In this document: one piece after another, positions 1-64,000 of the stretch | How positions within the stretch are numbered: position 1 is the first letter of the stretch | How the letters are laid out: each line of letters opens with the position of its first letter | Source of the DNA: Lachnospiraceae bacterium | GTDB lineage: Bacteria > Bacillota > Clostridia > Lachnospirales > Lachnospiraceae | NCBI GenBank assembly: GCA_022794255.1 | Contig: JAAWEL010000065.1 | Span: forward strand, 1 to 64,000 | DNA: 64,000 nucleotides | Direction: 5' to 3' | Made by a program: the position numbers and the translations under genes | Notes under the pieces: model-generated | The model's input: only the letters and a program-made list of their open reading frames with translations | What the model was told of the DNA's origin: nothing | The model's database searches: none

Positions 1-65
1 GAGGCCATTTCTTCCAGGGAAAGGCTCATGGACATAGGAAGGTAATCATCATAGGTTGAAATCAT
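1..65 (-). CDS. N-terminal fragment of an unidentified protein, cut by the left edge
   Basis: Read on the minus strand, an ATG at position 65 opens a frame of 21 codons (MISTYDDYLP...) that runs off the window without a stop. A TGAGGTG ribosome site lies six bases before the ATG, which is why I believe it is a real gene start. The fragment is too short to assign a family. It is divergent from the gene at 153, and the 87 bases between them must hold both control regions. Confidence 0.45.
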   Translation of the reverse strand, partial: MISTYDDYLPMSMSLSLEEMA

Positions 66-152
66 TGTAAGCACCTCACAGTTAAATGGATAATCCTAAG
101 TATAGCAGAAAAAGCCACAAAACGGAACTACAGAAAAAGGAGAAAACCCAAT

Positions 153-647
153 ATGACCTATTTACAGTGTTTGCCAGATCCTGCGATTGTTACCAAAGAG
201 GATTGTGAGAAAATCCATGAGATTATAGGAAGATTATCTCTCAATAGAAACATAAAAATAGATGCAGTACCTTCCAATTTCAAGCAGTACAGTGCGCCGG
301 AGAATCACCGGAAATATCTCTTTAACATGAGGCCGGAAAGGAATGACGGTTTTGAGTTATCCCAGCCGGAGAGGGAAATGATTTTGAACATATGTGAGAA
401 TGAATATGAAAAACAGCTAATGGAGAATTACATCTATACATATGGATACAATGGAACCCAGGAGGTCAGGACATTCTACCGATCAGGGAAAAGCCGTATG
501 GAAAAGAGGTATGAGGCATGGCTTAGGCGGGTGGAGCAGGCCAGAAAGAGAAGGCTGGAGAAATGGCTGAAATTGGAGGCAGAGAAAACGGGAAGCCAGG
601 AGGAGCCGGCAGAGGAATTTCCTGACAAGATAGGAAATGCAGCTTGA
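153..647 (+). CDS. Hypothetical protein, basic C-terminal helix
   Basis: A 164-residue protein that I do not recognise. It has no signal peptide or membrane segment. The first 60 residues are mixed. Residues about 105-145 are rich in Arg, Lys and Glu and probably form a long charged helix, followed by an acidic tail. An AGGAG sequence about 10 bases upstream supports the ATG. It could be a DNA- or RNA-associated protein of a mobile element, but nothing in the sequence shows this. It sits at the start of an accessory region, upstream of a decayed resistance gene, and has no obvious operon partner. Confidence 0.6.
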   Translation: MTYLQCLPDPAIVTKEDCEKIHEIIGRLSLNRNIKIDAVPSNFKQYSAPENHRKYLFNMRPERNDGFELSQPEREMILNICENEYEKQLMENYIYTYGYNGTQEVRTFYRSGKSRMEKRYEAWLRRVEQARKRRLEKWLKLEAEKTGSQEEPAEEFPDKIGNAA

Positions 648-688
648 ATGGATTTCAGGCTGACAGCTTAGGTTGATATTGATAGAGG

Positions 689-737
689 GGAGCATCGCGC
701 CAGGATCAGGCCGCTGCTCCTGCCCTATAATTTTTTT
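689..737 (+). terminator. Weak candidate terminator after the gene at 153
   Basis: GGAGCA (689-694) pairs with TGCTCC (715-720). A run of seven T follows at 731-737, but ten bases downstream of the stem, which is farther than usual. It may end transcription of the upstream gene. Confidence 0.3.
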
Positions 738-798
738 GAAAAAAGTATTTACTTTTGTATCAAATAATTATAGAAAGAGATTGTGAGAGGAATTAATT

Positions 799-1554
799 AT
801 GTGTACTAAATTTGTTTATCACGGAGATGATAGGATTACAGGATTTAATTTTGATATTGACCTTTCGGTATGGAAACATAAAGTCTTTGAGGAAAAGGAA
901 CGTTTCTATATCGGAATTTTAAGACCAGACGGAACGTATCATTCCTATTATGGAGTAAATAAAAACGGGAATATTGGAACGTTATTATATGTGCACGGAA
1001 ACCCTGATGGAGTATACCAAGACGATAAAAACTGTATCACGATTGCAGATTTAACGGAACAATTTATCAAAGCACAGCTTTCTTTTGATGAGGCACTTAA
1101 AATTTTAAAGTCAAAGAAGATTACCTATGCACCAGATGCTACCATGCAGGCAATGTTATCAGATGCTGATGGACGTATATTGATAATTGAACCGGGAATT
1201 GGATATAGGGAAGAACATAAGAGGTATTCTCTGATAACGAATTACTCTTTGATGAAGCCGGAAAGTACAAAAGAATTTATTGTACCAGGCGATGACCGAT
1301 ATGAACGTGCTTTAAAATTTTTAGATAAGTACGATAATAAATTTTCAATCTCAGACGCATTTACTTTACTTCATGCGGTCCGGCAAGAGGGCGCATGGGC
1401 TACGAGAGTTTCATTTGTTTACTCTGCGAATGAACAAACCGTATATTATGTAGAGAATAACAACTTTGAGCATATTACAAGATTTAAATTTCCGTCAGAG
1501 AAGCAGGAAAGGAGTAGTCATGCAACAAAAAATTTATCCTCGTTCAAAGGATAA
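799..1554 (+). CDS. Small Ntn-hydrolase, choloylglycine hydrolase / linear amide hydrolase type
   Basis: A 251-residue protein beginning Met-Cys-Thr. In the choloylglycine hydrolase and penicillin V acylase family the Cys after the start Met becomes the N-terminal nucleophile, and the ITGFNFD stretch at residues 13-19 resembles the conserved GRxxD-type segment after it. The predicted activity is hydrolysis of a linear amide such as a conjugated bile acid or an N-acyl compound; the substrate cannot be told. It is clearly shorter than typical bile salt hydrolases (about 315-330 residues), so it may be a reduced relative. The last 20 or so residues overlap the start of the broken acetyltransferase gene and look like read-through rather than native protein end. 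The gene is visibly AT-rich compared with the glgB region. Confidence 0.6.
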   Translation: MCTKFVYHGDDRITGFNFDIDLSVWKHKVFEEKERFYIGILRPDGTYHSYYGVNKNGNIGTLLYVHGNPDGVYQDDKNCITIADLTEQFIKAQLSFDEALKILKSKKITYAPDATMQAMLSDADGRILIIEPGIGYREEHKRYSLITNYSLMKPESTKEFIVPGDDRYERALKFLDKYDNKFSISDAFTLLHAVRQEGAWATRVSFVYSANEQTVYYVENNNFEHITRFKFPSEKQERSSHATKNLSSFKG

Positions 1555-1769
1555 AGAAACGGTATATCTAAAAAATGTTATTACTAACCCTGATATTGTA
1601 GTTGGCGATTATACAATGTATAACGATTTTGTCAAAGAACCAAAAGATTTTGAGAAAAATAATGTTTTGTATCAGTACCCAAGAAATAAAGTGGTGGGAT
1701 TGGCCTAAGCAACGTATAGCACAGAATATATCCGAGATACAGTCTGGAAATATTGAACATTTGATATAA
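1520..1769 (+). pseudogene. Vat/CatB-type xenobiotic acetyltransferase, remnant with large internal deletion
   Basis: The ATG at 1520 follows a GGAAAGGAG ribosome site and opens MQQKIYPRSK, then VGDYTMYNDF and NNVLYQYP, the typical N-terminus of hexapeptide-repeat acetyltransferases that inactivate streptogramin A or chloramphenicol (about 210 residues when intact). The frame then breaks at 1706-1708. One base over, from about 1689, the reading continues as IKWWDWPKQRI and ends at TAA 1767-1769; this is the characteristic C-terminus of the same family. So the two ends are joined and the middle, with all the left-handed beta-helix repeats and the catalytic His, is gone. The product cannot be active. 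The start overlaps the end of the upstream hydrolase gene. Confidence 0.8.
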
Positions 1770-1960
1770 GCTACTGCATAAGTCAGGGATTATTGCTTAG
1801 AACGATATATTTTGAAGTTGTTTCGAACCTTCATTTTTTCAGGTATTCCATTCTATTCCCAAATCCTTTATAATAGTCTTATCTGCTGGAAACTCTGCAT
1901 GGGGCTAATACAGCGGGGAGACCTTGGAGACAGATAGTAAACACTTCCTATTTGTCTTAT

Positions 1961-2011
1961 GCACACCTATGGGATAGCCTTAAATTTTTTAGGGCTATGT
2001 CACAGGTGGGC
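1961..2011 (+). other. Long hairpin in leader of a small peptide gene
   Basis: Positions 1961-1979 pair with 1993-2011 over 19 positions with 16 pairs, including one G-T pair, leaving a loop of 13 bases that contains six T. It lies about 27 bases upstream of a GTG-started small frame with a good ribosome site. A TATAAT at 1869-1874 could be the -10 box of the unit, although no convincing -35 box stands before it. The hairpin may control translation or transcription of the small peptide. Confidence 0.5.
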
Positions 2012-2038
2012 AAACACGAAAGAAGGAGGACTGGGCCT

Positions 2039-2119
2039 GTGAGATTTTTAGATATCACGAGCCGTGCTGTGAGTATCTTTGCAGGTATTGCAGGGGCTTT
2101 TATGGACAGATTGCATTAG
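2039..2119 (+). CDS. Candidate 26-residue amphipathic peptide
   Basis: GTG start with AGAAGGAGGA eight bases upstream, one of the strongest ribosome sites in the first 3 kb. The peptide begins (M)RFLDITSRAV, has a central hydrophobic stretch (AVSIFAGIAGAF) and ends MDRLH. It has no homologue I recognise. Such a small hydrophobic peptide behind a long leader hairpin could be a leader peptide, a membrane-acting peptide or a toxin of a type I pair; none of these is shown by the sequence. A second hairpin follows at about 2173-2192 and a terminator-like one at 2241-2266, so it may be a self-contained transcript. Confidence 0.4.
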   Translation: MRFLDITSRAVSIFAGIAGAFMDRLH

Positions 2120-2240
2120 CCTAAGAAGCAGAGACCTTACATAAAGCGTTACAAGGTACAGATAGAAAAAATGTCAGTGAGCTTGGCGCTAACTGATGGG
2201 GCGGATGAAGATTGCTTAAGGAATCGGTAATCCTTTATAG

Positions 2241-2266
2241 GAGGCAGCTACATTGCCGCCTCTTTT
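2241..2266 (+). terminator. Terminator-like hairpin before the DUF1848 gene
   Basis: GAGGC (2241-2245) pairs with GCCTC (2258-2262), with a further G-C and C-G pair after one mismatch, followed directly by TTTT. It would end the small-peptide transcript. Confidence 0.45.
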
Positions 2267-2351
2267 CAAATTCCTAATAGTTATTGTGCCTAGGGGAAGT
2301 CAAGATATTTTCCTGTCCTCTCCTTTACATAAAATCAGCAGAGGAAAAAAG

Positions 2352-3302
2352 ATGATCATTAGTGCAAGCAGAAGGACAGATATACCATCATACTATTCAG
2401 AGTGGCTGTTCAAAAGGCTTAAAGAACGATATGTATTGGTAAGGAACCCTAGGAATAAGCATCAGATAAGCAGAGTTGATTTATCGCCGGATGTAGTGGA
2501 TATCTTTGTGTTTTGGACAAAGAATCCAACACCAATGTTGAGCCGGTTATCTGAATTGAAAGATTATAAATATTATTTTCAATTTACTTTGAGCGCATAC
2601 GGGCCAGATGTGGAAAGAAATTTGCCATCAAAAAATAAGATCATTATTCCGGCCTTTCAACGACTGTCAAAAGAAATTGGAAGAGAAAGGGTTGTATGGA
2701 GATATGATCCGATTTTTTTTAATGGATTATATACCTTGGATTATCATTGCCGGTATTTCAAAATTCTTGCGTCAAAGCTGGGAGCATATACAGAGAAATG
2801 CACTGTTAGTTTTTTGGATTTATATAAAAATATGGAACATAATATAAAGCCGTTGGACATAAATAAAGATACCTATGCCTATGAAATGCAGACAGAGCTT
2901 TTGGAACGTTTTGCTGAAATTGGGAAAGGATATGGACTATTGATAGATACCTGTGGGGAAAGAAATGATTTTCATAAAATAGGGGTGGGACATGCTCACT
3001 GTATAGACAGAGAGCGAATCGAGAAAATTGCAGGTTTTAAATTAAATGTGGATAAGGACGCCAATCAAAGGACGGAGTGTGGATGTGTATCAAGTATTGA
3101 TATAGGTACTTACAATACATGTACAAATGGATGCTTGTATTGCTATGCAAATTATAGTGAGAATACAGCAGTTAAGAATTACAGAATGCATAACCTAGAT
3201 TCTCCTCTGCTGTTTGGGGAGGCTGATGATAGCACAGATGAGATAAAAGAAAGAAAAATGAAATCACTGATTGACAATCAAATGAATATATTTGAACTTT
3301 AG
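2352..3302 (+). CDS. DUF1848 family protein with a C-terminal cysteine cluster
   Basis: Start chosen at 2352 (MIISASRRTDIP), the conserved N-terminus of the family, with AGAGG upstream; the open frame extends 33 codons further upstream without support. The product is 316 residues. The motif VFWTKNP is typical of DUF1848. Near the C-terminus, two cysteines (ECGC) and then CTNGCLYC follow; the last is a CxxxCxxC arrangement as in radical SAM enzymes, here at the C-terminal end. An iron-sulfur cluster is therefore likely. The reaction is unknown. It stands alone between the small-peptide unit and the restriction operon, and is AT-rich. Confidence 0.75.
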   Translation: MIISASRRTDIPSYYSEWLFKRLKERYVLVRNPRNKHQISRVDLSPDVVDIFVFWTKNPTPMLSRLSELKDYKYYFQFTLSAYGPDVERNLPSKNKIIIPAFQRLSKEIGRERVVWRYDPIFFNGLYTLDYHCRYFKILASKLGAYTEKCTVSFLDLYKNMEHNIKPLDINKDTYAYEMQTELLERFAEIGKGYGLLIDTCGERNDFHKIGVGHAHCIDRERIEKIAGFKLNVDKDANQRTECGCVSSIDIGTYNTCTNGCLYCYANYSENTAVKNYRMHNLDSPLLFGEADDSTDEIKERKMKSLIDNQMNIFEL

Positions 3303-3468
3303 TTTTCATTGTTTTCTGTGGTTTGGAAATTTGCTATTGGCAAACAGAAGAAACTCCGATATAGTAATACACAAACAGAAATAGGAACAGAAAATAAGTA
3401 TAAGTATCAGGAATGAAACAAACACAATATTGTGAAACAGAGATAAAGAGACAAGGGAGTAGATTGAG

Positions 3469-6144
3469 ATGGCGGTCAGAAAGACAGAATTATATAGCTC
3501 TTTATGGGCAAGCTGCGATGCGCTCCGGGGAGGAATGGATGCATCTCAGTATAAGGATTACATACTGACGCTGTTGTTTATGAAGTATGTGACAGACAAA
3601 TATAAGGGGCAGAAGTATGGGGATTTGATCGTTTTCGATAAAGCCAATGATACAAATCCGGATCCGGAAAAAAGAACAGGATGTTCGTTTGATGACTTTG
3701 TTGCATTGAAAAACAGCAAGAATATCGGGGAGGGAATTGATAAGGTTATTGCCCGTCTGGCAGAAGAGAACGAGGGCTTAAAGGGAGTTATCGATGTTGC
3801 GCATTTTAATGACGAGGCGAAGATCGGTAAGGGACAGGAAATGGTGGATAAGCTGACAAAGCTGATCGCTATATTCCAGAGGCCTGAACTGGATTTTTCT
3901 AAGAATAAGATCGAAGGGGACGATATCATTGGAGATGCCTATGAATATCTGATGCGGAATTTTGCTACAGAAAGTGGAAAGAGTAAAGGACAATTTTACA
4001 CACCTGCAGAGGTTTCCCGCATTCTGGCAAAGGTTATTGGGATAGACAAGTGTAAGGACAAAAATGCGACTATATGTGATCCGGCCTGTGGCAGTGGCTC
4101 CTTGCTTATCCGGGCTCTTGCGGAAGCGCCGTTTGAGATATCTGGTTATGGACAGGAAAAGGAAGGCTCCACGGCAGGTCTTGCGAAAATGAATGCAGTT
4201 TTACATAACAAGGCTACAGTCAGAATTATGACAGGTAATACCTTTTCCGATCCCTTGTTTCTGAAAAAAGAGGATTCCTCTGAGTTGGAAAGATTTGATT
4301 ACATAGTTGCCAATCCCCCCTTTTCTCTGAAAAACTGGTCTGACGGTCTTAAAGAATATGGACGATTTACGGGTTATGGGGACAGGCCGCCGGAAAAAAA
4401 TGGTGATTATGCATGGCTGCTGCATATTTTAAAGACTTTGAAATCTACAGGAAAAGCAGCGGTTATTCTGCCCCACGGAGTTTTATTCCGTGGTAACGCG
4501 GAGGAAACCATTCGCAGGGCGATTGTGGACAGAGGATGGATTAAGGGAATTATCAGCCTTCCGGCCAATCTTTTTTATGGTACGGGAATCCCGGCATGTA
4601 TTCTGATTATCGATAAAGAAGGGGCGGATAACAGAGCTGGCATCTTTATGATAGATGCAAGCAGGGGGTTTATTAAGGATGGGAATAAAAATCGGTTGCG
4701 GGAACAGGATATTTATAGAATTGTTTCTACTTTTAACGAACAGCTGCAGACAGATCCAAAGTATGCACGGTTTGTTCCCAACAAGGAGATAAAGGAAAAA
4801 AACAACTATAATCTGAATATTTCCAGGTATATTGATTCTTCTGATTCTGAGGATATACAGAGTATTTATGCTCATTTACATGGAGGGATACCGGCTGAAG
4901 ATATTGCTGCGCTTCAGAAGTTCTGGGAGGCATTCCCAAGTTTGAAGAGTCAGTTGCTTGAAAGTTTTGGGGATGGGTATTATAAGCTGGCTGTGGATGA
5001 GGGAATTATCCGTAAAACAGCATATTCCAACAGGGATTTTATTTCCTTTGGGGAAAGGATGGAGGAGGCATTTGCAGGCTGGAAGAATTATGCAGATATA
5101 AGACTGAGAAATCTGAAATCCGGAATGGTGGCAAAAAAGCTGATTGCGGAACTTTCAGAGGCGATTCTTGGAGAATTTGGGCAGCTTTTGCTGGTTGACA
5201 AATACGATGTTTATCAAGTTCTTCTGACATATTGGAATGAAACTCTTGGGGATGATGTTTCTCTGATTATCTCTGCAAAGGAAGGATACGGCCTGGCACG
5301 GGAAACAGAAAACATCATGAAGGAGACGAAAAAAACGGATTCTGACGGCAATCTGGAATGGAAGGTATCCGGATGGGAAGGAAAGCTGATTCCTAAATCA
5401 ATTATCATAGAAAATCTGTTTCCAAAGGAGAAGAAGGCAATCGATAATGTTGCTGCGATAGCAGCGGAAACGGATGCAAGACTGATGTCATTGGTGGAAG
5501 AGTCTGAGGAAGAATCTGTGCTCAAATCAGTTGCAGAGGGAGGAAAGATCAGGAGCAGGGATATACAGGGGAAAATAGGTGAGATCATGAGCCATGTCCA
5601 TACTCCGCTTATTGATGCGCTTCTGGAGCTCCAGAGGATTTATCCTACAATCAAAAAGAAGGCCCAATATACAACCTATATCAAGGAGCATACCTTGTGT
5701 GAGGCAGCGTATACGAAGGACAGAACCATTTCCAGAGCATCCATTGCCTATGCATTGGATTTTGCCCGTCAGGATGCACCGGTTCCGGAAGCTTATGCAG
5801 AGGATCATAGGGAGTTGAAAATAGCGCTGGAATTGGCTGTAAAGTCTGAGGAGACAGTAAAGCTTATGAAAGAAAGGGAGAAGGAGCTGGATAAAAAGGC
5901 CTGCAAACGATACTCTACTTTGACAGATGAAGAGATTATGGATTTGCTGGTGAATAAGAAATGGTATGATACCATTGGCCTTGGTATCCAGGAGTTGTAT
6001 GCATCCATTTCTCATCAGCTGGCAGATCGTATTCTTGAACTGTCTAAGCGGTATGAAAATCCATTGCCGGATTTGATGAGACAGACCAGTGCGTGTGAGG
6101 AAAAAGTGAAACAGCATCTGGAAAGGATGGGATTTACATGGTAA
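3469..6144 (+). CDS. hsdM: Type I restriction-modification system, DNA adenine methyltransferase subunit with long C-terminal extension
   Basis: HsdM transfers a methyl group from S-adenosylmethionine to adenine in the target set by HsdS, and is also needed for restriction. The N-terminal helical HsdM domain covers roughly residues 1-130. The SAM-binding motif DPACGSGS is near residue 203 and the catalytic N6-adenine motif NPPF near 281. Typical HsdM proteins are about 500 residues. This one is 891, with about 400 extra residues after the methyltransferase fold (from about 480) that are largely helical, with no motif I can name. Start ATG has GGGAG upstream. The stop overlaps the hsdS start by seven bases, so the two are translationally coupled. 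Confidence 0.9.
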   Translation: MAVRKTELYSSLWASCDALRGGMDASQYKDYILTLLFMKYVTDKYKGQKYGDLIVFDKANDTNPDPEKRTGCSFDDFVALKNSKNIGEGIDKVIARLAEENEGLKGVIDVAHFNDEAKIGKGQEMVDKLTKLIAIFQRPELDFSKNKIEGDDIIGDAYEYLMRNFATESGKSKGQFYTPAEVSRILAKVIGIDKCKDKNATICDPACGSGSLLIRALAEAPFEISGYGQEKEGSTAGLAKMNAVLHNKATVRIMTGNTFSDPLFLKKEDSSELERFDYIVANPPFSLKNWSDGLKEYGRFTGYGDRPPEKNGDYAWLLHILKTLKSTGKAAVILPHGVLFRGNAEETIRRAIVDRGWIKGIISLPANLFYGTGIPACILIIDKEGADNRAGIFMIDASRGFIKDGNKNRLREQDIYRIVSTFNEQLQTDPKYARFVPNKEIKEKNNYNLNISRYIDSSDSEDIQSIYAHLHGGIPAEDIAALQKFWEAFPSLKSQLLESFGDGYYKLAVDEGIIRKTAYSNRDFISFGERMEEAFAGWKNYADIRLRNLKSGMVAKKLIAELSEAILGEFGQLLLVDKYDVYQVLLTYWNETLGDDVSLIISAKEGYGLARETENIMKETKKTDSDGNLEWKVSGWEGKLIPKSIIIENLFPKEKKAIDNVAAIAAETDARLMSLVEESEEESVLKSVAEGGKIRSRDIQGKIGEIMSHVHTPLIDALLELQRIYPTIKKKAQYTTYIKEHTLCEAAYTKDRTISRASIAYALDFARQDAPVPEAYAEDHRELKIALELAVKSEETVKLMKEREKELDKKACKRYSTLTDEEIMDLLVNKKWYDTIGLGIQELYASISHQLADRILELSKRYENPLPDLMRQTSACEEKVKQHLERMGFTW

Positions 6145-7412
6145 GGGCAGGAAAACATACAAAGATAGGGGAGATTCCGGCAGACTGGGAGATACAGTCC
6201 TTTGAGGAAACCTTTCGTATTTTGCCCAATAATACCTTGCCCCGGGCAGATTTAAACAGCCGGGGCGGGATGGTTCGCAATGTCCATTATGGGGACATAC
6301 TGACGGGATTTCCGGAGGTACTTGATTGTGAAAGATATCAGCTTCCCTATCTGAACGACTTATCATTATTGACTTCATCTGCGCAGCTGTTGCAGGACGG
6401 GGATGTAATTTTAGCGGACACAGCAGAGGATGAAACCGTGGGAAAGGCAACAGAGGTGTATGGGCTTGGAGATGGTAAATTGGTAGCAGGTTTGCATACA
6501 ATTCCCTGCCGGGTAAAAAAGGGGAAATTTGTCCCCAGATGGCTGGGATATTACATGAATTCCAAAACCTATCATGATCAGCTTCTGCCTTTTATTACAG
6601 GGATTAAGGTTTCTTCCATCTCTAAGAGTGCCGTTTCTGACACACAGATACTGGTACCTTCGGTGGAAGAACAGCAGGCGGTTGTAGAGGTGCTTTCTGA
6701 CCTGGATAAGGTTATCCAGGTATTGGAACAGGATATTGATAAATTGAAGGATCTGAAACAGGCGAAGCTGCAATCTATGTTTCCGCAGATAGGGGAATGC
6801 GTTCCGAGCGTTCGTCTGTCTGGGTTTTCAGAAGCGTGGGAGAGAAGAAAGCTAGGAGAGATAGCGGATGTGTATGATGGGGTACATCAAACTCCTGAAT
6901 ATGCAGAAAACGGAGTGATGTTTGTTTCGGTAGAAAATATTGGAACTTTAAGGTCGGAAAAATATATATCAGAAGAGGCGTTTCAGCGAGATTATAAAAT
7001 ATACCCTGAAAAAGGAGATATACTCATGACGAGAATTGGCGATGTGGGAACTCCGAATGTAGTTGAAGGTATCGAAAAACTGGCATTTTATGTAAGCCTT
7101 GCCTTGTTGAAACCAAGACAGGTTGATTCTTATTTTTTATGCAATGCAATCCGGTCTCCATTATTTCAAAAAGGGTTAAAAGAAAGGACATTGATCACAG
7201 CAATACCACAGAAGATTAATAAAGATGAGATAGGCGAAGTGGATATAATGCTGCCATTGGAAAAATCTGAACAACAGCAAATAGGGGAACATTTCCGCAG
7301 TCTGGACCATCTCATCACTCTTCACCAGCGTAAACTGACAAAATACATGGATATCAAGCAGGGAATGATGGACCGTCTGTTTACAGGAAAAATCCGCTGC
7401 AAAAGCAGATGA
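6138..7412 (+). CDS. hsdS: Type I restriction-modification system, specificity subunit
   Basis: A 424-residue HsdS with the usual two target-recognition domains. The first half (GEIPADWEIQ start) ends in the conserved spacer helix around residues 180-215 (EEQQAVVEVLSDLDKVI). The second half (AWERRKLGEIADV) ends in the matching C-terminal helix (EKSEQQQIGEHFRSLD). The two halves set the two parts of a split DNA target, which cannot be read from sequence. Coupled to hsdM by a seven-base overlap. I saw no second hsdS, recombinase or inverted repeats that would suggest phase-variable specificity. Confidence 0.92.
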   Translation: MVRAGKHTKIGEIPADWEIQSFEETFRILPNNTLPRADLNSRGGMVRNVHYGDILTGFPEVLDCERYQLPYLNDLSLLTSSAQLLQDGDVILADTAEDETVGKATEVYGLGDGKLVAGLHTIPCRVKKGKFVPRWLGYYMNSKTYHDQLLPFITGIKVSSISKSAVSDTQILVPSVEEQQAVVEVLSDLDKVIQVLEQDIDKLKDLKQAKLQSMFPQIGECVPSVRLSGFSEAWERRKLGEIADVYDGVHQTPEYAENGVMFVSVENIGTLRSEKYISEEAFQRDYKIYPEKGDILMTRIGDVGTPNVVEGIEKLAFYVSLALLKPRQVDSYFLCNAIRSPLFQKGLKERTLITAIPQKINKDEIGEVDIMLPLEKSEQQQIGEHFRSLDHLITLHQRKLTKYMDIKQGMMDRLFTGKIRCKSR

Positions 7413-7455
7413 GAAAGCTTTCGGGAGTACATCATAAAGGAGGAGATACGCGCAT

Positions 7456-10400
7456 ATGAGTATTGGGGAAAGTGAGAGAAGCACTCAGAACCGGGTGGTA
7501 GATTTCTTTAAGAATAAGAGTATTCTTGATTACGAATATCTTGGCAATCAGAAAGGTTCTGTCAACAAAAATATCCGGGAGAACCGGCTCCGTGCGTATC
7601 TGCAGTTATCCGGATACAGCCAGAAGCTGATTGACGGGGCAACAGCTCAGCTGGTAAAGGCTGCCAATGATATGAACCATGGTCTTGGTGAAGCAAACCG
7701 ACAGGTGTATTTGCTGCTGAAATACGGAGCTAAAGTACAAGAGATGCCGGAAGGTGCGCCCAGGACCGTTTATTTTCTTGATGTGGAACAGCCTGCCAAT
7801 AATGATTTTGCCATTGCCGAGGAGGTTACAGTTGTAGAGAGACAAAAGAAGCGGCCGGATCTAGTGATTTATGTGAATGGTATAGCTATGGCTGTGATAG
7901 AACTGAAAAAGTGCAGTGTTGCTGTCTCCAATGGCATCCGCCAAAATCTGACAAACCAGAAGGATTCCTTTATTGCCCCATTCTTTACCACAGTGCAGTT
8001 TTGTATGGCAGGGAATGAGGCTGAGGGGCTTCGGTATGGAACCATTCTGACAGAAGAAAAATATTATATGGAATGGAGGCCAGATGGATTTAAGGAAAAT
8101 GAGGAGGAGAGGGATCCGGAGGATGTCCGCATCACAGCTTTTTGTGAACATCTGGACAGTCTGCTTCTGCAGCAGATTTATCAGATGTTTGATAAGAAAC
8201 GTTTTATTGACCTGATTGAGAATTTTGTCATCTATGATAAAGGGAGAAAAAAGGTATGTCGCTATAACCAGTATTATGGGATCAAACGGGCCCAGAACCG
8301 GCTGGCAAAAAGGCAGGGAGGCATTATCTGGCACACCCAGGGAAGTGGAAAAACTCTGACAATGGTCTGGCTGTCCAAATGGATTCGGGAACATGGAAGT
8401 AAAGATTCCCGGGTCCTGATTGTGACAGACAGAGGGGAACTGGATGAGCAGATTGAAAATACATTTCGCGGGGTAGATGAAAAGATTCGGCGGACAAAAA
8501 GCGGAGAGGAGCTTCTGCGCAGATTAAATACATTGGATGATACTCTGATGTGCTCCCTGATACATAAATTCGGGAGACGAGAAGGAGAAGCAACGGAGTC
8601 AGACTATGATAAATATATTGATGAGCTAAGAAAAGGGCTTCCTGCAGATTTTCAGGCAAAGGGGTCTTTATATGTGTTTGTGGACGAGTGCCACAGAACC
8701 CAGTCCGGTAAGCTGCACGCTGCCATGAAGGCGATTATGCCAAAGGCGATTTTTATTGGATTTACCGGCACTCCTCTGCTTAAAAAGGATAAAAAGACTA
8801 GCATTGAGGTGTTTAACACCTATATCCACAGCTATAAATATAAGGAAGCAGTCAGGGATGGAGTGGTTCTGGATTTACGCTATGAATACAGAGACATTCC
8901 CCAGGAGCTGTCTGTACATGACAGAATCGATCAATGGTTTGAGGTGAAAACGCGGATCCTTTCCCCCAGAGCCAAGGCAAAGCTCAAAGAAAAATGGGCC
9001 AGTATGCAGAAAATATACAGTTCTCGTTCCAGATTAGAGAGAGTTGCCTGGGACATTATTCAGGATTTTGACTTAAAGCCCCGTCTGATGGATGACAATG
9101 GCAATGCAATTCTTGTTGCAGATGATATCTATACTGCCTGCAAATATTATGAAATTTTTTGGCAGAGAGGGTTTAAAAAATGTGCTATTATTTCCTCCTA
9201 TACGCCTCAGCCAGGGGATCTGCGGACCGATACGGTAAGTGCAGATGCGGACACAGAGGGATTTGAAAAATACGATACTTATCTGAAAATGCTGGGCTTG
9301 GATCTGGATAATCTTCCGGAAAAGCTTTCAATTCAGAAGCGGATAGAGGAATTTGAGGCAGATGTAAAGAATAAGTTCATTCACCAACCCGCCAACATGA
9401 AATTACTTATTGTGGTGGACAAGCTGTTGACTGGATTTGATGCACCGCCCTGTACCTATTTGTATATTGACAGGAAAATGCAGGATCACGGATTGTTCCA
9501 GGCAATCTGTCGAGTGAACAGGCTGGACGGAGATACCAAGAAGTTTGGATACATTGTAGACTACAAACAGCTTTTTGGAAAGCTAAAGGATGCGATGGAT
9601 AAATATACTTCCGGAGCATTTGAAGGTTATGATCCGGAGGATGTGGATGGCCTGATGAAGGATCGCAGTAAAGAGGCCATTCATCATTTTAAAGATATCT
9701 ATGAGAATTTGGAAGCATTATGCGAGGGTGTGGAAATGCCAAGGGAAGCTCTGCAGTATATGCACTATTTCTGTGGAGAATCTGCCATGAGTGAAGACCA
9801 GGATGCAGTCTATGTCCGCTTGAGGGAAAAGCTGTACCGGCTTGTCAGCAATTTGGTGCGCGCCTTTGCAGAGGCAAAGCAATATCTCATGGATACATGT
9901 ATGGCAGGGGAGCTGAAGAACTATGAAGAAAAGGTCTGCTTTTATATTGAACTAAAGCAGGCAATCGGAAATAAGAGCGGAGATTTCCTGGATTATAAAG
10001 CATATGAACCAGACATGCGAAAATTGATTGATAATTATATTGTGGCATCTGACAGCATCAAAATAGGAGAGTTTGATGATCTGACATTGCTTGATTTTGT
10101 CAGTGACCAGGGCAGGGCAATGACAGAGAGTGGCGCCTCCAATAGCCAGAGAGAAGGAGCTGCAGAAGCCATAGAAAATAATATCCGCCGCAAGATGGTT
10201 GAAAGGGCAGTGGTGAATCCCAGATATTATGAGAAAATATCCGTTATTCTGGAAAAGCTGATAGAAGAACGGCGAAGGGGTGTCAGGGAATATAAGGATC
10301 TGCTGGACCGGTATATTGAGCTTGTGAGAAAACTGGAGTGCCCGAAGGAAAATAAAGATTATCCGGAAAGCATTCGCAGGAGTAAAGCTATGCAGGCTCT

Positions 10401-10593
10401 ATATGACAATACGGGGGAGAATGAAGAGCTGGCAATTCGGCTTCATCAGGCAGTGATGGACAGCAAGATGAGCGGATTCCGGGGGGATACCATTAAGGAG
10501 CGCAGGATACAGGGAGCGATCTTTGCCATTCTCAATGATGATGAAGAGGTTGAGCGCATTTTCAAAATTATTGAGAAGCAGGAGGAATACTGA
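7456..10593 (+). CDS. hsdR: Type I restriction-modification system, restriction and translocase subunit
   Basis: HsdR translocates DNA using ATP and cuts far from the unmethylated target. Of 1045 residues, the N-terminal nuclease domain carries the PD-(D/E)xK signature (RPDLVIY, then VIELKK at about 135-155). The SF2 motor follows: HTQGSGKT (Walker A, about 292), VDECHR (about 411), GFTGTP (about 435) and QAICRVNR (about 682). The C-terminal helical region contacts the methylase core. An AGGAGG sequence precedes the start, and the gap to hsdS is 43 bases. All motifs look intact, so the system should be able to restrict. Confidence 0.93.
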   Translation: MSIGESERSTQNRVVDFFKNKSILDYEYLGNQKGSVNKNIRENRLRAYLQLSGYSQKLIDGATAQLVKAANDMNHGLGEANRQVYLLLKYGAKVQEMPEGAPRTVYFLDVEQPANNDFAIAEEVTVVERQKKRPDLVIYVNGIAMAVIELKKCSVAVSNGIRQNLTNQKDSFIAPFFTTVQFCMAGNEAEGLRYGTILTEEKYYMEWRPDGFKENEEERDPEDVRITAFCEHLDSLLLQQIYQMFDKKRFIDLIENFVIYDKGRKKVCRYNQYYGIKRAQNRLAKRQGGIIWHTQGSGKTLTMVWLSKWIREHGSKDSRVLIVTDRGELDEQIENTFRGVDEKIRRTKSGEELLRRLNTLDDTLMCSLIHKFGRREGEATESDYDKYIDELRKGLPADFQAKGSLYVFVDECHRTQSGKLHAAMKAIMPKAIFIGFTGTPLLKKDKKTSIEVFNTYIHSYKYKEAVRDGVVLDLRYEYRDIPQELSVHDRIDQWFEVKTRILSPRAKAKLKEKWASMQKIYSSRSRLERVAWDIIQDFDLKPRLMDDNGNAILVADDIYTACKYYEIFWQRGFKKCAIISSYTPQPGDLRTDTVSADADTEGFEKYDTYLKMLGLDLDNLPEKLSIQKRIEEFEADVKNKFIHQPANMKLLIVVDKLLTGFDAPPCTYLYIDRKMQDHGLFQAICRVNRLDGDTKKFGYIVDYKQLFGKLKDAMDKYTSGAFEGYDPEDVDGLMKDRSKEAIHHFKDIYENLEALCEGVEMPREALQYMHYFCGESAMSEDQDAVYVRLREKLYRLVSNLVRAFAEAKQYLMDTCMAGELKNYEEKVCFYIELKQAIGNKSGDFLDYKAYEPDMRKLIDNYIVASDSIKIGEFDDLTLLDFVSDQGRAMTESGASNSQREGAAEAIENNIRRKMVERAVVNPRYYEKISVILEKLIEERRRGVREYKDLLDRYIELVRKLECPKENKDYPESIRRSKAMQALYDNTGENEELAIRLHQAVMDSKMSGFRGDTIKERRIQGAIFAILNDDEEVERIFKIIEKQEEY

Positions 10594-10596
10594 AGG

Positions 10597-11316
10597 ATGG
10601 AAATTATAGTTTCAGGAATTCCCATAGATATTCAGAAAAAGGATATTAAAAACATGCATCTTCAGGTAAAACCACCAGATGGGCATGTGGTGATCTCTGC
10701 ACCGCTTTCCATGGATGATAAGGCAATTGAAATCTATGCCAGAACGAATGTAAGCTGGATAAAAAGGCAGATTCAGAAATTCAGCGATCAGCCCCGCAGT
10801 GGGAAGCGGCAGTATGTCAGCGGAGAGACCATGTATATCTGGGGCAGGCAGTATTTTCTGTCTTTTGTGCCAAGTTCCCACAGGAACCATTTTGTTATTC
10901 AGGGAAACCGGGTGACTCTTTCTATGAGGGAGGAGAGTTCTGTCCGCCAGCGTGAAAGCTTTGTCCGGGAACAGTATCGGATTCTGCTAAAAACAGAGCT
11001 CCATCGTCTGCTTCCGAAATGGGAGAAGATTACAGGCTTACATTGTGAGTCTTGGCAGACGAAGTACATGATAACCCGTTGGGGAACCTGCAATCCGGAC
11101 AAAAGAAAGCTTTGGTTTAATCTCCAGCTGGCCCAGAAGCCGGTGGAATGTCTGGAATATGTTATTTTACATGAACTGATTCATCTGCGTGAACGGACTC
11201 ATAATAGGACTTTTGTTTCCTGGATGGATTTTTACATGAAGGATTGGCGGGAGGTGCAAAGAACACTGGGGGAGGCGCGGCTGGATTATTATAGTGCTGG
11301 AGGGGATAAGAAATGA
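10597..11316 (+). CDS. YgjP-type zinc metallopeptidase of the hsd operon
   Basis: A 239-residue protein of the YgjP / DUF45 (WLM-like) family. The zinc-binding motif HELIHLRERTH is near residue 192, and the upstream TRWGTCN segment (about 164-170) is typical of the family. Its start lies three bases after the hsdR stop, so it is part of the restriction operon. YgjP-type genes are often found next to type I hsdR genes; a role in turning over the restriction subunit has been considered but I cannot show it here. No signal peptide, so it acts in the cytoplasm. Confidence 0.82.
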   Translation: MEIIVSGIPIDIQKKDIKNMHLQVKPPDGHVVISAPLSMDDKAIEIYARTNVSWIKRQIQKFSDQPRSGKRQYVSGETMYIWGRQYFLSFVPSSHRNHFVIQGNRVTLSMREESSVRQRESFVREQYRILLKTELHRLLPKWEKITGLHCESWQTKYMITRWGTCNPDKRKLWFNLQLAQKPVECLEYVILHELIHLRERTHNRTFVSWMDFYMKDWREVQRTLGEARLDYYSAGGDKK

Positions 11317-11407
11317 GCTGAAAACTGTGGCAGGGAAAATATACATAAAAAGTTAATAAAATCAGTATCTGAGGAAAGATAGTGATTGCACAAATAAAGG
11401 AAACTGA

Positions 11408-12532
11408 ATGAACAGGGAACAAATAAAAATGGAACAGATATCTATTTTTGATTATTTAAACGAAGAACAATCAGGAAATAAGCTGACCCAGGCAGAGATC
11501 GACCGGCTTCATCCCAGGATGGTATCTTTGTTTAGCGGATGCGGAGGCCTGGATTTAGGCTTTAAGCAGGCAGGTTATGATATTGTATATGCAAATGATT
11601 TTGATATAGATGCCCAGCGGGTATATAAGGCAAACTTTGGGGAAATAGATGAAAGAAATATCCTGGATGTTTTGGAGGAGGAGGTACCTGCATGTGATAT
11701 ATTGACAGGCGGATTTCCATGTCAGCCGTTTTCCAATGCAGGAAACCGAAGAGGGGTTAAGGATTCAAGAGGAAATTTATATAAAGAGTGTCTTAGAATG
11801 ATCCAGTCGAAAGCTCCAAAGGTTGTTGTGTTGGAAAATGTCAGAGGATTATTATCCACCAAAGATGAAAACGGAGGATTACTGATTGAGACAATCGTAA
11901 AAAATCTTGAAGAGACAGGAACCGGATATAATGTAAATTATCAGTTGGTCAATGCCAGTGACTATGGGGTGCCGCAAAATCGTGTAAGAGTTGTTCTGGT
12001 TGCGTTCAGGAAAGATCTGGGAAAGACATTTGTATTCCCTCCAAAGCAACCAAAAGAGAAACTAAACATTGGCAGTTTGCTGGATGTGCCGGAGGATATT
12101 CCCAATCAGGTAGATTGGCCATTTTCCCCACAGGTTTTAAATCTGATAAAATATATTCCGGAGGGCGGATCATGGAAAAGTATACCCTATGAGTATCTTC
12201 CAGACCGGTTCAGAAGAATTGCTGACAATATGAAGCGTTATCATGCCCCTAATATGTACCGCCGCTTTGCCAGGACAGAGATTGCGGGAACGATCACCGC
12301 AGCCGCTCAGCCTGAAAACTGCGGGATTATCCATCCCACGGAAAACCGGCGATATAATATCAGGGAAATTGCAAGAATACAAACATTTCCAGATGATTTT
12401 ATTTTCTTTACCGAAGACCCAAAATCCGTAACTGGCATGTATAAGGTAATAGGAAATGCAGTGCCTCCTGTGCTCGCAAAAGTTATTGGTTGCGAAATCA
12501 AAGCACAGTTGGGCTTACAATTAACGGACTAA
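11408..12532 (+). CDS. DNA cytosine-5 methyltransferase
   Basis: A C5-cytosine methyltransferase of 374 residues. It shows SAM-binding motif I (SLFSGCGGLDLG, about 38-49), the catalytic GGFPCQPFS (Cys near 103), ENVRG (about 144), QNRVRV (about 191) and the closing GNAVPP (about 349). The first 30 residues are an extension before motif I. The target recognition region between about 200 and 330 is short. A four-base gap leads to a McrB-like gene and then a McrC-like gene. This arrangement resembles LlaJI-type restriction systems, in which the methyltransferase protects sites cut by McrB/McrC-like subunits. Confidence 0.92.
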   Translation: MNREQIKMEQISIFDYLNEEQSGNKLTQAEIDRLHPRMVSLFSGCGGLDLGFKQAGYDIVYANDFDIDAQRVYKANFGEIDERNILDVLEEEVPACDILTGGFPCQPFSNAGNRRGVKDSRGNLYKECLRMIQSKAPKVVVLENVRGLLSTKDENGGLLIETIVKNLEETGTGYNVNYQLVNASDYGVPQNRVRVVLVAFRKDLGKTFVFPPKQPKEKLNIGSLLDVPEDIPNQVDWPFSPQVLNLIKYIPEGGSWKSIPYEYLPDRFRRIADNMKRYHAPNMYRRFARTEIAGTITAAAQPENCGIIHPTENRRYNIREIARIQTFPDDFIFFTEDPKSVTGMYKVIGNAVPPVLAKVIGCEIKAQLGLQLTD

Positions 12533-12535
12533 TAT

Positions 12536-14224
12536 ATGGATGGGGGTGACTTTTTGAAGCGGATTTATGTTGCAAAGGCAAGTATTTTATCATGCATTGA
12601 ATATTTTCAGAAATTAAATATTACTTCTGGAGAACAGTTGGGATTATTTTTCTTTTTTAAAAGTATTGGTTTTGATAATAAGGAATATCATTCATTTCCA
12701 AAGGTCGGAAGTATTTCTTTGGAAGACAGGAAAGAGTACCTGAAAAGTATGTATATGCTTTCCGCATTATATGATTATGATACAGAAAGCGGAGAAAAGA
12801 AATGCTGTTTATTTCCTTTTTCGATTGTTGACGAAATAGGAAAGAATCATTTATTTAATCCAGGAACAGCATTTAAAGGGCTCTTAAGCCGGATGCGCGA
12901 TACGGTTGACAATACTTTAATCGATGATTCTAAGTTTCTGCGTAAAGATGAAGCAAATCCGGATAATTTTAAGTTTCCTAGTAACTATATACAGATCATA
13001 CGCTCTAATTTTTTAAAGAATCAAAAAATATCAATTGTTTATTTGGCTGCATGGTATTTTAGATTCAGAGGGGTTAAGGCTCTTGACAGTTGGCTGAAAG
13101 GCCACATAACAAGTGATTCGTATAAGGAGTATACCCGGGTGTGCGTAAAGATGCTGAAACGTGAGCTTAAGCTGACAGAAGAAGAATTGGAGACGCTGTT
13201 TTATTATGATGAGGAGGAAATAATCTGTTTTGCAGAAGATAAAATAAAAGGGACGGAATTAAGAGCCGAATTGCATTTTATGAAAGATTATATTCCTGAA
13301 ATTACAAGACTTCCCAAAGGAGGAAACGATTATATGAACCCGATTAAGGATATTGAGTTACCAAAAGTGGAAGAACTCGCCCAGCCTGTGGGCAATAATA
13401 TTACAGCAGCGAACTTGAAGGATCTGCTACTTGCGGCAAAGCAGGTGATTTTGTACGGTGCTCCCGGCACGAGTAAATCCCATTTGACAAATCAACTGAA
13501 AAAGGATTTTACCGGGTGTGTGCTGGTGCAGTTTCATGCCAATTCCACATATGAGCAGTTTATTGGGGGGATATCGGTAAATGATAAGGGGGATTTTGTT
13601 TCAAAACCAGGAGTGTTTTTGACTTTTTGCGAAAAGGCGAGAATGGATGCGGACCCTCAAAGTAAATATTTATTCATCATAGATGAAATTAACAGAGGAA
13701 ATGTTTCTAAAATCTTTGGAGAGACAATCCTTACATTGGACAGAGAATATACGGCAGATTTGGCAGAGGAAATACAGTATAGGGGCAGGGGCATTAAAAA
13801 GTTTTCTATACCGGAAAATGTGTATATCATTGCAACAATGAATTCAGCAGACCGGAGTATTGCTCAGATCGATTATGCAATCCGAAGGCGTTTTGCTTTT
13901 GTTAAATTTTATCCGAATTATGAATTGATCGCTTCCATCTCTGACCTTTCAAAAATGCCGCAGATAAGACCGGATGTATTGCTGCGAAATCTCAATAAAG
14001 CAATACTTAATGTTCTGAAAGATGAAAATATGTTGCTGGGGCACGCATATTTTATTCCCAAGTGGGCTTTATCAGGCGAAAAAATTCGATGGACCCCAGA
14101 AGTTTTGATGAAGCTTTTTAACTATTATATTATTCCGATAATCGAAGAGTATACATATGGTAATTCCAGATATCTGATTAATATTTTAGGGCCAAATTTG
14201 TCCAAAAGAATAGGGGGATATTGA
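12536..14224 (+). CDS. mcrB: McrB-like AAA+ NTPase of a restriction system, probable 3' frameshift
   Basis: Of 562 residues, the C-terminal half is the McrB AAA+ motor: Walker A GAPGTSKS near residue 307, Walker B FIIDEINRGN near 380, and MNSADRS near 436, typical of McrB. The N-terminal 280 residues, which should recognise DNA, match no domain I know. The ATG at 12536 has no good ribosome site; a TTG at 12554 behind GGGGGTGA is an alternative start. The frame ends at 14224 right after five G (14213-14217). With four G it would run on to TAA 14265-14267 and end SKRIGDIDEFIDEIKNQFHLD-like, a sensible helical tail. This suggests a one-base slip, natural or a sequencing error. Confidence 0.85.
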   Translation: MDGGDFLKRIYVAKASILSCIEYFQKLNITSGEQLGLFFFFKSIGFDNKEYHSFPKVGSISLEDRKEYLKSMYMLSALYDYDTESGEKKCCLFPFSIVDEIGKNHLFNPGTAFKGLLSRMRDTVDNTLIDDSKFLRKDEANPDNFKFPSNYIQIIRSNFLKNQKISIVYLAAWYFRFRGVKALDSWLKGHITSDSYKEYTRVCVKMLKRELKLTEEELETLFYYDEEEIICFAEDKIKGTELRAELHFMKDYIPEITRLPKGGNDYMNPIKDIELPKVEELAQPVGNNITAANLKDLLLAAKQVILYGAPGTSKSHLTNQLKKDFTGCVLVQFHANSTYEQFIGGISVNDKGDFVSKPGVFLTFCEKARMDADPQSKYLFIIDEINRGNVSKIFGETILTLDREYTADLAEEIQYRGRGIKKFSIPENVYIIATMNSADRSIAQIDYAIRRRFAFVKFYPNYELIASISDLSKMPQIRPDVLLRNLNKAILNVLKDENMLLGHAYFIPKWALSGEKIRWTPEVLMKLFNYYIIPIIEEYTYGNSRYLINILGPNLSKRIGGY

Positions 14225-14282
14225 TGAGTTTATTGATGAAATAAAGAATCAGTTTCATCTGGATTAAGATAGGAGGGAACCT

Positions 14283-15494
14283 ATGGAATCCGAAGTGATT
14301 CATATTCCACAAGGAGGCCTTCTTGGCCTGTTGAATGGTGAGAAAGAGCTTCTTAAAAAAGTTTTTGTGGATCGTGGAATAGGCCTGGATTGTATTGACT
14401 TTCAGCAAAATATAGTCAAATTTCCACAAGCATATGTGGGATATATTAATTTTCCCATGAGAAGAATTGTTATTGATCCAAAACATGAAGGGATCGATTT
14501 AAGGCATATTTTGCGGGTTTATTATTTTTTATATGCGACAGAGATTTCCGATTTAGATGATCCGATTTATGATGTGGACAGAGGCAGCGCTTATGATTTG
14601 GTTGAGCTGTTTATTTCTGAGTTGGATAAAGTGGCTAAAAAGGGTTTGCCAGTTGAATATAAAGAGAGCCGTGAGAATCTTCAATATCTGAGAGGAAATA
14701 TCAATGCAGTACAGACTCTTTTAAATAAGAGGCTGGGCAGAAGAGAGCCGTTTGATTGTTCTTTTGATGAATTGTCAAAGGATATTCCCATAAATCAGAT
14801 TTTGTATAAAGCCTATAATAAAGCTGTCAGGATCATGGATACTGGTAAGGCTGCTTTGCTGAAAAGAGATTTTGCGGGAGTATCGGAGATTTATGATATT
14901 CCGGATGTAAAATTAAATATAAATACCATGTACTGCAAGAAGGCAATCGCTTTAGCACATATGATTTTGAATGATTTATCTGTTTCTGACTACGGAAGCC
15001 AGACATATGGACAAAATGTTCTAATTAATTTTGATAAAATTTTTGAATATTTTGTGAAAAAGATATTGATTTCATACTCAGGAGACCATAATTTTTCTTA
15101 TTGGGATGAAGAAAAGCGGTACGCGGTTTGTATGGACTCGGATAATAATGAATATTTAAAATCGTATATTCCGGATATGCTTTATCTGTGCAAAGAACAG
15201 GGCAATCTGGTTCGTGCCTTCTGTATTCTTGACATGAAAAATAAGACATCAAAGCCATTTACCAATGCAGATGTGTATCAGATGTTTTTTTATGCCAATC
15301 AGTTGCAAAGCAGGAAGGTGATTCTTTGCTATCCATCTTGTGAGGACAGGAATAATGCCAGGTTAAGGTTTGACAATGAGAGTTTTTCTTTGAAGAAAAT
15401 TGATGGTATTTACATTAACCTAGCAGGGGATACTTCGGCGGAATTTAAGGAGAATATAAATCGGTTTATAAACAAGGTAATGGCAGTTTTATAA
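14283..15494 (+). CDS. mcrC: McrC-like nuclease subunit
   Basis: A 403-residue McrC family protein, the nuclease partner that docks on the McrB ring. The PD-(D/E)xK site is visible as IPDML near residue 296 and LDMKNK near 315, similar to the PD and DxK signature of McrC. A strong AGGAGG ribosome site precedes the ATG. It follows the McrB-like gene by 15 to 58 bases, depending on the frameshift. It is the last gene of the accessory block; a terminator on the other strand separates it from glgB. The gene is AT-rich compared with the following chromosome. Confidence 0.85.
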   Translation: MESEVIHIPQGGLLGLLNGEKELLKKVFVDRGIGLDCIDFQQNIVKFPQAYVGYINFPMRRIVIDPKHEGIDLRHILRVYYFLYATEISDLDDPIYDVDRGSAYDLVELFISELDKVAKKGLPVEYKESRENLQYLRGNINAVQTLLNKRLGRREPFDCSFDELSKDIPINQILYKAYNKAVRIMDTGKAALLKRDFAGVSEIYDIPDVKLNINTMYCKKAIALAHMILNDLSVSDYGSQTYGQNVLINFDKIFEYFVKKILISYSGDHNFSYWDEEKRYAVCMDSDNNEYLKSYIPDMLYLCKEQGNLVRAFCILDMKNKTSKPFTNADVYQMFFYANQLQSRKVILCYPSCEDRNNARLRFDNESFSLKKIDGIYINLAGDTSAEFKENINRFINKVMAVL

Positions 15495-15592
15495 ACAATT
15501 TAAAAAAGGGAGAAAAATGTTTGCCTGTTATTTTTTAGGGCGAGAAAGACTACTAGCGGGATGAAGAGGAGAAGATTGGTAGTATAAAATAA

Positions 15593-15632
15593 ACAGGCTG
15601 GCACATCCATAAAATTGGATATGCCAGCCTGT
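15593..15632 (-). terminator. Terminator of glgB
   Basis: ACAGGCTGGCA (15593-15603) pairs perfectly with TGCCAGCCTGT (15622-15632), with additional pairing inside. On the minus strand it is followed by TTTATTTTA, making it a good intrinsic terminator for glgB. It also marks the boundary between the defence block and the chromosome. Confidence 0.8.
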
Positions 15633-15644
15633 GCTATTATCAGA

Positions 15645-18119
15645 TTATTGTTTTGATACACTTTTTCTGGTTCGGGCGGAAGCTTTTGCTTGTTGGGCTT
15701 TAGTCGTTCCGGGTTTTTTGGCTTCTGGTTTGTTCTTTTCTGTTTTAGGATTTTTAGATGTGTTGCTTTGTGTTTTGGCTTTTTCTGCTATGATCTTTTC
15801 TGCTGAGGTTTTCTTCTCTTTTGCAGCTTCATTTTTAGTCGCAGCTTTTTTCTCAGCAGCCTTTTCCACCTTCTTTGGAGCCGGGGCGGGGGTGCAGGAG
15901 AAAACCAAAGTACACATAGGCGGAAGGTCGATCAACAGGGAATTTTCCCGGTCATCCCACTCTTCCTGTTTGCTGGTCTTGACCCGGGGATTTCCCTTTC
16001 CGCTGCCTCCATAGATCTCAGCATCGCTGTTGAGAATCTCCTTGAACTTTCCATAGAACGGTACGCCGATCTGGAATTTTTCATGTTCCACAGGAGCGAA
16101 ATTACAGATAAAGAGCAGAGTTTCCTCTGGCTTTTCGGTCTTGCGCAGGAAGGAGACAATATTGTCTGCACTTTTAGAGCAGTTGATCCACTCAAAGCCA
16201 TCTGGGTGGAAATCTTTCTGGCACAAAGCCGGCTGGGTCTGATACAGATGGTTCAATGCTTTTACATATTCCTGGGTATTCTTATGCACCGGGTATTCCA
16301 GCACGTTCCAGGGCAGCTCTTCGTTCTCGTTCCACTCGGAAACCTGTGCGAACTCCTGCCCCATGAACATCAGCTTCTTGCCGGGATGGCCGTACATAAA
16401 ACCGTAAGCAGCGCGAAGGTTGTTGGCTTTGGCTTCATAGGTCTCACCAGGCATCTTGCACAGCATGGAATATTTGCCATGTACTACCTCATCATGGGAG
16501 AATACTAACACAAAATCTTCACTGTAAGCGTACAACATACTGAAGGTTAGCTCTCCGTAATGATGATTCCGGAAATATGGGTCGCAGGACATATAGCCAA
16601 TGAAGTCATTCATCCAGCCCATATTCCATTTATAGTCAAATCCAAGGCCATTGTCCTTCACATCGCCAGTGATCTGAGGCCAGGCTGTAGACTCCTCTGC
16701 AATTAACAGGGCGCCGTTTTTGCGGCCTTTAAAAACAGAATTTAAATGTTTCAGAAATTCTACGGCTTCCAGATTCTCATGACCGCCATAGATATTGGCT
16801 ACCCACTCTCCGTCATTTTTACCGTAGTCTAAATAGAGCATAGATGCGACAGCATCCATCCGGATTCCGTCTGCATGGTACTGCTCAGCCCAGAATAAAG
16901 CATTGGCAATAAGGAAGTTCTTCACCTGAGGACGTCCGTAATTGTAGATCAGAGTGCCCCAGTGGGGGTGAGAGCCCTGGCGCGGATCCTGATGCTCATA
17001 TACACAGCTTCCGTCAAAGCATGCCAGACCGTGGGCATCCCTTGGGAAATGGGCCGGAACCCAGTCTAAAATCACACCGATTCCTTTCTCATGAAGGTAG
17101 TTCATAAAAAACATGAAGTCATCAGGGGTTCCGTACCGGCTGGTGGGAGCATAGTATCCTGTAACCTGATAGCCCCAGGAAGCGTCCAGCGGGTGTTCCA
17201 TTACAGGCATCAGCTCCACATGAGTATATCCCATCTCTTTTACATAATCCGCCAATCGCGGTGCAATTTCACGATAATTGTAAAACTCCGATCCAATGAC
17301 CTCGTTTCCATTTTGATCTACAGAAATCGGCTTGCGGATCCAGGAGCCTAAGTGCATCTCATAAATAGAAACAGGCTTTGTTTTAGAATCATTTTTCCTT
17401 CTTTCATTCATCCATTGGTCATCCGTCCACTTAAAACTTTCAATATCCCACACCACAGATGCTGTATTGGGACGCAGCTCTGCATAGTTCCCATAGGGAT
17501 CGGATTTTAACATGGGTTCACCTTTGCGGTTTTTGATCTCATATTTGTAAATGGTTCCCACATCCAGCCCTGGAATAAACAGCTCATAAACGCCAAAGTC
17601 ACCAAGAAGCTTCATCTGGTGGCGCCGTCCATCCCATTGGTTGAACTCACCTACCACGCTTACCCGCATGGCGCATGGCGCCCACACAGTGAAGAGAACC
17701 CCCTTTACTCCTTTGATCTCCATGGGATGGGCCCCCATCTTTTTGTAGACATCATAATATATGCCTGCATCGAATTTCTTCAGCTCCGCCTCGTTAAACT
17801 GGGTTCCAAATGCATAGGGGTCCTGAATCTCTTGTTGGCTGCCATTGTCATAGGTTACCAGCAAGGTATAGTCAGCAATACTTTTGCGAGGCACAAGCAC
17901 AGCAAAAAAACCATCTTCATCTTGCATCTCCATGGGATATTTTTTCCCGGTGCTGCTTAAATTTACAGTCATCTCTTTTGCTGTGGGAATAAAGGCTTGA
18001 ATCAACAGCCCTGCCTCTGTCATATGTGGTCCCAGCAGATTCTGTGGCCTGGCGGCCTCCGAATATACCAGCTCCTCAATTGCCGCCCAATCCATTAAAT
18101 CGTATAATACTTTGTCCAT
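15645..18119 (-). CDS. glgB: 1,4-alpha-glucan branching enzyme with lysine/alanine-rich tail
   Basis: GH13 enzyme that makes the alpha-1,6 branches in glycogen. After an N-terminal carbohydrate-binding-like region (about 1-135) come the second beta-sandwich and the catalytic barrel, with GIRMDAVASM (Asp nucleophile), LLIAEESTAWP (acid/base Glu) and FSHDEVVHGK (transition-state Asp). The product is 824 residues. The enzyme proper ends near residue 740, and the last 80 or so residues are almost only Lys, Ala, Glu, Thr and Ser, similar in composition to histone H1 tails. I have not seen that tail in standard GlgB. An own promoter lies upstream. glgC and glgD are 28 kb away. Confidence 0.93.
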   Translation of the reverse strand: MDKVLYDLMDWAAIEELVYSEAARPQNLLGPHMTEAGLLIQAFIPTAKEMTVNLSSTGKKYPMEMQDEDGFFAVLVPRKSIADYTLLVTYDNGSQQEIQDPYAFGTQFNEAELKKFDAGIYYDVYKKMGAHPMEIKGVKGVLFTVWAPCAMRVSVVGEFNQWDGRRHQMKLLGDFGVYELFIPGLDVGTIYKYEIKNRKGEPMLKSDPYGNYAELRPNTASVVWDIESFKWTDDQWMNERRKNDSKTKPVSIYEMHLGSWIRKPISVDQNGNEVIGSEFYNYREIAPRLADYVKEMGYTHVELMPVMEHPLDASWGYQVTGYYAPTSRYGTPDDFMFFMNYLHEKGIGVILDWVPAHFPRDAHGLACFDGSCVYEHQDPRQGSHPHWGTLIYNYGRPQVKNFLIANALFWAEQYHADGIRMDAVASMLYLDYGKNDGEWVANIYGGHENLEAVEFLKHLNSVFKGRKNGALLIAEESTAWPQITGDVKDNGLGFDYKWNMGWMNDFIGYMSCDPYFRNHHYGELTFSMLYAYSEDFVLVFSHDEVVHGKYSMLCKMPGETYEAKANNLRAAYGFMYGHPGKKLMFMGQEFAQVSEWNENEELPWNVLEYPVHKNTQEYVKALNHLYQTQPALCQKDFHPDGFEWINCSKSADNIVSFLRKTEKPEETLLFICNFAPVEHEKFQIGVPFYGKFKEILNSDAEIYGGSGKGNPRVKTSKQEEWDDRENSLLIDLPPMCTLVFSCTPAPAPKKVEKAAEKKAATKNEAAKEKKTSAEKIIAEKAKTQSNTSKNPKTEKNKPEAKKPGTTKAQQAKASARTRKSVSKQ

Positions 18120-18190
18120 AAGGAACCCCCTTTACTGCCGAATGGTAATTTAGTTACACATTACACGCTGCACTCTTATTTCTGACTATT

Positions 18191-18219
18191 ATTATAACGG
18201 ATTTTTAACAACCTGGCAA
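18191..18219 (-). promoter_or_regulatory. Sigma-A promoter of glgB
   Basis: On the minus strand TTGCCA (18214-18219) is followed after 17 bases by a perfect TATAAT (18191-18196), about 70 bases before the glgB start. It lies directly after the stop of the HD gene. Confidence 0.65.
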
Positions 18220-18225
18220 TGATTA

Positions 18226-18819
18226 TTAGCAGTTGTTTTGGAATTCCATTTCCTTGTTGATAGTGTCCTCACAACAGCTCATTGCCTCAAGTGTTTTGGA
18301 GAACAGCTCATCCAGTTCCCACCCCAGCAGTTCAGCCCCCTGGCGAATGATATCCCGGGAACAGCCGGCGGCAAATCGTTTGTCTTTAAATTTTTTCTTC
18401 AGGCTGGATACCTCCATGTCCTGACAGCTTTTTGACGGGCGCATTTTTGCTGCAGCACCGATCAGCCCGGTCAGCTCATCGGACGCAAACAGAACTTTTT
18501 CCATCATATGTTCCGGTTCTATGTCACAGCAGATGCCATAGCCGTGGGAACAGATGGAATGAATCATATCCTCTCCCACGCCTCCGGCAGTCAGAAGCTC
18601 AGGTGCCTTTACACAGTGCTGGTCAGGATACTGTTCAAAGTCTATATCATGAAGAAGGCCGGTGATTCCCCAATAGTCCTCTTCTTCTCCATAACCCAGT
18701 TCCCTGGCATACCATCTCATGACTGCTTCCACCGTCAGAGCATGAAAAATGTGGAAGGATTCCTGATTGTACTGTTTTAACAATTTTAATGCATCTTCTC
18801 TTGTAATCTGGGTTTTCAT
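18226..18819 (-). CDS. HD-domain hydrolase
   Basis: A 197-residue HD-superfamily protein with GLLHDIDFEQYPDQH (about 51-65) and further histidines (HSICSHGYG about 84-92), consistent with a metal-dependent phosphohydrolase. Proteins of this size and type are common in Clostridia and usually act on nucleotides, but the substrate here is not known. AAGGAG stands before the start. It is separated from clpB by a hairpin at 18868-18909 and from glgB by a promoter, so it is probably expressed alone. Confidence 0.75.
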   Translation of the reverse strand: MKTQITREDALKLLKQYNQESFHIFHALTVEAVMRWYARELGYGEEEDYWGITGLLHDIDFEQYPDQHCVKAPELLTAGGVGEDMIHSICSHGYGICCDIEPEHMMEKVLFASDELTGLIGAAAKMRPSKSCQDMEVSSLKKKFKDKRFAAGCSRDIIRQGAELLGWELDELFSKTLEAMSCCEDTINKEMEFQNNC

Positions 18820-18867
18820 GTAAAATTCTCCTTATCTGTTTGATTGTGTGGGACGATTAACTGCAAA

Positions 18868-18909
18868 GTGGCTCCGACTCCCAGTGTAAAACCGGAGAAT
18901 CGGAGCCAC
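18868..18909 (-). terminator. Hairpin after clpB
   Basis: GTGGCTCCGA (18868-18877) pairs perfectly with TCGGAGCCAC (18900-18909). On the minus strand only a short TTT follows, so termination may be partial. Confidence 0.5.
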
Positions 18910-18973
18910 AGCATTTATTGTATAACATTTTTTTCCGTTTGTTAATATTTCCCAGGTAAAATATCTCTGACAT

Positions 18974-21565
18974 TTATTCTGGGAACCCGATCAACCTGTT
19001 ACCATCCTGGTCTACATCTACCACAATCGTCTGACCTTGATGGATATCTCCCTTAAGTATGATCCGAGCAGCCAGAGTTTCTACGTTTTTTTGCAGATAT
19101 CTCCGCAGAGGCCGAGCGCCGTAGGCCGGGTCATAGCCGTGATCGGTAATATAATCCTTGGCCTCTTGTGTTAGCTGGATCTGGAGCTCCTTATCTGCCA
19201 GGCGTTTGTTCACATCCGCCACCATCAGATCAACAATATGGCTGATATTATCCTTGGTCAAAGGTTTAAACAGGATTGTCTCGTCCAGACGGTTTAAAAA
19301 TTCCGGCCGGAAGTGATTTCTTAAATCCCCCAAAACCATCTGCTCTGCATCCGGCCGGACTGAGCCGTTGTCATCAATCCCGTCTAACAGATATTGGGAT
19401 CCAATGTTGGAGGTCATAATCAGAATCGTGTTCTTAAAGTCAACCGTTTTTCCTGTGGAATCGGTGATTCGTCCGTCATCTAACACCTGCAAAAGCACAT
19501 TGAACACATCCGGATGAGCCTTTTCCACCTCGTCAAACAGCACAACAGAATAGGGCTTGCGCCGGACGGCTTCTGTCAGCTGACCGCCCTCGTCATATCC
19601 CACATATCCTGGAGGTGCTCCGATGAGCCGTGCAACAGAATGCTTTTCCATATATTCGCTCATGTCAATCCGCACCATATTGTTCTCATCATCAAACAGT
19701 GCTTCAGCCAGTGCCTTTGCCAACTCTGTTTTACCCACACCGGTGGGGCCGAGAAACAAAAAGGAGCCAATAGGCTTTGTAGGGTCCTTGATCCCTGCCT
19801 TGGAGCGGAGGATTGCCTCTGTCACCTTTTCCACTCCTTCATCCTGGCCAATAACGCGCTGGTGGAGCACCTGATCCAGATGAAGAATTTTACTGCGCTC
19901 GCTTTCATTGAGCTTGCTGACCGGAATCCCTGTCCACCGGGAGATGACTCGGGCAATCTCCTCATCGCTGACGCTTTCCCGAACCAGGCTTAAGTCCTGA
20001 TGCTTTACCCGTTCCTCCTCGGCAGCCAGATCCTTTTGAAGCTGGGGAAGCCTTCCATACTGCAGCTCTGCTGCCCGGTTCAGATCATATTGCTGTTGAG
20101 CCTGAGCGATCTCCCGCCCTACCTGTTCGATTTCCTCCCGCAAGGCGGACAGCTTATCCACCGATGCTTTTTCATTCTCCCACTGAGCCTTGCGGCTGGC
20201 AAATTCATCATGAAGCTCAGCCAGATTCCGCTGCAGATCCTCTAGCCGTTCCTTGCTTAGATGGTCCGTCTCCTTTTTTAAAGCCGTCTCTTCAATCTCT
20301 ATCTGCATGATCTTCCGGGACAGCTCATCCAGCTCCGAGGGCATGGAGTCCAGCTCGGTTTTAATGAGCGCACAGGCCTCATCCACAAGATCAATGGCTT
20401 TATCCGGGAGAAACCGGTCTGTGATATAGCGGTCGGAGAGCACAGCAGCAGCCACCAGGGCAGAGTCTGTGATCTTCACCCCATGAAACACTTCATATCG
20501 ATCTTTAATACCACGTAGGATGGAAATGGTATCCTCCACCGTAGGCTGATCCACCAGAACAGGCTGAAAACGCCGCTCTAACGCCGCATCCTTTTCAATA
20601 TATTTCCGGTATTCATCCAGAGTGGTGGCTCCGATACAGTGAAGCTCTCCCCTGGCCAGCATAGGCTTTAACAGATTACCTGCATCCATAGACCCTTCTG
20701 TCTTACCAGCTCCCACTATGGTGTGAAGCTCATCAATAAACAGAATAATCTGTCCATCGCTTTTCTTTACCTCCTCAAGGACAGCCTTCAGCCGCTCCTC
20801 GAACTCACCCCGGTACTTGGCTCCGGCCACCAGGGCGCCCATATCCAGAGCAAAAAGCTTTCTTTCTTTTAAACCTTCCGGCACATCCCCCCGCACAATA
20901 CGCTGAGCCAGCCCTTCCACTACGGCAGTTTTACCTACGCCAGGTTCACCGATCAGAACGGGATTGTTTTTGGTTTTTCTGGATAAAATCTGGATCACGT
21001 TCCGGATTTCTCCATCTCTGCCGATCACCGGGTCCAGCTTTTGATCCCTGGCCCGCTCGACCAGATCATAACCGTACTTTTCCAAAGTATCATAGGTGGC
21101 CTCCGGGTTGTCGCTTACCACCCGCTGGTTCCCTCTCACCGTGGAAAGAGCCTGAAGAAAGCTGTCCCTGTTTAAGCCATTCCGGCGGAAAAGCTCCTTC
21201 ATGGTGTGATCTGCATGTTTGATCATGGACAGAAAAATATGCTCTACAGACACATACTCATCCCCCATAGCCCGGGACTCATCCTCCGCATGGATCAGGA
21301 CCTTATTTAGATCCCCGCTGATATAGACCTGGCCGCTGCCGCTGACCTTAGGAAGGCCTGCTAAAGCCTGCTCAGCTTCATTGAGAATCAATTCTCTGCC
21401 AATGTCCATCTTGGTCAGAAGTTTCAGAATAAGACTGTCCTCCAACGTCAGCAGGCTAAAGAATAAATGTTCCTGTTCAATTTGCTGATTTCCATATTCA
21501 TAGGCCAGCTTTTCACAGCCTTGAACTGCCTCCATAGATTTTTGTGTAAATTTGTTTATATTCAT
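18974..21565 (-). CDS. clpB: ClpB disaggregase
   Basis: Hsp100 ATPase of 863 residues that works with DnaK to pull proteins out of aggregates. The double Clp N-domain (about 1-145) is followed by AAA domain 1 (GEPGVGKTA about 207), a middle coiled-coil domain (about 400-530) and AAA domain 2 (GPTGVGKTE about 605). Length matches the family (about 860). AGGGAGGAG precedes the ATG. A near-perfect CIRCE operator overlapping a strong promoter upstream shows HrcA-type heat-shock control. Confidence 0.96.
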
Positions 21566-21623
21566 AAATGCTCCTCCCTCCGGAATCAGCCGGAATTTTG
21601 TGACATACGTTTGTTCTATTCAG

Positions 21624-21652
21624 ACTATAACACATGTTGTTAGCACTGTCAA
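21624..21652 (-). promoter_or_regulatory. Sigma-A promoter of clpB
   Basis: On the minus strand TTGACA (21647-21652) and TATAGT (21624-21629) are separated by 17 bases. The -35 box lies inside the CIRCE operator. Confidence 0.85.
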
Positions 21653-21666
21653 CTGTTGAGTGCTAA
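21640..21666. promoter_or_regulatory. CIRCE operator (HrcA binding site)
   Basis: TTAGCACTG-9 bases-GAGTGCTAA. The CIRCE consensus is TTAGCACTC-N9-GAGTGCTAA, so one arm has a single change (C to G in the last base). It covers the -35 box of clpB. Confidence 0.9.
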
Positions 21667-21775
21667 TTTCTCTGGATTTTTTATTGCGAGACCAAAACAT
21701 GAAAACGGACAGGAACCCACAGCTAATCCAACAGAATACTATACACTATAATTCAGACGATGTGAGGGCTTTTCT

Positions 21776-22414
21776 ATGAATGATGTCTTACTTCCACAAG
21801 TTAACAACAACTGTCGGTTCTGCAGCTTTAATCAATGGATGCCTGCAGGGGTGCGAGTTTTAAATGCAGCTGTCAACTACAATCCCTTCTCTGTTAATAT
21901 TGGCGGAACAAATGTGGCGGCTAACTTAGATCAGGGAAATATCACCCGCTATGCCCAAGTAAATCAGGGGTATCAGACCGTTACTCTGACTGGTTCCAAT
22001 GGTTATATTTATCTTCAGAAGCAGGTTTATATCGGGGATGGAATGACCACCATTGCAATTATCAATGCCGCTTCTGGTTTGGATGTTATGCCGATTTCTG
22101 ATACTGCCTGTGCCACCAACAATTTCAGCACTTGTATCCGCGTGGCAAATTTAGCTTATTACAGTGGACCAGTCAATGTAAATATGGGCAACTTGATCTT
22201 CTCTTCCGTGGTTTTCCAGAACGTGACTTCCTTTAGCCGGGTTGATGCTGGCAATTACACTGTCCGTGTCAGCAGATCTCAGCGTCCTGGGAATACACTT
22301 GTATCAGTGCCTGTCAATTTAAATGCGAATCGGATCTATACACTCTATATTATGAACTGGAATGCGTCAGCAGATGCAATCCAGACATTTCTTGTAGAAG
22401 ATCGCCGTAGTTAA
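21776..22414 (+). CDS. DUF4397 domain protein
   Basis: A 212-residue protein with two similar beta-rich halves (VRVLNAAVNYNPFSVNI near residue 28, and IRVANLAYYSGPVNVNM near 123), the repeat pattern of DUF4397. It has no classic signal peptide; the start contains a CRFC pair. DUF4397 proteins of spore formers have been seen in surface layers, but a function is not established. GAGGG stands before the ATG. It is divergent from clpB and followed by asnA after 133 bases. Confidence 0.75.
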   Translation: MNDVLLPQVNNNCRFCSFNQWMPAGVRVLNAAVNYNPFSVNIGGTNVAANLDQGNITRYAQVNQGYQTVTLTGSNGYIYLQKQVYIGDGMTTIAIINAASGLDVMPISDTACATNNFSTCIRVANLAYYSGPVNVNMGNLIFSSVVFQNVTSFSRVDAGNYTVRVSRSQRPGNTLVSVPVNLNANRIYTLYIMNWNASADAIQTFLVEDRRS

Positions 22415-22547
22415 ATATTTAACAAAAACTATTTAAACGCAAGGCTCTATGAAACATTCCTGGTAAAAATACTTGTGCAATTTCAAGAATAATGATACGA
22501 TATGCGAGATAAATATTTTAAAGGAAACATTCGGGGAGGAAAAGCCA

Positions 22548-23555
22548 ATGGGACTTATTATACCAGGAGACTATGATCCACATCTGACTGTCCGGGAAAC
22601 ACAGGAGGCAATCAAATATATTCGGGATACCTTTCAGAAAGAATTTGGAAAAGAGATGCATTTGGAAAGGATATCCGCGCCTCTTTTTGTGGAAGAGAAA
22701 AGTGGTTTAAATGACAATTTAAACGGCGTGGAGCGGCCGGTAAGTTTTGATATGGCCTCTTTTCCTGGAGAGAATATTGAAGTGGTTCAGTCTCTTGCAA
22801 AGTGGAAGCGTATGGCCTTAAAACAGTACGGATTTCAGCCGGGGGAAGGGCTTTATACCAACATGAATGCCATCCGCCGGGATGAGGAGCTGGATAACCT
22901 TCATTCCTGCTATGTGGATCAGTGGGATTGGGAGAAGGTTATCACAAAGGAACAGCGGACAGAAGAGACCTTAAAAGAGACAGTCCGTACCATATTTAAG
23001 ATTATTAAGCATATGCAGCATGAAGTGTGGTATAAGTACCCGGATGCAGTCAAGCATCTGCCAAAGGATATTACTTTTGTTACCTCAGAGGAGCTGGAGG
23101 AGCGGTATCCGGATAAAACCCCAAAAGAGAGGGAAAATCTGATTACCAAGGAACACGGTTGTATATTTCTGATGAAGATCGGAGAAAAGCTGAAAAATGG
23201 TAAGCCTCATGACGGGAGAGCCCCAGACTATGATGACTGGCAGTTAAACGGAGACATATTGTTTTGGTATGATCTTCTTGACTGTGCGCTGGAGATTTCC
23301 AGCATGGGTATTCGAGTAGATGAGAAGTCTCTGGATGAGCAGCTGACTAAGGCCGGTTGTGATGATCGGAGAACTCTTCCCTATCACAAGATGCTTCTTG
23401 CAGGACAGCTCCCGTACACGATTGGCGGAGGTATTGGCCAGTCCCGGTTGTGTATGCTGCTTTTGAACCGGGCCCATGTGGGGGAGGTACAGGCAAGCTT
23501 ATGGCCGGATGGAATGCGGCAGACCTGCAGAGAGAACGGGATCCTTTTACTCTAA
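22548..23555 (+). CDS. asnA: Aspartate-ammonia ligase (asparagine synthetase A)
   Basis: Makes asparagine from aspartate, ammonia and ATP. The start at 22548 ([11 protein letters not shown]) has GGGGAGG upstream and gives 335 residues, close to the usual 330; the open frame continues 25 codons further upstream without a ribosome site. Class II aminoacyl-tRNA-synthetase-like features are visible: the [11 protein letters not shown]-like segment as [15 protein letters not shown] (about 45-59), MASFPGEN, and the C-terminal [14 protein letters not shown]. It is followed by a bidirectional terminator facing rpiB. Confidence 0.95.
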
Positions 23556-23579
23556 ACAAGGAATATTGTAAAAGGAAAT

Positions 23580-23622
23580 AAAAAGCGCATCTCACAGCAT
23601 TAAACTGTGAAATGCGTTTTTT
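23580..23622. terminator. Bidirectional terminator between asnA and rpiB
   Basis: AAAAAGCGCAT and CTCACAG pair with CTGTGA and ATGCGTTTTTT around a short loop. T runs follow on both strands, so it can serve both convergent genes. Confidence 0.8.
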
Positions 23623-23638
23623 ACAGCAAACCAGAAAG

Positions 23639-24079
23639 CTACCTGCTTTCAATTTCCATAAGCTGTGCCACACGCCGTTCATGGCGCCCGCCCTCATAGG
23701 GATTGTCCAGCCATTCATCCACAATCATTTTGGCCATCTCCACACCAATCACCCGGGCTCCAAATGAGAGAACATTGGTATTGTTATGCATCCTGGACAG
23801 CCTGGCACTGTAAGGCTCACTGCAGGTGCAAACCCGCACTCCCCGGACCTTGCCGGCAGCAATGCCGATCCCGATGCCAGTGCCGCAGATGGCAATCCCA
23901 TAATCAACATCACCAGAGGCTACGGCTCGTCCCACCTTTTCTCCATAGACCGGATAATCGCAGCTTTCGCTGGAATTTGTTCCGAAATCAATCACCTCAT
24001 AGCCTTTGGCTTCTATATAAGTTTTTATCTCATTCTTCAGCTCTACTGCAGAATGATCATTTCCCATTGCTATCTTCAC
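23639..24079 (-). CDS. rpiB: Ribose-5-phosphate isomerase B
   Basis: Interconverts ribose-5-phosphate and ribulose-5-phosphate. The 146-residue product shows the LacAB_rpiB pattern: GNDHSAVELK near the N-terminus, GTNSSESCDYP around 33-43 and ICGTGIGIGIAAGK, which holds the catalytic Cys, around 69-82. The start is a GTG at 24079 with GAGAGGAG upstream. It is the last gene of a three-gene unit with aroC (20 bases upstream) and the propeller protein. Confidence 0.93.
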   Translation of the reverse strand: MKIAMGNDHSAVELKNEIKTYIEAKGYEVIDFGTNSSESCDYPVYGEKVGRAVASGDVDYGIAICGTGIGIGIAAGKVRGVRVCTCSEPYSARLSRMHNNTNVLSFGARVIGVEMAKMIVDEWLDNPYEGGRHERRVAQLMEIESR

Positions 24080-24099
24080 AGATGTCTCCTCTCTGCACG

Positions 24100-25179
24100 C
24101 TATATTATCCCGGCATTCCGGGCCATTAACAGATGATCTGCCACAGTCAAAGCGGCCATTGCCTCCACCACTACCACTGCCCTGGGCACCACTACCGGGT
24201 CATGGCGGCCTTTAATGGAGATCTCTACGTTTTGTCCACTGCGATTTACGGTATGCTGCGGCTGAGAGATGGATGGCGTGGGCTTAAAAGCAGCCCGAAA
24301 AAGAATGTCACTACCATCACTGATGCCTCCTAAGATTCCCCCGGAGTGGTTGGTCTGTTTCTTTACTGTCCCATCGGGAGCCATAATAAATGCGTCATTG
24401 TTTGCAGAACCCCGGCTTTTGGCAGCCGCAAAGCCGTCCCCGATCTCAAAGCCCTTGACAGCTCCGATAGACATCACTGCCTGAGCCAGACAGGCATCTA
24501 GTTTATCAAACACCGGCTCACCTAAGCCGGCAGGCACTCCCCGGATCAGACATTCCACCACACCGCCGGCAGAGTCCTGCTCTTTTATAAGCTGATCTAA
24601 GTAGGCAGTTGCCTTCTCTGCTGCTTTCTCATCTGGCATATACAAAAGATTGTCATCCCGCTTGGCAAGATCAAGGCGGATAGGATTCACCTCAATATCC
24701 CCAATACTTTTTGTATATGCATCCACCTGGATTCCATAGTGGTCTAACAGCTTTTTGGCCACGGCCCCGGCAGCCACCCGGCCAATAGTTTCCCTGGCTG
24801 ACGATCTGCCTCCGCCCCGGTAGTCCCGGAAGCCATACTTTCTGTCATAGCAGTAATCGGCGTGTCCCGGGCGGTATACATCTTTGATTGCCTGGTAGTC
24901 CCTGAGACGTTGGTCGGTATTTCTTACGATCAGAGCAATGGGTGTACCGGTGGTCTTTCCCTCAAACACTCCGGACAGCAGCTCAGCCTGGTCATTCTCC
25001 TGCCGTGAGGTGGTAAATCGGCTTTGCCCTGGTTTTCTCCGGTCTAAATACTGTTGTATATCCTCCTCACATAGAGAGAGCCCTGCAGGACATCCGTCAA
25101 TCGTAACACCAATGCCCTTTCCATGGGACTCTCCCCATGTCATAATCCGAAAAATTGTTCCGAAAACAGAACCTGCCAT
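24100..25179 (-). CDS. aroC: Chorismate synthase
   Basis: Last step of the shikimate pathway: converts EPSP to chorismate using reduced FMN. The 359-residue protein begins with the standard MAGSVFGTIFRIMTWGESHG, has RPGHADY around 103-109, and RGGGRSSARET around 122-132. All the usual signature segments are present and length is normal. AAGGAGAG precedes the ATG. No other aromatic amino-acid gene lies nearby; it is co-oriented with a lactonase-like gene 21 bases upstream and rpiB downstream. Confidence 0.96.
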   Translation of the reverse strand: MAGSVFGTIFRIMTWGESHGKGIGVTIDGCPAGLSLCEEDIQQYLDRRKPGQSRFTTSRQENDQAELLSGVFEGKTTGTPIALIVRNTDQRLRDYQAIKDVYRPGHADYCYDRKYGFRDYRGGGRSSARETIGRVAAGAVAKKLLDHYGIQVDAYTKSIGDIEVNPIRLDLAKRDDNLLYMPDEKAAEKATAYLDQLIKEQDSAGGVVECLIRGVPAGLGEPVFDKLDACLAQAVMSIGAVKGFEIGDGFAAAKSRGSANNDAFIMAPDGTVKKQTNHSGGILGGISDGSDILFRAAFKPTPSISQPQHTVNRSGQNVEISIKGRHDPVVVPRAVVVVEAMAALTVADHLLMARNAGII

Positions 25180-25200
25180 AATCTCTCCTTGAATCAGGCC

Positions 25201-26253
25201 TTAAGGCGCTACACGGACAATTGCGCAGCAGTTAGGCTGGTTGCACCGCAGCTCCTTGGCACACATTACCAGAAGGCCTTTCTCATAATCCACACTGAAA
25301 AATGTGATATTACCACTTTCGTGATTCATCACAGCAATGTGCCTGTTATCGGGAAATACAGCAATATCCTTTGGATATTCGCCGCTTACAGGCAGACTAC
25401 ACAGCAGGGTCAGCATCCCTGTCTCAGCATCTCTCTTAAATACAGAAACCGTCTCATCTCCTGCATTGCCGCAGTAAAGGTATTGCTGATCCGCGGAAAA
25501 CCGCATACAACAGGCAGCGGCGATCTGCTTATGCTTCGGTCCCATGGTGGAGATTGTCTGGATCTTCTCAATCTCCGGCACCCGGTCTTTCCCTTCATAA
25601 GTAAACACATCAATCACATTCTTCTGTTCATACATCAGATAAATAAAACGGCCATCTGAGCTGAAACGAAAATGACGGGGAGCTGATTCAAATTCACAGC
25701 GGATGGCATCTACCAGCACCAACCGCTCTTCATCATCATGAAAACGGTAGATCTGTACCTGGTCCATACCAGAATCTGCGGTCAGTACATACTTGTTGTC
25801 TGGAGTGCGGCGTGTACAGGTAACATGGGGACGGAAATTCCGCTCCGCCACACTTCCCATTCCTTTATGGAATACGCCATCAACGATCTCTCCCACACCG
25901 CCATCTCTGCGAAGTCTCAGAATAGTGGTCTTGCCGTCATGATAGCCGGAGACAAAAATATGTTTGTCCATAACATCCGTGGAAAGATGGCAGCCTCTCA
26001 TACCATTGATCTTCATGCTGTTTAAACGGGAAAGGCTTCCATTCTGCAGGATACGGAATGCCACCACGCCCTCATCAGCAATAGAATACAAAGTATCTCC
26101 ATTTTTGGATGCAATCACATAGGAGGAATTGTCCACCTCCACCTCACAGCGCTCTTCAAACTTTCCCTTCTCCACATCCACATCATAAACCGTGATTCCT
26201 TTTGCCTTGCCTGTGTAGGAGTACGACCCTACATATGCCATATACTTAGCCAT
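25201..26253 (-). CDS. Lactonase-family seven-bladed beta-propeller protein
   Basis: Belongs to the YkgB / 6-phosphogluconolactonase-like propeller family (COG2706 type). The start at 26253 (MAKYMAYVGSYSYTGKAKG) follows GGAGGAG and gives 350 residues; the frame is open ten codons further upstream. Repeated blade motifs such as GCHLSTDVMDKHIFVSGY and FRPHVTCTRRTPDNKYVLTAD are visible. The family includes lactone hydrolases, but many members have no tested activity, so the reaction is inferred only. It heads the unit with aroC and rpiB and is divergent from the cupin regulator. Confidence 0.8.
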   Translation of the reverse strand: MAKYMAYVGSYSYTGKAKGITVYDVDVEKGKFEERCEVEVDNSSYVIASKNGDTLYSIADEGVVAFRILQNGSLSRLNSMKINGMRGCHLSTDVMDKHIFVSGYHDGKTTILRLRRDGGVGEIVDGVFHKGMGSVAERNFRPHVTCTRRTPDNKYVLTADSGMDQVQIYRFHDDEERLVLVDAIRCEFESAPRHFRFSSDGRFIYLMYEQKNVIDVFTYEGKDRVPEIEKIQTISTMGPKHKQIAAACCMRFSADQQYLYCGNAGDETVSVFKRDAETGMLTLLCSLPVSGEYPKDIAVFPDNRHIAVMNHESGNITFFSVDYEKGLLVMCAKELRCNQPNCCAIVRVAP

Positions 26254-26398
26254 AATTCTCCTCCTCATACCATTACTGTCCACACACTGAAAAACCTTGA
26301 CCTGCCTCTTGCAAACAATACCATTACAGGTAGCAGCTTAGCTGTCTGAACTGTTACCATCATACCACATTTTTCTGAAAAAATCTATTCGGAATGTA

Positions 26399-26426
26399 TT
26401 GACACAGGAATATTTTTCTGTATAAT
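26399..26426 (+). promoter_or_regulatory. Sigma-A promoter of the regulator-pot operon
   Basis: TTGACA (26399-26404) and TATAAT (26421-26426), both perfect, with a 16-base spacer. It lies about 110 bases before the regulator start. Confidence 0.85.
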
Positions 26427-26446
26427 GGTAGTTGCTGCCTGTTTAT

Positions 26447-26498
26447 TATTACTAAACTTTTTATTTATTTTCACATTCAGTTAGTATTGCTAAACTTT
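26447..26498 (+). repeat. Two 14-base direct repeats in the leader, candidate operator
   Basis: TATTACTAAACTTT (26447-26460) and TATTGCTAAACTTT (26485-26498) differ at one base and are 38 bases apart. They lie between the promoter and the gene for the HTH-cupin regulator, so the regulator may bind them to control itself and pot. Confidence 0.5.
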
Positions 26499-26534
26499 AA
26501 AGTTAATTTTTGTGCAGGATATACAGGAGTCAAT

Positions 26535-27071
26535 ATGATGGATATCGGTTTAAAATTAAAGGAACTCCGGGTGCTAAAGGGTCTTACCCAGGAAGAGCTG
26601 GCAGACCGTTCCGAGCTCTCCAAAGGTTTTATCTCCCAGGTGGAGAGAAATCTGACTTCTCCTTCCATTGCCACTTTGACAGATATACTTCAGTGCCTGG
26701 GCACTACGCTGGGAGAGTTTTTTTATGAGAGCCCGGAGGAGCAGATTGTATTCGGAAAAGGGGATTATTTTGAAAAATATGACCCAGAGTTAAAAAATGA
26801 GATCAAATGGATTATTCCCAATGCCCAGAAAAATATGATGGAGCCGATCCTTCTGACTTTAGAGGCCGGAGGAGAGACTTATCCGGATAATCCCCACGAA
26901 GGGGAAGAGTTTGGATATGTGCTGCAGGGGGCTGTAGCCATTCACATCGGGAACCGGGTATTTCGGGCCAAGAAGGGAGAGTCCTTTTATTTTGTTCCGG
27001 ATAAGAAGCACTATCTATCCAGCAAGGGGGGCGCAGTACTTTTATGGGTCAGTTCTCCTCCCAGTTTTTAA
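26535..27071 (+). CDS. XRE-family regulator with cupin domain
   Basis: A 178-residue protein from the ATG at 26535, which has AGGAG five bases upstream. Residues about 3-65 are a Cro/C1-type helix-turn-helix (LKLKELRVLKGLTQEELADRS, SKGFISQVERN). The C-terminal half is a cupin barrel (HEGEEFGYVLQG about residue 120-131), where such regulators sense a small ligand. PuuR and similar proteins respond to polyamines. The gene lies 45 bases before potA, so a polyamine-responsive control of the importer is likely. Confidence 0.88.
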   Translation: MMDIGLKLKELRVLKGLTQEELADRSELSKGFISQVERNLTSPSIATLTDILQCLGTTLGEFFYESPEEQIVFGKGDYFEKYDPELKNEIKWIIPNAQKNMMEPILLTLEAGGETYPDNPHEGEEFGYVLQGAVAIHIGNRVFRAKKGESFYFVPDKKHYLSSKGGAVLLWVSSPPSF

Positions 27072-27116
27072 TTGGCAGATAGCATTGGCTTTTAAGTACA
27101 CAGGAGGAATCACATT

Positions 27117-28193
27117 ATGGATCAGCCTTTGATTGATTTGAGAAATATCTCAAAAAGCTTTGACGGAACGGTTGTTCTGGATGATTTAAACCTTGCAGTA
27201 GAAGAGAATACGTTTGTGACTCTGCTGGGTCCCAGTGGCTGTGGAAAAACTACCACTTTGCGTATTATCGGCGGCTTTGAGACCCCTGACCAGGGACAGG
27301 TGATTTTTGACGGGGAGGATATCAGCAAGCTGCCACCCAACAAACGGCAGCTGAATACGGTTTTTCAGAAATATGCTTTGTTTACCCATATGAATATAGC
27401 AGAAAATATCGCTTTTGGGTTAAAGATAAAAGGAAAATCCAAATCCTATATTCAGGACAAAATCCGTTATGCCTTAAAACTGGTCAACTTAGATGGCTAT
27501 GAAAACAGATCGGTTAGCTCCCTAAGCGGAGGGCAGCAGCAGAGAATTGCCATAGCTCGTGCCATTGTCAATGAGCCGCGGGTGCTGCTGCTTGACGAAC
27601 CTTTAGGAGCCTTGGATTTAAAGCTCCGACAGGATATGCAGTATGAGCTGATCCGCCTGAAAAATGAGCTGGGAATCACATTTATTTATGTGACCCACGA
27701 CCAGGAGGAGGCCCTGACAATGTCGGATACTATTGTGGTCATGAATCAGGGCTACATTCAGCAGATGGGTACCCCGGAGCAGATTTACAATGAACCGGAA
27801 AATGCTTTTGTGGCTGATTTCATTGGGGAGAGCAATATTGTGCCTGGGATCATGATAAAGGATGAGCTGGTGGAGATTTTCGGGGCCCGGTTTGCCTGTG
27901 TGGACAAGGGATTTGGCACTAATCGGCCGGTGGACGTAGTGATCCGTCCGGAGGACATTGATCTGGTAGAGCCTTCTGCCGGGACTTTGCGGGGTGTTTG
28001 CACGCACCTGATCTTTAAAGGTGTACACTATGAGATGGAGGTGACTACTCCGGATGGCTTTGAGTGGTTGGTTCACAGCACGGATCTTTGCCCGGTGGGC
28101 AGGGAGGTGGGGATTCATGTAGATCCCTTTGACATTCAGATCATGAATAAACCGGCATCCGAGGATGAGGAGGCGGTGGGAGTCAATGAGTAA
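27117..28193 (+). CDS. potA: Spermidine/putrescine ABC transporter, ATPase
   Basis: Cytoplasmic ATPase of a polyamine importer. Of 358 residues, Walker A is GPSGCGKTT (about 39-47), the signature LSGGQQQR (about 136-143), Walker [13 protein letters not shown] (about 156-167) and the H-loop THDQEEA. The C-terminal part from about 240 is a TOBE regulatory domain. ACAGGAGG precedes the ATG. It overlaps potB by eight bases, and the four pot genes and the regulator read in one direction. Confidence 0.95.
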
Positions 28194-28998
28194 AAAATTA
28201 TTAGCTGCACCGTATTTGATCTGGATGGCAGGGTTTATTGTTATTCCTCTGGCACTGATCGTTTATTACGGCCTTACGGACCGAAACGGAGCCTTTACAG
28301 TGGCAAATGTGATGTCGATTGCTGCACCGGAGCACATTAAGGCGCTCCGGCTGTCTTTGGGACTATCCCTGGCGAGCACGGTGGTCTGCCTTTTGCTGGC
28401 GTATCCGCTGGCCATGATTCTGCGGAACCGGGGGATCGGACGCGGAAGCTTTATTGTATTTATTTTTATTCTTCCTATGTGGATGAATTTTTTGCTGCGG
28501 ACAATGGCGTGGCAGACATTGCTGGAAAAAAACGGAGTGATCAACGGGCTTTTGTCATTTCTGCATCTTCCAGGACAAAATCTGATTAACACATCCGGCG
28601 CCATTATTTTGGGTATGGTATATAATTTTCTTCCATTTATGGTCTTGCCTGTCTATAATGTGCTCTGTAAGATTGATGATGATACCATCAATGCCGCCAG
28701 AGATCTGGGGGCTAATGGGCTTCAGACATTTTTGCGGGTATGGCTGCCTTTGAGTGTGCCAGGTATTATCAGCGGCATAACCATGGTATTTGTGCCTGCA
28801 TTGACTACTTTTGTTATCTCTAATTTACTTGGCGGAAGCAAGATTCTGCTGATAGGAAATGTAATTGAGCAGGAGTTTACCCGGGGAAGTAACTGGCATC
28901 TGGGCTCCGGGCTGTCTCTGGTGCTGATGATCTTTATCCTGATCAGTATGGCGGTGATAGCCAAATACGATAAAAACGGAGAGGGGAGTGCATTTTAG
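28186..28998 (+). CDS. potB: Spermidine/putrescine ABC transporter, permease 1
   Basis: Integral membrane protein of 270 residues with about six transmembrane helices. The conserved permease loop ([19 protein letters not shown], about 172-190) contacts PotA. The start at 28186 (MSKKLLAAP) overlaps the potA stop by eight bases and has GGTGGGAG upstream. Its stop is directly followed by potC. Confidence 0.94.
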
Positions 28999-29796
28999 AT
29001 GAATCGGTTTTTGCGTTTCCTCAGACGAACCTGGCAAGATTTTTATCTGGTACTGATTACGATTTTTTTATATGCGCCCATTGCCACGATGATGGTCCTT
29101 TCCTTTAATACCTCAAAATCCCGTACCCAGTGGGGCGGATTTACTCTGCGCTGGTATTCAGAGATGTTTGCCAGCCGCAATATTATGGCTGCCCTTCATA
29201 ATACTTTATTGATTGCTCTTTTGTCTGCTGCTATTGCCACAGTGATAGGTGTGGCGGCCTGCGTAGCGATCAACAGTATGGGAGCCGCACCTAAGGCTAT
29301 TGTAATGGGGATCACTAACATACCAATGCTCAACGCTGACATTGTGACAGGGATCTCATTGATGCTGGCATTTATTGCTTTTGGAATTTCCCTGGGTTTT
29401 AAAACCATTTTAATTGCCCATATCACCTTTAATATTCCTTATGTGATATTAAGCGTGATGCCTAAGCTAAAGCAGACCAGCCGCTCTACCTATGAAGCGG
29501 CTATGGACTTAGGGGCCGGTCCGGTCTATGCGTTTTTTAAGGTGGTTTTCCCAGATATTCTGCCAGGGGTGCTGTCAGGATTTCTGCTGGCCTTTACCAT
29601 GTCACTGGATGATTTTATCATTACTCATTTTACCAAGGGCGCTGGTATTAATACGCTGTCAACACTGATCTACAGCGAGGTGCGCAGGGGTATCCGTCCA
29701 TCGATGTATGCCTTGTCCACCGTGATTTTTGTGGCAGTGTTGATTTTGCTGATTATTACAAATTTTGTCCCGAAGAAGAGGACAAACAAAGTATGA
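28999..29796 (+). CDS. potC: Spermidine/putrescine ABC transporter, permease 2
   Basis: The 265-residue second permease has about six membrane helices and the coupling loop AAMDLGAGPVYAFFKVVFP (about 162-180). The ATG follows the potB stop with no gap, and GGAGAGGGGAG is upstream. It pairs with PotB to form the channel. Confidence 0.94.
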   Translation: MNRFLRFLRRTWQDFYLVLITIFLYAPIATMMVLSFNTSKSRTQWGGFTLRWYSEMFASRNIMAALHNTLLIALLSAAIATVIGVAACVAINSMGAAPKAIVMGITNIPMLNADIVTGISLMLAFIAFGISLGFKTILIAHITFNIPYVILSVMPKLKQTSRSTYEAAMDLGAGPVYAFFKVVFPDILPGVLSGFLLAFTMSLDDFIITHFTKGAGINTLSTLIYSEVRRGIRPSMYALSTVIFVAVLILLIITNFVPKKRTNKV

Positions 29797-29820
29797 GTTG
29801 CATTAAGGAGGAGATGGATT

Positions 29821-30954
29821 ATGAAGAAAAGGTTTTTTGCGGGCGGTTTGACGATTATGGTTATGGCTGCAGTGCTGGTTGGCTGCGGAGGCGGCGCCGC
29901 TGATCCGGTGGGAGAAGGAGAGAAGGAGAACAAGAGCGCTGAGGCCGGAGGCTCGGATGAATTGTATGTGTATAACTGGGGAGAGTATATTGATGAGGAT
30001 GTGATTACCCAGTTTGAGGAGGAGACTGGTATCCGTGTGATCTACGACCCTTTTGAGACCAATGAAGAGATGTATCCCATTATTGAGGCAGGAGCTGTGA
30101 CCTATGATGCGGTTTGTCCTTCTGATTATATGATTCAGAAGATGATAGAGAATGATCTGCTGGCGGAGATTAATTTTGACAATATTTCCAATAAGGATCA
30201 GATTGACCCGGCATATATGGAGATGTCAAAGGCTTTTGACCCGGAAAACAAATTTTCCGTACCTTATTGTTGGGGGACCGTTGGCATTTTGTATAATACC
30301 AAAAGACTTGAGGAGTTGGGAGTGGAGCCGCCTGCAAAGTGGGCAGATCTGTGGGATGAAAGATTAAGCGGAGAGATTTTGATGCAGGACAGTGTTCGTG
30401 ATGCTTTTATGGTTGCACTTAAGAAAGATGGTTTTTCCATGAACAGTGAGGATGAGGGCGAACTTAGACAGGCAAAGGATGCACTGATTAGTCAGAAGCC
30501 GTTGGTACAGGCCTACGTGATTGATCAGGTCCGGGACAAAATGATCGGCGGTGAGGCGGCTGTGGGAGTGATCTATTCTGGTGAGATGCTGTATATTCAG
30601 GAGGAGGTGGCCAGTCTGGGGCTGGATTACACTTTGGAGTATGTGTTGCCGGAGGAGGGAACCAACCTTTGGCTGGATTGCTGGGTGATCCCGAAAAATG
30701 CGAAAAATAAGGAAAATGCGGAAAAGTGGATTGATTTTTTATGCCGTCCAGAGATCGCTAAGGCTAATTTTGAATACATTACTTATCCTACGCCCAATAG
30801 GGGTGCATTTGAGCTGTTGGATGAGGACTTGCAGAACAATAAATCTGTGTTTCCGGATATTGATTCTTTGGTGAATTGTGAGGTGTTCCGTTATCTTGGA
30901 GATGAGGTGGACAGTGTATATAATGATCTCTGGAAAGAGGTAAAATCCAATTGA
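29821..30954 (+). CDS. potD: Polyamine-binding lipoprotein of the pot transporter
   Basis: A 377-residue substrate-binding protein. The N-terminal signal ends in the lipobox VLVGC (Cys at about residue 22), so it is anchored in the membrane by a lipid and faces outward. The mature protein begins with an acidic, flexible linker, then LYVYNWGEYIDEDVITQFEE, typical of PotD/PotF. The tryptophan- and acid-rich site segments (VPYCWGTVGILYNT, LWLDCWVIPKNA) are present. It closes the pot operon; GGAGGAG precedes the start. Confidence 0.94.
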   Translation: MKKRFFAGGLTIMVMAAVLVGCGGGAADPVGEGEKENKSAEAGGSDELYVYNWGEYIDEDVITQFEEETGIRVIYDPFETNEEMYPIIEAGAVTYDAVCPSDYMIQKMIENDLLAEINFDNISNKDQIDPAYMEMSKAFDPENKFSVPYCWGTVGILYNTKRLEELGVEPPAKWADLWDERLSGEILMQDSVRDAFMVALKKDGFSMNSEDEGELRQAKDALISQKPLVQAYVIDQVRDKMIGGEAAVGVIYSGEMLYIQEEVASLGLDYTLEYVLPEEGTNLWLDCWVIPKNAKNKENAEKWIDFLCRPEIAKANFEYITYPTPNRGAFELLDEDLQNNKSVFPDIDSLVNCEVFRYLGDEVDSVYNDLWKEVKSN

Positions 30955-30971
30955 GGAATCATCTGTATACT

Positions 30972-31000
30972 TTGCTGTCTCTTGTACATACTAGTATAAT
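30972..31000 (+). promoter_or_regulatory. Promoter of the DUF378 gene
   Basis: TTGCTG (30972-30977) and a perfect TATAAT (30995-31000) with a 17-base spacer, about 95 bases before the gene. The -10 box lies inside an inverted repeat. Confidence 0.6.
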
Positions 31001-31034
31001 CCACAAAGGAACAAAAACATTAAGTGGATTATAC
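30994..31034. repeat. Perfect 11-base inverted repeat, candidate operator
   Basis: GTATAATCCAC (30994-31004) and GTGGATTATAC (31024-31034) are exact reverse complements around 19 bases. The left arm contains the -10 box, so a bound repressor would block the promoter. As RNA it would also form a hairpin at the 5' end. Confidence 0.6.
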
Positions 31035-31095
31035 AGGTGTGCTGAGCTGCTTCTTTTTAGATTAAGCAGTACACTGGCATCAAGGAGGTGGCATT

Positions 31096-31311
31096 ATGAG
31101 AAACAAAGCTTTGGATTACACAGCGCTGACTCTTGCGATTATCGGCGCAGTGAACTGGGGGCTGATCGGTTTTTTTGATTTTAATCTGGTGGCTTCCATA
31201 TTCGGCGGTATGAGTTGGATCTCCCGGATTATTTATGGGTTGGTAGGGCTGTGTGGACTGTATCTGATCAGCTTTTATATGCAGAATCAGGACACACGTG
31301 TACAGTCCTAA
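31096..31311 (+). CDS. DUF378 membrane protein
   Basis: A 71-residue protein with two membrane helices. The ALTLAIIGAVNWGLIGFF segment, with its NWG turn, is the signature of DUF378. Its function is unknown. AAGGAGG precedes the ATG, and it has its own promoter and terminator, so it is expressed alone. Confidence 0.85.
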   Translation: MRNKALDYTALTLAIIGAVNWGLIGFFDFNLVASIFGGMSWISRIIYGLVGLCGLYLISFYMQNQDTRVQS

Positions 31312-31347
31312 AGCCGGAAGTCAGGAAAGTAGTTATTACGTTTTGAG

Positions 31348-31388
31348 GCAGCAGCTTCCTTTACCGGAAAGGCTGCTGTCTTTTTTTC
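31348..31388 (+). terminator. Terminator of the DUF378 gene
   Basis: GCAGCAGC and TTCC pair with GGAA and GCTGCTG, followed by a run of seven T. Confidence 0.85.
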
Positions 31389-31490
31389 CGCCCCCCTGTA
31401 AATCCTATTGTTTTTTTCTTTCCTTCTGTGATATACTGAACATCTGATATAGCTATATTTGATACAAAAATAAACAATGGAGGAATTTCC

Positions 31491-32201
31491 ATGAAAATCA
31501 CGTATATTTATCATAGCTGTTTCCTTGTGGAGCTGGAACAAATCCTGCTGCTGTTTGATTATATCAAGGGTCCCCTTCCGCCATTAGATGACGGCAAGGA
31601 TTTGCTGGTTTTTGCCAGTCACCGTCATGAGGATCATTTTTCTCCATCTATTTTTAAACTGGAAAACCGACATCCACGGATCCGATATATTTTGTCAGAT
31701 GATATCTGGCAAAACCGTGTGCCGGAAAAATATTTTTCCTGTACGGAATATATGGATCCAGGCGCTGTGCTTGAGCTGAAGGAAGGAGGAGGTACCCGCA
31801 TTACCGCTTTTCAGTCAACGGATGAAGGGGTGGCCTTTTTGGTGGAAAACGGGGGAAGCTCCTTGTATCATGCAGGTGATTTAAATAATTGGATATGGAA
31901 CGGGGAAACGAAAGCCTGGAACAATAATATGAGGGCCAACTATAGACGGGAGTTAGAGAAGCTTCGAGACTGCCAGAAAGATTTGGATGTGGCAATGCTG
32001 CCTTTAGACGGGCGGCAGGAGGAATGGTTTTATCTGGGAATCCATGAATTTATGGAAACAGTTGGGGCGAAAAATGTATTTCCCATGCATTTTTGGGGAG
32101 ATTTCGGTATTATTGAACGTCTGAAGGCCTTGGAGTGTGCATCTGCATACAGGGATAAAGTCATGGTTATCCACAGGGAAGGTGAAAGCTTTGTAATCTG
32201 A
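31491..32201 (+). CDS. Metallo-beta-lactamase-fold hydrolase
   Basis: A 236-residue protein of the UlaG-like branch. The metal motif HRHEDH (about 45-50), a further His in YHAGD (about 123-127) and a late His in FPMHFWGDF (about 199-207) fit a two-metal site. The substrate is not predictable. GGAGGA precedes the start. Its stop is 22 bases before the exporter gene, and the pair may be co-transcribed. Confidence 0.82.
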   Translation: MKITYIYHSCFLVELEQILLLFDYIKGPLPPLDDGKDLLVFASHRHEDHFSPSIFKLENRHPRIRYILSDDIWQNRVPEKYFSCTEYMDPGAVLELKEGGGTRITAFQSTDEGVAFLVENGGSSLYHAGDLNNWIWNGETKAWNNNMRANYRRELEKLRDCQKDLDVAMLPLDGRQEEWFYLGIHEFMETVGAKNVFPMHFWGDFGIIERLKALECASAYRDKVMVIHREGESFVI

Positions 32202-32223
32202 CAGAGAAAGGGATTTCTTTTTT

Positions 32224-33018
32224 ATGGAAAGCATACAACAGGACCGGGAGGTTTTGCTGGCAGCTCTGGAAGCGGGGAAAATTCTTTTGGAAAATGGGGC
32301 GGAGATATTCCGGGTGGAAGATACGATTTATCGGATTTGCGATCATTTCGGCTTGAAATCGGCCAGTGCATTTGTATTGAGCAATGGCATTTTTCTCACT
32401 TGCGGCGATGGGACGGAATCTCAGTTTGCCAAGGTACTGCTGATCCCGGTCAACCGGACAAATTTGGGAAGAGTGGCTGAGGTCAATCAGCTTTCCCGGC
32501 AGATTGTCCATGGAGATTATACCTTAGAACAGGTAAGGAAGGAATTGGAGCGGATTCAGCATATGCCTGAATTTCCTGAGCGGCTGCAGATCATGGTTGC
32601 TGGTTTTTCCGGGGCATGCTTCAGCTACTTATTTGGAGGCAGCTGGCGGGACGCACTCTGTACTGTAGGCATCGGAATTTTGCTGTATTGGTATCTGCTT
32701 AACGTTGGAAAGCCTCATTTTTCAAAAATTGTGTGCAATATTGTGGGGAGTGCCTGGGTAACTCTTTTAAGTATACTTTGCTACCGGTTTCACCTGGGAA
32801 ATCATCTGGAATCTATGTTAATCGGCGGTATTATTATTATGGTGCCAGGAGTTGCTTTTACCAATGCGATTCGGGATATGGCAGACGGGGACTACATCTC
32901 CGGCTCTGTACGGATGCTGGATGCCATGATGGTATTTTTCTGTATTGCCATGGGAGTCGGATTTATGATGGCCATTTATAATGGGGTTGCAGGAGGGGTA
33001 TACTTATGGCAAAGATGA
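32224..33018 (+). CDS. ThrE-like exporter, large subunit
   Basis: Threonine/serine exporter family (COG2966 type), 264 residues. The cytoplasmic first 120 residues carry ENGAEIFRVEDTIYRIC, the family signature, and GDGTESQFAKV. About five membrane helices follow. Single-chain ThrE is split in many Firmicutes into this part and a smaller partner. The partner gene starts 13 bases before this one ends, which shows tight coupling. The exported compound is inferred from the family only. Confidence 0.85.
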   Translation: MESIQQDREVLLAALEAGKILLENGAEIFRVEDTIYRICDHFGLKSASAFVLSNGIFLTCGDGTESQFAKVLLIPVNRTNLGRVAEVNQLSRQIVHGDYTLEQVRKELERIQHMPEFPERLQIMVAGFSGACFSYLFGGSWRDALCTVGIGILLYWYLLNVGKPHFSKIVCNIVGSAWVTLLSILCYRFHLGNHLESMLIGGIIIMVPGVAFTNAIRDMADGDYISGSVRMLDAMMVFFCIAMGVGFMMAIYNGVAGGVYLWQR

Positions 33019-33452
33019 TTTTGCAGGTGCTTGCTGCCTTTGGAGGAACCATAGGCTTTTCCCTATTGTTTGGGGTGCCTGTTCGATATTATCTGTACTG
33101 CGGCTTTATTGGAGGGATCGGGTGGCTGGTTTATTTATTTTGTCTGCCAGGAAACTCAGGAGCTGTTGCCACCTTCTGTGCAACGGTAGTGGTTATTCTT
33201 TTGTCTCGATGGTTTGCCGTGCGCAAGCGCTGTCCGGCAACATTATTTTTGATAGCAGGAATCTTTCCCCTGGTGCCAGGCGCCGGGATTTACTGGGCTG
33301 CTTATTACATGGTAAGCAATCAGCTTTCTATGGCATTGGAGACAGGATTTGGTGCTGTGAAGTGTGCAGTCGCCATTGTTTTGGGCATTGTGTTTGTCTT
33401 TGAGATGCCGGAAAAATGGTTTCACAGAAAGATCAGAGGGAAGGATGTTTAA
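33006..33452 (+). CDS. ThrE-like exporter, small subunit
   Basis: A 148-residue membrane protein (COG3610 type) with four hydrophobic helices and the segment GIFPLVPGAGIYW (about 82-94), matching the GxxPLVPG motif of the family. It overlaps the large subunit gene by 13 bases. The two probably form one exporter. Confidence 0.85.
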   Translation: MAKMILQVLAAFGGTIGFSLLFGVPVRYYLYCGFIGGIGWLVYLFCLPGNSGAVATFCATVVVILLSRWFAVRKRCPATLFLIAGIFPLVPGAGIYWAAYYMVSNQLSMALETGFGAVKCAVAIVLGIVFVFEMPEKWFHRKIRGKDV

Positions 33453-33491
33453 GGATTCTTTGCTCTTTGAACAGATATGGGAGGGATCATT

Positions 33492-34781
33492 ATGATCTTT
33501 ATAAAAGGAGGGCGGATTATAGATCCGGCTTCAGGAACAGATGAAATAATGGATTTGGTTATTGATCAGGGGAAAATTATTGATATAAGGCCAGACATGG
33601 AAGGCCTGGCAGAAAGGGTGTCAGAAGGAGATCTTACGGTCATTGATGCAGACGGGCTTGTAGTTGCTCCAGGTCTTATCGATGTTCATGTTCATTTTCG
33701 GGATCCGGGCCTGACCCATAAAGAAGATATTCACACTGGCGCGAAGGCAGCGGCAAAAGGAGGATTTACTACTGTGGTGTGTATGGCCAACACGAAACCT
33801 CCGGTAGATAATGTGGAGACCCTGGAGTATGTTCTGGAAGAAGGAAAAAGGACAGGGATCCATGTACTTTCTGCCGCTACGATTACTGTAGGTATGAGAG
33901 GAAAAAGCCTGACAGACATGGGGCTTTTAAAGCAGCATGGGGCAGCCGGATTTACGGATGATGGTATGCCTATTATGGATGCTTTGTTGGCAAAACGTGC
34001 CATGGAGGAGGCAGTCCGCCTGGATGTGCCTTTGAGCTTTCATGAGGAGGATCCGTCTTTTATAGAGAATAACGGAGTCAATCAGGGGGAGATATCTCAA
34101 AAACTGGGGATCGGTGGTTCTCCGGCACTGGCAGAAGATGTGATGGTGGCCCGGGATTGTATTCTGGCGCTGCATACGGGGGCTACTGTGGACATCCAGC
34201 ATATCAGCTCCGGCAATTCTGTGGCAATCGTTGAGATGGCGAAACGTTTGGGGGCGAAGGTTGTGGCAGAGGTGACTCCCCATCATTTTTCTCTGGACGA
34301 GTCTGCAGTGGAAAAGTATGGGAGTTTAGCAAAGATGAATCCGCCTTTGCGAACATCATCAGACCGGGCGGAGGTTCTTCGGGGACTTCGGGAAGGGATT
34401 ATTGATATTATAGCCACAGATCATGCACCTCACAGCCAGGAGGAAAAGAATCTGCCCTTTACTCAGGCGCCTAGCGGAATAATCGGTTTGGAAACAGCCT
34501 TGGCTTTGGGGATCACAAATCTGGTTCATGCAGGGCACTTATCCCTTCTTCAGCTTATCGAGAAGATGAGTCTGAATCCTGCCCGGCTGTATCGCTTGAA
34601 AAAGGGGGTTCTGGCTTTAGGAGAAGATGCAGATCTGGTGCTGTTTGACCCGAATGAACTGTGGACTGTGACAGAATTTGTTTCCAGGGCCTCTAATTCG
34701 CCTTTTGTGGGGGAGAGATTGTTTGGAAAAGTAAAGTACACGATTTGTAATGGAAGGATTGTGTATGGGGGTGAAAGGTAA
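33492..34781 (+). CDS. pyrC: Dihydroorotase
   Basis: Third step of pyrimidine synthesis, closing carbamoyl-aspartate to dihydroorotate. The start at 33492 (MIFIKGGRIIDPASG) has GGGAGGG upstream; the frame is open for five more codons. The 429 residues match class I dihydroorotases. Zinc ligands are seen in DVHVHFRDPG (about 59-68) and ATDHAPHS (about 303-310). The other pyr genes are not in the window. Confidence 0.94.
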   Translation: MIFIKGGRIIDPASGTDEIMDLVIDQGKIIDIRPDMEGLAERVSEGDLTVIDADGLVVAPGLIDVHVHFRDPGLTHKEDIHTGAKAAAKGGFTTVVCMANTKPPVDNVETLEYVLEEGKRTGIHVLSAATITVGMRGKSLTDMGLLKQHGAAGFTDDGMPIMDALLAKRAMEEAVRLDVPLSFHEEDPSFIENNGVNQGEISQKLGIGGSPALAEDVMVARDCILALHTGATVDIQHISSGNSVAIVEMAKRLGAKVVAEVTPHHFSLDESAVEKYGSLAKMNPPLRTSSDRAEVLRGLREGIIDIIATDHAPHSQEEKNLPFTQAPSGIIGLETALALGITNLVHAGHLSLLQLIEKMSLNPARLYRLKKGVLALGEDADLVLFDPNELWTVTEFVSRASNSPFVGERLFGKVKYTICNGRIVYGGER

Positions 34782-34818
34782 TGATTTAGGCAATGCAAAA
34801 TTCCTGGAAAAATTGTGG

Positions 34819-34847
34819 TTGAAATTTTTTGGATTCTATAGTATAAT
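34819..34847 (+). promoter_or_regulatory. Promoter of the tRNA-Gly gene
   Basis: TTGAAA (34819-34824) and TATAAT (34842-34847) with a 17-base spacer, about 44 bases before the tRNA. Confidence 0.8.
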
Positions 34848-34890
34848 AGAAAAGTCCGCAGTGAGAATGTGAGTTTTCAGCGGTGGATTG

Positions 34891-34961
34891 GCAGGATTAG
34901 TACATTGGTAGTATGTCAGCTTCCCAAGCTGAAGAGGCGGGTTCGATTCCCGTATCCTGCT
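34891..34961 (+). tRNA. tRNA-Gly (anticodon CCC)
   Basis: 71 bases fold as a cloverleaf. The acceptor GCAGGAT pairs with ATCCTGC. The D-stem is GTAC/GTAT. The anticodon stem is TCAGC/GCTGA around loop TTCCCAA, giving anticodon CCC that reads GGG codons. The T-stem is GCGGG/CCCGT around TTCGATT, and the discriminator base is T, as usual for bacterial tRNA-Gly. CCA is not encoded. It has its own promoter and terminator. Confidence 0.95.
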
Positions 34962-34964
34962 CTG

Positions 34965-35000
34965 ATAGCCCTTGTGTATACAAGGGCTATTATTTTTATT
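34965..35000 (+). terminator. Terminator of tRNA-Gly
   Basis: ATAGCCCTTG (34965-34974) pairs perfectly with CAAGGGCTAT (34981-34990), followed by TATTTTTATT. Confidence 0.9.
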
Positions 35001-35080
35001 GACGAATCAGGAGCATGATTTGCCATGGTGTGAACAGCAATAGGAAAACAGCTGGATAGGAATCCTGGTGAAATCCCAAG

Positions 35081-35109
35081 TTGAATTTCCGGACTGAGTG
35101 TGATATACT
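35081..35109 (+). promoter_or_regulatory. Promoter of the 40-residue peptide gene
   Basis: TTGAAT (35081-35086) and TATACT (35104-35109) with 17 bases between, plus a TGA extension directly before the -10 box (extended -10). Confidence 0.75.
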
Positions 35110-35215
35110 AGACAGCAGATGATATACAAATAAGGATGCACAAATAGGCCAGAGTCCGAAGAAAGCCTGATAGAAAAGGGTGGAGAGAAGGCGGATAAGG
35201 TCAGGAGGACACAGA

Positions 35216-35338
35216 ATGGAATTATTGTATTTTATGGGTGGCGTGTTGCTGATTATTATTTTTGCAGTGGTTGCCAGTGTGACGACTGTAGCCAGCACAG
35301 CAGCAGTCATTGCAATGGAGGAGGAAGAAGAGGACTAG
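35216..35338 (+). CDS. 40-residue single-helix membrane peptide with acidic tail
   Basis: ATG with TCAGGAGGA eight bases upstream opens MELLYFMGGVLLIIIFAVVA, a clear membrane helix, continues with SVTTVASTAAVIAM and ends with five Glu and one Asp. I know no family for it. It has its own extended -10 promoter about 107 bases upstream and a terminator after the stop, so it looks like a real independent gene. The acidic tail should lie in the cytoplasm or outside, depending on orientation, which I cannot determine. Confidence 0.7.
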   Translation: MELLYFMGGVLLIIIFAVVASVTTVASTAAVIAMEEEEED

Positions 35339-35376
35339 GGTTAAAAACCGGACCGTTTTTCTGATTCAGACCAAAA

Positions 35377-35414
35377 GGCCGGCAGCTTCCAGAGGGGAAA
35401 GCTGTCGGCTTTTT
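35377..35414 (+). terminator. Terminator after the 40-residue peptide gene
   Basis: GCCGGCAGCTT (35378-35388) pairs with AAGCTGTCGGC (35399-35409), one pair being G-T, followed by five T. Confidence 0.8.
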
Positions 35415-35430
35415 ACATTATGGAATGCTT

Positions 35431-35670
35431 TTAAGACAGGAGAAACTCCTCCACAAATATTTCTTTGATATTTTCCCACCGCAGAGCGATAAGAGAACCA
35501 TGGATGCGGTAAGCTCCCATGCCTCTGGAAACAGGTTTTAAAATGCAGTACAGAGTTTCATTGGGACGAAAGCCTGCCAATGCGAGCTTTTGCTTCATGC
35601 AGGGTTCGCTGGCAATCCATACGATCCGAAGATGCTGGCCAGACTTTGCATAGCTAAGAGGAAGAACCAT
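35431..35670 (-). CDS. FeoA-domain protein
   Basis: A 79-residue protein with the FeoA pattern: a start like MVLPLSYAKSGQHLRIVWI, a central LALAGFRPNETLYCILKP and a late GSLIALRWENIKEIFV. FeoA is a small SH3-like protein that normally assists the iron transporter FeoB, but no feoB is near. It may be a stand-alone FeoA-type regulator. A GGCAGCTCCT stretch lies just before the start, with no strong ribosome site. A noncoding region with four hairpins lies upstream. Confidence 0.7.
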   Translation of the reverse strand: MVLPLSYAKSGQHLRIVWIASEPCMKQKLALAGFRPNETLYCILKPVSRGMGAYRIHGSLIALRWENIKEIFVEEFLLS

Positions 35671-35931
35671 AGGAGCTGCCTTTAATATCAGATGTTGTAT
35701 TCAGTATATGAAAAAGAGGGATTTTATGTGCAGAGAGGAACAAAAGACAGAAAACCCACCGAGGGGTCGGTGGGTTTCTGCATTACTTTTGGGAATGGTA
35801 GGTATACAAATAAAAGAAAATGGTTTTAGGGGGGCCTGCCAGAATCGCTTCTGGCAGGTATGAGTATGAAAAAGCTTTACAATTTCAAGTGTAAACTTGA
35901 AACAAAGGCTCATTATCCTATCGGATAATGT

Positions 35932-35960
35932 ATTTAAAGTATAAAAAATATTTGTGTCAA
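35932..35960 (-). promoter_or_regulatory. Candidate promoter towards the FeoA-like gene
   Basis: On the minus strand a perfect TTGACA (35955-35960) stands 17 bases before TTAAAT (35932-35937). If used, transcription would start inside the fourth hairpin and the other three would lie in a leader of about 250 bases before the FeoA-like gene. Confidence 0.4.
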
Positions 35961-36014
35961 AAATGTGTCTCCATAATAAAAAAACTATAAACAAAATAAA
36001 AAATAAAAAAACCC

Positions 36015-36043
36015 TTTCAAAATAGGCTATATTTGTATATAAT
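36015..36043 (+). promoter_or_regulatory. Promoter of mreB
   Basis: TTTCAA (36015-36020) and TATAAT (36038-36043) with a 17-base spacer, about 120 bases before the gene. The leader has no striking structure. Confidence 0.6.
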
Positions 36044-36164
36044 AAAGAAATGTTACAGGGAAAAGATCTGTGACGTTTCCTAATAAATATACGATTGATA
36101 TTGGAAATATTGTAAATACTTAAAGTAATGGAAATGGAAGGAACAAACAGGAGGAAAAACAAGA

Positions 36165-37169
36165 ATGTTAGTGTCCAATGATATTGGAATTGATTTAGGT
36201 ACAGCAAGTATTTTAGTATATATCAAAGGTAAGGGCGTGGTGCTGAAGGAGCCGTCTGTAGTTGCCATTGACCGGGATTCCAGCAAGATCATGGCGATTG
36301 GCGAGGAGGCCAGATTGATGATCGGCAGAACACCGGGCAATATTATTGCCATACGTCCTCTGCGCCAGGGGGTTATCTCTGATTACACAGTGACAGAGAA
36401 GATGCTGAAGTATTTTATTACAAAGGCAGTGGGAAAGAGGACCTTGCGCAAGCCGAGGATTGCTGTCTGTATTCCTAGTGGAGCTACAGAGGTGGAGCGG
36501 AAGGCTGTGGAGGATGCAACCTACAATGCAGGAGCCAGAGATGTTGCTATCATTGAGGAGCCGGTGGCGGCGGCTATTGGGGCTGGAATCGATATTTCCA
36601 AGGCTTGCGGAAATATGATTGTGGATATTGGCGGAGGTACAGCAGACATCGCAGTGATCTCTCTGGGAGGTCCGGTGGTGAGCACATCCATTAAAGTAGC
36701 AGGAGATGATTTTGATGAAGCGTTGGTTCGTTATATGAGGAAGAAACATAATCTTCTGATTGGTGAGCGAACAGCAGAGGAGATCAAGATTAATATCGGT
36801 GCTGCGTACAGAAGACCAGAGGTATTGACAATGGAGGTCCGTGGCCGGAATCTGGTGACAGGCCTGCCCAAAACCATTGTGGTGACCTCGGATGAGACTT
36901 TAGAGGCCTTAAGAGAACCGGCAATGCAGATTGTGGATGCAGTACACAATGTATTGGAGAGGACTCCGCCAGAGTTGGCGGCAGATATCTTTGACCGGGG
37001 GATTGTTATGACTGGCGGTGGTGCGCTGCTCAACGGTCTGGACCAGCTGATTGAGGAGAAGTCAGGGATTACAACCATGGTAGCTGAGGATCCCTTGACT
37101 GCTGTGGCGATTGGCACAGGGAAGTTTATTGAGTTCCAGCATGGGGATGTTAGGGCTCGTGAGTATTGA
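36165..37169 (+). CDS. mreB: MreB/Mbl-type actin homologue
   Basis: Bacterial actin that guides lateral wall synthesis. The 334 residues include the phosphate-binding GIDLGTASILVY (about 6-17), DIGGGTADIAVISLGG (about 156-171) and the adenosine motif TGGGALLNGLDQLI (about 284-297). ATP-dependent filament formation at the membrane is the family function. No mreC, mreD or pbp gene follows, so this is the lone form, as is common for Mbl. GGAGGA precedes the start. A terminator separates it from recD2. Confidence 0.93.
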   Translation: MLVSNDIGIDLGTASILVYIKGKGVVLKEPSVVAIDRDSSKIMAIGEEARLMIGRTPGNIIAIRPLRQGVISDYTVTEKMLKYFITKAVGKRTLRKPRIAVCIPSGATEVERKAVEDATYNAGARDVAIIEEPVAAAIGAGIDISKACGNMIVDIGGGTADIAVISLGGPVVSTSIKVAGDDFDEALVRYMRKKHNLLIGERTAEEIKINIGAAYRRPEVLTMEVRGRNLVTGLPKTIVVTSDETLEALREPAMQIVDAVHNVLERTPPELAADIFDRGIVMTGGGALLNGLDQLIEEKSGITTMVAEDPLTAVAIGTGKFIEFQHGDVRAREY

Positions 37170-37183
37170 GAGGGATGAGGGTG

Positions 37184-37220
37184 GCTCCGCACCGGGAAAG
37201 GCGCGGAGCTTTATTTTTAT
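37184..37220 (+). terminator. Terminator of mreB
   Basis: GCTCCGC (37184-37190) pairs with GCGGAGC (37203-37209), followed by TTTATTTTTAT. It lies upstream of the chosen recD2 start and argues against the longer open frame that begins at 37111. Confidence 0.8.
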
Positions 37221-37239
37221 ATTGACAGGTGGCGTGGAC

Positions 37240-39489
37240 ATGGCAACAGTTAAAGGGTATGTGGAGAAGATCAAGTTCAGGAATGAGGATAATGGATATT
37301 CTGTATTAAGCTTAGGCTATGAGGGACAGGATTATGTGCTGGTTGGGACATTTCCTTATATTAGTGAAGGAGATCTGGTTGAGGCCAAAGGACGGATGGT
37401 GGAGCATCCGATTTATGGCGAGCAGCTTCAGGTAGAGGAGTACGAGCTGAAATCACCAGAGGATACGGCTTCTATGGAGAGGTATCTGGGATCTGGAGCT
37501 ATCAAAGGGGTGGGGGCTGCTTTGGCGGCACGGATTGTACGGCGGTTTAAGGCGGATACCTTTCGTATTATTGAGGAGGAGCCGGAGCGATTGACAGAGG
37601 TGAAGGGTATCAGTGAAAAGCTGTCCCGGTCTATCAGTGAGCAGATGGAAGAAAAAAAGGAGATGCGCCAGGCTATGATGTTCCTTCAGGAGTATGGGAT
37701 ATCTATGAATTTGGCTTTGAAAATTTATCAGGAGTATGGGCAGCATTTGTACGGGATCATCAAGGAGAATCCCTATAAACTGGCGGATGATATTCAGGGA
37801 GTCGGATTTAAAATGGCAGATGAGATTGCTCAGCGGGTGGGAATCCTGATGGATTCTGATTTTCGGATCCGCAGCGGTATTTTTTATTGTCTGCTTCAGT
37901 CAGTGGTAAATGGTCATACCTATCTACCTCAGAAAGAGCTGTTAAAAAATGCTTCCGAACTTTTGCGGGTAGATCCGCAGATTATGGAAAAGCACTTGAT
38001 GGATCTTCAGATGGAAAAAAAGATTGTGGTAAAAACAGGGGAAGGACAGGAGGAAGAAAACCTTTCCCAGCGCCATATTTATGCATCCCAGTATTACTAT
38101 ATGGAGTTAAATACAGCCCGGATGCTGCACGATTTGAATATTCGGGGGAGTGAGCCGGTGGAGGATATTCACAGAAAGCTGGAGCAGATCTGTAATGAGG
38201 AAGGGATTGAGGCAGATGAGATGCAGATTCAGGCAGTGACACAGGCAGTCAACAGTGGGCTGCTCATTATCACTGGTGGGCCGGGAACGGGAAAGACTAC
38301 TACAATCAATACGATTATCCGCTATTTTGAGCAGGAAGAGATGACTATTTTGCTGGCAGCACCTACGGGAAGGGCAGCAAAACGGATGACAGAGGCTACA
38401 GGTTATGAGGCCAAAACAATCCACCGGCTTTTAGAATTGAATGGGATGCCAGATGATGACGGAGGCATTGGGGGAATGCATTTTGAGCGAGGAGAGGAGA
38501 ATCCGCTGGATGCAGATGCGATTATTATAGATGAGACATCCATGGTTGATATTTATTTGATGCATGCTTTGCTAAAGGCGGTGTCCCCGGGAACCCGCCT
38601 CATTTTGGTGGGTGATGTAAACCAGCTCCCCAGTGTGGGGGCAGGTAATGTGCTGCGAGATATGATTGAATCAGAATGCTTTTCAGTGGTACGGCTCAAC
38701 CGGATTTTCCGACAGGCGGCAGAGAGCGATATTATTGTCAATGCTCACAAGATCAATGGAGGAGAGTCCGTTTTATTGGGGAAGAAAAGCCGGGATTTCC
38801 TTTTTATCCGGGGAGAGCAGCCAGATGCGATTATCCGGTCTATGATTACCCTGGTTAAGGACAAGCTGCCGGGATATGTCCATGCAGACTCTTTTGATAT
38901 TCAGATTATGACACCTATGCGGAAAGGGGCGCTGGGGGTGGAGCGGCTGAACAGCATTTTGCAGGAACATCTAAACCCTAAATCCCCCTCTAAAGCGGAG
39001 AAGGAGTCTGGTGGAATGGTTTACCGGGTTGGAGACAAGGTAATGCAGGTCAAAAACAATTATCAGACCCAATGGGAGGTGCGGGGGTTACATGGGACTG
39101 TATCAGATACCGGAACAGGGGTGTTTAATGGCGATATTGGAATCATACGAGAGATCAATACCTTTTCGGAGGAGCTGACCGTGGAGTTTGATGAGGGGCG
39201 GATGGTGGACTACGGATTTCGACAGCTGGAGGAGCTTGAGCTGGCTTATGCCATTACGATACATAAATCTCAGGGAAGTGAATACCCGGCAGTAATCATT
39301 CCGGTTCATTCAGGCCCTCGTATGCTAATGACCCGAAACCTGATCTATACTGCTGTCACCAGAGCCAGGGCCTGTGTCTGTCTGGTTGGTATTCCGGATA
39401 TGTTTCAGAAGATGGTGGATAATGAGGTGGAGCAAAAACGCTATACCGGATTAAAGGAACGGATTCGGGAGATTATGGAGTACCTTTAA
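37240..39489 (+). CDS. recD2: RecD2-type ATP-dependent helicase
   Basis: SF1B 5'-3' DNA helicase of 749 residues from ATG 37240 (MATVKGYVEKIKF), the normal family start. The N-terminal OB-like part is followed by helix-hairpin-helix repeats (about 90-200). Walker A is GGPGTGKTTT near residue 347, Walker B IIIDETSMVD near 428, and the late AYAITIHKSQGSEYP near 670 is the last helicase motif. RecD2 lacks RecBC partners and is linked to repair and mismatch tolerance. The ribosome site is weak (AGGTGG). comF-type gene follows after 18 bases. Confidence 0.92.
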   Translation: MATVKGYVEKIKFRNEDNGYSVLSLGYEGQDYVLVGTFPYISEGDLVEAKGRMVEHPIYGEQLQVEEYELKSPEDTASMERYLGSGAIKGVGAALAARIVRRFKADTFRIIEEEPERLTEVKGISEKLSRSISEQMEEKKEMRQAMMFLQEYGISMNLALKIYQEYGQHLYGIIKENPYKLADDIQGVGFKMADEIAQRVGILMDSDFRIRSGIFYCLLQSVVNGHTYLPQKELLKNASELLRVDPQIMEKHLMDLQMEKKIVVKTGEGQEEENLSQRHIYASQYYYMELNTARMLHDLNIRGSEPVEDIHRKLEQICNEEGIEADEMQIQAVTQAVNSGLLIITGGPGTGKTTTINTIIRYFEQEEMTILLAAPTGRAAKRMTEATGYEAKTIHRLLELNGMPDDDGGIGGMHFERGEENPLDADAIIIDETSMVDIYLMHALLKAVSPGTRLILVGDVNQLPSVGAGNVLRDMIESECFSVVRLNRIFRQAAESDIIVNAHKINGGESVLLGKKSRDFLFIRGEQPDAIIRSMITLVKDKLPGYVHADSFDIQIMTPMRKGALGVERLNSILQEHLNPKSPSKAEKESGGMVYRVGDKVMQVKNNYQTQWEVRGLHGTVSDTGTGVFNGDIGIIREINTFSEELTVEFDEGRMVDYGFRQLEELELAYAITIHKSQGSEYPAVIIPVHSGPRMLMTRNLIYTAVTRARACVCLVGIPDMFQKMVDNEVEQKRYTGLKERIREIMEYL

Positions 39490-39507
39490 AAGGAGGAATA
39501 TTGCCAA

Positions 39508-40272
39508 TTGACGGATATAAGAGGAATCAGAATAATAAAGGAGGCAGCAAGTAGTCTTACAGCCAGTGCGGTGGATCTTTTATTTCCTCGCCGGTGCCCG
39601 GTTTGTGGAGAAATCGTGGAGCCGGCGGGACAGTGGATCTGTCCCTCCTGTCTGGTCTTATTGTCTCCTGTAAAGCCGCCTGCCTGCCAAAAATGCGGCA
39701 AGGAAGTTGTGGGGGAGGAGACAGAGTATTGCTCGGACTGCAGCCGTCACAGAAGGTCCTTTGCATCTGGCAGGGCACTTTTTAATTATAACGAGGCTGC
39801 CCGCGGGTCTATGGCGGCGATCAAGTATAAAAATAAGCGGGAGTATTTGGATTTTTATAGTGGGACCATGGCATATCGTTTCGGAAAGCAGATAAAGATG
39901 TGGAATCCGGATGTGCTGATCCCTGTTCCGGTTCACCCATCCCGCAGGCGGCAGCGGGGATATAACCAGGCGGAAGAGCTGGCAAGGCGGCTGGGAAAGC
40001 AGTGGGGGATACCGCTGGACTCAAGGATTCTGATCCGCAACAAAAAAACTATGCCACAGCGGGATTTGACGCCGAAAGAGCGGCTGAAAAATTTGCAGCA
40101 GGCATTTGGGCTTCATCCATCCTGCTGCCGAAAGGCTGTTCCCCGGTGTGTGGTGCTGATCGATGATATCTATACAACGGGAAGTACCATCGAGGCATGT
40201 ACCCAGGTATTGAAGGCAGCAGGAGTGGAGGAAATCCACTTTTTGACGATTTGTATTGGCTGCGGAAAGTAG
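39508..40272 (+). CDS. ComF-family phosphoribosyltransferase-like protein
   Basis: A 254-residue ComF-type protein. The N-terminal AVDLLFPRRCPVCG and later CPSC, CQKCG and CSDC form zinc-binding pairs. The C-terminal half has the PRPP-binding VVLIDDIYTTGSTIEAC (about 213-229). In competent bacteria ComF helps DNA uptake; in Clostridia the role is not settled. The start is a TTG at 39508, eleven bases after AGGAGG. It follows recD2 closely, likely in one transcript. Confidence 0.88.
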   Translation: MTDIRGIRIIKEAASSLTASAVDLLFPRRCPVCGEIVEPAGQWICPSCLVLLSPVKPPACQKCGKEVVGEETEYCSDCSRHRRSFASGRALFNYNEAARGSMAAIKYKNKREYLDFYSGTMAYRFGKQIKMWNPDVLIPVPVHPSRRRQRGYNQAEELARRLGKQWGIPLDSRILIRNKKTMPQRDLTPKERLKNLQQAFGLHPSCCRKAVPRCVVLIDDIYTTGSTIEACTQVLKAAGVEEIHFLTICIGCGK

Positions 40273-40282
40273 AAAGCAGGGA

Positions 40283-40792
40283 TTATTGCTGGCAGAATAC
40301 AATGATTTGATCGGGTGTGGTCTGGGCCGGAATGCTGCGGGTGGTGGCGCTGTAGATTACCAACAGTAGTTTCCCCGACAGAGAGCCGCCAAAGGGCTGA
40401 CCATTAGGCAGCATGACTCTGGTTTGATTGGAGATATTCAGGCGAAGGGTATCATCGGAATTGGTAAGTTGGTGACTGTTGGCCAGATAGGTGAACCTAT
40501 CAAGAGCAGCATAGGTGCCGGCGGAGGTGGGGACGATTACCACAGCATGGTACAGGGGTGGATAGATCATAGGCACTGGGGCCAGGAGAGAATAAAAGCA
40601 GGTTATCTGATCCCCTGTTCTTAAGGGCCGGCTGTTTAAAACATAGGTTGAACCGCTGACTGTAATGTGGGTCAGGCCCTGATCCATGGTCTGAAGTGTA
40701 AGGCGCAGGGTGCCGCAGTCTTGCGGGACGAAAGGAGCATCCTGCCATTGGATTTGGAGAATTGTACCAGTTGTAGGTGTGTATTGAGACAT
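40283..40792 (-). CDS. Unrecognised 169-residue protein, beta-rich
   Basis: I do not recognise this protein. It has no signal peptide, membrane helix or catalytic motif that I can see. It is rich in Thr, Ser, Gln and Pro, with alternating hydrophobic residues (for example HAVVIVPTSAG and KLLLVIYSATT), which suggests an all-beta fold. GGAGGC precedes the ATG. It converges with the ComF-type gene with only ten bases between. Its upstream region holds a sequence resembling a sigma-K promoter, so a role in sporulation is possible but unproven. Confidence 0.65.
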   Translation of the reverse strand: MSQYTPTTGTILQIQWQDAPFVPQDCGTLRLTLQTMDQGLTHITVSGSTYVLNSRPLRTGDQITCFYSLLAPVPMIYPPLYHAVVIVPTSAGTYAALDRFTYLANSHQLTNSDDTLRLNISNQTRVMLPNGQPFGGSLSGKLLLVIYSATTRSIPAQTTPDQIIVFCQQ

Positions 40793-40819
40793 AAAAGCCT
40801 CCGAAACAGTTGTTGCTAA

Positions 40820-40849
40820 TAGTATATGAATTTTTTGGGGTGCTGTTTC
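40820..40849 (-). promoter_or_regulatory. Possible mother-cell (sigma-K-like) promoter
   Basis: On the minus strand GAAAC (40845-40849) stands 16 bases before CATATACTA (40820-40828), which fits the sigma-K pattern AC-16/17-CATAnnnTA. TATACT inside it could instead be a sigma-A -10 box, but the -35 is then poor. Confidence 0.35.
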
Positions 40850-40995
40850 AGGTAGGAATGGTATTTTACTAAATATTTCTCAGTGGTTCGCCATGGTTAC
40901 TGGTTCACCTCCGGCCAATCACTTCGCTGATTAACAGAGAGCCAGTACTAAAATCAAAACATGGAAAAACAGAGGAAACCGGCCGTATATAGGGA

Positions 40996-41024
40996 TTGAC
41001 GTGGTAAAAAAAGGAGATTAAAAT
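40996..41024 (+). promoter_or_regulatory. Promoter of the repeat lipoprotein gene
   Basis: TTGACG (40996-41001) and TAAAAT (41019-41024) with a 17-base spacer, about 46 bases before the start. Confidence 0.65.
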
Positions 41025-41069
41025 AAGTATCAGAGAAAAAGATAACAGAATTTTTGGGAGGAAGTACTG

Positions 41070-41867
41070 ATGACAAAGAGGCAAGTAGGCTTAATTTTGG
41101 GGGTTGTGATTTTGACGGCGGGTTGCGTTCCGGCAAATACGGAGGTGTTATCCAGCGAAGAGGCAGTGGAAACCAGCGCTTTAGAGAGTGCAGAAGAGAC
41201 ACATGAGGTTTCTGAGAAGGCCTCAGATAAGGAGAGCGAAGCTTCTTATAAGGAGACTGAGGAATCTCTTAAGGCTGCAGAGGAATCATTAAAGGCCATG
41301 GAAGAATCCCTTAAGGCTGCAGAGGAATCATTAAAGGCAGTGGAAGAGTCCATGGAGGCAGGAAAGGATAATGAATATTCTATGGTGGTTAAGGAACCGG
41401 AAAAATATTTAAAAAAACAGGTGCAGTTTTCCGGGACAATCATACGTTCAGCATCCGTTGGCTCCACATCTGTACAGATTGTGCTGGCTGTAAATGGGGA
41501 TGAGGAGAATAAAGCAGTAGGCGAGTACAAGAGAAGTATTGTGGATACCAGCCTGGTAGTGGGAGATGAGATAACCCTTTCAGGGGAGTTCCAGGGATTG
41601 ATTCGCTATCGGATGCAGACAGGAGGAGCCGAGAGTCTTCCCACAATCAATATTGAAAAGATTGATAATATAGTCAGGGCAGAGCCAGAGACACAGGCAG
41701 CGATTCCTTTTTCTATGCCGAATCCAGCGGAAACTGCTACAAGTGAGCCTTCTATAGCTCCGGACCCTCATGCAGAGGAAAAGGGATCTGACACAGGTGA
41801 GAACATAACAGAAGAAGAGCCGACAGTCCAAAAGGCACCAGTTATCTCTGCAGGACAAGAAAAATAG
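41070..41867 (+). CDS. Lipoprotein with heptad repeats and an OB-fold-like domain
   Basis: Of 265 residues, the signal peptide ends in LTAGC (Cys near residue 18), so it is lipid-anchored outside the membrane. Residues about 20-60 are acidic and Ser/Glu-rich. Residues about 64-98 hold five tandem seven-residue repeats (EESLKAA type), predicted as a helix. The folded part (about 105-205), with VKEPEKYLKKQVQFSGTI and GDEITLSGEFQG, looks like the OB-type domain seen in Clostridia lipoproteins. The tail is again acidic and Pro-rich. Function unknown; the repeats may be a spacer that lifts the domain off the membrane. GGGAGG precedes the ATG. Confidence 0.75.
   Translation: MTKRQVGLILGVVILTAGCVPANTEVLSSEEAVETSALESAEETHEVSEKASDKESEASYKETEESLKAAEESLKAMEESLKAAEESLKAVEESMEAGKDNEYSMVVKEPEKYLKKQVQFSGTIIRSASVGSTSVQIVLAVNGDEENKAVGEYKRSIVDTSLVVGDEITLSGEFQGLIRYRMQTGGAESLPTINIEKIDNIVRAEPETQAAIPFSMPNPAETATSEPSIAPDPHAEEKGSDTGENITEEEPTVQKAPVISAGQEK
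41259..41363 (+). repeat. Five tandem 21-base repeats inside the lipoprotein gene
   Basis: Units start at 41259, 41280, 41301, 41322 and 41343 and encode EESLKAA, EESLKAM, EESLKAA, EESLKAV and EESMEAG. Units 1 and 3 and units 2 and 4 are most alike, which suggests duplication of a 42-base pair of units. Confidence 0.9.
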
Positions 41868-41876
41868 CGGAAAAAT

Positions 41877-41918
41877 TAAATCCGCCGTGGCTAAAGCTAT
41901 TTGGCCATGGCGGATTTT
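41877..41918. terminator. Terminator between the lipoprotein gene and yhaN
   Basis: AAATCCGCC pairs with GGCGGATTT, and an inner TGGC pairs with GCCA. TTTT follows on the plus strand and TTTAAT on the minus, so it may serve both convergent genes. Confidence 0.7.
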
Positions 41919-41946
41919 ACAGTTATATTCATAATAACTGAACAGA

Positions 41947-43839
41947 TTAGATTTCAATCAGATGGAAGCCGATCTGATTAGCCGTCATCATCTGAGCTTC
42001 CCGCTGATGACAGGTGAAAATAATGATCTGATTATTGTAGGCTTTTGACAGCCATTTCAGTGCCATTTTCAGCCGTTCATCATCGTATTGTACAAAGCTG
42101 TCATCAAAGATAAGAGGCATTTGATCCTGATCCTTTTGGATGAGCCGGGCAGCGGCCAGACGCAGTGCCAGATAAACCTGATCCATAGTGCCGCTGCTGA
42201 CCTGGGATACAGGAACCAGCTTTGTTCGCGTGTTCATAAAAAGATTAAGATTCTCATCCACACTCATGCTGTCATATACACCTCCGGTGATCTCACCAAC
42301 CATATCGGAAGCGGCTTTGTTAAGGTGAAGGCCAAAGGAATCACGGATGGTGGAGGACAGCTCGGTCATGGTATCTAGGGCCAGATCAATGGCGGCAATT
42401 TCTTCCCGAATCCGGTCATTTTCCTCCAATACAAGCTGGATAGATTCGGCCTGATCTTTGCACTGAGAAAGGCGGTCCAGCTTTTTTTCTAGTTCCCACT
42501 GGGTGCGCTGCTGATGGGAAATCACATCGTCACAGGAGGATGCCCGTTCCTTTAAAGCGGCAATTTCCCCGGCTTGTATCTCAACAGAGGCTGCTGAGCG
42601 AACAACTGCCTGCCCTAGACGAATATATTCATCCATTCGTGCCATAAATGCGTCCATTGCATCCTGAGAGACAGATGGGTCACCCAGATGACGGGAAAAT
42701 ACCTCCTGTAGAAGTTTGTTTGTATAGGCCAGATCTCGCTGATCGTGTTTCCGTGAAAGAATCAGAGAGATCCCAGTGACAGCAAAAATGAGCGTGAGGA
42801 TTGCCAGAAAGCAAATCAGCAAAAAGGCCGGATCTTGAAGGCTGAATACGGGTGATGGTGAGGCAGAGGCAGCTAGAGCCATTCTCCGGGTATGCTCCTG
42901 AATGGCAACAATACCGGTAAAAATACCGGTGAGCACTGCCATCAGAAGGGAGAGGGCAGTCAACACAGACCGGGATTTTTTTTCACAGGAATTTCTGGCT
43001 GACTGGTAAGCATCATAAGTATCACATGTCTCATCACGATAGCGAACCACTGATTCTTCGTCAGTGAACTGAGCACTGGAAAGAGCCTGGCGACCAGAGG
43101 CCAGCTTTTGGAGAAGGGCTTCCCGCTCCTCCTGCTTCTTGGCGATCTGGCTGTGGATCTGAGAACGCATATTCTGGTATGTGTGTAGCTGGTTCTCATA
43201 TTCCGGCGCGGATATTTCTTTTTCGATATTGCGGATCTCACCTTGAAGGATGGCGTAGTTTCTGGCAGCTTCCGGATCTAATAAACGGTCAAATTCCTTG
43301 CGTCTGCTTCGCAGATGGGAGGTGGCCCGGGTAATGTTTAAGGACATATTGCCGGTGGTGTTCATATTGGCAATATAATTGCGCAGTTCGGATACCATTC
43401 CTCCGTCAGTGACGCTTTTAAGCTGGCCAATACTGATAGTATTGGAATAGGTAGTCTCGCTTAATCCGCACAGCAAAGAGTCCATAAAGGTCTTGGCAGA
43501 CTCTACCTGTTTTCCCAGCGTTTCATTGATAATGGTAAGGGATTTTTTTTCTTTCTGGAAATTTCGTTCAATCCGGTAAACCGTACCCTTTTCTTCAACC
43601 CGCATCCAGCCTCCATAGGCAACCTTGCCATCCCAGGGTTCAAAGTGGGAGTAGGTGTCATTTTTAGAGGCGCGTCCTCTGCCACGCTCAAGGCCGAAAA
43701 GCATACAGCGCACAAAGGTGTGGATGGTGGATTTGCCAGCCTCGTTTTTTCCATATATAATATTCAGTCCGTCTGAAAATGTTACATCACAGTCGTGGAA
43801 CTTGCCGAAACCATCAATGTGCAGGTCCAGTAGCTTCAT
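41947..43839 (-). CDS. YhaN-type SMC-like ATPase with central membrane segment
   Basis: Of 630 residues, the N-terminal ATPase lobe has Walker A YGKNEAGKST (about 30-39) and the C-terminal lobe has VSSGTMDQVYLALRLAAARL (ABC signature region, about 550-570) and PLIFDDSFVQYDD (Walker B, about 578-590). Coiled coils lie between. Two hydrophobic helices around residues 300-365 (LLMAVLTGIFTGIVAI and LLICFLAILTLIFAV) suggest membrane contact, as in Bacillus YhaN. It pairs with the YhaO-type nuclease 14 bases upstream, like SbcC with SbcD, and probably acts on DNA ends. Confidence 0.85.
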   Translation of the reverse strand: MKLLDLHIDGFGKFHDCDVTFSDGLNIIYGKNEAGKSTIHTFVRCMLFGLERGRGRASKNDTYSHFEPWDGKVAYGGWMRVEEKGTVYRIERNFQKEKKSLTIINETLGKQVESAKTFMDSLLCGLSETTYSNTISIGQLKSVTDGGMVSELRNYIANMNTTGNMSLNITRATSHLRSRRKEFDRLLDPEAARNYAILQGEIRNIEKEISAPEYENQLHTYQNMRSQIHSQIAKKQEEREALLQKLASGRQALSSAQFTDEESVVRYRDETCDTYDAYQSARNSCEKKSRSVLTALSLLMAVLTGIFTGIVAIQEHTRRMALAASASPSPVFSLQDPAFLLICFLAILTLIFAVTGISLILSRKHDQRDLAYTNKLLQEVFSRHLGDPSVSQDAMDAFMARMDEYIRLGQAVVRSAASVEIQAGEIAALKERASSCDDVISHQQRTQWELEKKLDRLSQCKDQAESIQLVLEENDRIREEIAAIDLALDTMTELSSTIRDSFGLHLNKAASDMVGEITGGVYDSMSVDENLNLFMNTRTKLVPVSQVSSGTMDQVYLALRLAAARLIQKDQDQMPLIFDDSFVQYDDERLKMALKWLSKAYNNQIIIFTCHQREAQMMTANQIGFHLIEI

Positions 43840-43853
43840 CCTGTCAGTCCTCC

Positions 43854-44924
43854 TTATCTCCGCTCATCGGTGGTACAGAGCAGGGCATCAATACCGTAGT
43901 AGAGCGCTTTTTTCTCCACGGAGCTCATCTCCTCCTTCTGCAGGGCGCGGATATAAAATCCGATCATATCGCCGGGATGCTCGGCAAACAGGCGGCTGAA
44001 ATCATACTGAGGTTCTGATTCGTCTATGATTTCAATGACCTGAATTTGTTTTTCCAATGGATTTAGGTCAAACTGGATATCCGGATCTCGCATACCACGG
44101 ATGCGGAACCGGTAAATATGCTCCAGTCCCCGGCGGCTGGCCTCATCAAAAATGCGGGAGGTCAGTTCACTGTTGGTGGTGGCTGGGGTTACATGGATGA
44201 CCAGCGGAATATACTGAGCCTGGGACAAAGGGATAAACTCCAGGCGAACAACCTGGCGGGAGCTGGGACTGATTTCTCCATACAAAATCCCATGTTGACC
44301 AGTCTCTGTCTTGTCCAAAGGTTCCGGGGAACCGGGATAGGCATAGGAAAAATCAGGTGCTAACTCTGATTTGTGGATGTGCCCCAGGGCAGCATAGGAA
44401 AAACCGGCGTTGGAGAGATGCTTTTTGTCCAAAGGCAGATGGGAATGATCACCGCCATGAGCCAAAAGGATATGGATCCGGGAAGTGGCCGGAGGTGCGA
44501 TATCCTTTAACAGTGGTTCGGTAATCTCTGCTGTGTGGTAGGAAAAACCGGTAATATCCACATTCTGTTTTTCAAAAACAGCTACTGTGGGAGTTTCTTC
44601 CATCAACCAGGTTACATTCGAGCACCAGGAAAAGCTTCGCAGTGCGCTGTTAGGGCGGATCCGATCATGGTTGCCAGCAATGATCACTACCTGGATCCCA
44701 GGAATGGTGGAGAACAGATAATTTAGTTCTTTTAAATCCCGCAACAAGGGCTGCCGGTGAAACAGATCCCCTGCGACAAATAGAAAGTCCACATCTTTAA
44801 GCTTTGCCTGGCGGACGGTCTCTGAAAAGGTGTCCCGGATGGCCTGGGCCCGGTCGCGGCTCCAAGGCTTGTCACTGTCCGGGTTCATACCCCAGTGGAT
44901 ATCGGCAGTATGGATAAATTTCAT
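43854..44924 (-). CDS. YhaO/SbcD-type metallophosphoesterase
   Basis: A 356-residue calcineurin-like phosphoesterase of the Mre11/SbcD group. Metal-binding motifs: HTADIHWG (about 4-11), VAGDLFHR (about 49-56), IAGNHDR (about 80-86), LLAHGGDHS and ALGHIHK. In this family it is the DNA nuclease partner of the YhaN-type ATPase encoded downstream. The C-terminal part (about 240-356) is the capping domain. Fifty-three bases follow asnS, so it may be read from the asnS promoter. Confidence 0.87.
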   Translation of the reverse strand: MKFIHTADIHWGMNPDSDKPWSRDRAQAIRDTFSETVRQAKLKDVDFLFVAGDLFHRQPLLRDLKELNYLFSTIPGIQVVIIAGNHDRIRPNSALRSFSWCSNVTWLMEETPTVAVFEKQNVDITGFSYHTAEITEPLLKDIAPPATSRIHILLAHGGDHSHLPLDKKHLSNAGFSYAALGHIHKSELAPDFSYAYPGSPEPLDKTETGQHGILYGEISPSSRQVVRLEFIPLSQAQYIPLVIHVTPATTNSELTSRIFDEASRRGLEHIYRFRIRGMRDPDIQFDLNPLEKQIQVIEIIDESEPQYDFSRLFAEHPGDMIGFYIRALQKEEMSSVEKKALYYGIDALLCTTDERR

Positions 44925-44977
44925 GGCAGCTCCTTTACAGTTTGTTACGATTGCAGCAGTTTCTGGTCTGCCGCTGT

Positions 44978-46369
44978 TTACAGTTCACAACTATTAACCG
45001 TTCTGGGGAAGGGGATCACGTCCCGGATATTGCTCATGCCAGTCAGGTACATGACACAGCGCTCAAAACCTAAGCCAAAACCAGCATGGCGGGTGGAGCC
45101 ATATTTGCGCAGATCCAGGTAGAAACCATAGTCCTCTTCCTTAAGATCTAACTCCTTCATGCGCTCTAAAAGCTTTTCATAATCATCCTCACGCTGGCTG
45201 CCGCCAATGATCTCCCCTATGCCGGGCACCAGACAGTCCATGGCGGCTACGGTCTTGTTGTCTGGGTTCATCTTCATGTAAAATGCCTTGATCTCCTTTG
45301 GATAGTCAGTGACAAATACAGGACGCTTAAAGACCTGTTCGGTCAGGTAGCGCTCATGTTCTGTCTGCAGGTCACAGCCCCAGGAAACCTTATAGTCAAA
45401 ATTCTCATTGTTCTTTTCCAGAAGATCAATGGCCTCAGTATAGGTCACATGGGCAAATTCCGAGTGAAGGACTCCGTTTAACCGGTCCAAAAGACCTTTG
45501 TCGATAAAGCTGTTGAAAAATGCCATCTCCTCTGGTGCATGTTCAAGCACATAGCTGATAATATATTTGAGCATTCCTTCTGCCACCTCCATATTGTCTT
45601 TAAGGTCGGCGAAAGCCATCTCAGGCTCAATCATCCAGAATTCTGCCGCATGGCGGGTGGTGTTAGAATTCTCTGCCCGGAAGGTTGGTCCGAAAGTATA
45701 GATATTGCGGAAGGCCATGGCATAGGTCTCACCGTTTAGCTGACCGCTCACTGTTAAATTGGTGGGTTTTCCAAAAAAATCCTGGGAAAAATCCACTGAG
45801 CCATCCCCAGTTTGGGGGATATTTTTTAGATCCATGGTAGTGACCTGGAACATTTCGCCGGCTCCCTCACAGTCACTTCCTGTGATCAGTGGGGTATGGA
45901 CATAAACAAAGTCCCGCTCCTGGAAATATTGATGGATCGCATAGGCAATCAGGGAGCGGACACGGAACACGGCCTGAAAGGTGTTGGTTCTGGGCCGCAG
46001 ATGGCTGATGGTGCGCAGATACTCCAGGGTGTGACGCTTTTTCTGCAGGGGATAATCCGGAGCGGAGGCACCTTCCACCGTTACCTCACAGGCCTGGATC
46101 TCAAAAGGCTGCTTGGCATCTGGAGTGGCTATAAGAATGCCTTTTACAATGATGGCAGCTCCCACATTCAGCTTGCTGATCTGGGAGAAGTTGGTTAAAG
46201 TATCGTGGTAGACGATCTGAAGTGTATCAAAATAACTGCCATCGCTGACAACAATAAAGCCAAATGCCTTGGAACCGCGAACGCTGCGTACCCAGCCGCC
46301 AATGGAAATCTCCTTGTCCAAATATTCTTCCCGGTTTCGGTATAATTCTCTCACGGTAATTAAATCCAT
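44978..46369 (-). CDS. asnS: Asparaginyl-tRNA synthetase
   Basis: Class II synthetase charging tRNA-Asn, 463 residues. The N-terminal OB domain ([21 protein letters not shown], about 22-40) binds the anticodon. The catalytic core has [16 protein letters not shown] (about 158-173), [19 protein letters not shown] (motif 2 region) and the closing [13 protein letters not shown] (motif 3, about 437-449). Length is normal. TAAGGAG precedes the ATG, and a strong promoter lies about 95-125 bases upstream. No T-box was found. Confidence 0.96.
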
Positions 46370-46463
46370 TATGATTCTCCTTAATTTTATTTTTCCGGCC
46401 GGCGGGAGCGTAAGGCCGGAGAGATGTGGGCGCCAAAATGGCAGAATCTGGCGCTATATGGGA

Positions 46464-46492
46464 ATTATACTTTATTTTTTTAAAGGATTCAA
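46464..46492 (-). promoter_or_regulatory. Promoter of asnS
   Basis: On the minus strand TTGAAT (46487-46492) and a perfect TATAAT (46464-46469) with a 17-base spacer. The leader of about 90 bases contains GCGCCA/TGGCGC and CCGGCC/GGCCGG stems but no T-box sequence. Confidence 0.75.
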
Positions 46493-46591
46493 GGGTCAGA
46501 GGCAGCTTTCAACGGGACTTTTCCCTGTTATCTGCCTGAAAAAAATAAATCATACAAAAGATGTCGGAAAATGCACAAAAAATCATAAGAT

Positions 46592-46624
46592 TAATTCCAA
46601 AATTTGTTCACTATTTTGGAATTA
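46592..46624. repeat. Perfect 12-base inverted repeat in front of glgC, candidate operator
   Basis: TAATTCCAAAAT (46592-46603) and ATTTTGGAATTA (46613-46624) are exact reverse complements around nine bases. The repeat covers the -35 region of the glgC promoter and ends six bases before its -10 box, the usual place of a repressor site. Confidence 0.65.
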
Positions 46625-46635
46625 TGTGGTATAAT
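46607..46635 (+). promoter_or_regulatory. Promoter of glgC-glgD
   Basis: TATAAT (46630-46635) with TGG directly before it (extended -10). The -35 is weak (TTCACT, 46607-46612, 17-base spacer) and lies in the inverted repeat. Confidence 0.65.
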
Positions 46636-46671
46636 CATTACTATAAGAAAATACTACAGCGAGGTGATAGC

Positions 46672-47946
46672 GTGATTAAGAAAGAAATGATTGCCATGCT
46701 ATTGGCGGGAGGCCAGGGCAGCCGTCTGGGAGTACTTACGCAGAAGGTGGCAAAGCCTGCAGTTTCATTTGGTGGAAAGTACAGGATCATAGACTTCCCC
46801 CTGAGCAATTGCATCAATTCAGGCGTAGATACGGTTGGCGTGCTGACACAATACCAGCCGCTGCGTTTGAATACCCATATCGGAATTGGCATTCCGTGGG
46901 ATCTAGACCGTAATGTGGGGGGAGTCACGATCCTTCCGCCTTATGAAAAAAGTAAAGGCAGTGACTGGTACACAGGGACTGCCAATGCCATTTTCCAGAA
47001 TCTGGAGTTTATGGAGACCTACAATCCGGATTATGTGTTGATCCTGTCCGGAGATCACATCTATAAGATGGATTATGAGGTGATGCTGGAATACCATAAG
47101 GCGAATAATGCCGATGTCACTATCGCCGCCATGCCGGTTCCCATCGAGGAGGCAAGCCGTTTTGGTATCGTTATTACAGATGAGACAAACCGTATCACCG
47201 AGTTTGAAGAAAAGCCCGAAAATCCCAGAAGCAATCTGGCTTCTATGGGGATTTACATATTCAGCTGGCCGGTGCTAAAGGAGGCTCTTATCCATCTGTC
47301 TGAAGAGCCGGGCTGTGATTTTGGGAAACATATTATCCCCTATTGTCATGGGGACGGGAAGAGGATTTTTGCTTACGAATACAATGGGTATTGGAAGGAT
47401 GTGGGCACCCTAGGCTCCTACTGGGAAGCCAATATGGAGTTGATTGACATTATTCCGGAATTCAATTTGTATGAAGAATATTGGAAGATTTACACTAAGA
47501 GTGATATTATTCCTCCTCAATATGTTGCGCCGGACGCGGTGATTGCCCGTAGCATTATTGGGGAAGGGACAGAGATCTACGGAGAGGTACATAACTCGGT
47601 GATCGGTGCTGGCGTTACGATTGGAAAGGGTGCAGTTGTCCGGGATTCCATTATTATGCGGGACAGTGTGATCGGCGAGGGAGCCAAGGTGACCAAGGCG
47701 ATTGTGGCGGAGGACACCAAGGTGGGGGCTGGGACTGAGCTGGGGGTTGGAGAGTTTGTCCCCAGCACCTATGACCCTAAGGTATATCAGTTTGATTTAG
47801 TTACGGTTGGAGAGCATAGTGTGATTCCCGATCATGTAAGGATTGGTAAGAATACGGCCATATCCGGCGTTACGTCTGCAGAGGATTATCCGGGTGGAAG
47901 TCTGGCAGGCGGAGAATCCATTATAAAGGCAGGTGGTGTGCGATGA
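46672..47946 (+). CDS. glgC: ADP-glucose pyrophosphorylase, catalytic subunit
   Basis: Makes ADP-glucose, the donor for glycogen synthesis. The start is a GTG at 46672 ([10 protein letters not shown]) with GAGGTG five bases upstream; an in-frame ATG lies at 46684. The 424 residues include [10 protein letters not shown] (nucleotide binding), [19 protein letters not shown], the glucose-1-phosphate region and a left-handed helix of hexapeptide repeats at the end. Its stop overlaps the glgD start, and the two form the mixed enzyme seen in Firmicutes. glgA is not in the window. Confidence 0.95.
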
Positions 47947-49064
47947 GAGCGATTGGCATTGTTTTGGCAGGCGGGAACAGCAAGAGAATGAGGGAATTAT
48001 CCAGCAAGAGGGCCATTTCAGCCATGCCGGTTGCTGGCAGCTACAGGAGCATTGATTTTGTTCTGAGCAGTATGAGTAATTCTCATATTCAGAACGTGGC
48101 AGTTTTTACCCAGTATAACTCCCGTTCCTTAAATGAACATCTAAGCTCTTCCAAATGGTGGGATTTTGGAAGAAAGCAAGGCGGCCTGTATGTGTTTACC
48201 CCTACTATCACGGCAGAAAACAGTGACTGGTACCGGGGAACAGCCGATGCATTGTATCAGAACCTGCAGTTTTTGAAAAACAGTCATGAGCCCTATGTGG
48301 TAATTGCTTCCGGTGATGGAATCTATAAGCTGGATTACAATAAGGTGCTGGAATATCATATTGAGAAGAAAGCAGATATAACGATTGTATGTACAGAGCT
48401 GCCAGAAGGGGAGGATGTGACCCGCTATGGTGTTGTCAAAACCAATGATGATGGACGGATCACTGAGTTTGAGGAGAAACCCATGGTGGCAGAGGGCAGT
48501 ACCGTGTCCTGTGGGATCTATGTGATCCGCAGGCGTCAGCTGATTGAGCTGATCGAACGGTGTGCCGCAGAGGACCGGGTGGATCTTGTGAGAGATATAT
48601 TTGTGCGGTATAAGAATTTGAAACGGATTTATGCATACCCCATGGCTGCCTATTGGAGCAATATTGCATCTGTAGATTCTTATTACAGGACCAATATGGA
48701 CTTTTTAAAGCCGGAGGTAAGAAATTATTTCTTTAAAGAGTATCCGGATGTTTACTCCAAAGTAGATGATTTGCCTCCAGCCAAATATAATCCGGGTGCC
48801 TTGGTGACAAACAGCCTGATTTCCAGTGGTTCCATTATCAATGGAACGGTGGAGAATTCCATTTTGTTTAAAAAAGCTTATGTTGGAAACAATTGTGTGA
48901 TTAAAAATTCCATCATTTTGAATGATGTTTACATTGGAGATAATACAGTGATTGAAAACTGTATTGTGGAAAGCCGCGATACGATTCGTGCCAACACCAC
49001 TTATATCGGTGAGCCTGGCAATGTAAAGATCGTGGTGGAGAAGAACGAGAGATATACGCTGTAA
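47943..49064 (+). CDS. glgD: ADP-glucose pyrophosphorylase, regulatory-type subunit
   Basis: A 373-residue GlgC relative. The N-terminal [21 protein letters not shown] differs from the catalytic loop GGxGxRL, as expected for GlgD, which raises the activity of GlgC but is not itself strongly active. The C-terminal hexapeptide repeats ([16 protein letters not shown]) remain. Start overlaps the glgC stop by four bases, so both are made together. Confidence 0.93.
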
Positions 49065-49085
49065 TAGGGGAAAGGGTTATAATCT

Positions 49086-49358
49086 ATGCAGATAACAGAT
49101 GTAAGAGTAAGAAGGATTGAAAAAGAAGGTAAGATGAAGGCAATCGTTTCGATTACACTGGACAATGAATTTGTGATTCACGATATCAAGGTAATTGAGG
49201 GGGAAAAGGGAATGTTCATTGCCATGCCCAGCAGGAAGGCGGCAGACGGAGAATATCGGGATATTGCTCACCCAATCAATTCAGAGACCAGGGATATGAT
49301 CCAGAGTGTGATTCTTAGTAAGTATGAAACAACGGCATTGGAAAATCAGGGGGATTGA
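49086..49358 (+). CDS. spoVG: SpoVG regulator
   Basis: A 90-residue protein with the standard start [20 protein letters not shown] and the segment [20 protein letters not shown]. SpoVG binds nucleic acid and affects sporulation, division and gene expression in Firmicutes. It is 21 bases after glgD and shares the transcript up to a strong terminator, an unusual pairing with glycogen genes. GGGGAAAGGG precedes the ATG. Confidence 0.95.
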
Positions 49359-49369
49359 TGGTTTATAAA

Positions 49370-49410
49370 GGGGAAACGGCAGGCTGTAATGGCCTGCCGT
49401 TTCCCCTTTA
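49370..49410 (+). terminator. Strong terminator of glgC-glgD-spoVG
   Basis: Perfect 15-base stem: 49370-49384 pairs with 49392-49406 around a seven-base loop, followed by TTTACTTT. Confidence 0.9.
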
Positions 49411-49467
49411 CTTTCCTTTTATAACCTGTTAAAATGGAATACCGGACAAAGGGGAAAGGAAAGAAAT

Positions 49468-50055
49468 ATGTATATTATTGCAGGACTTGGGAATCCCACA
49501 AAGGAATATGATAAAACAAGACACAATGTGGGGTTTGCGGTGATCGATGAACTGGCACAGAGCTATCATATAGATGTCAGTGATAAAAAGCACCGGGCAT
49601 ATTGCGGAAAAGGGGTTATTGAAGGACAAAAAGTGCTGCTTTTAAAGCCTCAGACCTTTATGAATCTCAGTGGGGAGAGTATCCGGTCCGCTCTGGATTA
49701 CTATAAGGCGGAGCCGAAGGAATTGATCGTTATCTATGACGATATTAGTCTGGCACCGGGACAGCTGCGGATTCGCCTGAAGGGAAGTGCCGGCGGGCAT
49801 AATGGAATAAAAAATATTATTGCTCATCTGGGTACCCAGGAGTTTCCAAGAATCAAGGTGGGGGTGGGAGAAAAACCATCCAGAATGGATCTAAAGGATT
49901 ATGTGCTCAGCCGTTTTTCTAAGGGAGAGCAGGAGCTGATGGATGAGGCTTTCCGGGAGGGTGCTCAGGCGGTGGCAATGATGATCTGCCAGGGTGCGGA
50001 CCGAGCTATGAATCTTTTTAATACGAAAAAAAGGGTGGCAGAGGATCAGAGCTAA
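49468..50055 (+). CDS. pth: Peptidyl-tRNA hydrolase
   Basis: Frees tRNA from peptidyl-tRNA that dropped off the ribosome. The 195-residue protein shows GLGNPTKEYDKTRHNVGF (about 6-23, with the catalytic His), KPQTFMNLSGES (about 62-73) and YDDISLAPGQLRIRLKGSAGGHNGIKNI-type core (about 91-118). Length is normal. GGAAAGGAAAG precedes the ATG. It is followed by mfd after 36 bases, the usual order in Firmicutes. Confidence 0.95.
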   Translation: MYIIAGLGNPTKEYDKTRHNVGFAVIDELAQSYHIDVSDKKHRAYCGKGVIEGQKVLLLKPQTFMNLSGESIRSALDYYKAEPKELIVIYDDISLAPGQLRIRLKGSAGGHNGIKNIIAHLGTQEFPRIKVGVGEKPSRMDLKDYVLSRFSKGEQELMDEAFREGAQAVAMMICQGADRAMNLFNTKKRVAEDQS

Positions 50056-50091
50056 GGAGACTATAGCAGAAAAAAGAGACAGGAGGAAAGC

Positions 50092-53000
50092 ATGAGCAGG
50101 GTATTTGCAAATCCGCTGACAGAATTGATTGAGTATGAGGAACTGAATCAGAGACTGGAGCAGAAAAAAGGTCCGGTCCAGGTAAGCGGCTGTATGGATT
50201 CCCAGAAGGTGCATCTGATGCAGGAGATTGCGGCAGATATACCGTGGAAGCTGGTGGTCACCTATGATGATTCCCGGGCCAGGGAGATCTATGAGGACTT
50301 TGGCTGTTTTCGGCAGAATGTGTGGCTGTATCCGGCAAAGGATCTTCTGTTTTACAGTGCAGATATTCATGGGAATCTGATGACCCGTCAGAGGCTGCAG
50401 GTGCTGCGTCATCTGATGGAGGATGCTTCCGGGGTGGTGGTAACAACTCTGGACGGATTGATGGATCATTTGCTTCCTCTTGACCATCTAAAGAGTCAGG
50501 TGATTACGGTGAAGGCCGGGCAGGGGCTTGATCTGGAATGGTGGAAGAAACAGCTGACACAGATGGGATACGAGCGAACCGGACAGGTGGATGGCATGGG
50601 ACAATTTTCTGTCCGGGGAGGGATTTTGGATATTTTTCCCTTGACAGAGGAGCAGCCAGTGCGCATTGAGCTGTGGGACACCGATGTAGATTCCATCCGT
50701 ACTTTTGATCTGGAGAGCCAGCGCTCGATTGAACAGCTGGAGGAGATTATCATCTATCCAGCGGCAGAGATTGTATTGACAGAGCAGCAGCGGATGGATG
50801 GTGCAAAGCGATTGCGCCAGGAGGCGAAGGCCACGGTGGACGCATTGAGAAAGAGAAGGTTGACTGAGGAGGCTCACCGGCTTTCAGGAATTGTGGCAGA
50901 ACTGGCAGACGGCATTGAGGAGGGATGGAAGGTTACGGGACTGGATTTTTGTCTTTCCTATTTCTGTAGTGAGACGGTGTCACTGCTGGATTACTTTGAC
51001 AAGACTTTCAGCATGGTGATATTGGATGAGCCGGCCAGACTTCGGGAGAAGGGTGAGGCGGTAGAGCTGGAATTTAGGGAGAGCATGTCCCAGCGACTGG
51101 AAAAAGGATATCTTCTGCCTGGACAGATAGACCTTTTGTATGAAGCGGGGGAGCTGTTGGCCCGATCGCAGAGGGATAATACCTTGTATCTGACTGGCTT
51201 GGAACAGAAGCTGCCGGGAATGGCAGTGAAACAGCAGTACTATCTCAATGTAAAGAATGTCAATTCCTATCAGAGCAGCTTTGAGCTTCTCATCAAGGAT
51301 CTGCAGCGATGGAAGCGGGAAGGATATCGGGTGATTCTTCTGTCTGGTTCACGAACCAGGGCCAGCCGTTTGGCAGGGGATCTGCGAGAATATGAGCTTA
51401 GTGCATTTTGTCCGGATAACCAGGAGAGGCAGGTCCAGCCAGGAGAGATTTTGGTGACTTACGGGAATCTGCACCGGGGATTTGAGTATCCACAGATTAA
51501 GTTTGTGGTGATCACCGAGGGCGATATGTTCGGTGTGGAAAAGAAGAAGCGCAAACGGAAAAAGACTTCCTACGAGGGAAGCCGGATTCAGAGCTTTGCT
51601 GAACTGTCAGTAGGGGATTATGTGGTTCATGAGGACCATGGTTTGGGAATCTACCGGGGGATCGAGAAGATTGAGCGGGATAAGATTATAAAGGATTATC
51701 TGAAGATTGAGTATGCAGATGGAGGAAACCTGTATTTGCCGGCGACACGCCTGGACGGAATCCAAAAATATGCAGGGGCAGATGCCAAGGCACCGAAGCT
51801 AAACAAATTAGGAGGTGAGCAGTGGAACCGTACCCGCAGCAAAGTTAAGCGTGCGGTCAAGGAGATAGCCAAGGATTTGGTGGAGCTTTATGCGGCTCGT
51901 CAGGAGACCTCTGGTTTTCAGTACGGTCCGGATACGGTGTGGCAGAAGGAATTTGAAGAGTTGTTTCCCTATGAGGAGACGGAAGATCAGGCGGAGGCCA
52001 TTGAAGCCGCCAAGAGGGACATGGAAAGCAAGCGAATCATGGATCGGCTGATCTGTGGGGATGTAGGCTATGGAAAGACGGAGATTGCCCTGCGGGCTGC
52101 CTTTAAGGCAGTTCAGGAGAGTAAGCAGGTGGTATATCTGGTACCTACAACTATTTTGGCCCAGCAGCATTACAATACGTTTCTTCAGAGGATGAAGGAT
52201 TTTCCGGTGCGGGTGGATCTGATGTCCCGGTTTCGGACTCCTGCCCAGATGAAAAAGACGATCACAGATCTTCAGAAAGGTTTGGTGGATATTGTGATCG
52301 GTACCCATAGAGTCTTGTCTAAGGATGTGAAATTTAAAGATCTAGGTCTTTTGATTATTGACGAAGAGCAGCGATTTGGGGTGGCTCACAAAGAAAAGAT
52401 CAAGAAGCTTAAGGAGAATGTGGATGTTCTGACCCTGACAGCCACCCCCATTCCCCGGACGTTGCACATGAGCCTGGTGGGAATTCGGGATATGAGCGTT
52501 CTGGAAGAACCTCCGGTGGACCGCCTGCCGATTCAGACTTATGTGATGGAATATAATGACGAGATGGTGCGGGAGGCAATCAGCCGGGAGCTGGCCCGCA
52601 ATGGACAGGTGTATTATGTATATAATCGGGTAAAGGGAATCGATGAAATTGCTGCCCATATTCAGGAACTGGTAAAGGATGCGGTGGTGGTCTATGCTCA
52701 CGGACAGATGCAGGAGCGGCAGCTGGAAAAGATCATGTATGATTTTGTTAGTGGAGAGATCGATGTACTGGTGTCTACCACGATTATTGAGACAGGATTG
52801 GATATTCCCAATGCCAATACTATGATCATCCACGATGCGGACCGAATGGGATTGTCTCAGCTTTATCAGCTCCGGGGACGGGTGGGACGGTCTAACCGGA
52901 CATCTTATGCATTTCTTATGTATAAGCGGGATAAACTTTTGCGGGAGGAAGCGGAGAAGCGCCTTCAGGCAATTCGAGAGTTTACGGAGTTGGGCTCCGG

Positions 53001-53655
53001 AATCAAGATCGCCATGCGGGATTTGGAAATTCGGGGAGCCGGGAATGTGCTGGGGGCAGAACAGCATGGCCATATGGAGGCCGTGGGGTACGATCTGTAC
53101 TGTAAGCTTTTAAACCAGGCGGTTCAGGCTCTGCGGGGGAATAGAACAGAGGAGGAAGCGTTTGAGACTATAGTGGATTGTGACATTGATGCGTATATTC
53201 CATCCTCCTACATCCGCAATGAATATCAGAAGCTGGATATCTATAAGCGAATTTCCAGCATTGAAAATGAGGAAGAGCATATGGATATGCAGGATGAGCT
53301 GATTGACCGGTTTGGAGATATCCCGGCGCCTGTGGAAAATCTCCTGGTGGTGGCCAGCCTAAAGGCTCTTGCCCACCAGGCTTATATGACAGAGGTGAAA
53401 ATAAACCGGCAGGAGGTACAGTTGAGTATGTATCCAAAGGCCAGGCTGGATACAGCAGGAATCCCGGGAGTGATGCAGGATTACAAGGGTGCCTTGAAAT
53501 TTCAAATGGGGGAAGTACCGTATTTTCACTATGCAGACAGAAAGAAGGTTTATAAAGACTGTGGGCCTATGTTGGAACGGGCAGGGGAGATCATTGGGAA
53601 GCTGGCGCAGCTGGCAGACAAAAGTCAGAAACAGATAAGTGATCCTGCAATCTGA
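50092..53655 (+). CDS. mfd: Transcription-repair coupling factor
   Basis: Removes RNA polymerase stalled at DNA damage and recruits UvrA. The 1187 residues hold the UvrB-like part (about 20-340), the polymerase-interaction domain (about 495-570, [18 protein letters not shown]), and the translocase: GDVGYGKTE (about 656), DEEQRFG (about 757), TATPIPRT and [10 protein letters not shown] (about 923). The C-terminal autoinhibitory domain closes it. All motifs are intact. GGAGGAAAGC precedes the start. Confidence 0.96.
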
Positions 53656-53669
53656 GATTTGGTTTTTTA

Positions 53670-53723
53670 CTATAATCCCCCGCTCCCCAAGACTTGAATG
53701 GTCTGAGGAGCGGGGGATTATAG
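53670..53723. repeat. 17-base perfect inverted repeat between mfd and the coiled-coil gene
   Basis: CTATAATCCCCCGCTCC (53670-53686) pairs exactly with 53707-53723, with an inner AGAC/GTCT stem. Flanks are T-rich on the left and A-rich on the right, so no T run follows the stem on either strand. It may slow polymerase between the convergent genes but is not a textbook terminator. Confidence 0.6.
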
Positions 53724-53748
53724 CTGTGAAAAAAAGATGTAAGACAAA

Positions 53749-54075
53749 TCATGCATATTGATTAACCGTATCCCCCAGTCCGGAAACCGGAAAAGGTTCA
53801 TTGGGGAGAGCGGAAGATTCTGGATTGTCTTTTTCCTGCTCTTTCTTTTCTTTCTGCTTCAGCTGTGCTATCTTCTGCTTGACAGCCTGGATTTCTTGCT
53901 CCAGCTTTCGTTCTTTTTCCTTATCTTTGTTTCGGATCGCCTTTTCCTTTTCGTTATTGAGGCGTTGAAGTTTTTGCTCTAAGGCAGCCAGTTGAGGGTT
54001 TTTCCCGGAACCGCCGATATTTGGCGGAGCGCCCGCACTTGCAGGTATGCTTGGGTTGATTCCGTTTATAGCCAT
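53749..54075 (-). CDS. Small coiled-coil protein, FlxA-like
   Basis: A 108-residue protein. The N-terminal 25 residues are Pro/Gly/Ser-rich, residues about 28-85 are a charged coiled coil (LAALEQKLQRLNNEKEKAIR, then repeated Lys/Glu heptads), and the tail is Pro-rich. FlxA-like proteins have this look, but no flagellar gene is near. AGGAGGTG precedes the ATG. Function unknown. Confidence 0.7.
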   Translation of the reverse strand: MAINGINPSIPASAGAPPNIGGSGKNPQLAALEQKLQRLNNEKEKAIRNKDKEKERKLEQEIQAVKQKIAQLKQKEKKEQEKDNPESSALPNEPFPVSGLGDTVNQYA

Positions 54076-54103
54076 ATTTTAATTTTCACCTCCTCTTGAA
54101 ATT

Positions 54104-54133
54104 CAGTATAGTTGATTTGCCAGGTTCGTTCAA
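54104..54133 (-). promoter_or_regulatory. Promoter of the coiled-coil gene
   Basis: On the minus strand TTGAAC (about 54128-54133) stands 17-18 bases before TATACT (54104-54109), close to the AGGAGGTG site of the gene. Confidence 0.55.
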
Positions 54134-54155
54134 GCGGTTTGATGTGGATAACCAT

Positions 54156-55493
54156 TCATTGGTTGTGGATATCAGGAGTTTCAGAGAGGAGGAAAAAAAG
54201 CTGTAGCTTAAACCTGCCATCGCCTGCCACTATCTTAACAGTTCCCTGATATTTTTCAGCCACAGCCCGGATGTTGGAAAGACCAATCCCCTCTCTGGGT
54301 GGTATAGAAATGGAGGGGGAACAGCTGTTTTCTATGGAAAGAAGATAAAAATTTCCTTTTTGTCTGCCAAAGATCAGGAGATCGCGCTGAGTGGGAGGAA
54401 GCTGAGTGGCAGATTTTAAAGCATTGTCCACAGCATTGGCCAGGAGAATACACCAGTCGATATCCAGGATTTGAGCATGGGAAGGGATCCTTAGCTGACA
54501 GCTGACAGATATTTCCCTCTGCTTTGCCAGGGAGAACTTAGTTCCCAAAAGTGCATCCACAGCAGCATTCCCAGTCTGAACAGAAGGGGAGAGCTGGCTG
54601 GATATCTGCCCCAGACGAGCCAGATATTTCTGGGCCTGGGATATTTGACGGATGCTTAAAAGTGTTTCGACAACGGACAGATGATTTTGAATATCATGGC
54701 GGAAGGCCTGAGTCTGCTTATAGCGGAGGCGGATTTCTTCCATATAGATTTCCTGAGCCTGGGTTTGCTGCTTCAACAGCTGAATGGTCTGTTCATCGTG
54801 AAAGGCTTTTTGAATTTTTTGCCAGGCTACAAGGGTCAGAAAAAGGCAGGCACAGGCAAAAAAGTGTAGGATTAGAATTTCCGTATGATTTACTGTGGGG
54901 GATACAATGCCAAAATCACTGTCCCAGACAATCGTATTTCCATAGATGGAATCCTGAATCATTCGTTCCACCAGGGCAATGTAGAAGATGGGGATTGCCA
55001 GGGAGAGAAAAGGCAGATGGCTTTTTCTCGTGATTCCCTGTCTGAAATACTTCCAGATGAGCCAGAGGGAAAGGATGGTCAGCAATTCTTCTGCCAATGC
55101 CTGAATGCTGTCAATACAGAGGACAAAAATGTTAATTTCAGGCGCAAGATTGGTCATTAGCCAGAAAAAGAACAGATAGGAAAGACCATGGCAGATACTG
55201 CTGACAGAGATCACCAGGGAGGCAACTGCCAGGAGCTGAGTCTTGTTTTTATGCTGAAGCACGAAGCCACACAGAAACAATAGCAGAATCCTTGGAAGGA
55301 GGCAGAGAAACCCGGTGACACAAAGGGAAGTCTCTGCAAGGAACCACAGAGAGACTAACAGAGTGTAAAGGGCTCCCAGGTGCCATTTGCAGGGGAAGGA
55401 AGCATAGAGGCAGAAAAAATAAAAGACGGTTGCCGGGGTTACAATAAAGAAGAAAAAGCAGGGAATAAAACCCCACCAGTTGGAAATGGCCAT
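54156..55493 (-). CDS. GHKL-type sensor histidine kinase (AgrC-like)
   Basis: Of 445 residues, about the first 230 are membrane helices forming the sensor. The phosphorylated His is in FRHDIQNHL (about residue 269), and the ATP-binding domain has LANAVDNALKSA (N box, about 350) and GIGLSNIRAVAEKY (G box, about 404). This is the layout of AgrC, BlpH and similar quorum or bacteriocin sensors. It is read with the LytTR regulator, two bases downstream of it. No AgrD-like peptide or AgrB gene lies nearby, so its signal is unknown. Confidence 0.9.
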   Translation of the reverse strand: MAISNWWGFIPCFFFFIVTPATVFYFFCLYASFPCKWHLGALYTLLVSLWFLAETSLCVTGFLCLLPRILLLFLCGFVLQHKNKTQLLAVASLVISVSSICHGLSYLFFFWLMTNLAPEINIFVLCIDSIQALAEELLTILSLWLIWKYFRQGITRKSHLPFLSLAIPIFYIALVERMIQDSIYGNTIVWDSDFGIVSPTVNHTEILILHFFACACLFLTLVAWQKIQKAFHDEQTIQLLKQQTQAQEIYMEEIRLRYKQTQAFRHDIQNHLSVVETLLSIRQISQAQKYLARLGQISSQLSPSVQTGNAAVDALLGTKFSLAKQREISVSCQLRIPSHAQILDIDWCILLANAVDNALKSATQLPPTQRDLLIFGRQKGNFYLLSIENSCSPSISIPPREGIGLSNIRAVAEKYQGTVKIVAGDGRFKLQLFFLLSETPDIHNQ

Positions 55494-55495
55494 AG

Positions 55496-56200
55496 TCAGT
55501 TACTCCTTTCCATGTATTGCAGCATGGCAGCTAAAAGAATCTGATGATAGGGCCGGGATACAGGAATCCGGCTTCCATTTTCCAAAAGAACCTGACTGTT
55601 AGCATATTCCTTTAGAAAGCTTAGGTTGATAATATAGCTGCGGTGACATTTAATGAAGTGTTCATCCAGCTGTTTTTCGGCTTCCTTGAGCTTTCCGTAA
55701 TATTCCACAATGCCATCCTTTGTGTGAAGATAGATCTTTCGGTTAATGACCTCGCAGTAATAAATATCACAGAGGAAAACGGAACGGCACCAGTTCATTG
55801 TGTGGATAAAAAAACGTTTTTCATTGAAGATTTTTTTGCGTTTTAAGATGCGCCTTAAGGTGTTTTCCAGCCGGACCTCGTCAATAGGCTTACAGAGGTA
55901 ATCTGCGGCCTCCACCTCAAAAGCATCCAGCATGTAGTCCTTCAGAATTGTTATAAAGACAATCGCACCGGTAAAATTTTGTTGGCGAAGTGTTTTGGCC
56001 AGGGAAATGCCGCCGATCCCCGGCATTTGGATATCTAAAAACAGCAAATCAAAATCCAGAGGGATGGCAAGCAGACGGGCAGCATTGGCATAGCAGGTAA
56101 TGGTGTGGGCAGTATTCAAAGAGTCCAGTTTTTGGGAAATCAGCTGGTGAAGTTGATAGCACATAGTCGGGTCATCATCACAAATGGCGATTTTTATCAT
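55496..56200 (-). CDS. LytTR-family response regulator (AgrA-like)
   Basis: A 234-residue regulator. The receiver domain has the phosphoacceptor Asp in LLFLDIQMPGIGG (about 51-63), acidic ICDDDPT (about 5-11) and Lys in CKPIDE (about 101-106). From about 130 a LytTR DNA-binding domain follows (FIKCHRSYIINLSFLKEY). It is the partner of the kinase that starts two bases after its stop. An own promoter lies upstream. Confidence 0.92.
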   Translation of the reverse strand: MIKIAICDDDPTMCYQLHQLISQKLDSLNTAHTITCYANAARLLAIPLDFDLLFLDIQMPGIGGISLAKTLRQQNFTGAIVFITILKDYMLDAFEVEAADYLCKPIDEVRLENTLRRILKRKKIFNEKRFFIHTMNWCRSVFLCDIYYCEVINRKIYLHTKDGIVEYYGKLKEAEKQLDEHFIKCHRSYIINLSFLKEYANSQVLLENGSRIPVSRPYHQILLAAMLQYMERSN

Positions 56201-56242
56201 AGATTTTCTTACTCCGCAGCAATGGTAAAGTTACTGTTTATA

Positions 56243-56270
56243 ATCATACCAGCAAATTATTTTTTTGCAA
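56243..56270 (-). promoter_or_regulatory. Promoter of the two-component operon
   Basis: On the minus strand TTGCAA (56265-56270) and TATGAT (56243-56248) with a 16-base spacer, with TGG before the -10 box. Confidence 0.65.
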
Positions 56271-56347
56271 TGGAGATGTTGTGGAAGGCAGGAATAAATG
56301 TTGTAAATGGAGAACCATAAAATTGGATCTCAAGGTTAGAAATCTAG

Positions 56348-56377
56348 TGTATAAATTCCTCTGTTTTACAAATACTA
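56348..56377 (+). promoter_or_regulatory. Candidate sigma-G/F promoter of spoVT
   Basis: TGTATA (56348-56353) and AATACTA (56371-56377) with a 17-base spacer. Each box differs by one base from the forespore pattern TGAATA and CATACTA. In Bacillus, spoVT is under sigma-G. A perfect inverted repeat CATTTACC/GGTAAATG (56378-56385 and 56398-56405) follows it. Confidence 0.5.
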
Positions 56378-56433
56378 CATTTACCGCTAAAACAACAGGT
56401 AAATGTCAGAATGCAAAATGGAGGAACTTTTCT

Positions 56434-56982
56434 ATGAAAGCTACGGGAATTGTGAGAAGAATAGACGACCTTGGACGTGTTGTGATACCGAAAGAGATAC
56501 GGAGAACCCTTCGCCTGCGGGAAGGAACTCCTTTGGAGATTTTCACTGACCGGGAAGGTGAGATCATTCTGAAAAAATATTCGCCAATGGTGGAGCTGAC
56601 AGCTTTTGCCACTCAGTATGCGGAGGCTATGGCCCAGTCCACCGGGTTGATGGTATGTATTACAGATCGGGACCAGATCATTGCAGTATCTGGCGGGCCT
56701 AAAAAAGATTTGCTTCAGAAAAATATCAGCAAACAGCTTGAAAATGCGATCAATGAGCGAGAAACCATTGTGGCATCAAAGGATGACAAGCAGTTTGTAC
56801 CGATTATGGCGGAGGAAATGGAAGGGATTACTTTTGAGGCTGTGACACCAATTATCTGTGAGGGGGATGCTATTGGGGCAGTGGCGTTACTGAGCAGGGA
56901 TGCGAAGGTGAAATTCGGTGATATGGAGCTTAAGCTGGTGACGACAGCAGCAGGATTTTTGGGACGACAGATGGAAGGATAG
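56434..56982 (+). CDS. spoVT: Stage V sporulation regulator SpoVT
   Basis: AbrB-type regulator that adjusts forespore gene expression. The start at 56434 (MKATGIVRRIDDLGRVVIPK) has GGAGG upstream and gives 182 residues, close to Bacillus SpoVT (178); the frame is open for 51 more codons upstream with no ribosome site. Residues 1-50 are the swapped-hairpin DNA-binding domain (IRRTLRLREGTPLEIF), and about 55-180 a GAF domain. A strong terminator follows. Confidence 0.95.
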   Translation: MKATGIVRRIDDLGRVVIPKEIRRTLRLREGTPLEIFTDREGEIILKKYSPMVELTAFATQYAEAMAQSTGLMVCITDRDQIIAVSGGPKKDLLQKNISKQLENAINERETIVASKDDKQFVPIMAEEMEGITFEAVTPIICEGDAIGAVALLSRDAKVKFGDMELKLVTTAAGFLGRQMEG

Positions 56983-56984
56983 AG

Positions 56985-57027
56985 AAAAAGACATTCGCTG
57001 CAGGAATGACAGCGAATGTCTTTTTTT
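56985..57027 (+). terminator. Terminator of spoVT
   Basis: GACATTCGCTG (56990-57000) pairs perfectly with CAGCGAATGTC (57010-57020) around nine bases, followed by seven T. The preceding run of A makes it usable on the other strand too. Confidence 0.9.
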
Positions 57028-57038
57028 ATAAAAAAATT

Positions 57039-57695
57039 TTAAAATTCTTGTTTTTCTAAAATCTTTACAGAGAGCTTATAGGAAATGCACCAAATGACTG
57101 CGCAGAGCAAAAACATGCCCCCCAGTATCTTCCAGGATGAAGTCAAAAAGACAGACAAAACCACAAGCAATTTTTCTCTGAACAATGGAGAACGTGCCAG
57201 GAAAAATATACTGAAGGCAAATACACCTAATGTGCAGAAGGAAATCATCTGCCCCTTTTCAGCACCAAATTTTATCCGAACCGGCAGGGAGTAGGCAATG
57301 AAAAGCAGGACTATAAACAAATAGATCAGATCAATCTGTAAAAGGCCGGAGTTATCAACAGGGGAAATGGAGAGGCAATAAACCAGCTGGCGTGCGAACA
57401 TGGTTAGCAGCCAGGAACCAAATATAAGCAGTAAACCAAAAACATATTTTTCTTTTATATAGATTTTGCGGCTTACAGGCAAAGCCATTAGGAATGCCAT
57501 ACCATTATCATAGCTGTCATAGCTAAGGGTGCTGAGAACAAATATGGAAAATACAAAGGTCATATAGCTGGTCATAAAGCCGGTATAGCTGCTGGCTCCG
57601 ACTATGAGGAAAAACAAGGTAAATATTAGCACAAGAACGAAAAAACGGCCCTGGTTTTTTAACAGCTTCCAGTCCTTGATTAACAAGCCAGTCAT
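57039..57695 (-). CDS. ABC-2 type membrane subunit
   Basis: A 218-residue membrane protein with about six helices; the segment SYDSYDNGMAFLMALPVSRKIYIKEKY (given here only as location about 58-85) is the typical cytoplasmic loop of ABC-2 permeases that contacts the ATPase. Its start overlaps the end of the ATPase gene by four bases. Together with the ATPase and the GntR-type regulator it forms a YtrABC-like efflux or stress operon. Substrate unknown. Confidence 0.82.
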   Translation of the reverse strand: MTGLLIKDWKLLKNQGRFFVLVLIFTLFFLIVGASSYTGFMTSYMTFVFSIFVLSTLSYDSYDNGMAFLMALPVSRKIYIKEKYVFGLLLIFGSWLLTMFARQLVYCLSISPVDNSGLLQIDLIYLFIVLLFIAYSLPVRIKFGAEKGQMISFCTLGVFAFSIFFLARSPLFREKLLVVLSVFLTSSWKILGGMFLLCAVIWCISYKLSVKILEKQEF

Positions 57696-58540
57696 AGAAT
57701 TTCCCCCTTAATCATCATGAGAATCACATCATCTATGGTACATTTTTCAATGGTAAGCTCTGGTACGTTCTCCTGATAAAACTGCCGTTGGGCAGTGAGA
57801 AGGCTAAAGCCGTAGGATTCTTTCTTTTTTCGGAGCAGCCAGGTTTTGTCCAATGTTTCATATTGGGCTTCTGTTACCTTTATGATTCCATAGCAGTCAA
57901 GCAGTGTATCAGTTTCCTCATGCATGAGGATTTTGCCCTGGTCGATCATATAAAAATCATCACAGAAATTTTCCAGATCGCTGGATATATGTGAGCTGAT
58001 GAGGACAGAACGACCGCCGGGAACCATATAGTCACGCAACATATCCAGAAGCTCTTCTCTGGCCAGCACATCCAGGCCTGCTGTGGGCTCATCCAGAATC
58101 AGCAGCTTTGCATTGTGGGACAGGGCAGCCAGAACCTTTAGCTTTGCCTTCATGCCAGTGGAAAATCCCCGGATTTTTTTGTTTAACGGCAGATCAAACC
58201 GCTGGCAGCTTTCGAGAAACCGTTCCTTATTAAATTCCGGGTACAGATGAGCCATTACAGGCAGAATATCCCGAATCTGCAGGTAGCCGCTGAAGCCAGA
58301 GTCTGATAAGGCAATGCCCATCTGCTGCTGGTCCTTCCCTGTGATCTGGCTGTATGGCTTACCAAAAAGCTGGATTTGGCCGCCTTCTGTGGAAATCAGC
58401 CCCAGAATCGCCTTAAAGGCAGTGGTTTTGCCGGCTCCGTTGGGACCGATTAGGGCAGTCACTCTGTTTTCTGGGACAGACAGGGAGCAGTCAAGATGAA
58501 ATTGGGGATAGGTTTTTTTGACATTTGTTAACCTTAGCAT
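57692..58540 (-). CDS. ABC transporter ATPase
   Basis: A 282-residue ATPase: Walker A GPNGAGKTT (about 33-41), signature region FSTGMKAKLKVLAAL (about 126-140), Walker B LLILDEPTAGLD (about 145-156) and SSHISSD. The C-terminal part is short. Its ATG shares one base with the stop of the regulator gene, and it overlaps the permease gene by four bases, so the three are translated as a set. Confidence 0.9.
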   Translation of the reverse strand: MLRLTNVKKTYPQFHLDCSLSVPENRVTALIGPNGAGKTTAFKAILGLISTEGGQIQLFGKPYSQITGKDQQQMGIALSDSGFSGYLQIRDILPVMAHLYPEFNKERFLESCQRFDLPLNKKIRGFSTGMKAKLKVLAALSHNAKLLILDEPTAGLDVLAREELLDMLRDYMVPGGRSVLISSHISSDLENFCDDFYMIDQGKILMHEETDTLLDCYGIIKVTEAQYETLDKTWLLRKKKESYGFSLLTAQRQFYQENVPELTIEKCTIDDVILMMIKGEIL

Positions 58541-58914
58541 TAGGATTCCTCCAATATAATATGAAATATTTCTTTGATTTCCTGATTATTCATTCCGCAG
58601 CTTCGCCCTTTTCGGATTGCATGTTCAAATTCCTGTTCAACTTCTTTTCTTTTTTCTTCCAGAAGCTGTTCCTGACTGGCACTGGTGACAAAGCTCCCTT
58701 TTCCATGGATGGTAGCGATAAAACCTTCCTGTTCCAAGGTGTCATAGGCTTTTTTGATTGTCAGGGCGCTGATCCGCAGTTCTTTTGCCAGGGTGCGGAC
58801 GGAAGGAAGAGCAGTGCCTTCTGTGAGATCTCCGTGAATAATTTTATTTTTCAGCTGCCCGGATACCTGCTCGTAGATCGGTTCCATGGATGAATGGTTA
58901 ATAATGAGCTTCAT
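58540..58914 (-). CDS. GntR-family regulator, YtrA type
   Basis: A 124-residue regulator from ATG 58914 (MKLIINHSSMEPIYEQVSGQ), with GAGGAGG upstream; the frame is open 17 codons further. The winged helix (about 10-72) has LPSVRTLAKELRISALTIKKAY. The short C-terminal tail has no ligand domain, as in the YtrA branch. It probably represses its own operon by binding the inverted repeat in the promoter. A cell-envelope antibiotic as inducer is known for YtrA relatives and only inferred here. Confidence 0.88.
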   Translation of the reverse strand: MKLIINHSSMEPIYEQVSGQLKNKIIHGDLTEGTALPSVRTLAKELRISALTIKKAYDTLEQEGFIATIHGKGSFVTSASQEQLLEEKRKEVEQEFEHAIRKGRSCGMNNQEIKEIFHIILEES

Positions 58915-58933
58915 GTAAACCTCCTCTCTTGAT

Positions 58934-58980
58934 AACAGTATATAACAGCATTGATGAATTGTCAACTGTTATATACTGTT
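58934..58980. promoter_or_regulatory. 15-base inverted repeat, operator of the GntR-ABC operon
   Basis: AACAGTATATAACAG (58934-58948) and CTGTTATATACTGTT (58966-58980) are exact reverse complements, 17 bases apart. One arm contains the -10 box and the other touches the -35 box. Confidence 0.85.
58937..58965 (-). promoter_or_regulatory. Promoter of the GntR-ABC operon
   Basis: On the minus strand TTGACA (58960-58965) and TATACT (58937-58942) with a 17-base spacer, framed by the inverted repeat. Confidence 0.85.
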
Positions 58981-59093
58981 TTTTCGAGTCTTATGCTGAC
59001 TTTGATTTTCTTATGTGATTTTCATATGAATTTTATCATGACTTTAGATTCTTAAGAAATCACAAAATAAAATGAAGCATAAGTGGATACTTC

Positions 59094-59122
59094 TTGACTT
59101 TAATCTGTTAAATTGTTATAAT
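59094..59122 (+). promoter_or_regulatory. Promoter of gdhA
   Basis: TTGACT (59094-59099) and a perfect TATAAT (59117-59122) with a 17-base spacer. The leader contains a small stem CTCCTGC/GCAGGAG (59149-59175). Confidence 0.85.
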
Positions 59123-59162
59123 CTCTAAGATATATTGAGGATAGAAAGCTCCTGCAGCTTAA

Positions 59163-60542
<1,380 letters not shown>

Positions 60543-60580
60543 AGTTACAGAATCATTACAAGAAATAGAGAGTCAATAGA

Positions 60581-60627
60581 AAATACCCTTGAAGGACGGT
60601 TTTATAACCTGCTTCAAGGGTATTTTT
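60581..60627 (+). terminator. Terminator of gdhA
   Basis: AAATACCCTTGAAG (60581-60594) pairs perfectly with CTTCAAGGGTATTT (60612-60625), ending in a T run. It lies between convergent genes and may act both ways. Confidence 0.85.
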
Positions 60628-60658
60628 ACAGCTAAATGATAGCTTTTTCTGCTCTCTT

Positions 60659-62851
60659 TTATTTTTTCATTTGAACAAGGTGGAACTGAAAAGCTGAGTA
60701 TTCAGGTACTTCCCGGTTGATGGGAATCCCAGCATTCATAAGGGCAGAGCCAGAGTAAAGCTCGCTGCTGCCGTTTATGGAATACATGGCTTTGGGGTCC
60801 AGACCCTTAGCACGTATGTATTCCTGAGGACCATTACAGGTCAGATTTGTAACCACCACGCTTAAAAGAGATTCCTTTTTGTCTTTGGTGACATGTTGCC
60901 AGGCAGTCATATTTCCCATTTTAAATGGATTGGTCAGACGATAAAAATCTCCCTTAAAGGTGATATGGTAATACTTGCGGAACAGATCGCTCTGCTTTTT
61001 GCAGATTTTCTGCTCCTTTTTGGAAAGGTGGGTGGCATCCAGCTCATAGCCGAAGGTGCCGCACATAGCAACCACTGCCTTGGTTTCCAATGGCACAAAT
61101 TTCCCGCTGTCGGAAATATGGGCGCCCATAGTACAGGTGGGATAGACAAAGGAGGTTCCATAGTGAAGCTTTAACCGGTCAATGGGATTGTTGTTGTCGC
61201 TGACCCAGTACTGGGGATAATAGTGGAGCATAGCCGGGTCATACCGTCCGCCTCCGCCGCTGCAGCCTTCAAACAGGATATCCGGGTGGGTCAGAATAAT
61301 CTCATCCATTACCCGGTACAGTCCTAAGATATAGCGGTGATACACTTCCCCCTGCTTTTCGGCCGGCAGATCATTGGACCAAATATCTGCAAGCGAGCGG
61401 TTGATGTCCCATTTTACATAGTAGATATTGGCATCATCCAAAATCCCGTTGATTTTTTCGATCAGATAGTCCTGCACCTCTTTGCGGCTCATATCCAGAG
61501 CCATCTGATTCCGGCTGCGCACTGCATGTCTGCCAGGAATCTGCATGGTCCACTCCGGATGGGTGCGGTAAAGGTCACTGTCCTCAGATATCATCTCTGG
61601 CTCAAACCAGATTCCAAATTTCATATCCAAATCATTGATCTGTTCCACCAGCTTGTGGAGACCACATTTGATCTTATTTTCATTGACATACCAATCGCCT
61701 AAGCCGCTGTTATCATCATCCCGCTTGCCAAACCAGCCATCGTCCATAACCAGCAGATCCACGCCCATATTTTTGGCAGCTTTAGCGATTTCCACCAGCT
61801 TTACATCGTCAAAATCCATAAAGGCAGCTTCCCAGCTGTTGATCAGTACCGGCCGCTGCACCTCTTCCACAAACTTACTCCGGCAAAGGTTAGTGCGGTA
61901 AAAATCGTGATAGAGATGGCTCAGGCCGGTGAAGCCGTGCTGGGTAAATGCCATCACCACTTCCGGGCATTCAAACACCTCTCCTGATTTTAATTCATAC
62001 AGAAATTGCTTGGGATTGATTCCCATTACCAGGCGAAGCTGATCATACTGGTCTAACTCCACCTCTGTCAGAAAGTTGCCACTGTACATCAGAGAAAAGC
62101 CGTAGCATTTGCCGTAATCCTCAGAGGCCTCCCGGTCACAGAGAATGACAAACGGATTTTGCTGGTGACTGGAGGAGCCGCGGACGCTGCCAATGGTGTG
62201 GATGTGGTGTGTCATGGGCTGCCGTTCCACCTGCCGTTCTTGGCCATAGCGGCCTGGCAGACTTACCAGATCCAGGTCTGCCCCATTTAAAAAGTCAAGG
62301 CAGACAGACATAATTTTCTTTAAATGAACAGGCTTGTCCCCATTATTAATTACCTTAACGGCCCGGGTAATAATGTCAGCTTCCTCAAATACGCCGTATA
62401 AGAGGACGACACAGATATTGCTTACTTCATCTCGAAGTGTGATCTCTAAAGTATCCGTTGTGTCTGATTCCCTGCAAAACACACAAGGCAGAGTATCTAA
62501 CTGGTATTTTCCTTTGGAGATCTTGTAGTCCACGGCTTTTCCGTGGTAAGAGTAGCTTCCGTCACTGTTTACCACCTCAATGCTGGCCGTGCGGAAGTCT
62601 CCCTGCTGTTGTGTGGAGAATTCCTGTGGCTGGGCGTCTAAGGAGAAGGTACGGGCGTTTCGGGATTCATACGGATTGCCGGAAAAGCCCCGGTCATACT
62701 GCATAACCTGGTAGTTCATGTCCTCATCCCCGATGGTGGGCCCGTAGTACAGGTGCAGCAAATAATCCAGATTGCCAATCTTCATCTGGTACGATGTGTT
62801 TTGGGTGTGAAGAGTGATTGTCTTTTTCTTCTCATTATAGATAATTGCCAT
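60659..62851 (-). CDS. GH36 alpha-galactosidase
   Basis: Removes alpha-galactosyl units from sugars such as raffinose or melibiose. The start at 62851 (MAIIYNEKKKTITL) has AAAGGAG upstream and gives 730 residues, the usual size of AgaA/RafA-type enzymes; the frame is open 71 codons further upstream. Conserved segments are DDGWFGKRDDD (about 366-376), the nucleophile region YVKWDINRS (about 474-482) and SDNNNPIDRL with the acid/base Asp (about 545-555). No signal peptide, so it is cytoplasmic. No sugar transporter lies nearby in the window. Confidence 0.94.
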   Translation of the reverse strand: MAIIYNEKKKTITLHTQNTSYQMKIGNLDYLLHLYYGPTIGDEDMNYQVMQYDRGFSGNPYESRNARTFSLDAQPQEFSTQQQGDFRTASIEVVNSDGSYSYHGKAVDYKISKGKYQLDTLPCVFCRESDTTDTLEITLRDEVSNICVVLLYGVFEEADIITRAVKVINNGDKPVHLKKIMSVCLDFLNGADLDLVSLPGRYGQERQVERQPMTHHIHTIGSVRGSSSHQQNPFVILCDREASEDYGKCYGFSLMYSGNFLTEVELDQYDQLRLVMGINPKQFLYELKSGEVFECPEVVMAFTQHGFTGLSHLYHDFYRTNLCRSKFVEEVQRPVLINSWEAAFMDFDDVKLVEIAKAAKNMGVDLLVMDDGWFGKRDDDNSGLGDWYVNENKIKCGLHKLVEQINDLDMKFGIWFEPEMISEDSDLYRTHPEWTMQIPGRHAVRSRNQMALDMSRKEVQDYLIEKINGILDDANIYYVKWDINRSLADIWSNDLPAEKQGEVYHRYILGLYRVMDEIILTHPDILFEGCSGGGGRYDPAMLHYYPQYWVSDNNNPIDRLKLHYGTSFVYPTCTMGAHISDSGKFVPLETKAVVAMCGTFGYELDATHLSKKEQKICKKQSDLFRKYYHITFKGDFYRLTNPFKMGNMTAWQHVTKDKKESLLSVVVTNLTCNGPQEYIRAKGLDPKAMYSINGSSELYSGSALMNAGIPINREVPEYSAFQFHLVQMKK

Positions 62852-63280
62852 GTGACGCTCCTTTTGTGCATGGAGAAGCTTGTACCTCTCTGGCACCATA
62901 TATTGATATGAAGATAGTTTAACATATTTTCTGGGAAATTCCTTTATATTAATGAGAGAAAAAACAGGAAAAATGTAAACTATGGCATTTGAATGAGCCG
63001 GCTTTAGGGCAGGCCTTAGAAAAAGGGGAGAGGCGCCCAGAGATGAAATCCATTGACGATGCAAGGGCGAAATGCTTAAAGGATTACATGGCTGCGACAG
63101 ACCGGACTATGCCATTAAGCTCTCCACAAAAAATCACATCGTTTTATGCAGCATTGTACATTGAATTGTTACATTTGTCACCAGAAAATGTGACATACAG
63201 CCCCTGTAAAAAACAGAGGTTTTTTTATATAATAGATGCCATAGTAAGAACAAGGCAGGAAAAAGAATAGGAGCGAAAAA
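62852..63280. other. 429-base noncoding region between divergent sugar genes
   Basis: It must hold the promoters of the alpha-galactosidase gene and the glycosyltransferase gene. For the latter, TATAAT (63228-63233) with a weak TGTAAA (63205-63210) 17 bases before it is the best candidate. A small stem TGTCAC/GTGACA lies near 63177-63196. I saw no convincing gene in it. Confidence 0.5.
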
Positions 63281-64000
63281 ATGAATGATAAAGAAATGCG
63301 TATGGAGAAAAATAAAAAAATATTTTGGTACGGGATTCCTGCCTATGGACATATACATTCCTGCCTGTATTTTGCCCGGTGTCTGGAAGCAAATGATTTT
63401 CATGTGGTGTACTATTCTACAAAAGAATTTCAGACAGTAATTGAGGCCAATGGCTGTGAATTTCGATCTTACCCTATTCGCCAGGATGAGCTCGATTTGT
63501 CAGATGGACAGAGAATTTTAAAGTTGTATCGGTTGATTTTACAGTACTCGGTAAAAATGCTGCCGATTCTTTTGGAGGAGGCTAAAAAAGACCAGCCAGG
63601 GGGTGTGGTTTTTGATTCATTGGCCCTTTGGGGGCGGCTTATCAAGGAACAGCTGCAAATCCCTGGTTTTAGTTTTTATAGTATTGTGGCAATTGACCGG
63701 ATAGGAGGAGCCGGATTTTGGAATTATAGCAGAGGTTTTGGGCGTGGGTTTTTCCGGCATGTAAATGAAATCCCCCTGGCTTTCAAGCTGAGATGGAAGC
63801 TGCAAAAGGGGTGGGGAAGGACCAAGTTGGGGATGATGGAGGTACTGATGAACAAGGGGGATTATAATCTTTTAGGCTATTCTCGTTTGTTTCAGCCCGG
63901 TGGTAGGAGCTTTGGAAAATCCTATTTGTTTTTAGGTCCACTGGCTCCTCATAGAATTGCAATTGAAAAAAATGATTTTATCTGCCCGGATGAAAAGATC
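63281..64000 (+). CDS. GT1-family (MGT-like) glycosyltransferase, cut by the right edge
   Basis: ATG at 63281 with TAGGAGC upstream opens a frame of 240 codons that runs off the window. The N-terminal KIFWYGIPAYGHIHSCLYFA is the acceptor-side Rossmann start, with the HxH-type His, of GT1 enzymes such as YjiC/MGT and macrolide glycosyltransferases. Later GGVVFDSLALWGRLI fits the same family. The nucleotide-sugar domain lies beyond the edge. It probably transfers a UDP-sugar to a lipid or a small hydrophobic acceptor. Confidence 0.85.
   Translation, partial: MNDKEMRMEKNKKIFWYGIPAYGHIHSCLYFARCLEANDFHVVYYSTKEFQTVIEANGCEFRSYPIRQDELDLSDGQRILKLYRLILQYSVKMLPILLEEAKKDQPGGVVFDSLALWGRLIKEQLQIPGFSFYSIVAIDRIGGAGFWNYSRGFGRGFFRHVNEIPLAFKLRWKLQKGWGRTKLGMMEVLMNKGDYNLLGYSRLFQPGGRSFGKSYLFLGPLAPHRIAIEKNDFICPDEKI

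What the first reader, a model, noticed from the sequence alone, without database searches (positions are those of the whole stretch)
11408..15494. Cytosine methyltransferase fused in an operon with McrB- and McrC-like genes: a LlaJI-type system
A complete C5-methyltransferase is followed after 4 bases by a McrB-like AAA+ gene and then a McrC-like nuclease. A classical McrBC cuts methylated cytosine and would attack its own methyltransferase's product. LlaJI of Lactococcus solves this with McrB/McrC-like subunits that cut unmethylated sites and are blocked by methylation. The N-terminal 280 residues of the McrB-like protein match no recognition domain I know, so the target may be new. Only one methyltransferase is present, whereas LlaJI has two.
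Basis: partly seen in the sequence, partly recalled or inferred. Interest (0 to 1): 0.7.

Follow-up and report, generated by a model that had tools for sequence, protein, structure and literature searches.

The report
McrBC-like restriction cassette with one methyltransferase
Three neighbouring genes look like a DNA-defence system in which one enzyme marks the cell's own DNA and a motor-driven nuclease related to McrBC probably cuts unmarked DNA; the general kind is already known, but the part that should read the target sequence belongs to a small protein family for which I found no description.

Summary
In detail: an intact C5-methyltransferase, a McrB-like AAA+ protein and a McrC-like nuclease lie together (11408-15494). 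The first ~290 residues of McrB match no Pfam family and no convincing solved protein. I found 11 relatives of this N-domain; all 12 loci, window included, carry a C5-methyltransferase and a McrC. Of 27 other McrB loci from the same bacterial family, 1 has even a weak C5-methyltransferase match within about 6 kb. This supports a McrBC-like restriction-modification system that cuts unmethylated DNA, not Type IV McrBC. It works like LlaJI but is not a LlaJI member: PF09563 is absent from the genome, there is one methyltransferase instead of two, and its GTPases branch apart from two PF09563-linked ones. The one-methyltransferase layout is published (PcaI), and methyltransferase-linked McrB branches were noted in a 2024 census. 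What may be new is the N-domain: an AlphaFold model of moderate confidence is mostly helical, without a structural match among the 43 chains compared. The window's McrB lacks the C-terminal tail that all 11 relatives keep, so this copy's activity is unproven.

The parts
11408..12532 (+). C5-cytosine DNA methyltransferase, 374 aa, motifs I, IV (PCQ), VI (ENV), VIII (QxRxR), IX and X present
   Evidence: PF00145 275 bits, TIGR00675 241 bits against cut-off 100.65; motifs
12554..13425 (+). N-terminal domain of the McrB-like protein (~290 aa), presumed target-recognition domain; more probable start TTG 12554 (ATG 12536 is the other candidate)
   Evidence: no Pfam match over cut-off in 7 of 7 members scanned; shared by 11 relatives; AlphaFold model pLDDT 69
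13426..14224 (+). McrB-like AAA+ domain: Walker A GAPGTSKS, Walker B IDEINR, NxxD motif MNSADR, RRRF; C-terminal tail missing compared with relatives
   Evidence: AAA_5 70.9 bits; E. coli McrB structures match at residues 295-542, E about 1e-37; motifs; tail
14283..15494 (+). McrC-like nuclease subunit, 403 aa, PD...DxK (YIPDML ... ILDMKNK)
   Evidence: PF10117 118.6 bits over residues 49-351; motif

Best explanation
A restriction-modification system built on an McrBC motor nuclease. The C5-MTase methylates one cytosine in a short target, probably palindromic because one MTase is enough. The N-domain of the McrB-like protein binds the same target only when it is unmethylated. The AAA+ domains form a GTP-driven ring that moves along DNA, and the McrC-like PD-(D/E)xK subunit makes the cut, so incoming phage or plasmid DNA is cut and host DNA is spared. 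Shown here: gene content, catalytic motifs, constant linkage in the loci found, separateness from the sampled canonical McrB and PF09563-linked GTPases. Inferred: binding of unmethylated DNA, the target, GTP use and translocation, cleavage, and that this particular copy works despite its truncated McrB tail.
For: 12 of 12 loci with this N-domain have a C5-MTase and McrC; in 11 the MTase gene lies 0-72 bases from the next cassette gene (McrB or McrC) and in one it is split off by an IS1182 element. Control: 27 McrB loci of the window's own bacterial family without this N-domain, +-6 kb where the contig allows, 1 of 27 with a weak 60-aa C5-MTase match. Reciprocal: among the rows listed, the plasmid and phage MTases closest to the window's are those of the cassette (57.1, 56.3 and 63.0%); the next listed are 40.5% (plasmids, 40 rows of at least 5000 records) and 34.9% (phages, 25 of 1625 records). 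Catalytic motifs are present in the 11 loci scripted (window and 10 relatives; L045 not scripted), except that L033 missed the strict NxxD pattern; it reads MNSSDR in the alignment. Two PADLOC models called Type II restriction enzyme match the McrB-like protein, in its AAA+ part (E 1e-13 and 1e-12). Published precedents restrict unmethylated DNA: LlaJI (PMC1459862) and PcaI (PMC8989522).
Against: No activity, methylation or target data. The 27 controls form one clade in the tree and are only 27 of the 77 other AAA+ matches, so the contrast is between clades, not many independent events; the control looked for C5-MTases only, by tblastn with three of them. Three of the 12 loci (L035, L036, L049) are near copies. 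The window McrB lacks the tail kept by 11 of 11 relatives. The N-domain has no recognised DNA-binding fold.
Confidence: 0.8

Rival explanations
1. A true Type IV McrBC that cuts modified DNA (another modification or context), with a MTase next door for regulation or for marking in a different context.
For: McrB and McrC parts are clearly McrBC-related; the prototypical McrBC branch often lies next to type I R-M genes, as here (type I genes at 3469-10593; association stated in PMC11090510, passages).
Against: The N-domain matches neither DUF3578 nor any other Pfam family in 7 of 7 members scanned and is mostly helical in the model, unlike the known modified-base readers (recalled to be beta-rich). 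A C5-MTase is present in 12 of 12 loci (and those cited there) and its closest listed plasmid and phage relatives lie in the cassette.
Confidence: 0.1
2. A degenerate cassette in this genome: the family is a working R-M system, but this copy keeps only the MTase activity because McrB is frameshifted at its 3' end. (This can be true together with the best explanation for the family.)
For: The window McrB ends roughly 15-20 residues early compared with 11 of 11 relatives.
Against: N-domain frame, AAA+ motifs and McrC are intact; the tail lies beyond the part matched by E. coli McrB structures (residues 295-542); the genome is a 90-contig assembly, so a base-calling error is possible.
Confidence: 0.2
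3. A member of the LlaJI family proper with one MTase lost.
For: Same overall idea: McrB- and McrC-like subunits plus MTase. Of two PF09563 loci examined, one (L080) has an N6-type and a C5-MTase gene before R1 and R2; the other (L079) shows no MTase among the ORFs of 200 aa or more in 12 kb, so the MTase number varies there too.
Against: PF09563 absent from the own genome and the nuclease is PF10117; no meaningful blastp match to either R2; GTPases separate with strong support, though only two PF09563-linked rows were in the tree and they sit on long branches; one search shows one C5-MTase place in each of the 11 relatives' loci.
Confidence: 0.05

Closest known systems
PcaI of Pectobacterium carotovorum RC5297 (PMC8989522; passages and section 22 seen)
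   Same: One C5-MTase plus McrB-like and McrC-like genes; reported to restrict unmethylated DNA; McrB similarity confined to the C-terminal GTPase part.
   Different: M.PcaI is Dcm-like and methylates CCNGG; [quoted passage not shown] I did not have PcaI sequences, so kinship of the N-domains is untested.
LlaJI, with LlaI and BsuMI (PMC1459862: abstract, sections 5 and 11; PMC2614495: passages); also the LlaJI-like four-gene cluster of Clostridium cellulovorans (PMC11779793: passages)
   Same: McrB/McrC-like subunits with MTases, cutting unmethylated DNA; N-terminal half of R1 as specificity part.
   Different: Two MTases (for LlaJI, an asymmetric site, GACGC); R2 family PF09563; R1 N-domain described as a B3 domain (PMC12707154 passage).
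Type IV McrBC of E. coli
   Same: AAA+ GTPase and PF10117-type nuclease subunits.
   Different: No cognate MTase; DUF3578 methylcytosine reader at the N-terminus (PMC11090510 passage), which is not found here.
MTase-associated McrB branches of the 2024 McrBC census (PMC11090510; passages seen)
   Same: NxxD McrB GTPases linked to predicted DNA methyltransferases; probably includes this cassette (inference).
   Different: The passages seen only note the association and defer it to a later paper; I saw no N-domain or mechanism there.

Membership tests
LlaJI | R2 nuclease subunit of family RE_LlaJI (PF09563) | tested here: not met
   0 matches in the own genome (86.8% complete); window nuclease is PF10117
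LlaJI | Two MTases | tested here: not met
   Only one C5-MTase in the operon; the other MTase nearby is HsdM of a separate type I operon
LlaJI | McrB-like GTPase subunit R1 | tested here: met
   AAA_5 and McrB structures match; but the branch is separate from two PF09563-linked R1 proteins
LlaJI | B3 fold in the N-terminal domain of R1 | tested here: inconclusive
LlaJI | Cuts unmethylated DNA, blocked by methylation | not testable with these tools
   Needs restriction tests
Type IV McrBC | N-terminal modified-base reader (DUF3578, EVE/YTH and the like) | tested here: not met
   No such Pfam match in 7 of 7 members scanned, of 12 known; a structural match was sought only among 43 chains
Type IV McrBC | McrB GTPase plus McrC nuclease | tested here: met
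   (NCBIfam equivalogs below cut-off)
Type IV McrBC | No cognate MTase | tested here: not met
   C5-MTase in the cassette in 12 of 12 loci
PcaI-like single-MTase McrBC R-M | One C5-MTase plus McrB-like and McrC-like genes | tested here: met
PcaI-like single-MTase McrBC R-M | Homology to PcaIA/PcaIB, including their N-terminal and extension domains | not tested
   I had no PcaI sequences
CoCoNuT | NxD GTPase motif and coiled-coil fusions | tested here: not met
   Motif is MNSADR, i.e. NxxD; coiled coils were not searched for

The most novel reading that the evidence does not exclude
The ~290-residue N-domain is a new, mostly helical class of sequence-specific, methylation-blocked DNA reader fused to a GTP-driven McrB ring, carried with a dedicated MTase on phages and plasmids of Bacillota: a third independent way, besides LlaJI's B3 domain and PcaI's own domain, in which an McrBC motor was turned from methyl-dependent to methyl-blocked.
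Probability: 0.35. Interest if true: 0.55.

Novelty: new variant of a known kind. Interest (0 to 1): 0.36.

Why it matters
It shows an McrBC-type motor paired with a dedicated methyltransferase in a compact form that also occurs on phage and plasmid records, with a recognition domain that I could not assign. If the N-domain is a new reader of unmethylated sequence, it would make testable how a methyl-dependent enzyme becomes methyl-blocked, a continuum raised in print (PMC3874153, passage). Practically it predicts a restriction barrier, and the MTase that would lift it, in [Clostridium] citroniae and relatives.

Tried and rejected
LlaJI membership: tested by PF09563, MTase number, blastp and a GTPase tree, and rejected. 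Classical Type IV McrBC: rejected as first choice because of the constant MTase and the lack of a known reader.

Distribution: profile hits in G1158 (E 3e-4 to 6.5e-4) look by eye like serine recombinases or their tails and were dropped from counts. L048 is the same contig as L031; L002 and L036, and L003 and L037, are the same loci. Scans of genome contigs with the window N-domain found nothing. Scans of viral contigs: window McrB gave L031, alignments gave L031 again and L049, and five divergent single members gave none.

Target site: no computed clue. The solved HaeIII and HhaI methyltransferases match best at residues 37-212 of the window MTase, before its presumed specificity region (the second stretch of the HaeIII match was not shown). 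Empty-site comparison with the one same-genus genome failed because gene order differs on both sides of the one shared gene.

Literature: PubMed Central searches for LlaJI (24 papers listed), BsuMI+McrB (24, 2 papers), McrB/McrC/methyltransferase/LlaI (63, 25 of 50 listed), CoCoNuT/McrBC/DNA methyltransferase (64, 10 of 325 listed), McrBC-like with type II or single methyltransferase (108, 2 papers) and a six-term search from 2019 (109, 1 paper). No listing that I saw named this N-domain; most subscription papers are not held and supplements were not read.
Full report
Observation. The three genes exist as described. The MTase (11408-12532) is a C5 enzyme (PF00145, 275 bits) with motifs I, IV, VI, VIII, IX and X; the second protein carries an AAA_5 domain at residues 304-453 with Walker A, Walker B and the McrB NxxD motif (MNSADR); the third is a PF10117 McrC with PD...DxK. 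The McrB and McrC equivalogs of NCBIfam match below their cut-offs. Two PADLOC models named Type II restriction enzyme match the AAA+ part (E 1.1e-13 and 1.3e-12), so McrB-like Type II subunits are already catalogued. E. coli McrB structures match the AAA+ part only (residues 295-542, E about 1e-37); McrC has no PDB match by sequence up to E 1.

Surroundings. Upstream on the same strand lie a type I R-M operon (HsdM 3469-6144, HsdS 6138-7412, HsdR 7456-10593) and a YgjP-like metallopeptidase (10597-11316). Downstream on the other strand comes a glycogen-branching-enzyme-like gene (identified by eye). G+C in 2-kb steps is 0.37-0.44 over the first 16 kb and 0.42-0.50 beyond. This looks like a defence island (inference). 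The window's family is not named by any search; the nearest relative, [Clostridium] citroniae (L044), is labelled Lachnospiraceae.

Relatives. The whole McrB protein matched in 73 of 299 family genomes (80 places), but only two places besides the window's own reach into the N-domain. With profile A4 the N-domain is in 3 of 397 family genomes, own included, and in 1 of 398 phylum genomes, the own one, after three recombinase-like hits in one genome were dropped. A single-sequence search of 391 class genomes found only the own. Other members came from plasmids (S. epidermidis NZ_CP121512 and F. sanfranciscensis pLS2: the 2 of 318 matching records that cover 80% of the protein), phages (Ruminococcus phage NatCom_2329, 1 of 50,697 records), viral contigs (L031, L049) and genome contigs ([Clostridium] citroniae, an uncultured MAG, Terrisporobacter petrolearius, Peptoniphilus ovalis). 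N-domain identity to the window runs from 22 to 70%.

Linkage. All 12 loci have MTase, McrB and McrC together. Of the 11 scripted (window and 10 relatives), nine have the order MTase-McrB-McrC and two (L033, L037) McrB-McrC-MTase; the twelfth, L045, has MTase-McrB-McrC. In L032 an IS1182 transposase gene lies between MTase and McrB. In L037, the member with the most distant N-domain (22%), the MTase is also of another type (31.7% identity to the window MTase), as expected if MTase and N-domain share a target (inference). Control: the 27 McrB loci of the same family that one search had given as loci and that lack this N-domain (27 of 77 such places) were fetched with +-6 kb, cut at contig ends (two are under 4 kb). 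Three C5-MTases as tblastn queries found 1 weak match (60 aa, 30%, E 1.4e-5) about 5 kb away in one locus. These controls form one clade and other MTase types were not sought, which weakens the contrast. Reciprocally, in the listed plasmid and phage rows the only close MTases are those of the cassette (56-63%); the next listed are 40.5% and 34.9% (40 rows of at least 5000 and 25 of 1625).

Tree. On the AAA+ domain of 41 proteins the 12 cassette members form one side of a branch (95/88; 94% of 200 bootstrap trees), the 27 controls another (100/97), and the two PF09563-linked R1 proteins (L079, L080) lie apart from both (100/99). The root is for drawing only; L080, L037, L079 and L033 have long branches and their exact places are unsure, as the tool warns.

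PF09563 loci. In 199 phylum genomes PF09563 matched in 2. L080 has an N6-type and a C5-MTase gene before R1 and R2; L079 shows no MTase among the ORFs of 200 aa or more in 12 kb. The window N-domain and McrC have no meaningful blastp match to either system's proteins; the AAA+ part does.

Mechanism. LlaJI (PMC1459862: abstract, sections 5 and 11) and PcaI (PMC8989522: passages and section 22) are reported to restrict unmethylated DNA with McrB/McrC-like subunits; PcaI does so with one C5-MTase at CCNGG. For LlaJI no cleavage was seen in vitro. A 2008 paper describes LlaI, BsuMI and LlaJI as McrBC-related type II systems with a pair of MTases (PMC2614495, passages). The 2024 census notes McrB branches linked to MTases and defers them to a later paper (PMC11090510, passages). 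The simplest reading is therefore a methylation-blocked McrBC-like R-M system with a probably palindromic target.

Caveat on this copy. The McrB tail kept by 11 of 11 relatives is missing in the window because of a late frameshift. Whether it is real or an assembly error, and whether it matters, is open.

Verdict. Observation confirmed; interpretation right in likely function, wrong in family label. New variant of a known kind, interest 0.36.

Noticed in passing
window 3469-11316: A complete type I R-M operon (HsdM, HsdS, HsdR) followed directly by a YgjP-like metallopeptidase gene lies just upstream on the same strand.
   Followed up: partly
window 14178-14280: The McrB gene ends early compared with 11 of 11 relatives; a matching tail is readable in another frame just downstream.
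   Followed up: partly
L031 4393-5997: The relative's MTase carries a ~190-residue N-terminal extension (ASCH-like by eye, no Pfam match at 0.001, phrog_3136 at 1e-9); in L002 the MTase is fused to a Cro/C1-type HTH (HTH_26), and L033, L035 and L049 have similar N-termini, suggesting self-regulation.
   Followed up: partly
L035 4938-9103: The cassette sits in the genome record of Ruminococcus phage NatCom_2329 and its N-domain is 96% identical to that in a genome of the window's own bacterial family (L002/L036): a phage-carried R-M cassette.
   Followed up: partly
L046 4383-4875: In Terrisporobacter petrolearius the cassette begins 142 bases after the tmRNA gene, a common integration site (recalled).
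   Followed up: partly
L032 4012-6010: An IS1182-family transposase gene lies between the MTase and McrB genes on an S. epidermidis plasmid.
   Followed up: no
L031 8956-13058: Next to the cassette lies a two-gene module (494 aa protein plus 872 aa helicase-like protein) that may be a defence system.
   Followed up: partly
L044 69-3738: The cassette in [Clostridium] citroniae lies beside what looks by eye like type I-C CRISPR-Cas genes and a repeat array.
   Followed up: no
L037 1448-4466: In the most distant member the MTase is of a different type and is followed by an AIPR-like protein (by eye).
   Followed up: no
L079 5273-8552: A PF09563 (RE_LlaJI) nuclease with its McrB-like partner shows no MTase gene among the ORFs of 200 aa or more in 12 kb, unlike the textbook LlaJI layout.
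   Followed up: no
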